Positions 1 to 64,000 of a stretch of 64,000 nucleotides of DNA are shown piece after piece (positions within the stretch are counted from its first letter, which is position 1; every line of letters begins with the position of its first letter). A program made the translations under genes and the position numbers. The stretch is from Symbiotaphrina buchneri (Eukaryota; Ascomycota; Symbiotaphrinales; Symbiotaphrinaceae): positions 186,001 through 250,000 of the forward strand of contig BCIG01000025.1 of the NCBI GenBank assembly GCA_001599915.1. Direction: 5' to 3'. A model generated the notes under the pieces. The model searched no databases. It was given only the letters and a program-made list of their open reading frames with translations, and had not been told where the DNA came from.

Positions 1-2065
1 AGCACAGCCATCGCCAATCTCCTCGGACGCACGCTGGAAGCTGGGTACTGCTCGGCCCAAGGTTGGAAGCCAAGGCTAAAGAGCCACGGCTCGTTCCCGC
101 CCTTCAGCAACGTGGTCCTCCGCACAGTTTTTTGATCCTTCCCTTTAATTAAAGTATTATTGACGCAACCAGCAAAAATCGAAGGGCCAAAGCGGACTCG
201 GTATCGACCTTCCCCCCAAACACCGAGCGACGGAAATCTGCGCATCGTTAACCACAACACAAACTGTTATCTTGGTCTTAAAGACCGGTACTTCCATGAT
301 AAAAAGCATAGTATTACTATGCTAATACGGACGCCGTCAGCATTTCCAGTCAGCACGAGTGCTCTGTGAAGATACGGAAACCTGTACACGATAGACCAGC
401 TTCAGTTGCGAGGATTGAGTCGGCGGTCGGAAAAAGAAATACTTTCGTCTTAAGGAGGTTTCTTATTTAGGACGACAACGACATCAGGCTCACGCCTAGC
501 ACAGCAAAGCGAGAGGAGGTACGACATCTTCTTTTGGTGCAAAAGGTCTTGTTTCCGCTCGCCGTACCTGCTACATACGCTGGTCCTGGTCTAGCTCGGG
601 CTGGCTGCAGCTTAAATCGTGGCCCCCCTGCTGCGAAGCTACAGGCCACGCTTGACAGGGATAACCCATCAATTGACCGGCTCTCCTTAGAGTTCGAGAG
701 TCGGTTCGTGCAGGGATTGCCGACGTGCACCAATTGTTCGCCTCTTCTGGAGCGCCAAAAGAAGCCGTTTTCCATCCCGTCGTCTGCCTTGTCCATCATC
801 TAAGCTTCCGAGGTCAGGTCGGAAGAAGTCAGAGTCAGAACAATTGTCTCCCCCCCTGGCGCGCTGCCCGCTCGGTCTCCACCTTCTTCCGTATTCACCA
901 CCCCTCAGCTGTCACCGCCAGCGTCACCTGTCAATCTATTACATCCCTTGTCTGCCGATATCATTCGCCGACTCGCATATTACCGCGCATTCACCTCAAG
1001 CCAGGGACTGCTGGCATATCTTGCATCCCAAAATCTGTCAAATTAGACACTGGCCCAAGGCACCGTTGCAGCCTTCGGCCCTCGACGACAGCGGTTTACG
1101 AAGAGACGTTTGTCTGCCAACCCTGCCTGATTATCCGTCCTTGCTTGTCTCACTGCAAGGAGCATCTTGGACATTTTTGGCTTGTTGGGCTCTTCGCATC
1201 AACGAGGCTCGACCGACCACCAGCAATCAAGTTAAGCCTACGGTGGAGACTCGAAGGGAACCAAGTGAAGACGAGAAGATTGCTTCCGGTATTGCTTTCG
1301 CTAGCTGTGGCCTCGTGGCTCATTCCCATCTCCGGCAGGAAAACGCGCCTTATTTTCGCAGCCGAGGCAGGTTCCACAATTCTTCAAGCGGCCCCGGAGA
1401 CAAAACTCATATTAATAGCCGGCCAGCTAGAAGCTCCAGCGTGGTCTCGAAGTCATCTCACAGGATATCCCTTGCACAGCAAAAGCAGAGAATCTGTCCC
1501 TTTACTTAAGAGTTTAGGGGTCGAACCCCACCTCACGTTTTCCATGAGGGATCTTCATACGCTAGCCTCAAGGTAACTCTTCTCGTCGCGCTCGACCACG
1601 AGTAACAAGAAGTCTGTTACACTCCCCACCCAGCCTTGGTCATCCGGGACTTCTGGGATTGATCGGCGCTTCCAGTCAGGCCACCCAGACGCTATCTAGA
1701 GGTTCTCATTTCCAGATATCCGCTTTTTCGTCCCAACCCTCCGGGATCTTCGAGAAGCTGGCGCAAACCCGGCGTACTCTGATTATCATATCAAGACATA
1801 CAACCTGGCAGCGCTTGTGCGTCAAGACGGGGCGACTATTGTAGAGGGCGAGCAAATCAGTGATAAGGCTGCCGGCGGTCTTTCTCTAACACTGGTCCGG
1901 CAACGTCCTACACCAAACTCGCTCCGCACTGTGCCCTCGTTTGGCAGATTGGCAAGACGTGCATCAAGATCCTGGACATCGATTTCATACGGATCGCAAC
2001 CTCCCACCCCTACGGTTGGGTCGGAAGAAGACTCGCACCCGTTGTTTAGCCTCCCGCGTCTTTCT
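1..2065. other. Non-coding stretch / long 5' leader upstream of flbA
   Basis: No convincing gene is visible. Open frames at 725-1576 and 844-1509 lack ATG-led domain-like protein and match nothing I know. The last part (about 1700-2065) is open in the same frame as the first flbA exon, so flbA may begin further upstream. One possible route is an ATG at 1543 followed by a GTAACT donor and an acceptor near 1701, but this is speculative. The stretch therefore probably holds the promoter, the 5' untranslated region and perhaps an unresolved N-terminal exon. Many short upstream reading frames could affect translation of flbA. Confidence 0.4.
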
Positions 2066-4430
2066 ATGCAAGGGGATCAGGCCACCAAGCCCATGTAAGC
2101 TCATCCGTTGATCCAATACGCCATGCGATAAAGTATTGTTCGAGAAGGACGTCTGACAGTGCTCATAGTCCTTCAAGGAATTCCTCCCGAACCTCCTCTC
2201 CCGCTCCTAAACCTAACTCCGGCGAAACATACAACAAAATGCATCAGACATCTTCAAGGCTACTCCGAATGACGGAGGATGATCGGCCATTCACCAGGGT
2301 ATGTAGATCCAATCTTCTTCTTGATCCCTTCTTTTCATGTTCGCGTGGATGGTGTCTCCTGGAGGATTGCCATCGTATACCGGATCTTCGGTGGACTCTG
2401 TCTCTGCTGTACTTGCTAGCCAGTGAGCAACTGGTGTGAACTGGAGATCGTGGATCGTCAAAGATGCGGCACAGGTCCAGAGACCCCATAAGTTACGCCT
2501 TCTTCGAGGGCTACGCGACATACTACCGATCAAACAACTTCGAAGCCAAGCAAGGCTCAACATATGGTTCTTTACAAATCTCGGGATTGCGGCGCTCACG
2601 ATTGTGCTCGCCGATGGAGCTTCCGGCAGGGTCGTGAGAGGGGGTCTTCTGGAGCGCAAACTTCCGTACAGCCCGTCTGCATGCCATACTACTTTCTATT
2701 GCTGCAAACGCTTGCGACCTCGACCTCGGCAACTCAGCAGTCTTGGATGTCTCTCGTCGATGATTCCAAAGGCAACCATCGCTTCTATTTGCCGCAAATT
2801 TTGGAAGACTCAACTCTATGTACAATTACTGACAGTGCTTCTTCTGCAGGACTTTAAAGACCTTTTCTCTACCCTCATGGTCAGCCTTCCCTTGACTCCG
2901 CATAGGGTGCGATTCCAAAGGGTAGACCACACATTCAGCTCCGAAGAAGCTATCAACAACCTTGGCTCTCTCAAATTCTCCCAGTCAAACCGTATGCCTG
3001 ACCCGAAGGATCCTTCGCGAATAGTGACAACAACGACTACTACTACTTTCTCAATGGCCAAGGAGATGGCACGGTCAGTTTGTCAGAAGTTCATGGACGC
3101 GAGATTCATAGAACCGGCCGACGGCAAACAAGTGGCTACATTTCCTCTTAAAGGTGCTATCTGGCAGATGACGCCAAAGGGCATGAATATTCTGCAAAAC
3201 TTCTGTCAGCGGAACGGCATCAATCAACCACATATCCTCGACGTCCTTGCTTCACCACGGAACTCGATGCAGATTCTTCGCTTGGAGAGGGATCCTGTGA
3301 CGGACAAACTATCTGATGATCGGGGGACAATTGAGGTTCTTTTCCGCAGATTCATCGGACAGGACGGACCAAATGTGAAGTCGAGCACGTCTACATCGGA
3401 CTCAGACTCACTGAATGATTATCACAACGGTCTGGTCGGTGTAAAGCTTGCGAAGGAACGGAAGATTTTTGACAAAGTTGTAACAAACACGTTTACTGGC
3501 AAGGCTGCCAGCGACTGGTTGATGGACTGCGTCACGACGATCGACCGTCGGGAAACGTATGCTATGGTTCGAAACTTCATCAAGCAAGGTCTTGTCATAC
3601 CATTGGCAGAGGATAAGGCTTATATCCGCGAACATCCTGTGGAGACAATGTTCCAGCCGACAAAGTACGCGATTTACGGCTTGACCGAGAGAGGACAACG
3701 TCTCGCTGGATGGATGCCAAGGGAGAAGTCCTCGGACAGCAACGATGCACCTTCGTTTCCCAGCTCCAAGAGCAGCAAGCACGATTCGAACACCAACCGC
3801 TTGACTATCATTCTGAACGACCCTGCACTACGGCTACTATTCAGAGAATACTTGAGGGACACCCATTGTGAGGAAAACTTGTCATTCTATCTGGACGTCC
3901 AAGATTTCATACAAAATTACCGCTCCGCAATGCGGAAAAATCAAGCTCCTAAGATCGATGTTGTGCGGGAGACTCTTGCAGCGGCCTACAGTAAGTCACC
4001 GACCCACTCCTCATTTCACATTTGCTAACTGCATTACAAGGCTTATACAACGCTTTCCTCGCTCCCGGGTCACCTTGCGAGCTCAACATCGACCATGGCC
4101 TCCGTAATGGTCTTGCCAGCCGTATGACCCGCGCCGTCGGAGATGATCGGGAAATGGTGAAGAGCTTGAACGAGGTCGCGAAGCTGTTCGACGAGGCTCA
4201 GGTATCGGTCTTTAAGCTTATGTCAAGTGTGAGTCCAGTCGATTTCAATAGCCGCTCGGTTGAGTCACCGCTAACCAAACCGCCCTGTCCAGGACTCTGT
4301 TCCCAAGTTCTTGAAAGAACCGAAGTATGCCAACATCCTCCGTGAACACGATTTCGATGGAAGCGGAAGCCTACTACCTGGTATGTCTATAACGCTGCCG
4401 GAACGGTCCGCTAGCAAGTCAGCACGGTGA
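2066..4430 (+). CDS. flbA: FlbA-type regulator of G-protein signalling (DEP-DEP-RGS)
   Basis: Five exons are proposed: 2066-2094, 2160-2298, 2850-3990, 4041-4228 and 4293-4430, giving 544 residues. The segment MHQTSSRLLRMTEDDRPFTR (from 2239) joins directly to DFKDLFSTLM after a 551-nt intron, as in Aspergillus FlbA. Two DEP-type domains lie at about residues 57-180 and 245-335. An RGS domain covers about 375-520, with LRLLFREYL near its start and LYNAFLAPGSPCELNID across the 3990/4041 junction. Known FlbA speeds GTP hydrolysis by the G-alpha protein FadA at the plasma membrane, and so restrains growth signalling and permits conidiation. The start at 2066 is the only in-frame ATG in its exon. 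The true N-terminus may be longer, because other FlbA proteins carry a Ser/Pro-rich extension. Family identity is secure; the first exon is not. Confidence 0.93.
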
Positions 4431-5868
4431 TCAGCGAACAACACGGGAAAACAACATCTCAATAGAAAGGCAGAGATGATGTTGTCGGGCTCATAGACGG
4501 GTGTTCGCAAAAGACGGCCAGGGACATCAACAAGAAGTCGGCGGCAAGCCCGCCATAACTTCGCCTACTTTTCCATAGAGGGATTTTTCATTTATTGCTG
4601 TTCAGCGAAGCATTGCACCTTTCGAATCATGATTTTGGTCCATTTTTGCGTACGAGGTTAGGGTTGGTGTATGGGCTCCCCTGACTTGGGCAATTCTGGT
4701 GTTTTACTTTGCAGACTACTATTGGAGCTTTTATTGTTTGGATCCTCCTGCGCCAGATACCCCTGCAGTATGCTCACGGGCGGCTCCTTGCGCGTTGGCT
4801 TGCATTCTGCACTAGCATCTTGGAGGAATCGCTATGTTTTTTGGCTGCATGTTTCTTTCTTCACAACAATTCGAGTACAGGAACCTGGGTCCGTCGCTGT
4901 TAGATATGTCTTTGGCGGTTGGTATGGACATGGATAGGTATATCCTGTCACAACACGCCGGCTATTGTCGCCTAATATACGCGCTGTATGCAGACAGGAA
5001 GCTGCCATGGCCCGAGCCCATTGATAAAGCAAACATAGAGCCTTTCAGGTTGCCTTGACTGGCCAGACGTCTATGTGTCCTCTTACTGCTTGAAGTAGCT
5101 GGGGTCAGCGCGGAGGAGAGGCCGGACAATGGTTGAATAGTACTAGGGAGCTCTGCATCGCCGAGCGATGGAGGGACATAAAGCTATAGCACAAGAGGCA
5201 TATTCTCAATTTGACTCATTTCTAGCCAATCACGCCTGTGAGGAACCGGTTACTGCATTGTGATACTCGTAACTTGCATGATAATGATACTGGACTATTA
5301 ATCATCAGCAAGAATACAGCGAATAAACTGGGCAGATGTTACATGCATTTGGAAGTTATCACCAGGGTTGAGTTCGGGAAAAAGTATCACCGAGATGCTA
5401 ATCCAAGCTCGGGATGTTGCGTAGGTGTAGGGATGTTCAAAGCGGATCGGCGAATTGACGTGCACTTAAGTCACTCACATGTTAACCAGCACCTCAATCA
5501 ACCCTCGTCGTGTGAATCTCAGGGAACTGGGTCCAGCAGCAAGCCCTTGAGCTCTCTTCCGCAATCGAGCTGCTTCCATAGCTTGTTATCTTCCGGAGTG
5601 TGTTGTCTTATCGCGGCAGTGATAACCCGGTACGGTACTGGCGTCTCAACTTCCCCAACCTTATCCACCACCACCACCGCTTCTCTGTATCTACGCGGGT
5701 CCAATATAACGATCCGTTCAACACCATCAGCAACCACGCAACCGGCGCATATGAGCACTACTTCGTGACAACAAAGCATCAGCCTCTCATCCACACCCGC
5801 CGGCACTACTACCAAGACACCCATCTCTCTCACCAAATCTTACCCTCCCCCAGCCGCACACCACACCC
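4431..5868. other. Intergenic region, flbA 3' side to CUE-protein promoter
   Basis: About 1.4 kb between two co-directional genes. It should hold the flbA 3' untranslated region and the promoter of the CUE-domain gene. I see no credible coding region. The last 250 bases before 5869 are rich in CA/CC runs, as in many fungal 5' leaders. Confidence 0.5.
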
Positions 5869-6694
5869 ATGGCCTACGACACCGACACTACGGAGCCACA
5901 AGCCACGCTCAACATCCCCCACCTGCTCGCGCTGGTCGTGCTCAGCTTCTTCGTGCTGCGATGGTGGTTCTCCTCGCCCTCATCGGCAGCCTCTCCCTCA
6001 GGCAATGCGGCGGCTGCGGGCGGCACGAGTCGGGCTGGTGCGGGGCGGCGGGTCGACGAGGCGGCCGTGCAGCATATCTTGTCCATGTTCCCGCAGCTGG
6101 CGCGGAGGGATGTCATCTGGGACTTGCAGCGGAATGGAGGCAGTGTTGCGGCTACGGCGGAGAGGGTGTTGACGAGGGGGAGTCTGGATCCGGTGAGTGT
6201 CCCATCTTGCGCTCCTAGTTTGCGGCATACGAGGAGGAAAATATCGTCCCAAGTCTTCTTCTCATTCTTCACCTCGCCTGAGTTTCCTGTGACTACAAGT
6301 GCTAACAACCTCCAAATCACAGGCTCCTCCATCTTTCCAACCTCCTTCCCCACCCTCTACCACTCCCACCCAAAACACATCCTCCACCCCCCCCTCCCGG
6401 CCCTCGGGTTCATCTACTCCCACCAAACCATCCTACCCGGACCTAATCACACGCTACAACCTCCGTGACAAAATCACAAGTTCAACTCCGGCCTCGTCCG
6501 ATAATACCTCTTCCCCTTCAGCAGACAGCACCGCGCAGACCACGGGTGCAAGTCCGGGCGGGAAGCAAGGGTGGAGCACGAACAAGAGCGAGCGGCAGGC
6601 GCTCTTACAGAGAAGGCGGGAGCAGATGATCTTGGAAGCGAGGCGGAAGTTGGAGGAGAAGGAGCGGGCGGCGAGGGAGAAGCCGGCTGCTTAG
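5869..6694 (+). CDS. CUE-domain ER membrane protein (Cue1-like)
   Basis: Two exons, 5869-6192 and 6323-6694 (GTGAGT donor, CACAG acceptor), encode 231 residues. Residues 15-33 form one hydrophobic segment (LLALVVLSFFVLRWWF), which looks like an N-terminal signal anchor. A CUE ubiquitin-binding fold follows at about 60-105, with MFPQ (the family's MFP-type motif) and a downstream dileucine-like stretch. The middle is Pro/Ser/Thr-rich. The C-terminus is a basic helix (ERQALLQRRREQM) like the E2-binding tail of yeast Cue1. Cue1 recruits the ubiquitin-conjugating enzyme Ubc7 to the ER membrane for ER-associated degradation. The same role is inferred from this layout. An AUP1-type protein is less likely because there is no acyltransferase domain. 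Confidence 0.8.
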
Positions 6695-6971
6695 GAGGAG
6701 GGTCGGTAGGGTTGAGGAGAGCTGTAGGATCGATGCCCTTGACTATCATGTTGGATTGGGAGGAGTGCTGCTCGTAGCGTCGCCTGAGCGAGAATCGTAC
6801 AGGATACATATATATGCCCAGAAGGGCCCCTTTGATGTAGTGATATCTTGCTGTAAAGGCAAGTCTGTATAAAGGGTACACGGTCGTCACGTACGGTAGC
6901 CCCTATCCGACCAGCGAAGCACTATTTATGTACTCGTATCCAAAAGGTTCGTCCGCGGCTAGCTTTCACCC

Positions 6972-9926
6972 CTATAGCTCCCTGCACCATTTCGCCAACG
7001 CCGCACTCATGCCCGGCACCGACCCCTCAATCTCCTCCAGAGCCACATCACACCGGACCATGCGCCTCGAGCCATTCGCCGCCGCCCCACCCGCCATCCT
7101 CCCCGTTCCCACGGCCGGCATGACCAGCTCCAGCTCCAGGAGCCGCTCCCACGCCCCGAGCGCAAGCTCTCGGCCCCACACCCTGCCGGCGGCGCCGACG
7201 GCGTTTGCGCCCGACGCGGCCGACGAGAGCTTGACTTTAGCCGCCAGGTTGACGTACTCCTCGTAGGCCAGGTCGAAGGTGCAGACGTCGACGTCGAGGA
7301 TGACGTCGAGGCGCGCGGCCGCGATGAGCAGCGCGAGTTCAAGCTCGGAGAGGGAGGGGAGCAGCGAGAGTTTGGAGTCTGGTGGAGTAAGGAGGGCGTC
7401 GGCATCGAGGAAAGGATGGGTGCGCGAGCCGAGGGTTAGGAGTGTGCTGGTGGTCAGCGTGGAGAGCGGGATTAAGCAGCTGGCGAGGAACGTGGGTATG
7501 GAGGCAGTTGTGTAGAAGATGCGCGCTTGGTGCTCCGCGAAGAGCGGGTCGCGGGCAGGGAGAGACTTTGGGAGAATTAGTCGATGGCATTGAGGTTAGG
7601 GGAGGAATCACATACCTCGATGAGATAAGCCCAAATCCGGAGAAAGTTCTTCGATGACGGGGAAAGAAGGAGTTTGGTCGCATTGGCAGCAGCAGGTGAA
7701 GGATAGTGGATAGGCTTATGAGTCTTTTGCTGCTCTTTGAGCTCGTCTTGGTCGACTGTAAGGGCAGCGCCACATATGCCTCGAAAGGCAGAGAGTGATC
7801 CTGGCGGACTTAAGTAGACATATCGGTGGCTGAACCTGCTCTTGACTCTCTTTTCCAGACTTTCAGATACATCGATCCTTGTGGTGAGGCCTAAGACAGC
7901 AATGGGTGCTTTCTTTGACTGAGCAATGTCGAATAAATTATAGAGCAATGTCTGGCGTGGATGAGTCGCAAATAGGTCGAACTCGTCGATAATGAATATC
8001 ACAGATTTCGAGGCCTTATCAGCATCCGTATCTTCAAGCTCGGACGGGTGTGACAGTAGAGCGAGCAAGGAGGCAAGAGTGTCCGCATAGCTTGCCGTCT
8101 ACAATCCTTGTTAGGCCTTTGAACCAATTGGGTGCGTGTAGTTGACTGCATACCTTCCCATCATCCTCTTCTCCAATCTCCATCTCACGACCCAACTGCC
8201 TCCATATCTCTCTTAAGGCAAGTTTATCATCTGTTTGAATGAAGCCGCTCAAGCGGATGACATGAAAGTCTTCCTTGTGCTCCAAAGCAATGTTTGCCAC
8301 AACAGTCTCGACTAGAGCGGACTTTCCACATCCTCTTGCCCCTATGAGAAGCATGGAGCTGCCTTCTCCGGCGACCACTGTCTGCTCTACAATCTGATGA
8401 ACCGTTCTGTATTCCTCCTCGAGCCCGACTAATTTCATCCTTCTCTTTCCGGTGATCCTCTCTAACAAGACAGTCTGGAGCGCTTCAACATGTTCATCCA
8501 AAGATCCATTCGTAACGGCTTGCTCCAGCAATGCCTTGAACTCGGGGGAGAAGGAGGATAATGCGCCCTCCTCCACCCCTGATTCGTCAACGATGTCCGG
8601 TACGGGTAGGTCCGGGAATACAGCCTCTGCCTCTTCAGTTTCTATCCCTTCCATTGTTTCTGCCTCCGCTAATTCATCAATGGCCATGGCATCTTTGACA
8701 TCTCCGATTTCTTCAACATGATCCTCTTCTACGGCATCTTCATCTTCAACTGCATCTTCATCTTCAACTGCATCTTCATCTTCAACTGCATCTTCAACTG
8801 CAGTTTCAACTGCAGATATTGAGGGCCTTCTCCGTGATGTGCTCGGAATATTCCTGAATCCCAGCTCCTTTTCCGTCGTTCGTTGCATGTCATCACTTAT
8901 AGGCAGTATATTTTTGGCTGGAGTACGCCTCATAGATTTCTTCGCTGATAAAAAGGCATGAGGAATGGCTGGTGACGGCTTCTGCTGGGCCATTTCATTA
9001 GAGTATCTTCGTGGAGCGCGCCGTGCTCTCCCACTGCTCCGGACAGTTGGCGCTCCCGAGAGTTCATCTGTATCCACTGATTCCGACTGACCTCGTGGTG
9101 TGCCATCCAATTGCTCGACAACACCGCTTTGGTGCTTTCTCGGAGTCGCGCGCAGTGATTCTGACGGTCGTGCAACATTTGGTTCGTCCTGGTTGCCGAG
9201 CTCATCCTTCTCATACTGCGATCCTGGAATCTTTTTCGGCCTCCCCCGTTTCTTCTGAGGCGTGGGAGCTTCAGACTTCTTTGGCCGCCCTCGCTTACGC
9301 TTCGACGGTGTCTGCTCTTCTACAACGTGAGAACTGGGGGTATCCCCAGCCAATTCACCGTGTTCCTCAGCGGTAGTTTTGGGCGGCGTTCCTTGCTTAG
9401 AGAATTGCCCATTCTGGTCATCTATATGGTCATGCATGACAGTATCTCCATCTCCGGGGTTCTCCTTCCTCATTTCTTTGGCTGCCTCGGCCTGTTCCGC
9501 GTGCTGAGCATTTTGTCCTGCTGCAAGTATATCTGCTTCCTCCGCATGGCCTTCCGTTGCTAGATCACCATTGGACCCATGCTGTTGCTCCTTTTGTCTG
9601 TCTTGGTTGGCTTTCTCGGTAACCTCTTGCTCCACAGCCGGTACCATGGCTCGTCTCCACCAGGGGATCTCGGCATCCAAAGCAGCCTTGTCTTTTCTCG
9701 CAGGACTCGCAGTATTGTCGCGGACGAACGTCGTCCTCAGATTGCCCACAGCATTTCTGATCGTCTGAAGAGCGCCCGGCCTTGATGATGGAGATGTTAC
9801 AGGGGAGAACGCAGTCCCGGCAGGGGGTGTATGTTCCAGGGTATCCGAGTGATAGTTATCGGTGTAATTCAGTCGACGGCGTTTTACCGACCGTGAAGGT
9901 GTGGAAGGATTGCTGTGATCCTCCAT
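6972..9926 (-). CDS. orc4: Origin recognition complex subunit 4 with AT-hooks
   Basis: Three exons on the minus strand, 9926-8154, 8098-7616 and 7565-6972, give 949 residues. The C-terminal half is an Orc4 AAA+ module. The Walker A motif is [12 protein letters not shown], Walker B is [11 protein letters not shown], and a sensor region follows ([11 protein letters not shown]); a winged-helix-like end fills the third exon. The N-terminal half is long, charged and low in complexity. It carries two close AT-hook cores (KRKRGRPKK and KKRGRPKK) plus a weaker GRARRAPRR. An acidic tandem repeat (DAVEDE) lies between the hooks and the ATPase. Fission yeast Orc4 uses N-terminal AT-hooks to bind AT-rich origins, so a similar role in DNA contact is plausible here. 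Orc4 works in the nucleus in ORC to load the MCM helicase. The gene is convergent with the CUE gene, with 277 bases between stops. Confidence 0.93.
8734..8811 (-). repeat. 18-bp tandem repeat inside orc4 coding sequence
   Basis: Three exact copies of an 18-bp unit (8734-8751, 8752-8769, 8770-8787) are followed by two 12-bp shortened copies ending at 8811. In the orc4 frame each unit encodes a six-residue acidic block (DAVEDE-like). The unit is a multiple of three, so copy-number change would keep the frame. Confidence 0.9.
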
Positions 9927-10339
9927 GGCTGAGGTTATCCAGACTGTGAATGCAGCATTGGCCCAGGGCGCAGTGAATAGCGGCTCATGAGTGAAGAAGT
10001 GCGTCGGGGAGTGAATTTGACCTCGAGAAGCTTGACGTCTGCTTTGCCTAATTAGGATAAATGTGTCGCGTTGACTACTTGGGCGCGTAAAGTGGTTACG
10101 CGACACCGACCAATGAGAGGGCACAGGGGGAGCAATGGACATCACACTCCATGGCCCGCATCGCCATTGCATGCAGATGGGTGAGACTATGTATATAGAA
10201 CCATAACTCTCCATTCGAACATTCCACCTCAGTAGCCATGAAACAATATCAGAGAGACGCCACAAATCCCATTAGACCGCATATGCAAAGCCAGCCATCC
10301 CGTTGCCCAAGCCAAGAACTCCTGTCCCACCATTTCCGA
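9927..10339. other. Intergenic region, smc2 3' side to orc4 promoter
   Basis: 413 bases between the smc2 stop and the orc4 start, both on the minus strand. It should hold the orc4 promoter and smc2 terminator. No other feature is evident. Confidence 0.5.
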
Positions 10340-13300
10340 TCACCGCGACTTGCCCATAATTTGGTTGGGTGTCAAAACTGTCACGACGCTCGTACCCTCG
10401 GAGAATTTGGTTCGGAAGACCCGATTTGCATTCTGAAACATTCCATCCTTCAGACTGACGACAATAAATTGGCTGCCTTGGAAGCGGGTCTTGATAATGC
10501 GCCCGATGTTCTGCGTATGGGACAAATCGAGCGCCGCATCCACCTCGTCAAGGATATACATTGGCGCAGGCTTGAACTGGAGCAATGCCAAAATAAGTGA
10601 TAGTGCAATCAATGAACTTAAGTATCAAATGTGTCAGTCTTCCATGCCAATCAGAAGGGCGCGGGGGAAATACCGTTGTCCACCGCTCAATTCAGTAAGA
10701 CTCTGTTTCCAGACTTTCCCTAACTGCACCTTCACTTCCAGGCCATCAGAGACGGTCTTACCCTCAGGAGGTACCAACTTGGCGAAACTGCCAGGGAGGA
10801 GTTCGTTAAAGATCTGGCCAAAATCCTTGTCGACCTTCTCCCAGGTACGTTGCAATGCCTCCTTCTTGTATTCGTCGAGGGACGCAATTGTCTCCTCAAT
10901 CTTGCGCTTGTCACGTACAACTGTCTTCATCATGTTCTTCAATGCGGCTTCCTTTTTCTCAACACTATCAATCATGGGCATGACCTTTGGATTGATCTTC
11001 CGCTTCATCCCTTGGAAGCGTTCTGTTAGATTCCGGAGACTTGACTTGGCCTCTGCGATGTTGGCACCCTTGAAATCATAGGGCGTTCCAGGTCGTCCAA
11101 AATTTGCTTTCTCTTCCACAATCCAGTCGTGCTCTTTCTCCATAGCTGAGACAGCCTGCACCGCTGTCTGGTAGTCCTTTGCGGACTTTTCGACGGTGTG
11201 GCTTAGCTTTTGAAGTTCAAGACCTTCTTCTGTAAGCGTCGACGACTTCTTACGCAGAGCACTGTCTAGCGCTTTTAGCTCCTCATCGAAGCCGGTCAAT
11301 TTAGCACGCTCATCCGACAGGTGAGCTTGTGCGATGTCATGGGAGTCCTATGCAACTTGTAAGCATTCATGATTATTCAGACAAGCATTATGCTTACCTG
11401 GGCTTTGACTTGTTCGGCTCGGAGGGATTCCAACTCTTCCTCTTGTGCTTTCAAAGTGGACTCGATCTCGTTAAGCTGTTCCTGAGCAGCGGCTAGATCA
11501 CCACCAGCTTGTTCTTCTGTGTATCAGTAGAGGTCCTGCGATTGTGCCTAGCATACCTTACTCACCTGATTCTAGTCTTGCCTGCTGGAGGTCTTTTTGC
11601 ATGGCCTTTACAGAAGCCGAGTTCTTTGTTAAAGTCTTATTTAGGGAGTCCAGCGAACTCTGCGCGTATGTTAGACGGTACTTTTACTTCTCGCTCAGAC
11701 CACTCACCTGCAACTCGGCAAGTTTCCCGTCTTTATTCTTATCGAAGTCCTTCATATCCCGTTCTATGCGTTTGGCTTCCTTCACTGCTTCTTCTTGACG
11801 CGCTTTGGCGTCTATTATACTCTTCTTGAGCTGGCCAATTTCCTCCCGCATCTTTTCAACGGCTAGGATGATCTGTGAAATTTAGCTGTGGCGCATGGAA
11901 GTATGGCAGTAATGTAGTGTCCCTTACCGACGAAGACGCATTGGTGCCGATTTGCTCCTCTGTAAGGCCAATCTCATGCACCTTCAGATCCAAAGTTTGC
12001 TTGAGCTTTTGAGCCTTGTCCATCCGTTCTTTTTCCCTGGTCATGACGCTGAGCAACTGCTTCAACGCGGCTTCTTCGATCGCTAGATCTTTATTGATCT
12101 CGTTCAATTTCTGCATCGTCACCAGTACACCACTAGAAGTGGGAGAGCTGCCCCCGGATAAGGTACCCGATGGGTCGTAGACGTCACCCTCAAGCGTGAC
12201 GCTCTTCATCCGTACAGCAGGATCGAAGGTCACCCTTTTGGCAGTGTCGGCATCTTCGCAGATGAGCGTAGAGCCAAAGACATAGTCCATTGCTGCTGAA
12301 ACTTCCTCGTCATATCCGACCAAAGACAGAGCAAGGTCGACTTTTCCTGGCGCTATCTTTTGCGCTGCTCCGATTTTCTATGCACGAGTCAGCCAGGATG
12401 CACAATACTGCGTTGCGGGAGCGGGTCATACTTCTGCAGACGCGCGGAATGCGGCGATCTTGTTGAGCGGGATGATAGTGACCCTTTTCCGCAGCTTTCC
12501 ACGCTGAAGAAGCTCAGTACCAGTTTCCGCTGTATCAACTACGACGTTGTATAGCCTGCCACCAGCACATATCTCCAGAGCCGTGCCTGCCCTAGTGTGA
12601 TCTTTGTCCAGCGTGAAAAGTTGCGCCACAAGACCTTTCACCCTTGAACGGTCGAAGTTTGTCGAAGGGTCACTGTAGCTGAAGTCAACATTCGCGACTT
12701 TGCGTTTCAAAGCGTCACTTTGTTCTTGAAGATGCCTAATTCGTTGCCGAAGTCTCATTTCCTGCTGGTTCATGTCATCTTCTTTGCCTGGCTCGAATCC
12801 AAGCTTAGCCAATTCCGCCTCCAGTTTTTTGGCTTGAGCTTTTAATGTGTCGAGGTCTTTCAGCAGTCCGGAATTCTGTTCCTTGGCCTTTTTTGCCCTA
12901 GGTTCCTCCTCTTTGATGCTTTTCTCAAGATGTGAAATCTTCAGCTTCGCCTGCTCTTGCTCGGTCGCTGCTGCACTTGCGGCGTTCCGTGCCTCTTGGA
13001 GTTGTCCTTGATAACCATTCTCTTGGCCTTGTTTTGATGCTACTCCGGTTTGCAAGGTTTGAAGCAATTCTTCCTTCTTCTCGACCTCTTCATTCTGCTT
13101 GTCCAGTTGAGCTTTCGCTTCGTCATACTGGGCCTGCAGCTTCTCGTAGATTTTGCTCTTGGTTTTAAGCTGTGTCTCAAGGTCCTTAACAGAAGCTTGG
13201 ACCTTCTTGCGTCTGTCTTTCTCTTCGCCCATGCTCGATTTCTTCAAGTCCATCACGGTGTTCAACCGCACGACCTCATGGGAGTGTTGTTTAACCTCAT

Positions 13301-14307
13301 CCTCAAGAGCCTGGAATTTGCCTCCTTTTCGAAGCTCCTTTTCCCGCTGCGCAGTAATTGCCTTCATGTCTTCCTCCAAGTGCGCCATCTCTCCCTTGAG
13401 ACGTAGGGCTGACTCTTCGAGCTCTTGCTGCCTTTCTTTCTTCTTCGCAAGCTCTGCGTCTGAGCCTTTGACCTTTTCTAGGTTTTTCAGATAGTCGTGC
13501 GCTACTACCAGTCTCGTCAATCTCTCAAGGTCACTCTGCGTCTGTTGGAATTCCAAGAAAGCGCGCTTCTCGGTCCGTAGTTTCTCAAGTTTCGGTTCAA
13601 TCTCCTCTTGAAGCAATGCAGTGATCTCCTGGACCTTCATCTCCTTCTTAGCCATTGTCTTGAACGCCTTATCTCGTCGGTCCTCAAACATGCGTGTACC
13701 CGCAGCTTCTTCGATCATTGCCAAAATCTCCACGGGTTTCATATTGAGAACCTTAGTAATTCGCCCTTGCATGATGAGAAAGTTCGGATTGTTGATGTTG
13801 AGTTGAACCGACTGAAAGAGATTCTGCACCGTTTGTTGCTGTGCTCGATGGCCATTGATCAGGTATTTGCTCGTTCCTCCAAGCACAATCTGCCGGGTCA
13901 CCGAAATTTGTGCGTACTCCTCGAAGCCTATAGGAGACTTTTTCTTGTCGCGGTTATCGAACACAATTGTCACACTGGCTTTCGTAACACCGGCCTGCCC
14001 ACGTTTGTAGATCAGATCCTGGAGATTCTGCGCCCGAACAGTGCTCATATTGGTGATGCCGAGGACGAAACATATCGCATCAAGGATATTGGATTTTCCG
14101 CTACCGTTCAGCCCGGTGATGGAGTTGAAGCTCTCATCCCTGTATGTCCATTAGCCCATTTCCTGTTGCTTCTGTCCGAGGCGCAACCTACCATCCTGAT
14201 ATGACCGTCCGTACAGCGTACGACTTGAAGCCCTGCAGCAACCGTGAGTCTAAGCGTCTATTTTCGCATATATGACTTACATCAATGACCACCTCTACGA
14301 CCCTCAT
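10340..14307 (-). CDS. smc2: Condensin subunit SMC2 (Cut14 type)
   Basis: Nine exons on the minus strand: 14307-14281, 14232-14192, 14139-12432, 12377-11928, 11872-11708, 11659-11566, 11516-11398, 11347-10674 and 10616-10340. They total 1184 residues, the usual SMC2 length. The N-terminal head has Walker [17 protein letters not shown]. Long coiled coils flank a hinge near residues 520-680 ([17 protein letters not shown] falls in it). The C-terminal head has the ABC signature LSGGQR, split by the eighth intron, and Walker [17 protein letters not shown]2 pairs with SMC4 in condensin and compacts mitotic chromosomes. The first exon is only 27 nt and the second 41 nt, so automatic callers may misplace the start. 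The frame stays intact through all eight junctions, which supports the model. Confidence 0.96.
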
Positions 14308-14670
14308 CCTGTCGTGCTGTAGTTATTAGTCTGCTGAGGCAGTGTTGGGATGTGTGAGGGACGCGCAAAGTAAACAATTGCGGCGTTTGTTTACTTCCGC
14401 TCGGTAAAACTTGCCCGTGCGCACGACAGCAAGTGTAACCGCAAACCTCCGTGCTCCGCACCGCCTACGAAATTTGGGGTAACCTTTTCCTCCTACTCTC
14501 AGGTATCTTATCTTACAAATCGGCTTCCCAGATTACTGTCCGAATTTCCCGCCCTACAGGATGTCAAATAGTTGGTGACTTTGTTATCGATTCAATTCAA
14601 GAATTCGCCTGCTGAGAACAAATTCGCCATCAGATCCCTGCGTATGCTACTGTGACGGCTTTCGCTGCAT
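14308..14670. other. Intergenic region, GDI 3' side to smc2 promoter
   Basis: 363 bases between the GDI stop and the smc2 start, both minus strand. Expected to hold the smc2 promoter. No gene or repeat is seen. Confidence 0.5.
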
Positions 14671-16452
14671 TTACTCCTGCTCCACAAGACTTTGTCCCTC
14701 CCTAAGACCTTCGACAACAAGCTCCTGGCCCTCTGCTCGCCTGTAGATATCCCTAATATCATCTTGAAGGTGTTAGTAGGCTATTGTAACCATGCGATGC
14801 GGCAGACTCACCAGTTGTAGTTTCAAAGTGACTCGTGGCATCATAACTCTTGGAAATGAAGATGTTGTCGTTCACTCCACTCTCCAGCGGTTCATAGAGA
14901 GGGATAGGTGGGCCCATGAATTTTTCTTCAATCTTTCCAAGCCTCTCAAATCCTGGCTGAAGCTCAAGATGGTGATTGCTGGTACCTTCGGCGATGGTCG
15001 ATACGATGGCGATGTAGTAGCCCTTCGGGCACACATTGTGGGCCGCGGAGACCATGGCAATGTAGATATCTGGGGTTCTTAGCTCAAATGAAAACCCCTA
15101 TTTGTTTCACAGGAAGGTAGCATACCGTGCTTGCGCCCAACTTGTGACTGTGGGATAATGAGCTGCAGTGAGTCACTATTGTCGGTGTTCGGAATTGGAT
15201 GGTTGAGGATGCAGATGGCTCTAAGCACGTGGCCCACGACTTGCACCTTGCCCGGGAAGTATGACGGATCGCCGATGATCTTTTTAGCCTTTGTCGTAAA
15301 TTTCATGCCCTCTCCTTCTTCACCGCGTTCCTTCATGGTTGCCTTGATGCCGACGGCCTTAGATCCCTCGTAGAGGACTTCGTCAACGCTGGTATTCAGC
15401 ATGTAAGTACCACCGTAGATAGCTGATAGTCGAGCGAAGCCTTGAGGAAGCTCTCCAAGGCCGTAGAGAGGGTAGATGTAAGGCGACTTTCCGTAACGGG
15501 CCATAGAATTGACATATAGCCGAATCCGCATAATGGTCTCTTTTGCCAAACCCTTCTCGTTGATGTATTCATCTGATGGGAAGAGGGCCATCGCATGGCC
15601 AATAAAATCCCTGGTAGTCGCCTCTAGACCGAACTTGTCATAGACCTCCCTCATGGTGGAGGCATTAATATTCAGTCCTAGTAGATGGTCAACAAGCGTC
15701 CCCAATGTCACTCGCGAGTGAGACAACGAACCATTATGCGTTGCAGGGTCATTTTCATTATAAGAACCAACGAACTCCAGAAACTTCTTAGCTCTCCTTT
15801 TCTCAAACAAGCCCATAAGAGGCGACCGTAACGCTTCTCCGGCATCTGATGGCACCTTTGCCACTGTAGCCCGGGTCCCGGACCCTTGTTGGACGTAGCT
15901 GCCCGCGATTTGTTTGAATTCCAGGTATCGTGTGACGTCCGTCGAGACCAAGATATTGGTGAGCTCTCCATTTGCCATGAGGAGTTTAGGTATCAAGTCC
16001 ACATTCCAGTCGTTGACCCGGCCGTACTTCTTCCAAGGCTCTTCCCCTGTCGATACATGACCGTACTTCTTGAAGAGCTATGGCGGATTAGTATCAGTGG
16101 GTACAGGACTTCCAAGGTGGATGCTAACGTATTCGATGTTGACTGAGGCGGCTTCACTGGGATACTATCAACTCCGAGTCCTTGAGCCTAACATTGTCAG
16201 GGACTCACCCCCCGTAATGGTCGTTCCTGTCGATGTGGAGGACCTTCTTGCCTTTGACACTTAGCACTCTGCAAATGGTCAGCTCGATTTGGCCGGAAAG
16301 ACGTGTGGTTGTTGCAGAGCGCACCCCGACAGAACGCATTCGGTCAGACCTGGCTCAAAGGTTAGTGAATGTTGTCATCGTCATAGCTCCAAAGCCCGGG
16401 CCGTACCTGTTCCTAGAACGACCACGTCGTATTCGGGTGCAATCTCATCCAT
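14671..16452 (-). CDS. gdi1: Rab GDP-dissociation inhibitor
   Basis: Seven exons on the minus strand: 16452-16407, 16349-16325, 16268-16209, 16156-16129, 16077-15126, 15069-14812 and 14762-14671. They encode 486 residues. The first four exons are tiny and rebuild the GDI/REP signature: MDEIAPEYDVVVLGT, GLTECVLSG, VLSVKGKKVLHID and the GGEAASVNIE region. Later conserved parts include KLLMANGEL, VNSMARYGKSPYIYPLYGLG and CPKGYYIAIVSTIAEG. GDI extracts GDP-bound Rab/Ypt GTPases from membranes and recycles them in the cytosol (Gdi1/Sec19 in yeast). The close match across all junctions makes the call firm. A Rab escort protein is less likely because there is no long insert. Confidence 0.95.
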
Positions 16453-17001
16453 GATTGCGTTCCGCTTGTCAGAGTTGACTCCACAAGAGAGAATCCAAGT
16501 AGGATGGTGTTAGGCAATGGGGTTCTCGTGATCTTGCGGTGTGAGGTCGCTGCACTCTCGCATGGGGGGACGGTACACAGCAACTATGAGGGGCAGATGC
16601 TACATTAGTTAGGTCATGCTGTCGGTACATGACAAAGCGGTCGGCTGTGTCATAACATATGTCATGGATCCGGAGCTAAGTTTGGACCGTCACAAGTCCC
16701 TTGTCCAACATGTTTTGCTAGCAAAACACCCAACCACAAAGTGTATTAGGTACGTAGGTTTGTCAATGTTCTCAGTAAAGTGATAGCTTCTCTCTTGCCA
16801 GCACAGTAGATTACAGAAGAGGCAAGCTGTACACACCGTACATAAGGTGTGATATATGTCATTTCCCACTCTCAGCGGGTGCCGCATTCTGGCCTAATCG
16901 GAACCTTCGTTGTCTGATCCTACTCTAGTATACACCCTCTCCACCATTGTCGCCAGCATCAGCAAGAGGATCCCCTCTCTCCAGGTAATGTGGACTCAGT
17001 T
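16453..17001. other. Intergenic region, uL29m 3' side to GDI promoter
   Basis: 549 bases between two minus-strand genes. It should contain the GDI promoter. The one notable element is a perfect 18-bp palindrome at 16711-16728, listed separately. No coding region is apparent. Confidence 0.5.
16711..16728. repeat. Perfect 18-bp palindrome
   Basis: The sequence TGTTTTGCTAGCAAAACA is identical to its own reverse complement. It lies about 260 bases upstream of the GDI start and about 290 bases downstream of the uL29m stop. A dimeric transcription factor site is one reading; a chance palindrome of this length is rare but possible. Confidence 0.85.
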
Positions 17002-17964
17002 TTAGATCGTTATGGGGACAGGCCCGTCAGGTCGTTTCTTCTCCGCCGGATTTCCCGGACCACTTGCACCAGGCTCGTCGACGGTTTGGATATCGGACCC
17101 TTCTTCAGGTACGGCTCCTTCGGTTTCGGTCAATAGTACCTAATAGTGGTGAGGATCGACTCAATATTCGACTACCTGATACGTACCTCTCCGCTGACAT
17201 CCCTAATTCCCGTGGAGGAGATGTCTATATTCGGGTCCCTCTTTGCCAGTTCCCATGCATCCGACCACGCATAGTACCTTTCTATGAGAACGGACCTTAT
17301 ACGGCGCATGGTCAATTTCACCTACGGCGGGTTAGTAGTGCAAATTACGTTGAGAAAGAAGTCACTGACTTCCTTGTCTCTATCCTCGGCTTCGAAGTCG
17401 CCGTAACCAACTTTCGCGCGTTTTCGCTCATACATTTCGGTCGCGATCCTATTGCGTTCCTTGACACAGACCCACCATAATCGATGAAGATCTGCCCAGG
17501 ACTTCAGCCGCAGCTCGGCTACAGCCCAAGCTCGACCTAGAACATATCTCAGTCAGACAGATTGTGCGCCGCTGCTGGAGCGACTGGGGCTGACCATGCG
17601 CATCATCCTCTTCCGGAGTCGCCATGTAGGTTCTCTTCTTGTTGAAAAATTGCCATAGCCCATGATCTTCATCGACCTGCACCTTAGCATTCTTAGCTTT
17701 CTGCAACGCCGGCTTCGGTAACGGTTCTCCTGCTAGAAGCAGCCCCTGTTTGGGGGGACTTCGCCGGACGGCTGACACTCCTCGGCTGGGATTCGCATCA
17801 CGAGTCTTCTTGGGGTAGGCAGACAAGGCGGAGTTCGAGAAGGGGCGGATCGCAGTTGGAAGGTGATAGGAGAGACAGGCTGGTATGAGAAACGATGGTA
17901 ATGCTCCAGAGGTAGCGTAGAGGGAGCCAGCCCTTGTGACGATGGCCATGTGCCCTGTCGCCAT
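17002..17964 (-). CDS. mrpl4: Mitochondrial large-ribosomal-subunit protein uL29m (Mrpl4/MRP-L47)
   Basis: Four exons on the minus strand: 17964-17595, 17536-17370, 17321-17187 and 17139-17002; 269 residues. The N-terminus is rich in Ser, Arg and Ala with few acids, as expected of a mitochondrial presequence. The core reads [37 protein letters not shown] in pieces, the hallmark of the MRP-L47 family, then [18 protein letters not shown]. Two introns start with GTCAGC or GTCAGT, a less common donor, but both joins restore the conserved frame. The protein belongs near the exit tunnel of the mitoribosome. The gene is divergent from not2, with a shared 463-base upstream region. Confidence 0.93.
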
Positions 17965-18427
17965 TGTCAATGGCTGCTCCTGTAAGGCAACGACGACAGA
18001 CACCAGATTTGTGGAAAGTGCTTGGTGTACAGCAGCTTGGCAACGTGCAGTGCTCGAATTTCAACTCAGAAGTACGAAATACGGTACCTTTAAGCGTACT
18101 CCGTAAAGGGTAACGGGGCAAAGGGTCTAGGGGGGACGCTACGCCGGTTATGGGCACCAGGTTATTCTGTGTAGCAGCTAATTCTGTACAAGCGAACAAC
18201 AAGATGCGGCTCTGAACCTTACTACCTTACTGGCTTGCTTGACTTGCTGCTTTACCTTCGTTAAGTCACTTGCGGTACTTCGTAAGGTACTCCACGAATT
18301 ACACCCCACCGCCAGAAGCTATTGCTCCTTCCGAAACGAAGGTGACGTACAATTTCAAATTGGAAAGGACACCCGCTGCTCGAGGAAATATCGACCTCTG
18401 ACTTTTGGCGAGACGTTTGTTGGCATC
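17965..18427. other. Shared divergent promoter, mrpl4 / not2
   Basis: 463 bases between two divergent starts. Several GTAC-containing short motifs cluster here (for example around 18066-18110 and 18270-18290), of the same type seen around creA. No gene is visible. Confidence 0.45.
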
Positions 18428-20730
18428 ATGAGTCGTCCAGGTCTGTCAATCCCACCTCCCCACCGCCCTGGTTTGGTCACGTTCGCGGCGCTGCCGATGG
18501 CAAGATGGCATCCAATGGGGACGAAGAAGACGCGACTCAGTGCGATTTGGATGGCAACAGCTTGCTTCTTGAGGCGCCTGTCACTCCGCCGCCGAGTCAG
18601 TGGAAAGGTCTTGTCGGCGACTCCGATTCCTCGCCCGACCGCACTTCCACCGGTCGTCGAACTCAGCCGCGGTCTAGACATCGCGGGCCTTACATTCAGC
18701 TTCCTCTTCTTCACGATTACCTAGCTCCGACCACTGCTAAGATCTCTTCTGATGCAGGTATAGGGCCGCAGGCTCTGCGCGGTCTCCCTGGGTTTCCCGC
18801 ACAACAACCACCACAGAACCGGAATACTTCGATTGGATCGGGAAGGTTACAGAATGGTAAACTGGGTATGCTGGGCCTGAGGAGCGGTCACAGTCTTGAA
18901 TACTAATAATGATGTCTTGGTTTCACAGGCAGTGGATCAAATTGGGGTTTCGGCGCTCCCATGGGCACAGCGCCAGACCTACCTCATCCTCAGAACAGAC
19001 CAACCAGCACCGGCTTGACTAGCTTTGCACAAACAATCGGCGGGTCCCAACCAAATACTCCTCTGGATCTCTCGTAAGCAGAAACCTCCTGGACAGTGTC
19101 CTCAAAAGCGGAAATCCATGGGAGAGATGGGAAGGGCGGGTGAAGGCGCAGGGCTAACATCAAGTTTTGTTCCACTTAGGGAGTTTCCCTCATTGTCTGG
19201 CGGCGGCCAACATCATCAGAATCCACCTGCACCGGCGGTTTGGGCCAACCCGGGGCAAAGAACAACTCAGCATACCCCTGCTCAAAGAGCGCCTCAGCCG
19301 CCGGCAACGAACCCAACATCCCAACCGCAGCAACAACCCACGAGCCAGCAGCAACAACCAACACAACAGCGACAAGATGATGGCTTCCCTTCATCTTCGC
19401 AATTTGCGCAAGGCTTGGATGACTATCGTTACGGTGGTCAAGGAGCTATCGGTCAACAGCCGCAAACTGGTAACATTGAGGATTTCCCTCCGCTGGGGCG
19501 CAACGAGAATGGAGATATAGGGCAAGACCGGAGGACTGCACTTAACCAGAACTCGCCATTTGGGAATGGAAATGACTTCAACAGCGCTCTGCTGAATCAG
19601 ACGATGCAGACCAGGGTGGCTTCGGGCGGCAACAATGGGATAATGTCTCCTCCGGGCGTAGGCACGGCTGGTATGCTTCAATCATAGATTTGCTTTTGTT
19701 GTACTCACCAATGAACACAGCATTATCCTCCGCCCGGTCACCTGTTGATATGAGGAATCAAGGACAGAATGGCTTACCGGATCAGGAGAAGACTGTGAGA
19801 ATCGCTGGGAATGACGTCAAGGACCATGCTAACAGAAATTTCAAACAGCTACCAATGAGGTCTGGTTCAGCGTCTACTGTCAATAACTCATCAATGTTCT
19901 CATATCCTCAGCCTTCTGCTCAGGCCGGGATACCACCTCAATCAAACAAGATGGGCTTCAGCAATGAGGTCGATCCACCAGCACAAGCTTCAACTCCAGA
20001 GAACGTTCCTTTATCTCAGATGAGCGAATTAGACAAGTTCGGCTTACCAGGGTTGCTGAGGATGATTCGTCACGAGAACCAAGATCTTGCCAGCCTGGCG
20101 CTAGGTCAGGATCTGACTGCGTTAGGTCTGGACCTGAATCAACCAGAGTATGTCAAATATCGCAAGCCCCTGCCTTCCTTCTGCTCATAACCTGCAGCAA
20201 TAGTCCTCTATATCAAACCTTTGCAGGTCCATTCGCCGAGCCTGGCTCAAGGCCAGTTGAACCAGAGTTCACTGTGCCCGCATGCTACTCTGTTCAGAAC
20301 GTGCATCCACTGCAATCGAAAGTTCCCAGCTTCTCAGACGAGACACTATTTTACATATTCTACACTATGCCTAGGGATATCATGCAAGAAGTTGTGGCTC
20401 AGGAACTGTAAGATCAATCGATGCTAAACTGACATTGAAGAAATCCTAACTTCTGCACCAGGACGAACCGCAATTGGAGGTATCACAAGGAGCAGAAGCA
20501 GTGGCTAACAAAAGATAACTCATATGAGCCAATAAGACTTAGCGAGACTGAGGAGCGAGGATACTACATATTCTTCGATCCGAATACTTGGCAACGGACA
20601 AGGGTAAGTGGTGGCTCGGCATTTTAACTTGTTTGGTGCTGACAGCGGCCTGCAGCGGGAATTTCTCTTACAGTACAGTGCGCTTGATTCGAGGAGTTTT
20701 GGTACTCTGCATGTTTCGACGCTTTCGTGA
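18428..20730 (+). CDS. not2: CCR4-NOT complex subunit NOT2 (CDC36)
   Basis: Eight exons: 18428-18440, 18758-18865, 18929-19073, 19180-19670, 19721-20147, 20198-20407, 20462-20603 and 20656-20730; 536 residues. The N-terminus would read MSRPG then IGPQALRGLPGF, which matches the start of Aspergillus NOT2. The middle is Gln/Pro/Asn-rich and contains EFPSLSGGG and DFPPLGRNENG. The C-terminal NOT2/3/5 box has DETLFYIFYTMPRDIMQEVV and NRNWRYHKEQKQWL. CCR4-NOT deadenylates mRNA and also affects transcription. The 13-nt first exon uses a weak GTCTGT donor. The alternative is an ATG at 18505 that reads straight into exon 2 and adds an unconserved leader. The C-terminal part is certain. Confidence 0.93.
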
Positions 20731-21333
20731 GGCATCCGGCGTTTTGGGTCAGTACTGGCGGGCCATCGGTTGCCTGGTCGTCAGTGCTTCGGTGTTGTTC
20801 ACCGCGTAGTCACCGTGAGCACGACTACCGGTCCATATTACATACATCAGATTACTCAGAGTGGACTATCTGCTCAGCACGGGTCTCTGAGGCTGAGTGT
20901 GGAGAAATCACAAAGCATTCATCTCTGGTGCAATCCTCGAATCTCCACTTTGGACAAGTGATTGTGCGGGATGAACCACCGCATTATCACCAGCGGCTTC
21001 TGAATAAAACTAGCGCAGACTGTGTATAGCCCAAGATACAGAGCGTACTGTATTCCGCCCTCATCCACCTGCCCATAATCGTCGTAGAATCATGAATGCA
21101 ATAAAATGTTGACGGATCGAACAATGTGAATATCCAAGCTCACCCACAATTCCCAACGCTCTAAGGTATCCCATCTGACGAAACCCTCATGCCTCAATGA
21201 AAATCGAATCCAGCCACAGTCAAGTCCAAGCGCAGAGAAAACACAATGTTCGGAGAAGCAAGAACGCTGCAAAAAGCTCGTTATACCAGCAAACAATCCA
21301 ACCCATGCATAAAAACAGAAGTTGTTCATCAAA
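20731..21333. other. Convergent intergenic region, not2 / kinase-like gene
   Basis: 603 bases between two stop codons facing each other. Only 3' untranslated sequence is expected. Nothing else is recognised. Confidence 0.5.
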
Positions 21334-24255
21334 TCATTCCACGTCGTCCTCTCGTCGATATTCCTGTCTGTCTTCGTCCAACCCCGCCGCAGTCGGTAGG
21401 TCTGAAGCAAGTGCGTGAGCTCCTACGCCCGCTAGATCTGTATCTATGCCAGGAAAGCGCAGCGAAGATGTTGTTGCAGCCGTTGAGGCCCGGGGTATGG
21501 CTGGAGGGTGGTGATCCCCCGATGACGGAGTCCTCTGAGGCGTATGACGTCTGCCGTCGTCACCTGTACCAGCGAAGTCTCGTGAATCGAAAGGGCTACC
21601 CTCATCTTTGTCGGTAGTAGCGATGGTTTGGTCATTCTCTGTTGTGGCTCCCACAGAGTGTTTTTGGACCGCAGACCCTTCTACGGAGCTGTCCGACTCC
21701 GGTGGAGGCTCGGGTCCAGGATCCTTAGGAACAGTAGCTTCTGCGTCAGCTGCAGTAAGACTTGCAGTAGGCGCCTCGGGTATTGTGCCAGCAGAACTTC
21801 CCTTGGTCTCTGCGTAATGGTGCTCCTGGTCATCAAGAGGTGTAGGTTGTAGATCAGTATCTGCTGCCCGAGCTGGTAACTCCAACTGTTCTACCTCGCC
21901 GGCTTCGTGCTCTAGCGCGAAGGACTGCTTGATGGTGGTCGGAGTACTTCCCGAAGTTGTCGGTGCGTCTTCGTTGCCTTCATCATTATGACGCTCATCT
22001 GGCTCCATGTGGCCGTCTGCTGGCCGAGATACGGACCCATCCCTGCTTTTTGTTGGCGTAATATCAAGCACGTCAGACTCCTCCTTCTTGTTCCTATCCA
22101 TTTCGTCTGGAACTTCAAACGCTTCCCGCTGCTTCTTCAGGCTGACTGCGTCGTTCTGGAGGCCTAAGGATTTCGTATCGATCAAATAATGATCACCATT
22201 GAGCTCGATGTGATTCCAGTGTCTGTCGTCGTCAGGTGAGATGGAGATAATTTGAGGCTCTAGTCCACCTGCGGAGACTGGAGGGTATCGTAAATGCGCC
22301 GTATTGGACGCAGGCGAACGTCCACGATGTTCTTCTTCGTAGCTGTAGAAGTTGCTCATGTCTTCCACTGGGTACCGGGGGACGTCATAACCTGAAGGAA
22401 GGGAGATATCCGAGTCCAGAGGAGTAGTCTGCTGAGTATGATCAAAATAAGGGGTACGAGAAGGCGTGATCCCCCGTTGATCCGAGACAGGGACCCAGCC
22501 ATGAGCCAATGGGGGTTCTGCTGCTGGGTCCAACATCACAGGCTCAGCGTCTGCCCAGCTTGTTTTCGGAAATCTTTCCAGTAGTTCTCGAGCAGGTTTT
22601 CGAAACCGCGGGTCATCCTCCAAGCAGGCCTTCACGACCTCACGGTAATAAAGGGGCACATTCTGCTTCGATCCCTCCAGTGTCAACGGCCTCTCTTGTC
22701 GTTCCGGTTCGTCCTCCTCTTCTGCTATGCCCCATAGAACCATACCTAGTTGGTAGAGATCAGATTTGACTCCAATGAACATCGCAATCCTTTGCCCGCT
22801 CTCTATCAGCACGCTCAACTCAGGCGGCTCCCATCCCACCGGACATCCGCGCCGGTTGATGTCAATCATCTTCGCATTATCATCCACGTCAATGACGATA
22901 TTAGACAATGTAAAGTCACCCTGCACGAAGCCTGCCTCATGAATCTCCGCCAGACCATGCACGATCTGCTTCGCCCACCTTTCTCGCCTCTCCCAAGACA
23001 GAGTGCCCCTGTAATCATACATCAGGTCTACCAAGGAGCCTTGCTCAGCGAAGTCGATCAGTAGCCCCTTCACAACACGGCTCATGTCGTCGACTACAAC
23101 GCCACGCAATTGAATAACGCTTTTTGAACCAGATAAAGACAACGAATATAACGCATTGAGCTCGTACAGAAATTCATCAACACTATCAGGGCCAGGAATC
23201 TCCTTCTTGATCAAGAAACGACCATGTGCTTGGATCTTATATACAAATCCAGACATATGTGCTTCGAACTTCAAAGAGCTTTCAGGATATCTGAGACAGT
23301 CTATATGTCGAATTGCGGCAACAGGTGGGTAGGGTATAATCTCGTGAACATCCTCGGTGACATGGACGTGAAGTCTACCCTCACTGGTTTGCAACTTGAG
23401 GTTCGTCACACTGTCATAGAACTGTATCTCGGGCAAAGACTCTCGAATGGATTCATAGATCCGGGCATTCTTGGCACGCTGAAATTTCAAACGCTTCAGA
23501 TCGCTCTCCAAGGAGTCTGGAGGAGCATCACGGTAGTCACAGGATACTGTTACCCTTCGCCAACGAGTCGGGGTTTCGGCATACGTCACGAAGAACTTCT
23601 CCCTGTCTGACATATCGCGGAAGTGCATGCTGAGGTTGAGGATCCATTTCCCTTCCAGCTCGGCGTGCAGAACATCTTCTGGTACGCTTTCAGACAGTGG
23701 GCCTCCCTCGGATGGGGCGTCGCTCCCGCACAGTGTGGGGACACTGCCACGGGCAGTATCCGGAAAGTCATCTAGGGTCTCTCCTGGATCTGAAAAGTGC
23801 CCCTGCGAGGTGTGGTCAAGTTCAATACGCAGGTCATAGACCTCCGGGGCGGACGAGGCAGGTAGCGGTCGAATAGTGGGTGACCTAGCCCTCCAGTTAC
23901 TGGTCGCTCTCCTCTGGCCAACCGACAGCGCTCTTCTTTCAACGGGTAGGGATTGAACTGGAGTCAGGCGTTCCCGACGTTCAGATTCCTGCCGTTTGAG
24001 AGTGGCTTGACGGGGTAGTCCGGGGACGACCCTCCTTTGCTTCCCCACGGGGTCCTCTGGAGCGCCCTCTGTGTTGGCCTTCTCGTCATGTGGCTCCTCC
24101 GGGGCCGCAACAGTGGTATGTCCGTCTTTCCCCAGCCAATGGCCCAGCTTCTTCCCCAGGTTGATACGGGTCCATACGCTGGCCGGCCTGGGCGTGCCCT
24201 TCTCGTGATGGAACATTGGCGAATGCGGGCTTATGGAAGCTACGGCAAAAGCCAT
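21334..24255 (-). CDS. Kinase-like protein with degenerate catalytic motifs
   Basis: One intronless frame of 973 residues from the ATG at 24255; a second ATG at 24216 is also possible. Residues 1-320 are mostly disordered and basic, with a folded-looking patch near 200-310. A protein-kinase-like domain spans about 320-580. The presumed ATP lysine is in FLIKKE (about 350). The catalytic loop reads VQGDFTLSNIVID in place of HRDxxxxN, keeping the Asp and the Asn. The DFG triad is replaced by DIN (about 465-467), and APE by PPE. VKSDLYQLGMVLWG follows as subdomain IX. The final 390 residues are acidic, low-complexity and Pro/Ser/Thr-rich. Pezizomycotina have families of such kinase-like proteins with no known role. 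Activity is uncertain: Lys, catalytic Asp and Asn remain, but the metal-binding DFG has lost its Phe and Gly. Confidence 0.75.
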   Translation of the reverse strand: MAFAVASISPHSPMFHHEKGTPRPASVWTRINLGKKLGHWLGKDGHTTVAAPEEPHDEKANTEGAPEDPVGKQRRVVPGLPRQATLKRQESERRERLTPVQSLPVERRALSVGQRRATSNWRARSPTIRPLPASSAPEVYDLRIELDHTSQGHFSDPGETLDDFPDTARGSVPTLCGSDAPSEGGPLSESVPEDVLHAELEGKWILNLSMHFRDMSDREKFFVTYAETPTRWRRVTVSCDYRDAPPDSLESDLKRLKFQRAKNARIYESIRESLPEIQFYDSVTNLKLQTSEGRLHVHVTEDVHEIIPYPPVAAIRHIDCLRYPESSLKFEAHMSGFVYKIQAHGRFLIKKEIPGPDSVDEFLYELNALYSLSLSGSKSVIQLRGVVVDDMSRVVKGLLIDFAEQGSLVDLMYDYRGTLSWERRERWAKQIVHGLAEIHEAGFVQGDFTLSNIVIDVDDNAKMIDINRRGCPVGWEPPELSVLIESGQRIAMFIGVKSDLYQLGMVLWGIAEEEDEPERQERPLTLEGSKQNVPLYYREVVKACLEDDPRFRKPARELLERFPKTSWADAEPVMLDPAAEPPLAHGWVPVSDQRGITPSRTPYFDHTQQTTPLDSDISLPSGYDVPRYPVEDMSNFYSYEEEHRGRSPASNTAHLRYPPVSAGGLEPQIISISPDDDRHWNHIELNGDHYLIDTKSLGLQNDAVSLKKQREAFEVPDEMDRNKKEESDVLDITPTKSRDGSVSRPADGHMEPDERHNDEGNEDAPTTSGSTPTTIKQSFALEHEAGEVEQLELPARAADTDLQPTPLDDQEHHYAETKGSSAGTIPEAPTASLTAADAEATVPKDPGPEPPPESDSSVEGSAVQKHSVGATTENDQTIATTDKDEGSPFDSRDFAGTGDDGRRHTPQRTPSSGDHHPPAIPRASTAATTSSLRFPGIDTDLAGVGAHALASDLPTAAGLDEDRQEYRREDDVE

Positions 24256-25994
24256 GCAGACACGGTCTGCTCGAGTACGTCGCCAGTTTCCGTGGGACAA
24301 TCATTGAGTTAAAGTCTGTCGTGGCATGGCGCCGGGGTTCTAGAGCGTATTTCTGCTCAATTGATGCCGGAGTATCGTCGACGAGCTGATGCAATTGCCA
24401 GTTGCCGCGCGCCTCATTCACAATCAAGGGGCTTCAGTCGTGCAACGTCAGCACAGCTAAAGTGAAGGAGGGGGTTGTGAAGTCGTTGGATTGGTACTGG
24501 CACAGTATGGGTTATGGCTGTTTTCGCTGCGAACCTCGCCAGACACCGTAACTGGATGGGAGGGCGGCAGCGTCGGCGCAGAAAAAGCAAGGCTGTCCAC
24601 GCATGCAGACAACTCACTTGCGCACGCCCTAACGTCCCAATTGGAACCCAATACAACAAGGTGGTTGATATGATATATGAGATGATGTCAGTTCTTCCAA
24701 AAATGAGAGAAATTTTTGTGCTGCACCCTATCTCTGGCTACTCTGCCAAATTGCTGAGGCTGTGTGGTGCTGAGGAGACCTGAGCGCAACGGGGAGGCTG
24801 GGGAACCGAGTATTAACGGGATCCCCACCTGTCAATTAGACTTCCTTAACTACAAAGCTACCTAGAGTCGGTCTATCCTCATTAAGTTCTCTCCGCAGTT
24901 ACTGAGCCATGGTGACACAGCTCCTTCTCCTGAATATACGCAAATTCTTCGGCGTGCTCGCTCAGCGTCGGTCCACTGTAACCTCCAAGGTACTCAGACT
25001 CGAGATCTTTTTTCATTTCAATTCCCGCGTCAAGGGGGATTGCGAGCATCTGCACGATGCAGGGATGAGAGCCAGCAAACCCTCGAGCCAAGTCCCGAGG
25101 CGCCGCTGCGGAAGCCAAACTCTGGTTCCCCGCTCCGTCCGGCCTTAACTAGACTGAAGCAAAATCACACACTATGTCACTTATCGACCTTAGTGGATTA
25201 CTTGGCTGGGCACTCGTGGCACCAATCATCCATGAACCCTGTCCTAATCTGGGTATCATCTCTGTCCGTTATCGGAACATTTCGACTTTATTCTCTTTCT
25301 CTAGTTCCCTCAAGCACCTAGGGGGTTGTTCTGAAGAGCAAGGGTGGTCAAGTATTTTCATCCCACTGGGCGATGATGCATAGCATTCGTCCACTTTGCC
25401 GAAGAAATTGTAATTGCTGGCAAGGTAGAAACGCCAGAGTTTCCCTGTGCTCTGGGAAGGTGGCATACAGCAAGGGGTACAACGCTTATCGCGTGTTACT
25501 GGGCCGGTTTGAGACAATTTATCAGTCGAGGTCGGATGAATGGCTCCGTTGGATCAAAGTAGGACAGCAACACCATTGCTGTACAACAGTTTGCCGATCC
25601 CAGTAGAGCCGGTTCAATGGCGTGCACCTGCATCCAATGGATCACTACGAACGCTTCTTGCCCCTCTGGAGATACGGAGGTGTGGTACCACCACCTCCCC
25701 AGAACGGAACGGTTACACGGTCGTCAAGAGAGATCCCACCACATGTATCTGATAAGGGGTAAGGTGAAGACAGAGTGGAGAAGCCTAATGATCGAGTAGA
25801 TCATGGCGACCGCATGGTACTATGTACAACCCCTAAATCTAATGCTGGTATGCTACAGTGGGTAGATGCGAATATATCTCCAACGCCGGCTTTCCCTGAC
25901 AGTCGTCAACAGAACCCCGGCCACAACACCCGCTCAAGAGGTGTGCATGCATGTAGGAATACGCCATATGCCGAATAAACGCTATATGCTCGAA
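24256..25994. other. Intergenic region, Lon 3' side to kinase-like promoter
   Basis: About 1.7 kb between two minus-strand genes. I find no conserved protein in any frame. It should contain the promoter of the kinase-like gene on the left and the Lon terminator on the right. Confidence 0.5.
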
Positions 25995-28900
25995 TCAATC
26001 ATCGTCAGAGGACTTCTCGTCGTTCTCTTTTTCTGGCTTGGCCAGTTGAGCCTTCCAGACGTTCCTGGCGCGCTCCCTGTCCAAATCTTTGAACACCAGC
26101 TTGAACACATCGGAATACCAGCTTGCAGGATATCCTTCCAGACCCTCTTTGATGTTCTAGGCATGAAGTCAGTACAATAAGCCACGCACGCAATGGGGGT
26201 TTCGTACGTCAGGGAGTTCTAGCCAGTCAGACATATTGTCTGCTGGAAAGATGATCTTGTTGGCGCCAGCACGGCGAGCCGCCACGGACTTCTCGCGCAA
26301 TCCGCCAATACGGAGAACTTTTCCAGTCACGGTCAGTTCCCCGGTCATAGCGATTGTCGGGTCCAGAGGATAATCCATTGCTAGGGATAGCAAAGATGTC
26401 GCCATAGTGATACCGGCAGAAGGGCCTATTTCGAGGGTCTGTTAAATGTGCTATACAGATTTGTGAGCGTGGAAGAAACTTACCATCCTTCTGCACAGCA
26501 CCTTCCGGACAGTGGAGATGGATCTTTGCTTTGTCGAAAAAGTGATTCTCTGGAAATTCTTTTGCCATGAGCGATTTCGCAAAAGAATAGGCGATCTGCG
26601 TTGACTCCTTCATGACGCTTTTCAGGTTTCCCGTCCGCTCAAGCCCTGGACGCGACGAGTGGCTCAGAGCTGTTTCCAAGATGGATTCGACGTACAGTGC
26701 GGCGCCGCCCATCTGAGTCCAGGCAAGACCCATGGCAACCCCAGGTGGGGTAACGTCGTACAACCTATCCGAGGTGAAGACTGGGGGCCCGACGTAATCC
26801 TTCAGGTTTTCCTTCGTAATATCAACATGCACGCTTTCAGGGACTTTGAGGCTTATACGCGGTTTCTCCGTCGTCTCCTTCTCCATGTCCACTGGAGTCT
26901 CCTTTACGTCTGTTTCGTCCTTCTTCGCTTCCTCCAGAGCCTCCTTGCCCTCTTCAGTCAAGGCCTTATCCTCACCGAGGGCTTCCTCGCCCAGATCCTG
27001 CACGATCTTCAAGGCCGCCTTCCGGTACACTTTCTCGATCTGCTTCTTCAAATTGCGTACACCACTTTCACGGCAGTAGTATTTGATGAGCTCTTCAATG
27101 GCATCCTTTTCAAGCTTGACATCCACATTTTGAAGCCCGCTCAACTCCTTTGCGGCAGGGGCGAGATATCTGTCAGCTATGGCCATCTTCTCGTCAGCCA
27201 CATAACCGGAGAGTTCGATCATTTCCATCCGATCCAGTAAGGGACGCGGAATTGTTTCTGTCATGTTCGCCGTGCATACGAAGAGAACCTTGGAAAGATC
27301 AACAGGTACATCCATGTAATGGTCCAAGAACGAACTGTTTTGTTCAGGATCGAGTAATTCGAGTAAAGCCGAAGCGGGATCACCCTGGTGACCTCTTCCA
27401 ATCTTGTCAATTTCATCTATCAGAATCAAGGGGTTCTCCGTTTGGCACTTCTTCAAGGCCTGAATGATGCGGCCGGGTAACGCTCCAACATATGTGCGAC
27501 GGTGACCTTTGATCTCAGCCACATCTGTTAGACCACCGACGCTGAATCTGTAGTATTGCCGGTTGAGAGCACGAGCAATGGACTTCCCTATGCTGGTTTT
27601 CCCAACACCAGGGGGACCCACGAAGCAGAGGATCTTGCCCTCAACAGTACCGCGTAACTTCCCAACCGCAATGAATTCTAATATCCGGTCCTTAACATCT
27701 TTAAGGCCGTAATGATCTTCATCGAGGACCGTCATGGCATTCTTTATGCCGAAAGTCTCGGCACTCCTTTGGCCCCATGGTATCTGCGTCAGCCAATCTA
27801 AGTAATTCCTTGTGACATTAAACTCGGATGCAGCAGGCTCAAGGTGGGCCAGCTTGTTGATCTCTTCGTCGAAAACTTTCCTAACAGCCTCCGGCATGGC
27901 AAGTTTATCCGCTTTCTCTTTGAACTTTTCGACCAGCTTGTCTTTACCATCAGACTCAATGCCTAATTCGCGGCGGATACCCTTCATCTGCTCCATGAGC
28001 CAGTATTCTCGTTGCCGCTTCTGGATTTTAGCCTCGACGTCCTTAGAAATTTTTGACTGAAGTTGTGCATTCATAAGCTCCTTCTTCAACACTACGAGCG
28101 CTTTCGATAACCTCTCTTCGACATTAAGAGTTTCGAGCACGTCTTGCAGTTCTTTGATCTCCCCCGCAGATACCGCGGCCGCAAAATCCGCAAGTTTTGC
28201 AGGTTCATCAATGACATTTCCAGCGGACTGGCTCATCGAGAACGTAGATATCTGATCCCGGAATAAAGTGTTCATAGAGGCAATCTCCTTGAAGACATTG
28301 ACGATTTCGCTGGTTATTGCACGTATGACCGGACTCTTCTTGTCGTAAGGTTCCTCCGTCAGATTTTCCACATTCACCAAGCTCACGGGATACTTCTTTA
28401 GGAAAGACATCGGTTCGTATGCTTGAACTCCTGCTTCTTTGCCTTGTTCTACTCCCTCCTCGAAACTGGCAACAACATCGCCCTTGTTCTGCTCCTTGCT
28501 TTCCTCCTTGCCCTCCTCTTTCGTCGACTCGCCCTCAAGGGCTGCAGTCACTATTCCATCTGACTTTTCTGTGTCGGCTTTTGCTCGGTTGGGATGCACA
28601 AGAGAGGACATTCTTATCCGGCGGTGAGGATACAGAACAGCGGTCAAACTGTTACCCTCACCATGTACTGGGAATGCACTAGTGACCTGAGCGAAAACTC
28701 CCACATCATGGACATCCTCTGGATTTTCAATCACATCATGGTCCGCCTCTTCATCCTTGAAAAGGAAAGCGCCGACGTAATGTTGTCCCCGTTTCATCAT
28801 CTCTTGAATAGCCTTAGAGACGTTTGGATCCCGGATCGTCACCGCCTTGTAGAAGCCTGGAAAGAGCGGTCGTTTTGCTATTGGGATTGCCAGCACTTGC

Positions 28901-29433
28901 GGATATATATCTGGCACAGTAGGCTTCTGCAGGGACCGCTCTGTTGACTGCTTCCGGCCTTTCCGTCCGCCATCACCAGAGCCTGCGGCACTGTCACCGC
29001 CACCGCCAGCCGTACTACCCCCTTTCGCATCGCCACTGGGGTTAGCAGAGGCAGATGCAGGTATCGGACTCGGTACGTCTGTATCTTTATCTTTCCCTTC
29101 CAACGGATGCTCGCCACCCGCCTCGTCCGCATGTTTCTCTTCTCTTTCACGACGCTCCTTCTCCTCGGCAGATGGTTGCTCTTCTACATTCGTCGGGTCT
29201 TCTGGAGGTCGTTCTTTGCTTCTCGCGCTCGACACTGAGAATGCCCGAAAGCTGTGCGTAGGTGACGCTGCTGCTCCGGGTCGTCGACGGAATGGGGAGG
29301 GTGCGAGTAGGGGCGTACGAGAAGTCCGTAGACAGAGTGAGGAGTATGGCCTGGTTACCCGTTGCGATCTGGCAGCGCTACGTTGCGCCTGGCGGAGGAC
29401 GTCTCTCCATGGCAGATTCTGACCGTACAGCAT
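25995..29433 (-). CDS. pim1: Mitochondrial Lon protease (PIM1)
   Basis: Three exons on the minus strand, 29433-26484, 26425-26208 and 26156-25995; 1109 residues. The N-terminus is Arg/Ser-rich ([16 protein letters not shown]), a likely mitochondrial presequence. A charged linker follows, then the Lon substrate-binding domain beginning near [19 protein letters not shown]. The AAA+ module has Walker [14 protein letters not shown] and Walker [13 protein letters not shown]. The serine-lysine protease domain follows: the nucleophile is in [10 protein letters not shown], split by the first intron, and the lysine is in [15 protein letters not shown]. Lon degrades oxidised and misfolded matrix proteins and binds mitochondrial DNA. 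ATG 29433 is chosen because the frame upstream has no other ATG. The short highly acidic tail ends in DDD. Confidence 0.96.
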
Positions 29434-29956
29434 GCTCTCGTGAGCGCGCCGTGACGAGGGGCTATCGACCGGTGTGAGCACGAGTACGTGACCAAGTCGA
29501 CGGCAGGATCCTGTGGAATCAGATGAACCCCAAGGTCACGGAGGCCGTAAATGCGGAGAGCCGTGTGTAGCGTTGCTGTAGCGGACTCACTCCGCTTGAT
29601 GAGTTACAGCAGATCGAGTGAGCTCGAAGGCTGCACAGGCAAAATGCAGTGACGACTTCGGCTCCACACACCGCAGATTAGCTCATCATGTAAGCTTGCA
29701 CAATTGCGCCAATCTAATTACTCAGCTATCTCTTCAAAGTAAGGTAGGTACCTCTAATGCTGTAGTTCACGTTTCGAGGTACAATTCAGTATCTAAGGTA
29801 CAGGTAGCTATTATTGAAAGTTCGGAATATGGCATATCAGATTGCAGGGTCATTGTGACTGAGTATTATTGTTCATAGCTTTTTCGGTGGTTTCCTTTCA
29901 AATAAGATACAGGGTATACCATCACACCGCCCCAAATAATTATAAAAGCCAGTCCT
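29434..29956. other. Intergenic region, MOB3-like 3' side to Lon promoter
   Basis: 523 bases between two minus-strand genes, expected to hold the Lon promoter. AT-rich for the window in its right half. No other feature found. Confidence 0.5.
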
Positions 29957-31445
29957 TCACTCGGCTGGGTCTTCAACGTGTTTGTCGTCTGTAGAAGATC
30001 CCTCGTCTTCATCGTCAGGCGCATTTGCGGTAGGCCCTGTCACTTCCTCCTGGTCACTAGCTTTGTTATCGACACTTTCGGCCATATCCTCCTTCGTATC
30101 TGTCTCCGCCCCTACTCCCTTTTCAGGACTGTCTACTGTGCTGGATCCTGATGGTTCTTTATCGGTAGCTGGCACGTCCTCCCCGGCGCCTGCATCTTCT
30201 GCTTCGTTGATTGACACTGCCATCTGTTCCTCACCCTGCTCTTCGTGCGACTCTTCCGGTATACTAGCCTCTTCTTCGGTGGACTCCTGCTCTGGGTTTT
30301 GCTCCTCCTCTTGCCCGGCGTGCTCGGCTTGTTCAGCTTCCTCAGATCCTTCCATGATGGTACCCACGAAAGAGCCTGTAGATGGCGTAGCTTTATGACG
30401 CCTGGTGGTGATGCCGCTCGTACTGGGGCCCCCATCCTGCTCAAACTGGCCAGAAGTAGCTCCCCGGCTGGAAGGCTTCAAGATGCTGGGGATCTCCGGA
30501 GGGTGAGAATCTTCGTTTTCCGCTGCGGTTTCCCTTTCATTCTCTAACCCCTCGGCCTCCGGAGGAACGGTGTAGTTATCCTCCGGGATCAGCCGATAGA
30601 CGTCACACACAGCTTTGAAGAATACATATAACCCAGTCTGCCCTTCCACTTGCCAAAACACACTCCTGTGCTGGAACCACGCATGTGCGAAGATGCGGTA
30701 TAGTCTTCTCATAATATTCGTGATCTGACGGACCCCTTGTTGCGCTCCCAATCCACCATCTCCGCCCAGAGTAAGACGGCTAGGGAAGTGCTTTGAAGAG
30801 GTAAGGATATTTGCTGCCCAGTCTAGCGTGTGACAGCAGTAATCTATGGCGCAGCAAGATTTGGGCGGATCGTGTACCGCACAGAGGTACTGCCACTCGC
30901 TGGCTCGCATTTCCGGGCATGTTTGCGCCGAGCATGGCGGTGCATCCGCGAAGAAAGCAACAATTATTATGTTGACCTGCTTCGTTAAGAAGCGGCAGAG
31001 CTCGTAAAGCCACAGGGAGCCATCTATTCCGGGAGGCGCTTGGGCAAGGGTCCTCGCAGTAGAACGTGTAAGTGGACTTGCGCTTGTAGAAGATTCAGGA
31101 GAAGTATAGCTGTGATAAAGGGCCTGGAGGTGTTCTTGAAGTTGGAAGGCGGAGTCAAGCTGGATACCTTGATTAGCACAAGGCACTTAAATCGAAAATT
31201 GGAAGCATTACATCTTCTAATGGCACGAGGGGCGGCCCAGAGGCCATCTCTTCTGATTTGGTCCCAGGCCGTATCCTCCTAGTGGCTCCATTGTCGTTCT
31301 GAGTAGTTGTTGCTGCATCTAGCCGTGCGCCGGTAGGGTCTTCGATTGTCGGCGACTTGGGACCAATCTGGACCTCTGTGAATGGCGGAGGGCTTGGTAG
31401 CCGCGGCGAGCTCACTGGAGATGTGGCATTCGTGCCCTGCGCCAT
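29957..31445 (-). CDS. mob3: MOB/phocein family protein (MOB3-like, STRIPAK)
   Basis: Two exons on the minus strand, 31445-31212 and 31159-29957; 478 residues. The join PLED|LDSAFQLQEHLQ matches the start of the phocein domain (PLEDMDSTLAVQ in animals). Zinc-site residues appear as CSAQTCPEM and HDPPKSCCAIDYCCHTLDWA. Later conserved parts are SSKHFPSRL, RRLYRIFAHAWFQHR and PEDNYTVPPE. The domain fills about residues 78-270. The last 200 residues are very acidic and Glu/Ser-rich and look disordered. Phocein-type MOB proteins are subunits of the STRIPAK phosphatase-kinase complex, which controls septation, hyphal fusion and fruiting in Sordaria and Aspergillus. That function is inferred from family. 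It is divergent from the COBW gene, 229 bases apart. Confidence 0.88.
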
Positions 31446-31674
31446 GGAAGCGGCGAAGCTGGAAGACTGAGGCGCGCGGTCCTGGTGAAGGTGAGCTTTG
31501 GCTCTGGTCACTGACGCGAAGCTACTCCATGTACCCTCGCTTCTTCATTTTGGCCGTTCCGGGCCCTGCATTTTACCACTCTCTAAACGGAGTAACTGCT
31601 GCTACGGAGGAACAAAAATTCGGTTTTTGTTCACTGCCAACGGTGCTTGCTACCTCATATTCTGGGTGCACCTT

Positions 31675-33147
31675 ATGCAGGCAATGGATTTCGAGGCCGA
31701 AGACGACGTACCACCTTTGCTCGTCGGTGCAGATGGCGATGACGTTCCATCTACGAGCCAGCTGGATGCTGAGATGGGCGACTTAGCAGTAGTCAAGGTC
31801 CCTATAACGATCGTAACTGGTCTGCCTGCACCACCCTCTACTTGGTGTGGTGCAGAATCCTGATAGTCATGGAAATACAGGTTATTTGGGTGCCGGAAAA
31901 ACAACTCTCATGAATTATATCTTGGGCGAACAACACGGGAAGAAGATTGCAGTTATACTCAATGGCTTGTATACACTCTGCTACAACATGGAAGCTTAAG
32001 GATGGCTAGCTAACCGAAATGGATATTGCAGAGTTTGGTGACTGTAAGCTATCCGGTCTTCTCTAACGCTTCTTTGCTGATACGTAGAATACAGCTGCCG
32101 ATATAGAGAAAGCCCTGACCGTCAATAAAGATGGTCAGCAAGTCGAGGAGTGGCTGGAGCTTGCAAATGGCTGCATCTGCTGTTCTGTGAAGTCCGTGTC
32201 CATAATGCAGACGCCGAAGAAATGCTAAGTCCTCTGCAGGGATTCCGGGGTCAATGCCATTGAGTCATTGATGGAGAGAAAAGGAGCATTCGATTACATC
32301 TTACTGGAGACCACCGGCCTTGCTGACCCTGGAAATATTGCGCCTTTATTTTGGGTAGACGAGGGCTTGGGCAGTACCATCTATCTGGATGGGATTGTGA
32401 CGCTGGTTGATGCAAAGAATATACTACGAAGTCTGGATGACACGCCCTGTAATCCGGACGACGTACACGAAGGTCATGAGGGCCCAGCATTGAGCACGGC
32501 ACATCTTCAAATTTCTCATGCGGATATCATTGTGATCAATAAGAGCGACTTGGTCTCGGATGAAGAACTGAGAACCGTCCGCCAGCGGGTACAGGCGATC
32601 AATGGTCTTGCCAAAGTGCATGTGACACAGCATGGTCGCGTTCCGCAGCTTGAGGGGCTGTTGCTCGATTTACACGCGTATGATGATGTCGGTGGCCTGA
32701 ATGTCTCTGTACAACATAGTCATCTTGATCCTGTATGCCACCCGGTACCATGATTCCATTCTCAGCTAACACCAAGTTCAGTCAATATCGACTATGACAA
32801 TATCCTTTCCTGCTATTGAAGCTGAGCAGCTTGCCATGCTCGACGCATGGTTACAGTCAGTCTTGTGGGAATTGAACTTGCCTCCACCTTCGGAGTCTGC
32901 CCTGGGCGCTGACATGGCAGCGTTTGAGATTCACCGGTTAAAGGGGAGGGTCCTGCTGAAGGATGGTTCCATTAAGATGATACAGGGCGTGCGCGAGGTT
33001 TTCGAGATCCTGGATGTCAAGGATGCTGCTACAAACGCCTCATCGGAACTTCCTAAGATGACCGAAGGCGGGAAGTTGGTGATCATCGGGAGGAACCTGA
33101 CTGGTCTTCCATGGGAGCAAAGCTTGCACAACAGCCTGCAAATTTGA
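31675..33147 (+). CDS. COBW-domain zinc-metallochaperone GTPase (ZNG1-like)
   Basis: Six exons: 31675-31819, 31881-31964, 32032-32043, 32095-32191, 32240-32732 and 32782-33147; 398 residues. A second ATG at 31684 may be the start. The P-loop [15 protein letters not shown] spans the first intron. Next are NEFGDS, then the GCICC metal motif in [20 protein letters not shown], and the guanine motif VINKSD. The C-terminal CobW domain includes LWELNLP and FEIHRLKGR. Eukaryotic ZNG1 GTPases deliver zinc to methionine aminopeptidase 1. The N-terminal DDVPPLLV resembles the chaperone-client peptide of that family only loosely, without its Cys. Exon 3 has just 12 nt. The intron before it seems to begin with GC instead of GT, since only AATG|GC keeps the conserved NEFG. 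Confidence 0.9.
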
Positions 33148-33551
33148 GGATGGACCCATAATTGAGAATTTGTAGGCTGGTCTAGATCGGAAAGGAGGCC
33201 GATGGTGAGTGATCTATCGGCGTCTGTCCCAACCGGAGGGCACGGAATGACAGCTTGGGAGACGACTAGGTCGCGTGGGATGTTCCGCGACATGCGGGCA
33301 TCGGAGGAAATGCAGGTCGCTCTCGGCGGGATGTCCGAATCAGTCAACCCGAGGAACAGAGCACGCGAAACCCCGCTCCCCCACAAAATGACGATCCAAA
33401 CAACAGCTATGCCCCTGTACATGAGAAAAGCCCGGCCTGACCGACCATATCAATAAAACATATTATTGCACGACTCAGTCACGCATTTGCAAAACGTCTG
33501 TTGGAGCGCTTTTTGATTCTTCATTTTCCGAGTGGTCTTCCCAGTGCCAAG
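33148..33551. other. Intergenic region, COBW gene to DhaL-type gene
   Basis: 404 bases between co-directional genes, probably the promoter of the DhaL-type gene. No other feature is seen. Confidence 0.5.
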
Positions 33552-35199
33552 ATGTCAGTGGTTGTCGATCAAGTACTACCTTTCCCAAGTTCTCAGCTTG
33601 ATCTCGAAAATCCCGAACGATGGGCGAACCTTTTCCCACTCATAAGACCGACCGTTGCGAAAGCGCAATCGTCTCAAAACAAATCAATTCTGATAGACAA
33701 GGCCCTGAGCAGTAGCCAATATGTTCAGATAGCAGCTATCGGTACAACAGGCAATTTCTCAAGCAAACTACTACAGGAGAAGGGAGTCGCAGCGTTCGCA
33801 ACGGCTGACCCTCGAAGCGGAAGTATTTCGGCCAAGGATCTTGAGAAGGCCCTCACGGGTAATGGAATACCATTGCACAATGGCTTGGTCGTCGTGAAAG
33901 CGAGCACACAACGGAAGTTGGAGGTCCTGGATTCTGGGTTGCTCCTGGTGGAGGTCGCTGGGGAGCTGGAATTCGATCATGTGCTCGCATTGTTACTGGC
34001 AACCAATGATGAGACCAAGTAAGGCTTTGATATCTGAGTGTTGTGCTAGATCTAATCAGTGTAGGGCATCCCTAGACTCGATCAAAGAATTGATGAAGGC
34101 GTTCCTCAAGACCGCATCAAAAACCAAATCTACGTTCGCGAAACCAAAACGCGGGTCGAATCCCACCATCGATCATGCTGAAGAGGAGGCAGCGGTATTT
34201 GAGTCGGCAAAAAAAGCGGTTCAGAAGGATCTGGCCCATGTCATGAAGTCGCATACGGCGAAGGAGGCAGATGTGGTATACTCGGTTCACTACTCGGACA
34301 TCAACGGTCTTTCTAGGCTAGAGAATTGGATATTGGCTCATGAAATATCGGCTTTCTTGGGTGAGTGGCCCCAAGACGTCCTAAATAAATCTAACTAATT
34401 TGTCCCTCAAGACTCGCAGAATCTCGCTCATCACATCAGCTCCTCGACCATCCTCGACCACAGTCTTGGTACACGCGGGTGGACAACATCCATCTCTCCC
34501 GTACCCGCAAAATTCCTATCTGCGCAGACAAAACCCACGAACAAGATCACCAAGACTTCCAGCTCTGCCGCCGCTATCCCTATTCAGCAAGGTAACAAAG
34601 AACCGGCGCTTCGATTCAGTGATGCTGCTGTCCGGCAGCGTATTACTCTAGGATGCGGCGCCGTCATCAAGGCCGAGCCCACCATAACGGAGTACGACAC
34701 CATCGTGGGAGACGGCGACTGCGGATACACCCTGCGCGATGGAGCGAAGCAAGTACTCAGCTTCATTGCGAACGAGGACCTCACGGACCTACAAGTTGCC
34801 TTGTCCCGGATCGTGGACGACCTTGAGGTCAACATGGGCGGAACGAGCGGCGCCTTATATTGTATCTTCCTGTCGGCCTTGGCTCAGCATCTGTGGACTG
34901 CGCCAACCTTCCCTGACGCTCTCGCCGCTTCCCTGGAGCACCTCTTGAACTACACGCGTGCACGTCTGGGAGACAGGACCATGTTGGACTGCCTTATTCC
35001 CTTTGTGGAAACTTTCAAGTCTAGCGGGGGAGATGTGGCAAAGGCTTTGGAAGAGGCAGCCAAGGGCGTAGAGACGACGAAGAAGTTGGAGGCAAAGCTG
35101 GGGCGGAGCACCTATCTGGACGAAAGCGCGACGAGGGGCGTACCAGATCCAGGAGCTTATGGATTGCTGGTGCTCCTGCAGGGCATGGGACAAGTATAG
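33552..35199 (+). CDS. Dihydroxyacetone-kinase-like protein: divergent N-terminus plus intact DhaL domain
   Basis: Three exons, 33552-34018, 34065-34360 and 34412-35199; 516 residues. The C-terminal 200 residues are a DhaL nucleotide-binding domain. The three metal-binding aspartates are present in EYDTIVGDGDCGYTLRDGA, followed by NMGGTSGALYCIFLSALA, GDRTMLDCLIPF and GVPDPGAYG. The N-terminal 300 residues are not a normal DhaK lobe. The GGGSGHEP loop and the substrate-binding histidine motif are missing. A stretch near 215-260 (SDINGLSRLENWILAHEI, then LDHSLGTRGW) looks like a worn form of the second DhaK subdomain; this is my inference. The first 200 residues I do not recognise. Fungal DHA kinases normally join complete DhaK and DhaL in one chain of about 590 residues. 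The next gene encodes DhaK alone, so the two products may act together. Confidence 0.8.
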
Positions 35200-35788
35200 G
35201 CAGGTTCAACAAGCACGTGAAATTTCCGCGGCGGGCAGCATGGACATCAGTCAGCATTTTAGCATTAATAACAGATAGAAGATAACTCGTTCCACAGCGG
35301 TCCTCCTTCACGAACTTTCCTCCTACTATCGACATTTTAAGCATTCCACTACTGCAATCGAATAGAGCCGTCACATTGAGAAATCGGTTGCCCAGTTTGC
35401 TCGTGGGCCCCATACAATCCATCTCCAAAGTCATGCGGGTCAGAGTCGGCGCCGGTGTGGCCGAGCTGCGACCGGAATTGCCCCTTTGGGCCGACCCGGT
35501 GCGCTAGCGCGGGGCCCTGCGAAGTGCGGGGATAGCACCGCGAACTAGGCCGGGCCACTCGTTCGTCGCGTTGCTCTGGCTCCTGCGAGCAATGGCAGAA
35601 TAATTTCTCCAGGAGATCGATTGTCTATGAACGACGAGACTTGACAAGACCTGAGAGCAGCGGTGCCATTTCCATATTGCTCGTTATATTCGGCAGTGGC
35701 CAGAAATCACCAATATATCAGGCACTTGAGGGACTACACTTGTACAGAGATTGGCAAGGGCGCCCGTGAAATCGCAGGCACTGCCATC
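35200..35788. other. Intergenic region upstream of DhaK gene
   Basis: 589 bases between the two DHA-kinase-type genes. A GC-rich core at about 35440-35560 contrasts with the flanks. It includes two GCGGGG sequences, listed separately. This is the likely DhaK promoter; no gene is visible. Confidence 0.5.
35509..35531 (+). promoter_or_regulatory. Pair of putative CreA-binding sites upstream of DhaK gene
   Basis: GCGGGG occurs at 35509-35514 and 35526-35531, a direct pair with an 11-base gap. Both fit the CreA consensus SYGGRG, and closely spaced pairs are known to matter for CreA action. The motif is short, so single hits are expected by chance. Only the pairing about 260 bases before a glycerol/DHA pathway gene makes it worth noting. 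Confidence 0.3.
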
Positions 35789-37017
35789 ATGGCGACAGAG
35801 ACGCAGACGGAGACAAAGGAGACATTTCACTTCATCAATGACTCCTCCGATGCCATCAATGAGGCATTGACAGGCCTTACAGAGCTCAACCCCTACCTCT
35901 CTTACGCGCCCTCACATAAGATCGTCTACCGGAGCGATCTGGAGACGTTCCGGGAAGACCATGTCACATGCATAGGAGCCAGTGGTGGTGGACAGTACGT
36001 CCTCTCTCCAATCTTTTCTGTTCTGACTCGGCTTAGTCGATAACGTTCTGCGTACAGTGAGCCAATGTTCGGCGGGTTCGTCGGCCAGAACTTCCTCTCC
36101 GCCTATGTATCCGGCAACATATTCGCCTCGCCAACTGCGAGCCAGCTTTTTGAAGCGATCAAGATGTGCCAGCCTGCAAGCGGCGAGGGGAAGGGCGTCC
36201 TACTTGTTATGGGTAATTATACCGGTGATATCTTGAACGCCGGCCTGGCAATCACCCGGGCAAATGCAGCCGGCTATAAAGTGCGGTTCGTGCCAGTGGG
36301 TGATGATGTTGCCGTAGGTCGGAAGAAAGGGGGAAAAGTTGGACGAAGAGGTCTGAGTGGCCACTTAGTCGCCCTGAAAATAGCATCGGCTCTGGCGAAT
36401 CGAGGAGAGAGTTTGGACAGGGTTGCGGACGTGATGGAGTACATGACCCAGAACGTGGGAACCATTGGGGTGGCTTTCGACCGGTTTGTAACCTGCTCCC
36501 CTCAGATATAAGGCAACAGCTAACTTGCGACAGGGTGGCCCTGCCAAACGGCATTTTGACCGAACTCCAGACGCTGCCACCCCAGACCATAGAACTTGGA
36601 ATGGGAGTCCACGGCGAGCCAGGTCTGGAACGAATCTCGCCGATACCGACCCCCGAAGAGTTGACCAAGCGGATGATCACACTCCTGACAGACACCTCAG
36701 ACAATGACCGCTCTTTTATACCATTCTCTTCGAACCGCGACGATGATGGAGATGTCGTGCTTCTTTTGAACTCCCTGGGTTCGACATCGGACGAGGTGCT
36801 AGCCCGCTTTGCTGAATTAGGAATTGCGGAGCTGCAGAGACAGGGTTTCAATGTTAACAGGCTGACCCTTGGCCCACTCGCCACGAGCTTGAAGATGAGT
36901 GGTTTCGGCTTCACGCTCTGGAGACTACCCAGCAAAAAGGGCGGCGAGGCCTTGACCAGGGACGAAGCACTCAAATTGTGGGATAGCCCTGTCAAGGTGG
37001 TGTCGTGGAGGCAATAG
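35789..37017 (+). CDS. Free-standing DhaK subunit (dihydroxyacetone-binding kinase domain)
   Basis: Three exons, 35789-35994, 36058-36483 and 36534-37017; 371 residues. It is a full DhaK domain: GASGGGHEPMFGGFVG near residues 63-78, NYTGDILNAGLA, GDDVAVGRKKGG with GRRGLSGH, and ELGMGVHGEPGLERISP. The histidine in VHGEPG (about 237) is the residue that binds dihydroxyacetone covalently in this family. The second subdomain ends with LKMSGFGFTLWRL. The chain then stops, with no DhaL domain, so alone it lacks the nucleotide site. Single-domain DhaK is usual in bacterial PTS-dependent systems, while fungal enzymes are normally fused. The partner could be the DhaL-type protein encoded 590 bases upstream. 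It converges on the MOSC gene with 44 bases between stops. Confidence 0.88.
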
Positions 37018-37061
37018 CGTTGCCTATAATTTGCCGTGTAGATATATCCCAAATAGCCATA

Positions 37062-38506
37062 TTATTGTCGGATGTAAAAGTGCACGCCTGTTTCGATCAC
37101 TTCGATCGGATCCCCGACTTTGATAGGAGCCCCTATTTTAGGATTAGCAGTTGCACATCAGCGGCCAGCATTTGACTTACACTCCGAAGCTGGAACCATT
37201 TGCATGCCCAAACAGGCAAGGCCTTTGGCTCCTTCATCGACCTCGCGATGTTTCCTCAAGGTCTTGTCAGGTTCAATAGGATGTTTAAGCCCCGTCAGCG
37301 GATCAGTGTTTGGTAGCTTGCATCTTGCCGTCCGGCAAGCTACATAGTAGACTCCATCCCCTATCCTAATCTTCTTCCAGGTATCCTCAGCATATGGTTC
37401 CGGTCCAGTGACTATATTCAAGTTTAGCAATTAGTAGCTGAAGGAGCCAACAACCAAGCCTACTTATGATGTTAGGTCGAAACCGTATTGCACTGATCCT
37501 TGGCGCATCATTGGGAAGTAGACTTTCAACTTCGCGAACACTTGCCAGATTCATCATATGCAATGGGTACTGAAACAGATATTAGCATGAGAGGATTGCA
37601 GTATGACCATGAGAGACTTACTGCGTCGGCAAATCCAGTAATTGGTTGATACCCCACTTCTTCTTTTCTGGGAGCGCACCGGAACACCTGCCGCTCATGT
37701 GCCTGAGCGACGCGGAAGAGCGAAATCTCGGCCTTGATGCCCAGGAATTGGCCCAATTCCTTCGGGACATGTACTCCCATGTTCAACGCTAGTGGGGAGT
37801 CTTTCCAGATCGTCATTTGCTCCATTGTGTAACCGTTGTCCTTGATCTGCTCCGGGGTTGGGTTCATCGGAATCCGGAAAGATATCTCTCCCTCTCCCAG
37901 GACGCCTTCAATTAATCTCGCTAGAAACCCACCAGCGCGTGGTCTAGGAAATCTAACAATAATGACTCCTCCACTCTGTACATCCGCAGTGTTTGTAGAA
38001 TATGTTGGTGATGCAGCATCTGGAATCCATAATTCGGTCCGCACGCGGGCGAGGAGCGGTAACCGCCTCTGTGTAAGAAATTCCCATTTCGTAGCGTTCG
38101 ACTTGTCTGCGGCTGCAGGGACAGACTTGAGATGTGCGAAAGAGAACTGCCTGTCATATGCCATCCCTGTGCTGACTACCTCCCCCCTATTGAGCTCCAC
38201 ACCTCTGCAGCTCTTCACAGGATATATCCATAGACTCTTCACCCTCCAGAGCGGGCCTCCCTGCACATCATTTCCCGGCGGCTGACCTTGCGCATATTTG
38301 GGGTCAAATTCGTCCGATAAATTGCTAGTTGTTCGTAAGCCCAGCTTTCGGCATCCCCTCGGCGCTGTTTGCGCTGAACGACGCCTCCAAACCTCAAAGG
38401 TGAAGAGAGCGAGGACAGGTCCCAAACAGAAGATGCAGACGAACGCAAGAAAAGCTTGCGACGAAAGCTCGTAACGTGGAAGAAAAGCAACTCTCAGCCC
38501 ATCCAT
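37062..38506 (-). CDS. MOSC-domain, membrane-anchored mARC-like protein
   Basis: Four exons on the minus strand, 38506-37622, 37569-37464, 37411-37181 and 37132-37062; 430 residues. Residues 18-38 (FLAFVCIFCLGPVLALF) are a transmembrane anchor. A MOSC N-terminal beta-barrel follows (LWRVKSLWIYPVKSCRGVEL), then the MOSC domain. RCKLPNTDPLTG contains the conserved cysteine that holds the molybdenum cofactor in this family. The end reads IKVGDPIEVIETG. Animal mARC enzymes sit on the outer mitochondrial membrane and reduce N-hydroxylated compounds using cytochrome b5. The same chemistry is likely but not shown. A Moco sulfurase is excluded because the aminotransferase-like domain is absent. Confidence 0.88.
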
Positions 38507-39012
38507 CTTGCTTGCAGTCTATGCCGGGAGCAATTGCGAGGTTTGCAGCCTTTCCTCCTCTTCACGTACGTCTAACAAAACATCTACACAGCCAGGTGGT
38601 GTACGAAGGTCCCCTGCCTGTCAGAGTCGATCGCCAACAACTAGCGTGCATTCAAGCCTTTGTCACTACAGGTCCCTCCGCCCTCCCGTAGTTAATGACG
38701 AGCGCCGTCCCGCTCGTCGCGTCTACCAGTCCAACCAATGCGCGTGGGCATAGTGCTTTGATGTGCAGGTAATACTTTTATAAGCAACCCGCATCCTATG
38801 ATCAATCACAGCATTCGTTCTTCGGAGCATCAAGTCGTGTCTACTTGATACCGCGGCTAAGCTCGCTCATCGGATTCTTGTGTCAAAGACACCATTGGTG
38901 GCTGAACTTGTCATGTTTGTCATACTGAACCTATGCATGGAGAAAGTTGCCACATCTGTTGTTCATTGTCTTTTGCTTCGGGCGCCTCGTGCCCTTCTTT
39001 CTCATCTTTCCC
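38507..39012. other. Divergent promoter region, MOSC gene / RAD51 paralogue
   Basis: 506 bases between two divergent start codons. No gene or clear repeat is seen. A TATA box was not evident on either side. Confidence 0.45.
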
Positions 39013-40616
39013 ATGGCTGAGTCTGATGTTGACAATTTTACCTCTTCATCTCCACGTGCGCCTAGCCGGCCTCCTTATTTGCGATTCCCCGCTGATGCCT
39101 GTGCAGACCGATTACCTACCGTGTCAGCCTCGCAGGCCCTTCAAGAGCTTGCCTCACCGGTCTCACGCAGTATACCTACCGGGTTGAGACAACTTGATGC
39201 GGCTCTATTGAGCAAAAATGCAGTCGCATCAGGTGATCTGAACCCCCAGGGTGGCCTGCCAAAGGGTCAGGTCACCGAGGTCTATGGTCCGCCGGGAGCG
39301 GGCAAGACTGCGTTTGCGTATGTACATCCCTTCAGTCGGAGTGGTTCGAGCTCAGCCAGCCCGTCAGACTTCGATTAACTTCGGAGGCAGTACTAGTTCG
39401 TTTCGGCTGATCAATGAGGTTCCCTTGTAGTATGCAGGTCTGTGCTAGTGCTCTTCACGCAGGAGACAGGGTAGTATGGATTGGTATTAGCTCTGACAAC
39501 CCCAAAGCGTTCAATATGCGCCTTAAAGGGATCTGCTGTACTAACTATAGGCAGATGCTTCATATCCCCTTGCAGTGGATCGTCTCGAGAAGGTCATGTC
39601 CAGTTTTGAGCCTTCTGCTATCGATCATCAGTCTTCCTCGCCTCCTGGTCGCCAAACCGTTGTTGAACTCCTAGAAGGATTTGATCATTATGTGACTCCT
39701 ACTCTTGCCCATATTCTTGCCCTTGTTGTCCATCGAGTCCCCTCATTCCCTCCCGCAAAGACGACTTTGCTAGTCATTGACTCTCTATCAACATTGCTGG
39801 GCACAGCCTTCCCCCGGATCATTGAGGAATCCCGTCGCTTTCGGGACAGTAAGGTTTCCCAGAAGAAGGAAAGCGACGTCGTCAAGAATGCCGTCTCCCG
39901 CAAGTGGGCTGTCATTGGCGAACTTATCTCTCACTTGAGCAAGCTGGCAGCAACGAGGAACATTGCTGTGCTAGTCACCACGCAAATGGTAACAAGGGTC
40001 GAAGCCGGTGCAGCAGCCACACTATACCCAGCAATTTCCGGCCGAGCTTGGGAATCTGGGGTAGCCAACCGACTCACCCTTTTCCGGGATACTCCTTTAT
40101 CACAAAATGAGCCCGCAAATGCACGGGGCGGCATTCAATTGTGGTATATTGGACTTTTGAAAGTAGGCGGCGTAGCATCTATCAGCAGCGGAACGGCTGC
40201 AAAAGTTGTCCCATTCACTATAGACAATGTAAGTCGATGAACCAAGGGAATCAAGTGTCCGCTGTCATATTCTCATCACGTTCCAGACTGGCATACGAGA
40301 CGTGGCGGTTGCTGCTCCAGCCCTAGCGGATGCTTTGTCCATGCCTTTCTTGGCCAGTCCTCGGAAGAAGAGGAAAAGGGAGGAGGTTCCAGATAGTCAG
40401 TCTGAGGATGAGGGACTGGGTTCGGATGAAGAGTACGGATGGATTGCTGAAGATGAAGTTGCACCGCAAGAGCCGTCACTAGAGGAAGACGCTGTACATG
40501 AAGAGATTGCAATTGAAGAGGAGGAAACACAATTGGAAGTATCAGTAACCGACGACGCGCAGAACGAACCCCCCAGTCCGCAAGCATCACAGCATGAGGC
40601 AGGAGATGGAGGCTGA
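39013..40616 (+). CDS. RAD51 paralogue (Rad55/Rad57-like recombination mediator)
   Basis: Four exons, 39013-39317, 39431-39483, 39555-40228 and 40287-40616; 453 residues. Walker A is GPPGAGKTAFA at about residue 95, cut by the first intron. Walker B is TTLLVIDSLSTLLG, and LVTTQMVTRVE follows as the RecA-type motif. RVVWIDASYPL joins exons 2 and 3. The last 110 residues are acidic, with a basic KKRKRE patch that may be a nuclear signal, and are unlikely to fold. RAD51 paralogues form dimers that help load Rad51 on RPA-coated DNA during homologous recombination. I cannot decide by eye between Rad55, Rad57 and XRCC-type orthology. There is no N-terminal helix-hairpin-helix domain, which argues against RAD51 itself. 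Confidence 0.82.
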
Positions 40617-42259
40617 CTAATTTTTGAGCATCTGGAATGATATCAAAACCTCGACTTGGGCATTGTCGCTGATTGGATGTTCCGAAAGCTGCTCTTTCTC
40701 CACCATCTCGTCCGATCTGATTTGGGAAGAATTGAACGACCATCAACTGCGTAGGGATTGGCCTCTTAAGAGTCCTTTCGGGCCTCCGTGATCTCTCCAT
40801 TATGCGGCTGCATCGCCTTGAGACTACGCCAACTGGTCCGGATCTTGTTCCAAGAGGAATGGAAGCAAGGAGTATGTACCAGCACGCTCCTATGGGACCG
40901 TCTGTGGCTGTACTCGATACACGTGATAGTATGTTGGCGTATTGTCGTGCCAGAATGACTTCTTATATTGCTCCTTCTTACGAAGGAGTAACTAGAAACT
41001 TTATGGTGGCAAATTCTCAGATACGGACACAAGACAAATGTCCGACGGGCCGGCCAGCAGCTGGCATGAATACTCAGACCCGTCCTTTGAGGCTGTCTGT
41101 ACGGATGAAGCCCTTCTCATCAATCATACAAGTCGACAGCAGCCGTTATGGTCATTGAAGATCGGTAATACATCAGTTACGTGCTAAATTGTCAATACAG
41201 ACCATCTGTCAGGGGCTTGCTGGTCTCCTAGTTACTACATGATCAGCGATCATCCCGGGGAAGGGCCCGGCAGCTGTCAAGCTTTTGCTGAATGCCAATA
41301 AGAAGCACAGAAGCCAAACAAGCGTGGTAACGCTTGAGCCAACTGACGGTGGACTACAGGTTAGATACACGGAGGCTATGTTGCTGCCCCACAAGTCAAA
41401 AACGGTAGATGAGGAAAACTTTGAACTGCCCTTGCAGGTAGTCCTTTCACATGCTCGCAACCCCAGCAACGGGACGACAATCCCGGTCGCACTGAATATC
41501 CGTATATCCATCCGTCTTTCTCTTGTGAAAGGATGGGTTTTGCCGTGTATCTGGCTTAAGCCACTGATGTCAAGACTCAGGTCGCGCACCACATTTCACA
41601 TGCCAAACAGCTACGCACAAGAGTTGCCCAGTGATAGCGAGCCGTTGTTTGCAACCGCCCCTCTTGCCGTGCATTCGTATTTCACATGTGAAAACTGAAA
41701 ATTGTGGGGAAGGCCGACCTCCTTTCCGGCTCGGCACTTGCATGCCCGACCTCCCGAGCCCCCTTTTTTCACCAACCGACCGACAACTCCGACAACACAA
41801 CCTAACGCAGGACCACCAAAGTCAGAGAGTACCCCCTGATAAGGTTGGGCAATATGCGGCATTTTTTACTGTTGGTATGTCCGATCCGTAGCAGATGTAA
41901 CCTTCCGGCAGAGCTCAACTCTTTAACATTGGGAATATTGTTGGGATGTGGATAGTTGGGATCGTAGTCTTACAGGGCGCTCTTGTGGAGATCCGGACGA
42001 GGTTCACGCTGCACGTGTTGACCACACTACGTGAAAATAGATGCTGCAGGGAGAATCACATGTGAAAGCCACGCAAACTGGACAACTCCACAGCAAATAA
42101 TGCTCTCGTCATGTATATTACCTCCTATTTACAACGTACTGCCGACTGGATGGATACCAAGCCGTGTATATACCATACTTGTTGTAATGAAGATCAGATC
42201 CAGCTGCATAACGTCCACCATTAGTCATGCATAGCCCTTGATAATGCCCGTGACCCTCT
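40617..42259. other. Convergent intergenic region, RAD51 paralogue / sedolisin
   Basis: 1.6 kb between two facing stop codons, long for a convergent gap in this window. Open frames at 40802-41158 and 41285-41698 do not look like conserved proteins. Palindromes around CACATGTG occur at 41680-41693 and 42056-42065. A lost or unrecognised gene is possible. Confidence 0.45.
41680..41693. repeat. Perfect 14-bp palindrome with a related copy 370 bases away
   Basis: TTTCACATGTGAAA is its own reverse complement. A shorter copy of the core, TCACATGTGA, lies at 42056-42065, and TTTCACATG occurs at about 41597. The centre CATGTG-type hexamer resembles an E-box. These are in a gap between convergent genes, where promoters are not expected. 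Confidence 0.8.
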
Positions 42260-44384
42260 TCATGGCAGAGCTAGATACAGCGCCAGCATGAGCGGGAAGT
42301 TCGGAGTCCCCAGCCCAGTCACCGGGTCCCAGCCCGGCTCGGCGGAGAAGCCATTGGTGCCGCAGCCAGGGTTGTCACCCTGGGTGACATCCTGCAGGAC
42401 GTATGGGTGAGCGTACAGCGTGGGGTTCATGAAGCCCACAGGCCCCTTGCCAGCACTCAATCTCGCCGAATTGATCAATGTGACCACGGAACCGAATGTT
42501 GGAGAACTGCAGCTGGTACCGTAGACCAGCTCAAACTCGCCGTCAACGGCGACGACATAATTGACGCCGTTGGCGGAAACGTCAGGGAAGGCCCGGCTGG
42601 TGCCAGAGTTGTTGTACTGTGCAGAGGTGTAGGGTGGTGGATATTTGGTAAGGTAGTTGTGGACGGCAGCCGCCTGGTACGAAGGTAGTGAGAAGACATT
42701 ACTGAACCCGCCGCCAGAATAGATGACATCGTTGGCTGCGACCTCTGGCTCCAGCACGTTTCCACCTGGAGGTACCTCGGTGGCACCGACCGAGGTGACA
42801 TACGGGCAGCCACCAGGGAATGATGGGTTGAACATGCCAGTGCTGCCGTTGTTGTATTGATGGGTTACAGGGTCGATGCATTGGCCGCCTGCAAGGTGAA
42901 TGAGTCAGCTCCTGAGTGAGGCCAGGCCCATAGGTTGACGTACCATTACCAGCAACGCCATAGTCGCCGGAGGAGTAGAGAATGGTCACTCCTTGCAGAC
43001 CCTGTGATGGGTTAGGCTCTAAGTCTAAACAGCTCTAGGACGGGAGCCTTCTTACAAGCTTCATATACTGCTTCAGTCAGTATCGCGCTCATACAAAAAC
43101 TCTATGATCCGAGATGCTTACCTCATTACATTGACGTTCCTCGTAAGCTGGAGTAAGATCTGCTTCGTTGTAACCGTACGAAGTGGAAATTACATTTGTC
43201 GCCGCATATCCGCCACAGTTTTCCGGTCCTTTATAGCCACCAGGGGCAGGGTCTGGATAGACCGCGTCCTGAGTCGGGTCATCGCCCCCTTCATAGGTAC
43301 AATAAGAGCCATCAATTGCGTCCAAGAAATTGTTGAAAGATGCGCCTTCGACCTGATCGCCGACTTGGTATAAAGTTACCACCTGAGGATAGACAAGCGT
43401 CATGGCATACTCCAGATCCAGATCGGATTCTCCATTGTAATCGAAGCTCTCTGCGTACATTTGCTGGTAGCCCCCGTCAATGGAATCATTGATAGGAGAG
43501 TGCCCCACAAGAGGGGTCTGGAATCGCTCGAAGAACATATCCAAGTCACTCTGCAGATATGCCTCTGGACTATATTCTACTATGCCATAAGAGTTCTTCG
43601 AATTGGCGGGGAAGTCAGGGGGGAATTTGTAAAGTGCGCGAAGACAGTCAGGCGTGATATAAGTGTCACAGGCTTCAAGCTCCGCAATCACATTCTCGAT
43701 GCTGACAATGGATCCAGGCTTCGGCTTAAAGCCCGACCCGGGTGACCCAACTGCTTTGCCCACACCAGGCTGCACAGGAAGGCCGACGGCGGAGGTGCTC
43801 TGGCGCCTTCGAAGGGTAGATGACGAGCCGCTGCGCGGTCCAACCTTGGCATCAAAGTGGACCGTAGGAGTCACAAAGTCCACATGCTGCCGGATATCCC
43901 CTGGCAGGCTGTACTCGTCACATGCGACGTGCGGCTTGCCGGATTCATGTTGAAACATGTAATAGGTCGTATGGAGGAGTTTCTCGGCCTCGGCGACGGT
44001 GGCATCAAACATCAGCCATCCAAGACTTTGTGATTGTTTCACACGCTCCGGGGATATGCCGGCTCGATTCAACCACTCAGTCACAGCTGTCACACTCTCT
44101 TCAGATGGTGCAAAGGTCTCGGCGACTTGCTTCGCGCTCCAATGCTGCCCGAACTTGGGCGAGGTTGGATCAGCGACCTCCATGATGAATTCTTCGGCCC
44201 GGTCGAGATTTTGCTGGCTTAGGGCAATGCGCATGGGCAGGACGACATCGGCATTGAGCTTTCCCCGCTTCTGCCATCGTGCTGGCACACCAGAGCGCTT
44301 CTCGTGTAGAGTATGGCGCAACGTCGGGGAGGCTATGGCCTCTGCACAGAGAGCCACAACGGTGAAGAATGAAGTCCAATGCAT
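42260..44384 (-). CDS. Secreted sedolisin (tripeptidyl-peptidase type)
   Basis: Four exons on the minus strand: 44384-43122, 43067-43056, 43001-42944 and 42888-42260; 653 residues. A signal peptide (SFFTVVALCAEAIAS) is followed by the pro-kumamolisin activation domain up to about residue 190. The catalytic pair Glu-x-x-x-Asp lies in GESDLDLEYAM (about 319 and 323). The oxyanion Asp is in YSSGDYGVAGNG, and the nucleophile is in GTSCSSPTFG (about 570). DPVTGLGTPNF near the end forms the calcium site. Such acid serine peptidases release tripeptides from proteins outside the cell. Exon 2 has only 12 nt and encodes Tyr-Met-Lys-Leu; skipping it keeps the frame. A TATAAATA lies just upstream. Confidence 0.94.
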
Positions 44385-46219
44385 GTCTGCAGGAGATACC
44401 GGTAGTGGTGCTGCGACGACATCGTCACGGCACCCCTGAGGGTATTTATAAACGCCCTTGTGAACTCAACCATGCGCACCCTTATCATTGTTGACAGGGG
44501 CCAATACTTGCCCGACGTCAACATGGCAGGGAAAGCTTAGTAGCAGAACAACCCCGTCTTGCTGAATTAGTAGAGTGAGCCTGGAAGGGCGGTCGGCAGC
44601 ACTCGTGCTCGTCCTGAGCAAACACTCGAAGCTCCGCAGACAAGCTAGAAGAGGTTACAGCGGCAGGCCGCGGGTCCTCCCCAATTAAGCTTGCAGCTGC
44701 TCTCCGTCCCGCTAGCTTAGGCAGGAAGGAGCGCAGTACTGGAGGATCGTCGACGTCTGCCATCTGCCTCCTGATTTGCTGTCACGCGTGATATTAAGCA
44801 ATTTGGGAGATCGTCCCCTGAACGCCGGCAGCGCCCCTTCCCGTTGGCCAAGCACCAGTCAGATAAGGATTACCCGCTATCTTACTCGGTACATCCATGG
44901 CGAGAGATATCCATACTCCTGACCCGGGAGCCAGTCATATGTCGTCTCCCTTCCGACTTGCACCTGCACATGACTATGTTAATCAACTGATACCCTAGCA
45001 ATCTAGGAACGGTGCCTGCCATGGGACGCCGATCCACTTTGCGATGGTGAGTTGAGACAATAATCCTAGCTTGGAGGAAATTAAAGGCAGCTCTAAAGGC
45101 GCCCAGATGCTCACGCCTTACAGAGCTGAAGAAACAAGCATTATCTGACAGGCGGAGAGAGCGCAGGTAATCATTGCACACCGTGCAGATTATGCAGACG
45201 GCGCAAAGGATGATGTGGTAGGAGCCATTGGATGCCCGGCAGTTTTGGCTCCTAGTTTGAACACCATTCGGCATCCTCACTGTACTCGGGACTTTGACAT
45301 TTAGCTTAACATCCTGAGCAAGGAGAGTACAGTACCTTACTCCTTCCTACGCGGGATATAGGAGACGGGGCACTTGGCCAGAATGGGCAGGAGAAGATTA
45401 TTGTGCATCACGTCCCGCGACCTAAAGAGACATGAACGACATCATCACCTTGAACTCCAGGCGACGCACGAGAGAGTGCCCACCTTAGATAGTGCCGGCT
45501 AATATCATTGCGATGCCGCCGTACAAAGGAATGACAATTGACATGATAAGACTCTCATTTAATGATACTGATTGTGTGTGACCCTGTCTTCAGGGCTACC
45601 ACCCGTGGCCTCCACCCATTATCTCCACCTTATCTTTCGATATCGGGAACCAGTTGCCCGTCGCCCTCATCAATGGTAATTATGAGAATAACATAGGGGT
45701 CTGAATCACCCCGCACTCGAGTGTGGATTGATAGCATCACCTGCCGAGGTCGGGAACTCGCTCTCTGCATTAGCCGTCGGCCCTATGTTTTTCATCTTGA
45801 CGCGGGATATGCGCCATCCAGTCCGGCTCTCCCGGAAATAGGCACGTCCATTGCAGTCCATTCCATCCGCCAGAAGTCGTCGGGATGAGTGACGTGGGGG
45901 CCTGTTGATGCCTTGTTATGAGACTCAAGGTAGCATCACAGATCTCCATTTGACCGGCGTGCACTGGTCACTCACATTCAGGAATAGGGGTCGTACAGCA
46001 CTGACTAACGCATGGTGGGAAAGAAGGGAAAGTCATTCGACCAGTCATTGATACCATCGTATTTTGGGGTATGACTTAGGCAATTCTACAAAAAGAACGC
46101 AACGCTATGCGGCTGACTGTTAACAGCAAATCCTATCCTCCCTGTTTCAACGCCATTCCAAACGCCCCAGGCCGTAACTTTCAATGCTTTCCTTCATGTG
46201 GTTTCACCCTATCAACTTT
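44385..46219. other. Intergenic region, sedolisin promoter and desaturase 3' side
   Basis: 1.8 kb between two minus-strand genes. The left part should hold the sedolisin promoter. Scattered GATA sequences occur (for example GATAAG near 44860), which could serve the nitrogen regulator AreA, but this motif is frequent by chance. I see no coding region. Confidence 0.45.
44443..44450 (-). promoter_or_regulatory. Putative TATA box of the sedolisin gene
   Basis: On the minus strand the sequence reads TATAAATA, 59 bases upstream of the sedolisin ATG at 44384. Position and sequence fit a TATA element of a strongly regulated secreted-enzyme gene. The spacing to ATG would leave a short 5' leader of about 30 bases. 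Confidence 0.55.
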
Positions 46220-47692
46220 CTATGCCGCTCCAGCACTTGCAACAGGTTCAGCAACGCGGGTGACCTGCCCTCCGGCGCGGACGATCTTGTTGCCAGCCTC
46301 ATCCTTGACGAAGTGGACATCTTTGTTCTCACGCTGAGCTCGTTTCCAAATCTCAACCTCGCAGCCGCCTCGGATGACACCAACGCGCATTGTCGACAGG
46401 AGGTTGTGAGCAGCGTTGGAGTGGTTGTACACTCCACCGTTGAAGATGGCAGTGGCATCCTTGCCAATGCCGGAATTGATCATGGCCTTTCCACCAGGGT
46501 GGTCCTTGACAAAGTCACTGATATCGTGGACCACACCGGCCACCGCGATCAGGGCCCGACCTTTCTTGGCCTGCTCTTGGTAATCTTCCCACTCCATGAC
46601 CGGCAGCTGCTCAAGTGGGATACCCCAGTCGAGCTTGGCGCGCTTCTGATCGAGCTTCTTCTGCATTTGCTGTACACGACCTTTTTCAATTTCGTTGGCA
46701 CGGAATTGCTTAAGATCGTAGGCCAGACCTAGCTGCTTGCAGGTCCAGATGAACCACTTGGTAGGATCGTACTGGTGCCACTCGATGGCATTGCGGTAGT
46801 CCGACGGAAATTCGTGATGGAAGTTGTGGTATCCCTCACCCAGGGTTACGAAGGCGGTGATAACATGATCACGGGGTGAGTTCCGGTCATCGAACGGCTG
46901 GTCGCCTAGCCAATGGGCCAACGAGTTGACACAGAAGGTGGCTTGTTGAACGAAGAAGATGCGGAGAATACCAGCATAGATGAAACCACCCATCCAGTCA
47001 CCCCAGCCGAGTCCAGTAACAAGCATTGGGAAGATTAGACCCATGAAGAAGACAACTTTGAGGTAGTTGCGGTGTTGCCAGACAACGACGGGGTCATCAT
47101 TGAGATCCGAGATATCAGTCCGTCCAATCCGCTTGGGGTTCTGCTTCATGACCATCCACCCAATGTGCGAGTACATGAGACCTTTGCGAACCGAGTAAGG
47201 GTCCTTGTCCGTGTCGGTGTACCGATGATGAGCGCGGTGATCCCTTGACCACCATCTGATGGAACCTTCCACGGCACCTCCGCCACAAGCTGCGAGGAAA
47301 ATCTTCAAAGGAGTGGTCGCTGTGTAGGAGGTATGTGCCCAAAGCCTGTGGTAACCTATTCGTGTTGTTAGCATCGGATGTCGAAGACGAGGCAAAGGCT
47401 GGGCAAGCTCACCAGCTGTGATCCCCAAGCCGGTCATGAAGTAGTAGAGGACTGCAAACACGGCGGTCTTCCACTGGAGAGGGGTCCAGATAGCCTGAAT
47501 GCATCCAAAGAGTGGGATGCCGATGATGAGGAACACATTAAGCCAGTTGACATGCTTGTACCAGTTGGACCTGGTCATGGGCGTCTCGGTGATGTGCGGC
47601 TTCGCAGGATCATAACGGCCCTTGAGGTTGGGCTCAGTGGCCTTGGCCATGCTGGAAGGCGGTTGGGTAGCATATGCCGGAGGAGTGGCCAT
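46220..47692 (-). CDS. ole1: Delta-9 acyl-CoA desaturase with C-terminal cytochrome b5 domain
   Basis: Two exons on the minus strand, 47692-47413 and 47355-46220; 471 residues. The three histidine boxes are HRLWAH, HRAHH and HNFHH, which bind the di-iron centre. Four hydrophobic segments fit an ER membrane protein. The C-terminal cytochrome b5 domain has DHPGG and a second haem-ligand region [13 protein letters not shown]. The enzyme introduces the first double bond into palmitoyl- and stearoyl-CoA (Ole1 in yeast, SdeA in Aspergillus). The 57-nt intron is a multiple of three and has no stop, so an unspliced mRNA would still be translated, with 19 extra residues just before the first His box. 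Comparison with the family shows those residues are intronic. Confidence 0.96.
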
Positions 47693-50600
47693 GTTGAAGC
47701 TCAGGTGGACGATGACCTTTACAGCAGGTAGGGTGAAGAAGGTGAGAGGAGGCAGCAGGGCTGTCCTCTTTTAATACGGACAAGAAATCCTGAGGCGAGT
47801 TCAACAAAGTAGCTCGCGTAGTAGTGGGAAGCTCTCCGGATCTGAGGAGAAATGGAACAAACGGAGAAAGCTGGTGCTAGGCCTGCCGGGATCAGTTCTA
47901 AGTGGCTAGACAAGCAGGCGGTCGGTGCAGGCGCAGGAGACGGTTGCCTGACAGCAGGCAATTTCTGGCCCGACAATTGGAGAAGAGACGCAGACGAGAC
48001 AGCTTCTTCGCATGGGGCGAATGTTGGGCCCAGGGGAGCTCCATTTTGCCGCATCAATGTCCAAAACTCCATAACCGTTGCGTCGTCATGAATTTGTTGG
48101 GGCCCGGAGCCGCCCAACGATTCCCGGGCGGTGAACACTACAAGCCCTCATTGGTCAGACCTTATCAGGACCCTGAAACTCTAAATAACCGATGCCGCTA
48201 GCAGCAGATCAGGTTAAGACTCAGGTCAGGTCAGGTTAGATCTGGCCAAAATCAGTGGGATAACCAGGAATGCTTGAAGTGAGAATCGTTCAGGTCTGTT
48301 GTGGCGCAGTGGACGAACCATGCAGCAGGCATGAAAAGCAGGTAAATAATACTGTGTACTAGCAGTAATCTGGTTCTTTGCTTTCGATCAATCATCCTGC
48401 CCAGAAAGCTGTCATCTCAGTATATGTACTAGCTACGAATATATCACGTTCATGTGGGTGAGGCTCGACAGGCGCATATCTTGTGTTGCCATGCTGCGAT
48501 ACCCGGACAATTTATTTGGAAGACAACATGATGTCCTGTGGCGTCCCGCAGATAAAACCATCGACTTGGTGCTTCTGCCAAACCTGACACGTGATCTCCA
48601 GGGGTAGCAACCAGCCATGGCAAAGTTGAATGATATGTCGCTGTGGAGGGACAATGCGGAGAGGAGCGCAAGAGGGTGAGAGGCAAACGCTGCTGAGTAA
48701 TTTTCATCCATTTGCCTCTTAGGAACGATCTGTCCTTTTTGTTATTCTTCGTCAGCGATAAGAGTGTCGAGATTAGAAGTACGAAGTTTCTCCACCGTCG
48801 TACTCGTACTGGACCGGAAGATGTCGGAATTCAATTCTGCTCGGCCGCCCCACATTACCCAGAGACCATTTGCAACAGTTCATGTTCCTTCGGTACTTCG
48901 TATCTGTACCCACATCGGCTCTCGTTTCATCGACTGAAGTGCAAGGGGAAAAGCTTGACGCCCAGCGACAAGAAATTGTGGGGTCCCTCTCTCTGTCTCC
49001 TTCGGCCTCTTTTCGGAGTATGCACCAAGTAGGTACGGGTGAGAAAACGTTGACTCCACTCACGATTATGCCAGTAAACAGTATTCGTACGCAGCTGTAC
49101 TCGTAACTGCTCCTTCGAGTAACAATGCCCGGCACATCGGCAGTTTCAATTCCTGGATGCACTGTACACAGTTTTAGACCCTGGTCTGGAGCGACATCTC
49201 CAGGAATTCGTGCACTTGCGGCGCGGAGGCTACCGAAACCGGGGGATGATGCCTGGGTCGACAACGTTGTGTGGCCTGCCTAAGACACGCGCTATTCCGA
49301 TTACAGCTTCCCGCTGTAACTCCCTCCACGATCCAGACTTCCGGACGACGATCGCCGGCTCGGCAGTAACGGTGCGGAAATCTGGGGTCCTGTGTTGGGG
49401 GAGTATACGAGCTCGGCGCTTCGTACGATACCTGATACCTTTTCCCTGAATACACTCCATGCCAATGGACTACCAAATTGAAAGACTCTCAAAAAGAATA
49501 GCTGCCTTACTCGTACTGTGTCCTGGAAGGATTGCGCGGTTGCTCCTATCTGTAGGCTGGCCCAAGCTGGCCCCTCAAAAGGCTCAAATCAGTATTTCAG
49601 AGATGCCGTGTCGCCTCGTCTAAGCCGTCTACATTTCAGCTACGGACCACAGACCTCTCTGGTCCAATCCTATGCAAATCTTCCATTTTGCTCATCTTGT
49701 ATTGTGTATAAGTCCGCTGTTCCTTAATTGGAACATCTCTTTGTTCTTACATTGCCCGGGGGTTCGTTGCGTGAGACATTAACGAAGGGAAAGACGGATC
49801 AGCTGCCTCCGTCGATGATTAGGTAGCACGAGACCATGGAATGGCGTGTGGACTCGCTTCTTGCGGAAACTTTCATCACTTCGACAATAATATTTAGATC
49901 CCGCATAGCGAGGAGGTGATCCCCATCCTACCCCTTTCGATAGCCGCTGCACCCCATGGTGCTCCCGGGATGTGGGGTCATACACGCAACCCCTTTACCC
50001 CTTTCACATGCACCCGGGGACCTCGACGCTTTTTGATCCACGAGTGTCCTTCTGCGGTTTCTGGCCCTTGAAGGTCGTGGTTGAACTTTGTAGCATTTGT
50101 CTGTGACCGTATCCACTACGCCCCACATATGAGGGCAATATGAGACGTGGAGTTCCAGGGTGGGGATCTGTAATTATTGTCTCAAACAGCGAAGTTGTGC
50201 TCGTCCTCTGCATCCCTGGAATTGGCAGATTGCGACTGAGCCTTGTCAATAGTATCCTTGCTACAGTCATTCTTTTTGCGGCTTCCTTCTGTACCGTATG
50301 TAGATGGGAATGGTTGGTAGCAAATGGCACGTGCCATTCACCATTACTATTGTTGCCGCTCGACGCATCCTTGGACACTCGTGCTGCTTAGAGAGGCCGC
50401 CATTATCAGTATCCTTGCTTTCCCCGTATACTCGGACATGTCAGCTACAATATTGTTATTGCGTGCTAGACAATCAGCGTCGTCGTCCAGAACGTGCTCC
50501 AGAACCGATGTCTACTCCACAATTACTCTTCATTCCCGTATCACTATCGCACATGGGTCCAGGTCGGTCTAGGTCTGCTCTAAGTTCCCCGTCGGAGGAG

Positions 50601-52772
50601 ATCACTCCAACCACCGAGAGCCGAGCGGGTTCCTATCGTGGTTACTGATAATCGGCCCTTCTTTCATAAACGAGTTGTCCGCGCTTGCTAGGTTATTTGA
50701 CTACGCTGCACGATAAGGCTATCTTCTTTCGGGAATATAACGCTGAGCACGTTGTGGCCTGGAGGCAGTAACTACGGGTAGGACTACTATGTCTTTGTGG
50801 AGCGGGTTTAATTTGTTGTACCTCCACAGAGTCCCAGTACAGGACAGAGTACCTTCCAGTTAGGGGTATGTTGGCTTCATGCGACGTGAGATCACGGTAT
50901 CTGAGCGGCTTCGACGCATCACTATTTTGTCATTGAGATGCAGAAGCGAACTCCACAGAATGAATGATCCGGCCCTGCTCCTGAGACCTGTCTTTTCTGA
51001 GAATCACCAGTAGAGCAAAAACATACTGTGCTATGCTGAGTAATTTTCACAGTTTATGGCATCAACTCCACAACTCCGCTGAAAGCTCACGGGTGACGGG
51101 TCAGTAGAGGCCGACTTTCACAAGCAAATTCGAAGTTATCGGCCGCTTCTCTCCGTAATCGCCAGCTCCACTTTTTCTCGGGGACCCAGTATGCTACTTG
51201 AGTTATTTCCGCACCATGATACAGAGAAGGCGACGGGTTTTGGCTTTTGGATTGGCGCACCATGAGTGACCAGTCAGCTTTAGCATACCGGAAGAGTGGA
51301 TCCCCCACTGGGCCACGGCAGGCAAATCTCCACCCTGCCCCTCTGTGTTTCGGCGCGGTTCCTTTTGCAAAAATTCGATATTCCCACAAAAAAGAACAAG
51401 AAAACCGCTGAGGAATCCGCTTTTTTGCTTATCTTTGCGCGAGCCTAGGGAGATAGTTTTGCCTTTGCGCAGGGGAAAGCCCCCCAGTCGTCTGATTTTG
51501 TATTTCCCTTTTTCATACCATTTCTTCCGATGTACGAGAGAAATGCGTTTTACCTGTCATGACTCTGCATTTACTCCGGTACGGGGAAGGCTCTCTCCGG
51601 ACATTCCAGGGTAGCGCACTTACCTCGGGCTACGTAAGGAAAGCTACCGAGTGTGAATACCTTATCATCTGAAGAAAGAGAGTACGGGGGGAATCAGGAA
51701 CCCGGGGGACGATTACAGGTATCTTACTAATGGTATGGTACTCGTACCATCGGATTTCCAAATTCTTCGGGCCTGGCGCGGGGAAGAAAGGAGAAGAAGG
51801 CTCGGCTGAACTGCCTAGCGCAGCGACGAAGGATGGTGTGTAGGTACTTGTGCCTGCCTGGAGTACTTACCGCGTACGGGCAAAGGTCTATATGGTAAGG
51901 TACGAAGTATTATTGTCGCGAGGTACCGTATCTCTCCGGCGTTCTGCTGCCTCTTTTTTGCCTTCCAGCGTCGGCCATTCCGCTTGTCGGTTAGGTCCAG
52001 ATTTGGCCGGGCGGTACCAGCAGCCCCGCCAAGGGCGCCGCACCACGCAACGTACCTTGCGAGGTTCCCCGGCTTAACTATCGGGCCTGCCCTCGCCCTT
52101 CGCCCTCTTCGTCGTCGCCCTATCGCAAGAATTTCTCTGCCAACCTGCAATTCCCGGGGCTGAAGCGCTGAAGGGCGGAAAAAAGCACCTCATCCACTCT
52201 TCTCCCTCCATCATTCTCGCCCGGTTTGACGCATTCAGCTGGCCCCTTTTTACCTCGATCGAGAGATCCGCTCTGCCCTCGGTATCTACCTACAAAAAGA
52301 TCTTCGTTGACCGCACGTCACCCCTCCATATTCTGTTTTGCCAACTCTCTCCATTTCTCCAACGGACACCCGGGTTTGCTCTCGACCCCAGAGTTGCCGT
52401 CATCTTACCCCAAAACGTCCGTCTTCGGGAATACTCGTACCTGACCAGCAAGCGCACAAGCACACACTCACTCACTGGCTCGCACACTTTTTCCTTTACG
52501 CACCCCACACTCTGACACACACACATACGCTACTCTCTCTGCCTCTTGCTTTGCTGCTCGCTCTGCAACACAAGGCCAGGCAGTGTGCACGCACCCACAC
52601 ACCACCCGCACCTACGTCTCCGGTCGGCTGATATAAGATTTCCGCCGCTCTCCACCCTCCATCTTCTTTCAACCTTGCATATCCCACCCCACCCCCCTTT
52701 CAACATCCATATATTTGGTGTCACCTTCGCCTGTCACGGGGTAGTAGTGTTCTGCTGCCGCCCGGCGATCAC
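47693..52772. other. 5.1-kb gene-poor region between desaturase and creA
   Basis: The region separates two divergent genes, so it holds both promoters. I find no conserved protein in six frames. Short motifs of the type GTACTTCGTAC or TACTCGTAC recur (about 48776-48910, 49080-49110, 51735-51910). The last 570 bases are pyrimidine-rich with CA runs (about 52450-52600) and look like the creA 5' leader. Sequences matching CreA sites are present (for example 51778-51783 and 52386-52391), but their number is about what chance predicts. Confidence 0.5.
51735..51750. repeat. Short inverted repeat upstream of creA
   Basis: ATGGTAC (51735-51741) and GTACCAT (51744-51750) are perfect inverted arms with a two-base spacer. 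It lies about 1 kb before the creA start, in a stretch with several other GTAC motifs. Confidence 0.75.
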
Positions 52773-54137
52773 ATGCAACGAGCATCCTCCGCAACAGATT
52801 TCTCAAATCTGCTAAATCCCCACCAGTCGTCCTCTGCTGCTGCTGAGCACGACTCGCAAACTATCGAAGTGCGCCCGCCGACAGCGCATCAGGAAGACAC
52901 GATGGCCACCGCCGCTGTGGGTATCCTACCCCAGAGTATCGGGCTCTCCTCCAACGACGCTGGACAGATCAACGGAGACGACAACCGTCAAGACTTGCCA
53001 CGACCCTACAAGTGTCCGCTCTGTGACAAGGCCTTCCATCGTCTCGAACATCAGACAAGGCACATCAGGACTCATACGGGAGAGAAGCCGCACGCTTGCC
53101 AGTTCCCAGGATGCACCAAGCGCTTCAGTCGATCCGACGAGTTGACTCGTCACTCGAGGATTCACAACAACCCCAACTCCAGGAGGAGTAACAAGCAGCA
53201 GATGGTTGCTGCCAACGCTGTTGCGGCCGTGCAAGGCATGGCGGATGCGGCGGCCATGAACATGATGCCGCCACCACCGAAAAACATGTCCCGTTCGGCT
53301 CCCGCCTCCAAGATCGGCTCACCGGATGTGTCTCCTCCGCACTCTTATTCGTCGTATTCTGGCAACCTTCCTTCCGTCATGTCGTATGGGGGAAGCGGCA
53401 CAGGGAGCCCGCAGCATGGAATGGCCAACCCGCTCGACATCAATCTCTTAGCAACTGCGGCTTCTCAAGTCGAGCGCGAAACACAACCTGGTTCCCTTCA
53501 TCACCATCGTTCGCACGGTCACCGCCACCATCACCATCACCACCCATATTCGCACTCCGGCAGCTCTACCCGCTTGCCTTCGCTGTCGCAATACGCTTAT
53601 TCGTCTCATCCCATGTCCCGGTCGCACTCCCACGAAGACGATGATCCATACTTGCACCGTCTGCCCAAAAAGTCGAGGCCTAATTCTCCCCAGTCGACGG
53701 CGCCGTCCTCCCCGACCTTCTCTCATGGCTCTTGTTCACCGACCCCTGACCACACTCCCGTCGTCACCCCGGCGCACTCTCCTCGCCTCCGCCCCCTGAG
53801 CTACTCCGATGTGCATCTTCCTGGCCTACGCCATCTATCACTTCAGCACACGCACACGCCGGCGCTGGCGCCAATGGAACCCAATGCGGAGGGTCAGAAC
53901 AATTACAACACCTCACCCGGCTCCACGCCTTCTACCGGTCTGAGGATCAGTGAGATCATGACGCGCCCAGATGGCTCACAGCGAAAGCTACCCGTCCCTC
54001 AAGTCCCCAAGGTGGCGGTCCACGATCTCTTGAACATCACGACTGCTAGTGGTTTCTCCTCCGGTAACTCGTCAGCGACGGGCTCAGTGGCAGGCGGAGA
54101 TCTGTCGGAGAGATACAGGACAGATTTCCAGCTATGA
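52773..54137 (+). CDS. creA: Carbon catabolite repressor CreA (Mig1-type C2H2 zinc finger)
   Basis: A single exon encodes 454 residues. The start is supported by [12 protein letters not shown], which resembles the N-terminus of other CreA proteins. Two C2H2 fingers lie at about 79-131: [19 protein letters not shown], and [19 protein letters not shown]. These bind SYGGRG sites. Next come an Ala-rich stretch ([15 protein letters not shown]), a His-rich tract (near 250-262) and Ser/Pro-rich segments. A conserved [19 protein letters not shown] box and a C-terminal repression region near VHDLLNI follow. CreA shuts off genes for poorer carbon sources when glucose is present. Residues after the fingers match the family in order. 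It stands alone, over 4 kb from either neighbour. Confidence 0.97.
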
Positions 54138-54220
54138 TGTTAGTGTGCAAACAGTACGAGATATCATTTGTGGGGCAACAGCAAATGCAGTGCATTCACT
54201 GTCTTTGTCATGGTAATACT

Positions 54221-54240
54221 GGCTCGGCTCGGCTCGGCTC
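54221..54240. repeat. (GGCTC)x4 microsatellite in creA 3' flank
   Basis: Four exact copies of GGCTC, 84 bases after the creA stop codon and probably in its 3' untranslated region. Confidence 0.9.
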
Positions 54241-57200
54241 CTCTCTGTTCGGATTCTTGGTGCACGTTTGCGTTTACGATGTTCGGTCTTTACATGTTGT
54301 TCACCGGAGTACAGGCATGGGGTGACAGGCAACTATAGACTTGATTTGAAGACACGGCAATCGGCAATACATTGCACGGCGATCAGGGTGTTTTTCTAGC
54401 TGTTCTCTTTCGTTATTACTAGAGGTGGTGTTTCCCGTGGAGTCATCTCCAGCAGTGTCATTCTGTATTCTGGTTTTGGAGGCGATAGTCAATGTACTCA
54501 GTGTGGGCATCTAGGCCCCCGATAATTCGATGGACGATCTCCAATGTGCGGTCTCGATATCCGGTGCTCCATTCGTTCTGTGTGTTGTGGGCTGCATTCA
54601 TGCACGAGAATCGTGGTAGCTGCCAGCGGAATGGATAATGAACGGACACGTCAGGTGGACGGCTGGAGGCATGCAGAGGCAGAGGCAGCGGCAGCGTATC
54701 TCGCACGAGTGGCTTTTCTCCAGGCATCCATGTTGATAGTGCCCATTTTATCTGGGCCTCAACCCATGCGAGCGACACGACTTCTGCCTTGTGGTGGTGT
54801 GTGGAGAAGCGCGACCAGCCGGAGTGGAAGCCGCAGTCATGACCGCGTCACAGCTCCAAGAAGGGCCAGCCACCCACGGCTCGGGGCTGCATGGGCTGGA
54901 CTGAGACTGGACTGCATTGGGTGAGAGGGTGTGCTGGAATGGATGGATATTCTTGTATCAACTGCCGGTGTAACAATGGCATAATTCATAAATCTGGTTT
55001 CATCATCACTATCATCTACTTTGCTATGTGCATCACGTTGTTTCGCCGTTCCTCTCCCATGGACTGAATGTGGCTACGGTATAACGACTGTCTTTCCCTC
55101 CACACTGCGGCAATAACGGAGGTATCTCAGCGATAGAGCAGAACATCGTTGCCCAGTGTACGAGTATACGTCCCCAAAGCCGCTCGCCCATATTGCTGCA
55201 ACCGAATTGGCGGTTCCGCGGGCCGGAAAGGATACAGAGTGCAAACGGCGACGAATGGGGGCCCGCTGATGTGGGCGCCAGGCGTCAAAGTGTGGACGTG
55301 GGGGAAAGCGGGCGACACCCACACAGATCGGTTGGGCTTGCTTGAAAGCCCCATGGAGCCAGAGCGACGGGACATTGTGGGGTCTCCATAAGCAGTCAAG
55401 CACACCTCAAGTTTGTCCACTACTTCCCAGGGTCGTACGAATCATCGTACTTCGTACATTGTTTGACGTCGGTGTATTCCGCGGCCTAGAAGAACACACT
55501 CGTATTTCCTTCGTACAAAGTACGAACCCACTACTTACTTGGCGGGTCCCCTACATTGTTTGGAGGAGTCCCTGTACGAAGTACATCCTTTGACGTGTAC
55601 CTAGATCAATCACAACATTTCGACCCTCAATTGGAAATAGCCGATCCCGGTACGAAGAAATGAAATAGACTCAGAAAGGCCATCCATCGGGTAGACGGAC
55701 CATCATCGCTTGCTTCTTCCCCGACTTTTGCCGGGGCTCATTCTCCCGCTCTGACGCAAGGGTGATGCAAACGATAAAGGGGCAACAATGTGCACAGTCG
55801 TCGAAGCGATGTCAAGGCTGGATTGCTTATCTTGCGACATACCGGATCTGGAAATGCTCATCGTGGGGGGTTGCCGATACGGAAAGGTTAAGGGGTGAAA
55901 CGAGATATGCGTCAATAATTTAATAATAATCGAGAATGATTGCATTCGACCGAGGCAGACAGACAGACTATGGCAAATCCTTATCGGATAGATTTGTCGT
56001 TATTATCCAATCCTTTCTCCACCACCGGGGGCGGCTGGCGATCAGCGCTTGTGCCTGCAATCGGCGTTCCATGTTCCATGCGCGCATGTCTGCCTCCCTT
56101 CTCCGCATCGGTTCCGCATCATAGCAGCGCTACCTGGCCCTCCAGTCGGGAATGCGGGAGGCCTTCCTCCCAATCTATCAAGTTAGCCGGCGGTGTTTAT
56201 CTGTGCCCCTTTATCTCTCGAAGCGCACATCAAACGTACTTGGACGAAATACCCGGTATTGCTACAACTCGGTGATCTCTCCGGACCGCATCTTCTCCAT
56301 TTTACCAGTTCTTCCAGGCTCCCGATAAACACCCGCCAATTTAACCGGGCCGCGCCCCCAACGACTCGTACCAGGTACTCCGGCATACCGTATGAGTACA
56401 GTCACGGATTCCGTGTGGGGAAGATTCCCAGCCCGGGGGATCCAGAGCCGTGTCGGACTACCGTTTACTGATAGGACGGGACGCCTGTAGCGTTAGACCC
56501 CCACACTCAGACCATTCATCAAACGTCCAAACGTCAAACCGTCGACATGGTTCCATCATCTTCTCTTCTCACGTCAGACTCGAGGACGTGCAATTCTCCA
56601 CATTGTTGTTGGTAGCATACTTCGTACAGACCGTCACGAACGATACCGGCTGGAACGCCGGCGCGGATATGCGGAAGACATTCCGAGCCAGCAAATCCGT
56701 TCTAAGCAACCCTAAGAGGATAATTCTCTGAACTAAGTACGCTCTCCCCTGGGATTACTCATTTCTCCTGATGGGCTGGTTTCGTGTGACATGGTTACGG
56801 TACCCATGGATGGATTAATTTCATAGATGGGGCGGTTTACCCCGGAAAGCGAGTGCAACATGTTGAATGTCGGGGAAGTCGGCTAGACCTGCTACTGGCT
56901 CCACCAGCTAATTCGTCCAGCGCATCCAGCCTCACTCTGCCACGGTCGCATCCACTCATCTAGGAGTGCATCAGGACTTGTCCAGGACTGGTGCGCTTGC
57001 AGCTGTTCTAGAAGGCGGCCGCCTCAGCTAGAACGCCCCTGTCGCACTTTCGGGGATCGTATCGTACAAGCCTAGTGATCCTATGAAATTCAGGCAACTT
57101 ATCCGAAATCCTATCCTCTTCGTACCAGTCTACATCTCATCTCGAGTGGTTCGTATTCTGAGGACGTGGTCTCCTTTCCAGGAGAACTGCTGCCTGCGCA

Positions 57201-57755
57201 AGCTGCACCGGAGCCTAATTCAACAATTTGTCGAACCAGTAGACGCTGCGTCTGCAGCCTACCACGACTCTAGGCCGGGGTGTGAACATGCGACTCTGTT
57301 TCCACGTCAGCCTGCTTGCTTCAGTCACAACAGACAGCGCAGAGACTGGAAGCAGAAGAGCGGCCTTCGTGATAGCTGCTGCATGTCTCGTCGCAGATAT
57401 GGTGTCTTGTGTGGTGCCAGCCAGCTTCTATTTCTGGACAGATCCTGGCAGCCCAATGTGACACGACATATGTGATGTGACCGGGAGTCTCACATCGGGT
57501 GTTCGTCCTGGCTGTGACAGGCGATATTCAGACTGACCGCATGTCCTTGCTGCCTTGATTATGCGAGGACTGGGATCCTCTCCGGGCTCACCGCCAGCTA
57601 ATCGATACAGTGAGAAAAACCTGGCGTTTGTGCATTTCCGCACTCTTCGCATGTCATCAACAAGGATCTGATGCAAGGATCCGGCGTATGCACGTCAGTC
57701 ACGAAGCTACGGATCTATCATCCAAAGGTAATCGTAGTTTCCCCAGATAACAGAT

Positions 57756-57809
57756 CGCAGGTACGGAGTAGGGAGGAGAGAACGCAGGTACGGAGTAGGG
57801 AGGAGAGAA
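57756..57809. repeat. 27-bp perfect tandem duplication
   Basis: Two identical 27-bp copies (57756-57782 and 57783-57809). Each contains GGTACGGAGTAGGG and a purine-rich end. The TACGGAGTA core is related to motifs seen elsewhere in non-coding parts of this window. Confidence 0.9.
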
Positions 57810-58341
57810 GAGATAACTGGAGTACAAGTCGGATGCAACAAATCCTTACCCTAATCAGATGAATAGATGAAGCTTCACTAATTCTGGACTCGGATCGCAT
57901 TCATCACATGGGACTGTTATCTGCGTTTGTGTGCTGGAAAGGAGGCAGACAAAGGGGTTTGCTCAACGCAATTAATCCATATCTAATCTAATCTAATCGT
58001 GCTGCGTTATCGATCGCTTCAGTGACGTCTCAAGAAAGCAAACAGCCATTCACATGCAAGAGCGGGGCTGCACCAATGATGCAACTCCTCCCCACCAAGT
58101 CGACAATTTCCAAGATTTGGATCCTGCCAAAAACCGGAGCGCACACGACCATCCTTTCCCTCTAAACCCATAAAAACGTAAATACTACAAAACCTCTCCG
58201 TACCTAGAGACAACTTTTATCTTTTTCCCATCCATTCACGCACCAGCGAACCCTACAACACCTTCTGATAATCCACCCATCCGCAACACCTTCAGCAAAT
58301 CCCACTTGATACCATAGCAACAACACGCCAGCCACTCAAAG

Positions 58342-58691
58342 ATGGTCTCCACAACCGCCATCGTCGTCTCGGCCGTCGTCGCCGCGCTCATCGCCGCCGC
58401 CATCGCAGCCTACATGTCCGGCGCCGCCGACCCGCTCATCGAGCAGGTGGCCAAGTATTTCTTCGAGGCCAAGGCCGAGGCCGAGGCCAAAGCCCTCGAG
58501 GCCAAGGGGCTCAAGGAAGGCCAGGACTTCGCCAAGGGTAAGTTCTTGTATCCTCGGGCGGCATTGCGTCCATTGGAAGCCTGCAGATCGCTGATGCCGG
58601 GCCGCCGCGTGTAGGGGAGTTGTCTGGGAGCAAGCAGGCGGCGGATGTTCAGGCGGATCTGGGCAAGTTCGGTGGGGGCATCAAGATCTGA
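58342..58691 (+). CDS. Small single-pass membrane protein, unknown function
   Basis: Two exons, 58342-58537 and 58615-58691, give 90 residues. The N-terminal 24 residues are a hydrophobic, Ala/Val-rich helix (IVVSAVVAALIAAAIAAYM), either a signal anchor or an uncleaved signal. An amphipathic Ala/Glu/Lys helix follows (FFEAKAEAEAKALEAKG). The end is short and Gly-rich (GKFGGGIKI). Codon use is strongly biased to G/C-ending codons, which is typical of a highly expressed gene. The GTAAGT donor and GTGTAG acceptor are good, and the spliced frame stays open. I do not recognise a named family. An ER or mitochondrial membrane location is the most that can be inferred. Confidence 0.7.
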
Positions 58692-59149
58692 GGTGGACGT
58701 TGGAGATGCAAGCGGGTGGTGGCTTTTGCGAGAGAGTCTACAGGCCGGAGACAGAGGGCTTCTCTACTTTAGTAGTTCTCAAGAGGAATATTGGCGCTTG
58801 ATGATTGCTGCTATACTCTGAATAGTCCTCAAAATCCAAACTGCTTCGCACGCGATAAAGTGGGTAGCGAAAAGCCATTTCCCGTTCATCAACTCCGAAG
58901 CGTCATATGGGATGGTGTAGACATTGCCTCCTTGGCGCATAGAGCTGTACAGAGGACACGTTCCACAAGGCCTGACATTGATGCGCCGCCCTAAGATGAA
59001 AGCTTGCATTGTTTTAAAGCCAAATGCATCAAAATCTCCAGAAATGCGCCCCTAATCATGCCACCATAGCTATAACTTAAAAAAACTCCAACACAATGTT
59101 GAGGAATGAATAGGGCCAGTACATCATGTCTTCGGGCGTCACTGGGAAT
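58692..59149. other. Convergent intergenic region, small membrane protein / bro1
   Basis: 458 bases between two facing stop codons, presumably 3' untranslated sequence of both. No gene seen. Confidence 0.5.
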
Positions 59150-62100
59150 TTACTTCCAGGCGTTCAACCCCGCCCATGGATCACCCTGAGTTGACTGCTG
59201 TCCGCTTCGAGGTGGATTGCCCGGAATATAAGCGCCGGATGTTGAAGGATACGATCCACCCGGACCTCCGTACGATTGCGGTGGCCCAGGTGGCGGGGGA
59301 GGAGGTACATAACCAGGAGGCATATATTGTTGCCGTGTGCCTTCGGGATACCCATACTGACCCGGAGGAGAGAACTGCTGCTGGGGCGACGGTGATCCCA
59401 GAGACGTTTGGTAAGATTCCCGGCGGCCATAGCTACTAGGATCGTACATCTCGTGAGCTTGTGGCCCAGGCTGTGGATACGAATCATGGCCAGGCATTTG
59501 ATGAAAGGCTTGATAGGGCCGGTATTGTGCGTGTTTCGACGGATCTTGCGACGGGGGTAATTGTGCGTTTGAATAAGCATTGCCTGATGCATATCCTGGA
59601 GTACCCGGGGGTGAGGACACCCGTTGACTGCTTCCGTACGAGGCCATCGGTACAGCCGGGGGCCGGGGGGGCTGAGATTGAGGCGACGATGCTGACGTTT
59701 GAGCACCTATGGACATGCGCTCCATCAGTTCCTTCAGCCTCTCACGTTCCCTGTCGGCTTGGCCCCCTGCACTCTCCGCCTTGTCCCTCTCTATTTGGTT
59801 CAGCAGTTGCGCTCCTTCGGACCTGCGATTGTTGACGAATGTGTCAACATTCTTCTCCAGGCTGTCCACAGTATCTCTCATCCCCGAATAGAAACCCTGA
59901 GCGCTGGCGAGACCAGCCTCCAAATCCTGGAACGCTTGGTAGACTTTTCGGTATCTCGACATAACAGAATTACGCTGCCTCGTGAAACTCTCATATCTGC
60001 TTTGCTCAGCCCTGACTCGTTTGTCTTGCAAAAGTTCATTGCATGCCACAGTGAGCTCCTTCATGAGTGACGATTGCTTGTGATTGGCTTGCAAGATACG
60101 GTTCTGGTGGGGTCTAAACTTCTCCAATTCGGTCTGGAACAATTGGTTATCCTGATTGGAGAGCGACTTCTTGTTCAGAATCAACACCTGTGATATGTCG
60201 TCATTGTGGACCTGCGCAGATTGTGAGCGAAGCGAAGAGAGAAGACGTTCGATAGGGATTGTTACCTTTTCTTTGAGGTCTATCAAAACCTGGGAACGTT
60301 CCCTCTTGATCAAATTAAGCTTCTTCAGAAGGTCTTCGATTCTAGCTATCTGGTCCATCACACTCATACCGCCTTCACCGTAGTCCTCGTCTAATAGATT
60401 GCCTTCAGCGGCGCCGGAAGATAGTGGGCTGCCAACACCATTTCGTCCTTGTGCCCGTGAACCGCCGACCTTTACCAAGGCCCGTTGGAACAGTACATCT
60501 GCTTCATCGGTTTCACCCGCCGATCTCATCTCTTCAAAGTCCCTCTCATACTGTCGGAGTGTGGCAGAGAGCTGTGAATCACTCGTACTGGCCTCATCGA
60601 TGGCGCCACGGTAGCTTCGAATGTCATTCCTCAAAGTTGCGGTAAGCCTTGAGCTGGGCTGTTGAGTCCAATCTGACCCGTACTTTGAACGCATTTTTTC
60701 ACAAACGCTCTCTTCCATGTCCAACTGTTTAGTACATTTGTCGAGCGTACGGATAATTTCCTCCCGCTGAGCCTGGATTTGGTCGAAACTTTTCCCAAAG
60801 GACTCGTGGCCGGCTATTTCATCGCACCAATTCCGGAACTCGTCGTCCACTGCAGGTTGCTGGTCAAGTCCACCCTTTAGAATTTGAAGACTACCAGGAA
60901 GCTTCAAGTAGTCCAAACTTGCAGCCAGTTCGCCGTTTGCTAGATCTACCCTCTCGCTCTCCGCTCTGATCAACTTTGCCTTCTCTTCATCATACAGGCT
61001 TGCAGATTCTGTCACAGCCATCGGCACAATTTTTTGAAAGATGTCCGGCCCAATGATTCTCTGTATATCCTGACCTTGATAGAGCTCGCTCACCGGGATA
61101 GCCTTCGCCGCGGGGAGTTTTGGTATCACTTGCAAAGAAGCTTCCGCCGGAACTATCTGATGGTAGATGAAATCATTGTCTTTCAAGAACTCCGTCAATT
61201 TCTGTTGGACCCTTGTAAGATGTCTCTTAGTCATTTCGACCAAAGTAGCGCCTGCGTCGGAAGTAATATTCGACGTAGTCGAAGGCGTCTGTGGAAAGCC
61301 ACTGGCTAATCGATTCGCATCTTTGCCCTGGACCTCAGCGACTTGCAACCGCGATATAGCAACGCCATGGGAATTGGCGTCATCATCCGCGATAGCTTGG
61401 TAGTACTGTGCCAATGAATTCATGTAGTTTGCCTTGATTTGCGTCATCATAAGCCAGACTCTTTCGAAAACACCTCTAGCCACGTTCTCCTGCACGCCTT
61501 CTGCAGCTTGGGAATAAAGATAACCAGCTTGACTCGCAAGTTTCGCTAATAGTCCGACCTTCTTGTCGTCTGCAATTTGCTTTTCCAAGAATACTTCCTG
61601 CGCCTGTGCAAGCATTATCGCAATCAAGGTTTTCACTGTATCTCTGCTTAGGTCTGTAGATGGAGCGTGCAGAAAGTTTTCGTTGATATAAGTGAACATT
61701 CCAGCGGAAGCCTGAAAGGAATGATACGCAGTTTTAAGGCCTGCTTCCTCGGACCGATTCTGATTTGCTGCATGACAAGAAAGGACCGCTGAGATATTGA
61801 AAATAATAGACGCTTTCTCATAAGCTAGGGAGTACTGGGACGTAGGCTTGTGTGTAAAGGCGTCGAACCTAAATCGATGCTCAAGTCAATAAGCCAATGT
61901 GATGCTTTCAAGACAAAGGCAATACTAACCATGTGAAAGAGATCTTGATATGATTTTCATCCACAGGAAACCGGAGGTCCAAAAGCTCGAGTTGCCCATA
62001 GTATCTATATAGTAGGTCCCGCCCCGCCGCACTATCCTTGCCAGCTCCTCGCATATCCTGTCGTAGTCTATTCAGCGTGGCACATTCCTCGGCATATCTT

Positions 62101-62210
62101 TCTGGATCATCGCCATAGGTCTGCCTGATATAACCCTTCAAAGGCGTGATCCAGTCGATTTCGTTTGTCTGCTTCAAAGGGGAAGATATCATTGGCGCCT
62201 GGGCTGCCAT
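59150..62210 (-). CDS. bro1: BRO1/VPS31 class E vacuolar sorting protein
   Basis: Three exons on the minus strand, 62210-61930, 61868-60266 and 60211-59150; 981 residues. The Bro1 domain fills about residues 1-390, with YYGQLELLDLRFPV, EKASIIFNISAVLSCHA and FTYINENFLHAPS. A coiled-coil V domain follows (SELYQGQDIQRIIGP, then LDYLKLPGSLQILKGG). The last 200 residues are Pro/Gln/Tyr-rich. Bro1 binds the ESCRT-III subunit Snf7 and brings in the Doa4 deubiquitinase during multivesicular-body sorting. The length and tail favour Bro1 over the related pH-signalling protein PalA/Rim20. The second intron is 54 nt, a multiple of three without a stop. Aspergillus Bro1 reads LKEKVRNDDIS across this point, which shows that it is removed. 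Confidence 0.95.
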
Positions 62211-63054
62211 GGTCGCGGCGATCCGCAGAGAACGCCTCAGTGGACTTATTTCCTAACGCTGCCAGGAATTTTAAGATCCGACGCCTTTGATGAGGAGCGA
62301 AGTGCGGACGGATAAACGACGCAAGTTACTTGGTATCTATCACCAAGAGCAACTGGTCGCAAGTCTCCCGGTTGCTCGACGCGAGTCCGCTCGATGTCTC
62401 GGGTTTGCCCGCTCGAGTCAGACTACCCTTGGAGTCTCCGGTCACCTCTGCTACTCTGGTATAGAGTGCATACTGAAGCTATTTGAACGTCAAGGATCAA
62501 GGTAGAGCACAGATATCCGTAACGGTGTGTTTGGGCCCTGGCCGGAGGTACGTGTCCCCTGGATCGGATGCGAGGCTGGAGAGGATAATTCCGGATCTGT
62601 AGAAGAGGGCAAGGACGCGTGCTCGAATTTTTGAAGCCACGCGATAAGGACGTTTGGTCGTCAGCTATATCTCTGGTCTGGTGGGAATCACAGGGTGTGG
62701 TATCGTGCCGCAACCACTGAGCCAATGGAAGTTGGCAGCTGCTAGCGAGCGCCATCTTGGAGAGCCTCTCAAACGCTGTGCAGGTAGTCTACGAGTATTA
62801 ACAGAGGCACCTGGTGGGTCGCAAAGGCGATGCACCCTTTTGAGACTGCACTGAGCATACTTATATGCAATTATTTCAGCTCGAATGACAGGAGAAGAGT
62901 AGTCGATTCTTGCCAGAACGTCCCCAAGTATGATATGATACGGTAGCCAAGTATGCGCCGGACGAGACCATGACTCTATATGCAGGACATCGCTTATACT
63001 CCAATCGCAACCAAAACAAACCTCCACATAGCAAGGAGCAACTAAGTATACAAA
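62211..63054. other. Intergenic region, mdj1 3' side to bro1 promoter
   Basis: 844 bases between two minus-strand genes. It should contain the bro1 promoter. No coding region or repeat stands out. Confidence 0.5.
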
Positions 63055-64000
63055 TCAACCAGATCCAGATGCTTTCTTAGGCTCCTGATCTTGCTGATTA
63101 GAGGTGCTATTGGACCCAGCATCCTTCGAAGGCGGCTGGTTCTCGTCGAGGTGGTCATGCTGATGGGTTAACCTATGCCATGCAGCCTTTAGAAATCCTT
63201 CATTCTTATGGGACGATCGATCCGAGCCCGATGATGAGGATGTCGGAGAAGAACTGGCCGGGGTCAGACATGGCTGCTAACTTCCAATATTCAACGACAC
63301 TCACGAATCTTTCTGCTTGGCAGTTACGACCCTCTTCGCAGTCTCATCTCCCAGCTCATCCGCAAGCATCTCTACCAGCGTCCTCTGGTTTGCGGTGAGG
63401 TATTTCGGCATGGCCACTCTGAATTCGACTTTTAGATCCCCATGTGCGCCTCTTCTGCCCAGTTTCTTCATGCCCATACCCCCGAGCGTGATTTTATCGC
63501 CTGTCCCCGTACCGGTAGCTACTTTGACTTTGACCTCCCCTTCCAACGTGGGCACTTTGACTTCGCCGCCCAGGATCGCTGTCGTAAGCGGTATAGTTGC
63601 CGTGTAGAGGATATCAGCCCCAGACCTGCTGAATTTGGAGTCGGGAGCCACCCTTATGAAGACGTAAAGGTCACCCCGAGTAGACCTCGCTGACGGGTTT
63701 GCAGCTAGGCCTGTCAACGGGGCATCACCCTCACCACCGATGCGCAACCTCATCCCATCCTCCACACCGCCAGGTATATCGACTGTGACTGTTCGGCGCT
63801 CTCTGACCACTCCATTTCCTGCACAAGTGCTGCACTCGGATCCCTTCGGTATAGCAATGCCAGACCCTCCGCAAGCATCACAACTGCTCGCCATTTGAAA
63901 TCCTCCTTGCATGAAGTGCACTCTTGTTCCCGTCCCACCACAACGTTTACACTCGGTGCGTTTTGTCCCCGGCTTCAGACCAGTCCCAGTACAGGTTTTG
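63055..64000 (-). CDS. mdj1: Mitochondrial DnaJ co-chaperone Mdj1, 3' part (cut by window edge)
   Basis: The visible exons are 64000-63305 (open at the edge) and 63253-63055. The zinc-finger region shows four CxxCxGxG-type repeats: CTGTG at the edge, [16 protein letters not shown] and CSTCAGNG. The two C-terminal peptide-binding domains follow ([40 protein letters not shown]). Without the last intron the frame would stop at 63301. A strong GTGAGT donor at 63304 and an acceptor ending at 63254 instead lead to [19 protein letters not shown] and a KKASGSG end, as in fungal Mdj1. Mdj1 assists matrix Hsp70 (Ssc1) in folding. The J domain and presequence are outside the window. Confidence 0.92.

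Follow-up and report, generated by a model that had tools for sequence, protein, structure and literature searches.

Dihydroxyacetone kinases are described in two layouts: as fused, ATP-dependent enzymes in which DhaK is followed by DhaL in a single chain, and as the separate DhaK and DhaL proteins (with DhaM) of bacteria. The Lys that stands before the NYTGD motif in DhaKs has a role in substrate binding. Relatives of both halves occur in other settings; in FakA a DhaL acts together with a separate binding protein, and DhaQ of Lactococcus is said to be a DhaK-family protein put to other use.

The available part of PMC6429413 describes fused kinases from human and Citrobacter as intertwined dimers ordered L2-K1-K2-L1, with active sites lying between the K and the L of different chains. 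For fungi, the text available from PMC13158570 gives Neurospora crassa two candidate DAK genes; a fungal pair of the kind that we report here appeared in no title or beginning of an abstract among the matches listed in the open-licence literature. In the metabolism of four-carbon sugars, LerI and DerI lead from L-erythrulose 1-phosphate to erythrose 4-phosphate (PMC10733421, in part), and the Yarrowia lipolytica erythrulose kinase gene EYK1 lies near genes for EryI-like and EryH-like isomerases (PMC5992420, in part). A gene of Aspergillus nidulans is named rpiB and is listed as a ribose 5-phosphate isomerase in the portion of PMC5863803 that names it.

Results

The locus lies on contig C25 of an 82-contig, 23.4-Mb assembly of Symbiotaphrina buchneri; the window, meaning the whole stretch of DNA that was analysed, is 64,000 nucleotides long. 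The exon models of the upstream gene (UP) and the downstream gene (DN) were built from sequence alone, with one of 12 splice choices free of stops for UP and one of the 6 tried giving an open frame for DN. UP (33552-35199, forward strand) has three exons and encodes 516 residues. Exon 1 (33552..34018) encodes an N-terminal region, residues 1-155, of no detectable family and ends at the donor GTAAGG; exon 2 (34065..34360) holds the start of a weakly K2-like stretch; and exon 3 (34412..35199) holds the rest of that stretch, a linker, a complete DhaL domain (residues 353-513) and the stop. After a gap of 589 bases between the coding sequences (35200..35788) follows DN (35789-37017, also forward strand; three exons, 371 residues). 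Its exon 1 (35789..35994) runs as far as a GASGGGHEP loop that is split by the first intron; exon 2 (36058..36483) contains MGNYTGD at 36209-36229; and exon 3 (36534..37017) contains GVHGEPG at 36604-36624, the end of K2 and the stop, with no DhaL after it. All four introns are of the GT..AG type, with 46 and 51 bases in UP and 63 and 50 in DN. Their shortness, like domains such as Fungal_trans, is in keeping with a fungal genome. The upstream neighbour of the two genes encodes a CobW-type GTPase and the downstream neighbour a MOSC protein, with Mob1 and Lon further up. A Pfam scan of the 21 longer frames elsewhere in the window showed no sugar-metabolism domain.

UP matches Pfam Dak2 (DhaL) at residues 353-513 with an E-value of 7.5e-43 and 146.9 bits, against a gathering score of 27. 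Dak2 alone passes the Pfam cut-off, and a Dak1 match is absent even at E 1. Motif search located the Asp cluster EYDTIVGDGDCG at residues 348-359 (34690..34725, forward strand), which we take to function in Mg-nucleotide binding, GGTSGALY at residues 397-404 (34837..34860, forward), GDRTM at residues 441-445 (34969..34983, forward) and PDPGAYG at residues 499-505; the score above gathering, together with the Asp cluster, GGTSG, GDRT and DPGA, places UP in Dak2. The same search found no HEP, HxEP or H[GN]E in UP. Relatives of UP were sought in a viral contig collection and none were found.

DN is the complement of this. It matches Pfam Dak1 (DhaK) at residues 29-366 (E 4.7e-86; 289 bits against a gathering score of 31.4) and has no Pfam Dak2; GASGGGHEP is at residues 63-71 and GVHGEPG at residues 235-241. 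Its membership of Dak1 is seen in the retention of the loop His69, of Asp126 in NYTGD and of the substrate-binding His237. Two features depart from the family: GASGGGHEP replaces the common loop sequence SGGGSGHEP, and Gly121 stands directly before NYTGD, where most DhaKs have Lys. These observations bear out what the sequence-only reading had seen here: a complete DhaL nucleotide site in UP (the Dak2 E-value and the checked motifs) without a GGGHEP loop or a substrate His (neither the His motifs nor Dak1 at E 1); GGGHEP and VHGEPG in DN with no DhaL at its end; and a same-strand spacing that it gave as 590 bases.

A first profile scan of genome contigs with DN returned no relatives; a second, with a four-row alignment as query, kept 80 of 577 relatives. 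The position before NYTGD was compared in two sets of bacterial DhaKs. The first set holds 82 rows from 80 loci, and by pattern 80 of the 82 have Lys there, one reads KNYAGD and one, from a Sphingopyxis locus (L043), has Gly; apart from L043, which carries both, no locus among the 80 has a TIM-type or RpiB-type gene in its flanks of up to 3 kb. The fused PDB chain 26vk has Lys at this place, and the organism's own fused kinase on contig C2 has Met. For the second set 385 genomes from the class of L043 were searched with the L043 DhaK, giving 43 rows from the 37 genomes with matches; every one of the 43 was inspected, with the locus from the first set serving for L043 and 40 stretches with up to 6 kb per side for the others, and the L043 proteins were used to look for RpiB and TIM frames. 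The residue is Gly in 6 rows, Lys in 35 and Asn in 2. RpiB- and/or TIM-type frames lie near 4 of the 6 Gly-type rows and near 0 of the 37 others (L043 being counted in both sets); the Fisher p of 1.2e-4 overstates this association, because the Gly-type rows, which form one clade (100/98) in which two of the four isomerase-linked rows are close kin, are not independent events.

The S. buchneri genome has one RpiB-type match (C25:127952-128377), beside a TIM-type gene (C25:129273-129875); another TIM gene is on C2. The pair is about 90 kb from UP and DN, and this separation yields no cluster argument for joining the two. The RpiB-type protein scores 183.9 on TIGR02133 (ribose-5-phosphate isomerase), above the cut-off of 168.2, and 146.5 on the model for D-erythrulose-4-phosphate isomerase, below the cut-off of 240, which leaves room for an ordinary pentose role; it matches the L043 protein in 89 of 144 columns. 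The best PDB match of the TIM-type protein is 3s6d, a putative triosephosphate isomerase, and 11ef, an entry named L-erythrulose-1-phosphate isomerase, comes fourth, close after two triosephosphate isomerases.

A six-frame search of the assembly confined Dak1 to C2:704419-705396 and two exons of DN, and Dak2 to C2:705904-706269 and UP; no recognisable DhaK exon was found upstream of UP. The C2 locus has K and then L in adjoining open frames, and its DhaK aligns with the fused chain 26vk at 305 bits (DN does so at 186 bits). It is one normal fused kinase, on a contig other than that of UP and DN, and so the question raised earlier, whether this genome also has a separate normal fused enzyme, has an affirmative answer. 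Over three aligned pieces UP and the C2 DhaL are 46% identical (21/39, 17/37, 52/118). EIIA-man (DhaM-type) and DegV/FakB-type proteins each gave 0 matches in the assembly.

The best NCBIfam model for both UP and DN is TIGR02361 (dak_ATP), the fused ATP-dependent glycerone kinase. Residues 291-513 of UP match positions 348-582 of its 583, and residues 14-370 of DN match positions 2-344, upholding the earlier statement that two neighbouring genes carry complementary DhaL and DhaK halves. The scores (202.5 bits for UP, 327.2 for DN) are both below the curated cut-off of 574.95, and neither protein has the DhaK-then-DhaL single chain that defines the model. For each half the fused model nevertheless gives a better score than the bacterial subunit models do; DN scores 158.9 bits on the DhaQ model.

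A DhaL tree of 32 rows places UP as sister to the C2 kinase and 26vk (support 100/99; 97/85 for the inner pair), and gives the DhaL of UP a common descent with the fused kinases; the C2 DhaL in this tree was assembled from three pieces whose splice borders are not exact, and of the 29 bacterial loci chosen all but L033, thus 28, supplied a usable piece. A first DhaK tree of 85 rows joined DN to the Sphingopyxis L043, both on long branches. The DhaK tree of 34 rows, which included all 6 Gly-type rows, both Asn-type rows, a hand-picked 13 of the 35 Lys-type rows and 9 of the first set, separates DN from L043 and makes DN sister to the C2 kinase and 26vk (97/94; inner pair 98/91), on a long branch of 1.69. 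When DN was held with the bacterial Gly-type clade in an AU test of 30 rows, the tree was 15 log units worse and was not rejected (p-AU 0.148); DN seems to belong beside the fused kinases, although this is not certain. The likeness to separate bacterial DhaK and DhaL that had been drawn from the gene pair is therefore less apt than was thought, since the fused model and both trees fit better, although its point that K and L are on separate chains stands.

The first ~290 residues of UP occupy the place where a DhaK would sit. Residues 1-291 have no NCBIfam match and no Dak1 in Pfam. Against our own DhaK profile the N-terminus gave an hhalign probability of 0.3% (E 0.19), and in an hmmsearch with that profile it was missing from the best 20 rows, 19 of which were shuffles; sought in its own genome, it found itself and one chance-level frame on contig C19 (E 0.025). 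In pairwise comparisons of four segments, each against 300 shuffles, 22 to 249 shuffles scored as high for the C2 kinase, 160 to 266 for DN and 9 to 28 for 26vk; such likeness to DhaKs appears at best weak. A segment test was equalled by 17 of 200 shuffles for K1 and by 0 of 200 for K2, the K2 borders having been picked by eye. In a window scan, whose scores are the best of many UP windows, the best K2 window (residues 223-285) was equalled by 1 of 1669 background windows, and it ends just ahead of residue 291, where the TIGR02361 match begins; the K2-like stretch of residues 224-285 lies at 34267-34503 (spliced, forward strand, across exons 2 and 3). The best K1 window was equalled by 1 of 825 but lies at 121-222, which is the wrong place and weakens the support from K2 and K1 alike.

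With MAFFT, exon 1 of UP looked colinear with 13 bacterial DhaKs; this was dropped, since controls equal it (the score of the K1 alignment was reached by 121 of 150 shuffles and by 77 of 112 unrelated windows). AlphaFold2 gave exon 1 alone a pLDDT of 37.9, and the value of 57.7 obtained with the 13 DhaK rows added was discarded as circular. We reject the N-terminus as a recognisable DhaK, with Pfam, NCBIfam, hhalign and the shuffle controls all against it; it is probably UP's own DhaK, decayed.

Discussion

We propose that UP and DN each supply one subunit to a single ATP-dependent ketose kinase belonging to the dihydroxyacetone kinase family, and we regard this as rather probable: the checked active-site motifs are present in the pair, except for one Lys and an altered loop. 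A heteromeric kinase would be the most economical reading of the two genes, and from it we infer both the complex and its activity. DN would bind the ketose covalently via His237, with His69 and Asp126 in what are presumably acid/base roles, and the DhaL domain of UP would bind Mg-ATP and hand over the phosphate. The change from Lys to Gly and the presence of the TIM-RpiB pair give indirect support to a substrate other than dihydroxyacetone, possibly a tetrulose. A tetrulose route with no assigned kinase may exist in this genome, and both UP/DN and the C2 kinase are candidates for that step.

The ‘reversed’ gene order could have arisen by tandem duplication with reciprocal loss: from K-L-K-L, the first copy would lose the function of K and the second would lose L, leaving k-L (the small letter marking the K without function) and then K. 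Two remnants of one duplicated fused gene would be expected to take like positions in the two trees. If the ancestor was an intertwined dimer in which the DhaL of one chain served the DhaK of the other, each heterodimer could have kept one working site after reciprocal loss, and DN may have the N-terminal ~290 residues of UP as its partner where a second DhaK would otherwise be. The account in full, namely an obligate heteromer of a pseudo-DhaK-DhaL chain and a lone DhaK, derived by tandem duplication and reciprocal loss from an intertwined fused enzyme, with one site not two, shifted by the Lys-to-Gly change from dihydroxyacetone towards a ketose of four carbons and supplying the TIM-like/RpiB-like pair on the way into erythrose 4-phosphate, is put forward tentatively, and we think it doubtful that every part of it will hold. 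If it is true, a metabolic enzyme has turned heteromer with its two half-sites shared out between tandem copies, by a route that an intertwined dimer eases, and a fungus that carries a TIM-RpiB pair gains a candidate for the phosphorylation of a tetrulose.

Other readings of the locus were weighed. UP, DN or both might have no kinase activity and be regulators like DhaQ, the DhaK paralogue named DhaKLM-operon coactivator; DN, with its missing Lys, altered loop and long branch, and the unrecognisable N-terminus of UP would suit this, but DN retains His69 of the loop, Asp126 and the substrate-binding His237, UP retains the checked DhaL motifs, and the score of DN on the DhaQ model (158.9 bits) falls far short of that on dak_ATP (327.2), so that we consider such a role unlikely. 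It is rather unlikely, with somewhat more to be said for it, that the two proteins are no pair, DN borrowing the C2 DhaL or UP acting as a regulator of, or an extra DhaL for, the C2 kinase. The assembly does contain that fused kinase, and the 46% identity which UP still shares with its DhaL is in keeping with the idea; against this, UP and DN are adjacent, on the same strand, complementary and alike in tree position, and the fused enzymes are described, as far as the available text of PMC6429413 goes, as intertwined homodimers.

The lack of recognisable DhaK similarity in the UP N-terminus would also be met if this were an unrelated substrate-binding or other domain, making UP its own kind of kinase that works like FakA. 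We hold this to be decidedly unlikely, given that the assembly has no DegV/FakB-type match and that the weak K2-like match at 223-285 falls exactly where a DhaK should end, before residue 291. An artefact, in which one fused gene was split through a wrong gene model or an assembly error, is very improbable even though the exon models come from sequence alone: a broken K-L gene leaves K first and here L is first, the UP match ends at position 582 of 583 and the DN match begins at 2, and the six-frame search of the assembly found no additional Dak1 or Dak2 exons.

The proposed two-subunit kinase can be set beside the described systems. Like bacterial DhaK and DhaL (with DhaM), it would have its substrate and nucleotide sites on different chains; unlike DhaKLM, it occurs in an assembly without a DhaM-type EIIA-man, and UP has ~290 additional N-terminal residues. 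DN is, like DhaQ, a DhaK-family protein, but its DhaQ score is well below its dak_ATP score. The closest match is to the fused dak_ATP kinases (the C2 kinase, 26vk and, from the available part of PMC6429413, human TKFC), whose active-site motifs are mostly kept in UP and DN; these differ in being two chains instead of one, with no recognisable DhaK in UP and Lys changed to Gly in DN. With the erythrulose kinases, as far as the available texts on bacterial LerK (PMC10733421) and EYK1 (PMC5992420) describe them, the proposed kinase has in common that its genome carries TIM-type and RpiB-type genes side by side, and the Gly of DN is seen in bacterial DhaKs that lie near TIM/RpiB genes. EYK1 lies near dehydrogenase and isomerase genes (PMC5992420, in part), whereas in S. 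buchneri the isomerase genes are ~90 kb from what is a putative kinase only.

In one bacterial class, the DhaK proteins in which Gly replaces the Lys before NYTGD/NYAGD form a single clade, and RpiB or TIM genes lie near four of the six Gly-type DhaKs of this class (loci L143, L147, L131 and, from Sphingopyxis, L043). Gly at this position is thus a possible marker of other substrates within the DhaK family. The fused DHA kinase of S. buchneri itself, encoded on another contig (C2:704419-706269; locus L006), carries Met in place of this Lys (VMNYTGD), and its substrate His lies within GIHNEPG; this enzyme may have a different substrate range from the bacterial enzymes.

Directly upstream of the DhaL/DhaK gene pair, on the same strand, are frames of a CobW-type GTPase (window 32229-33147; Pfam cobW, E 5.9e-22), in which CobW_C scores slightly below its cut-off (21.6 against 22 bits). 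Downstream, and convergent with the DhaK gene, a MOSC-domain protein is encoded on the minus strand (window 37158-38518), with Pfam MOSC_N at 46.6 bits in one frame and MOSC, in a separate frame, slightly below cut-off (21.8 against 22.7 bits).

The pair lies, on its own contig, C25, about 90 kb downstream of an RpiB-type isomerase gene and an adjoining TIM-type gene (C25:127952-129875; locus L098:4949-7130, minus strand), the latter not being the sole TIM gene in the genome. These two genes are arranged like the tetritol-catabolic pair LerI/DerI (EryH/EryI).
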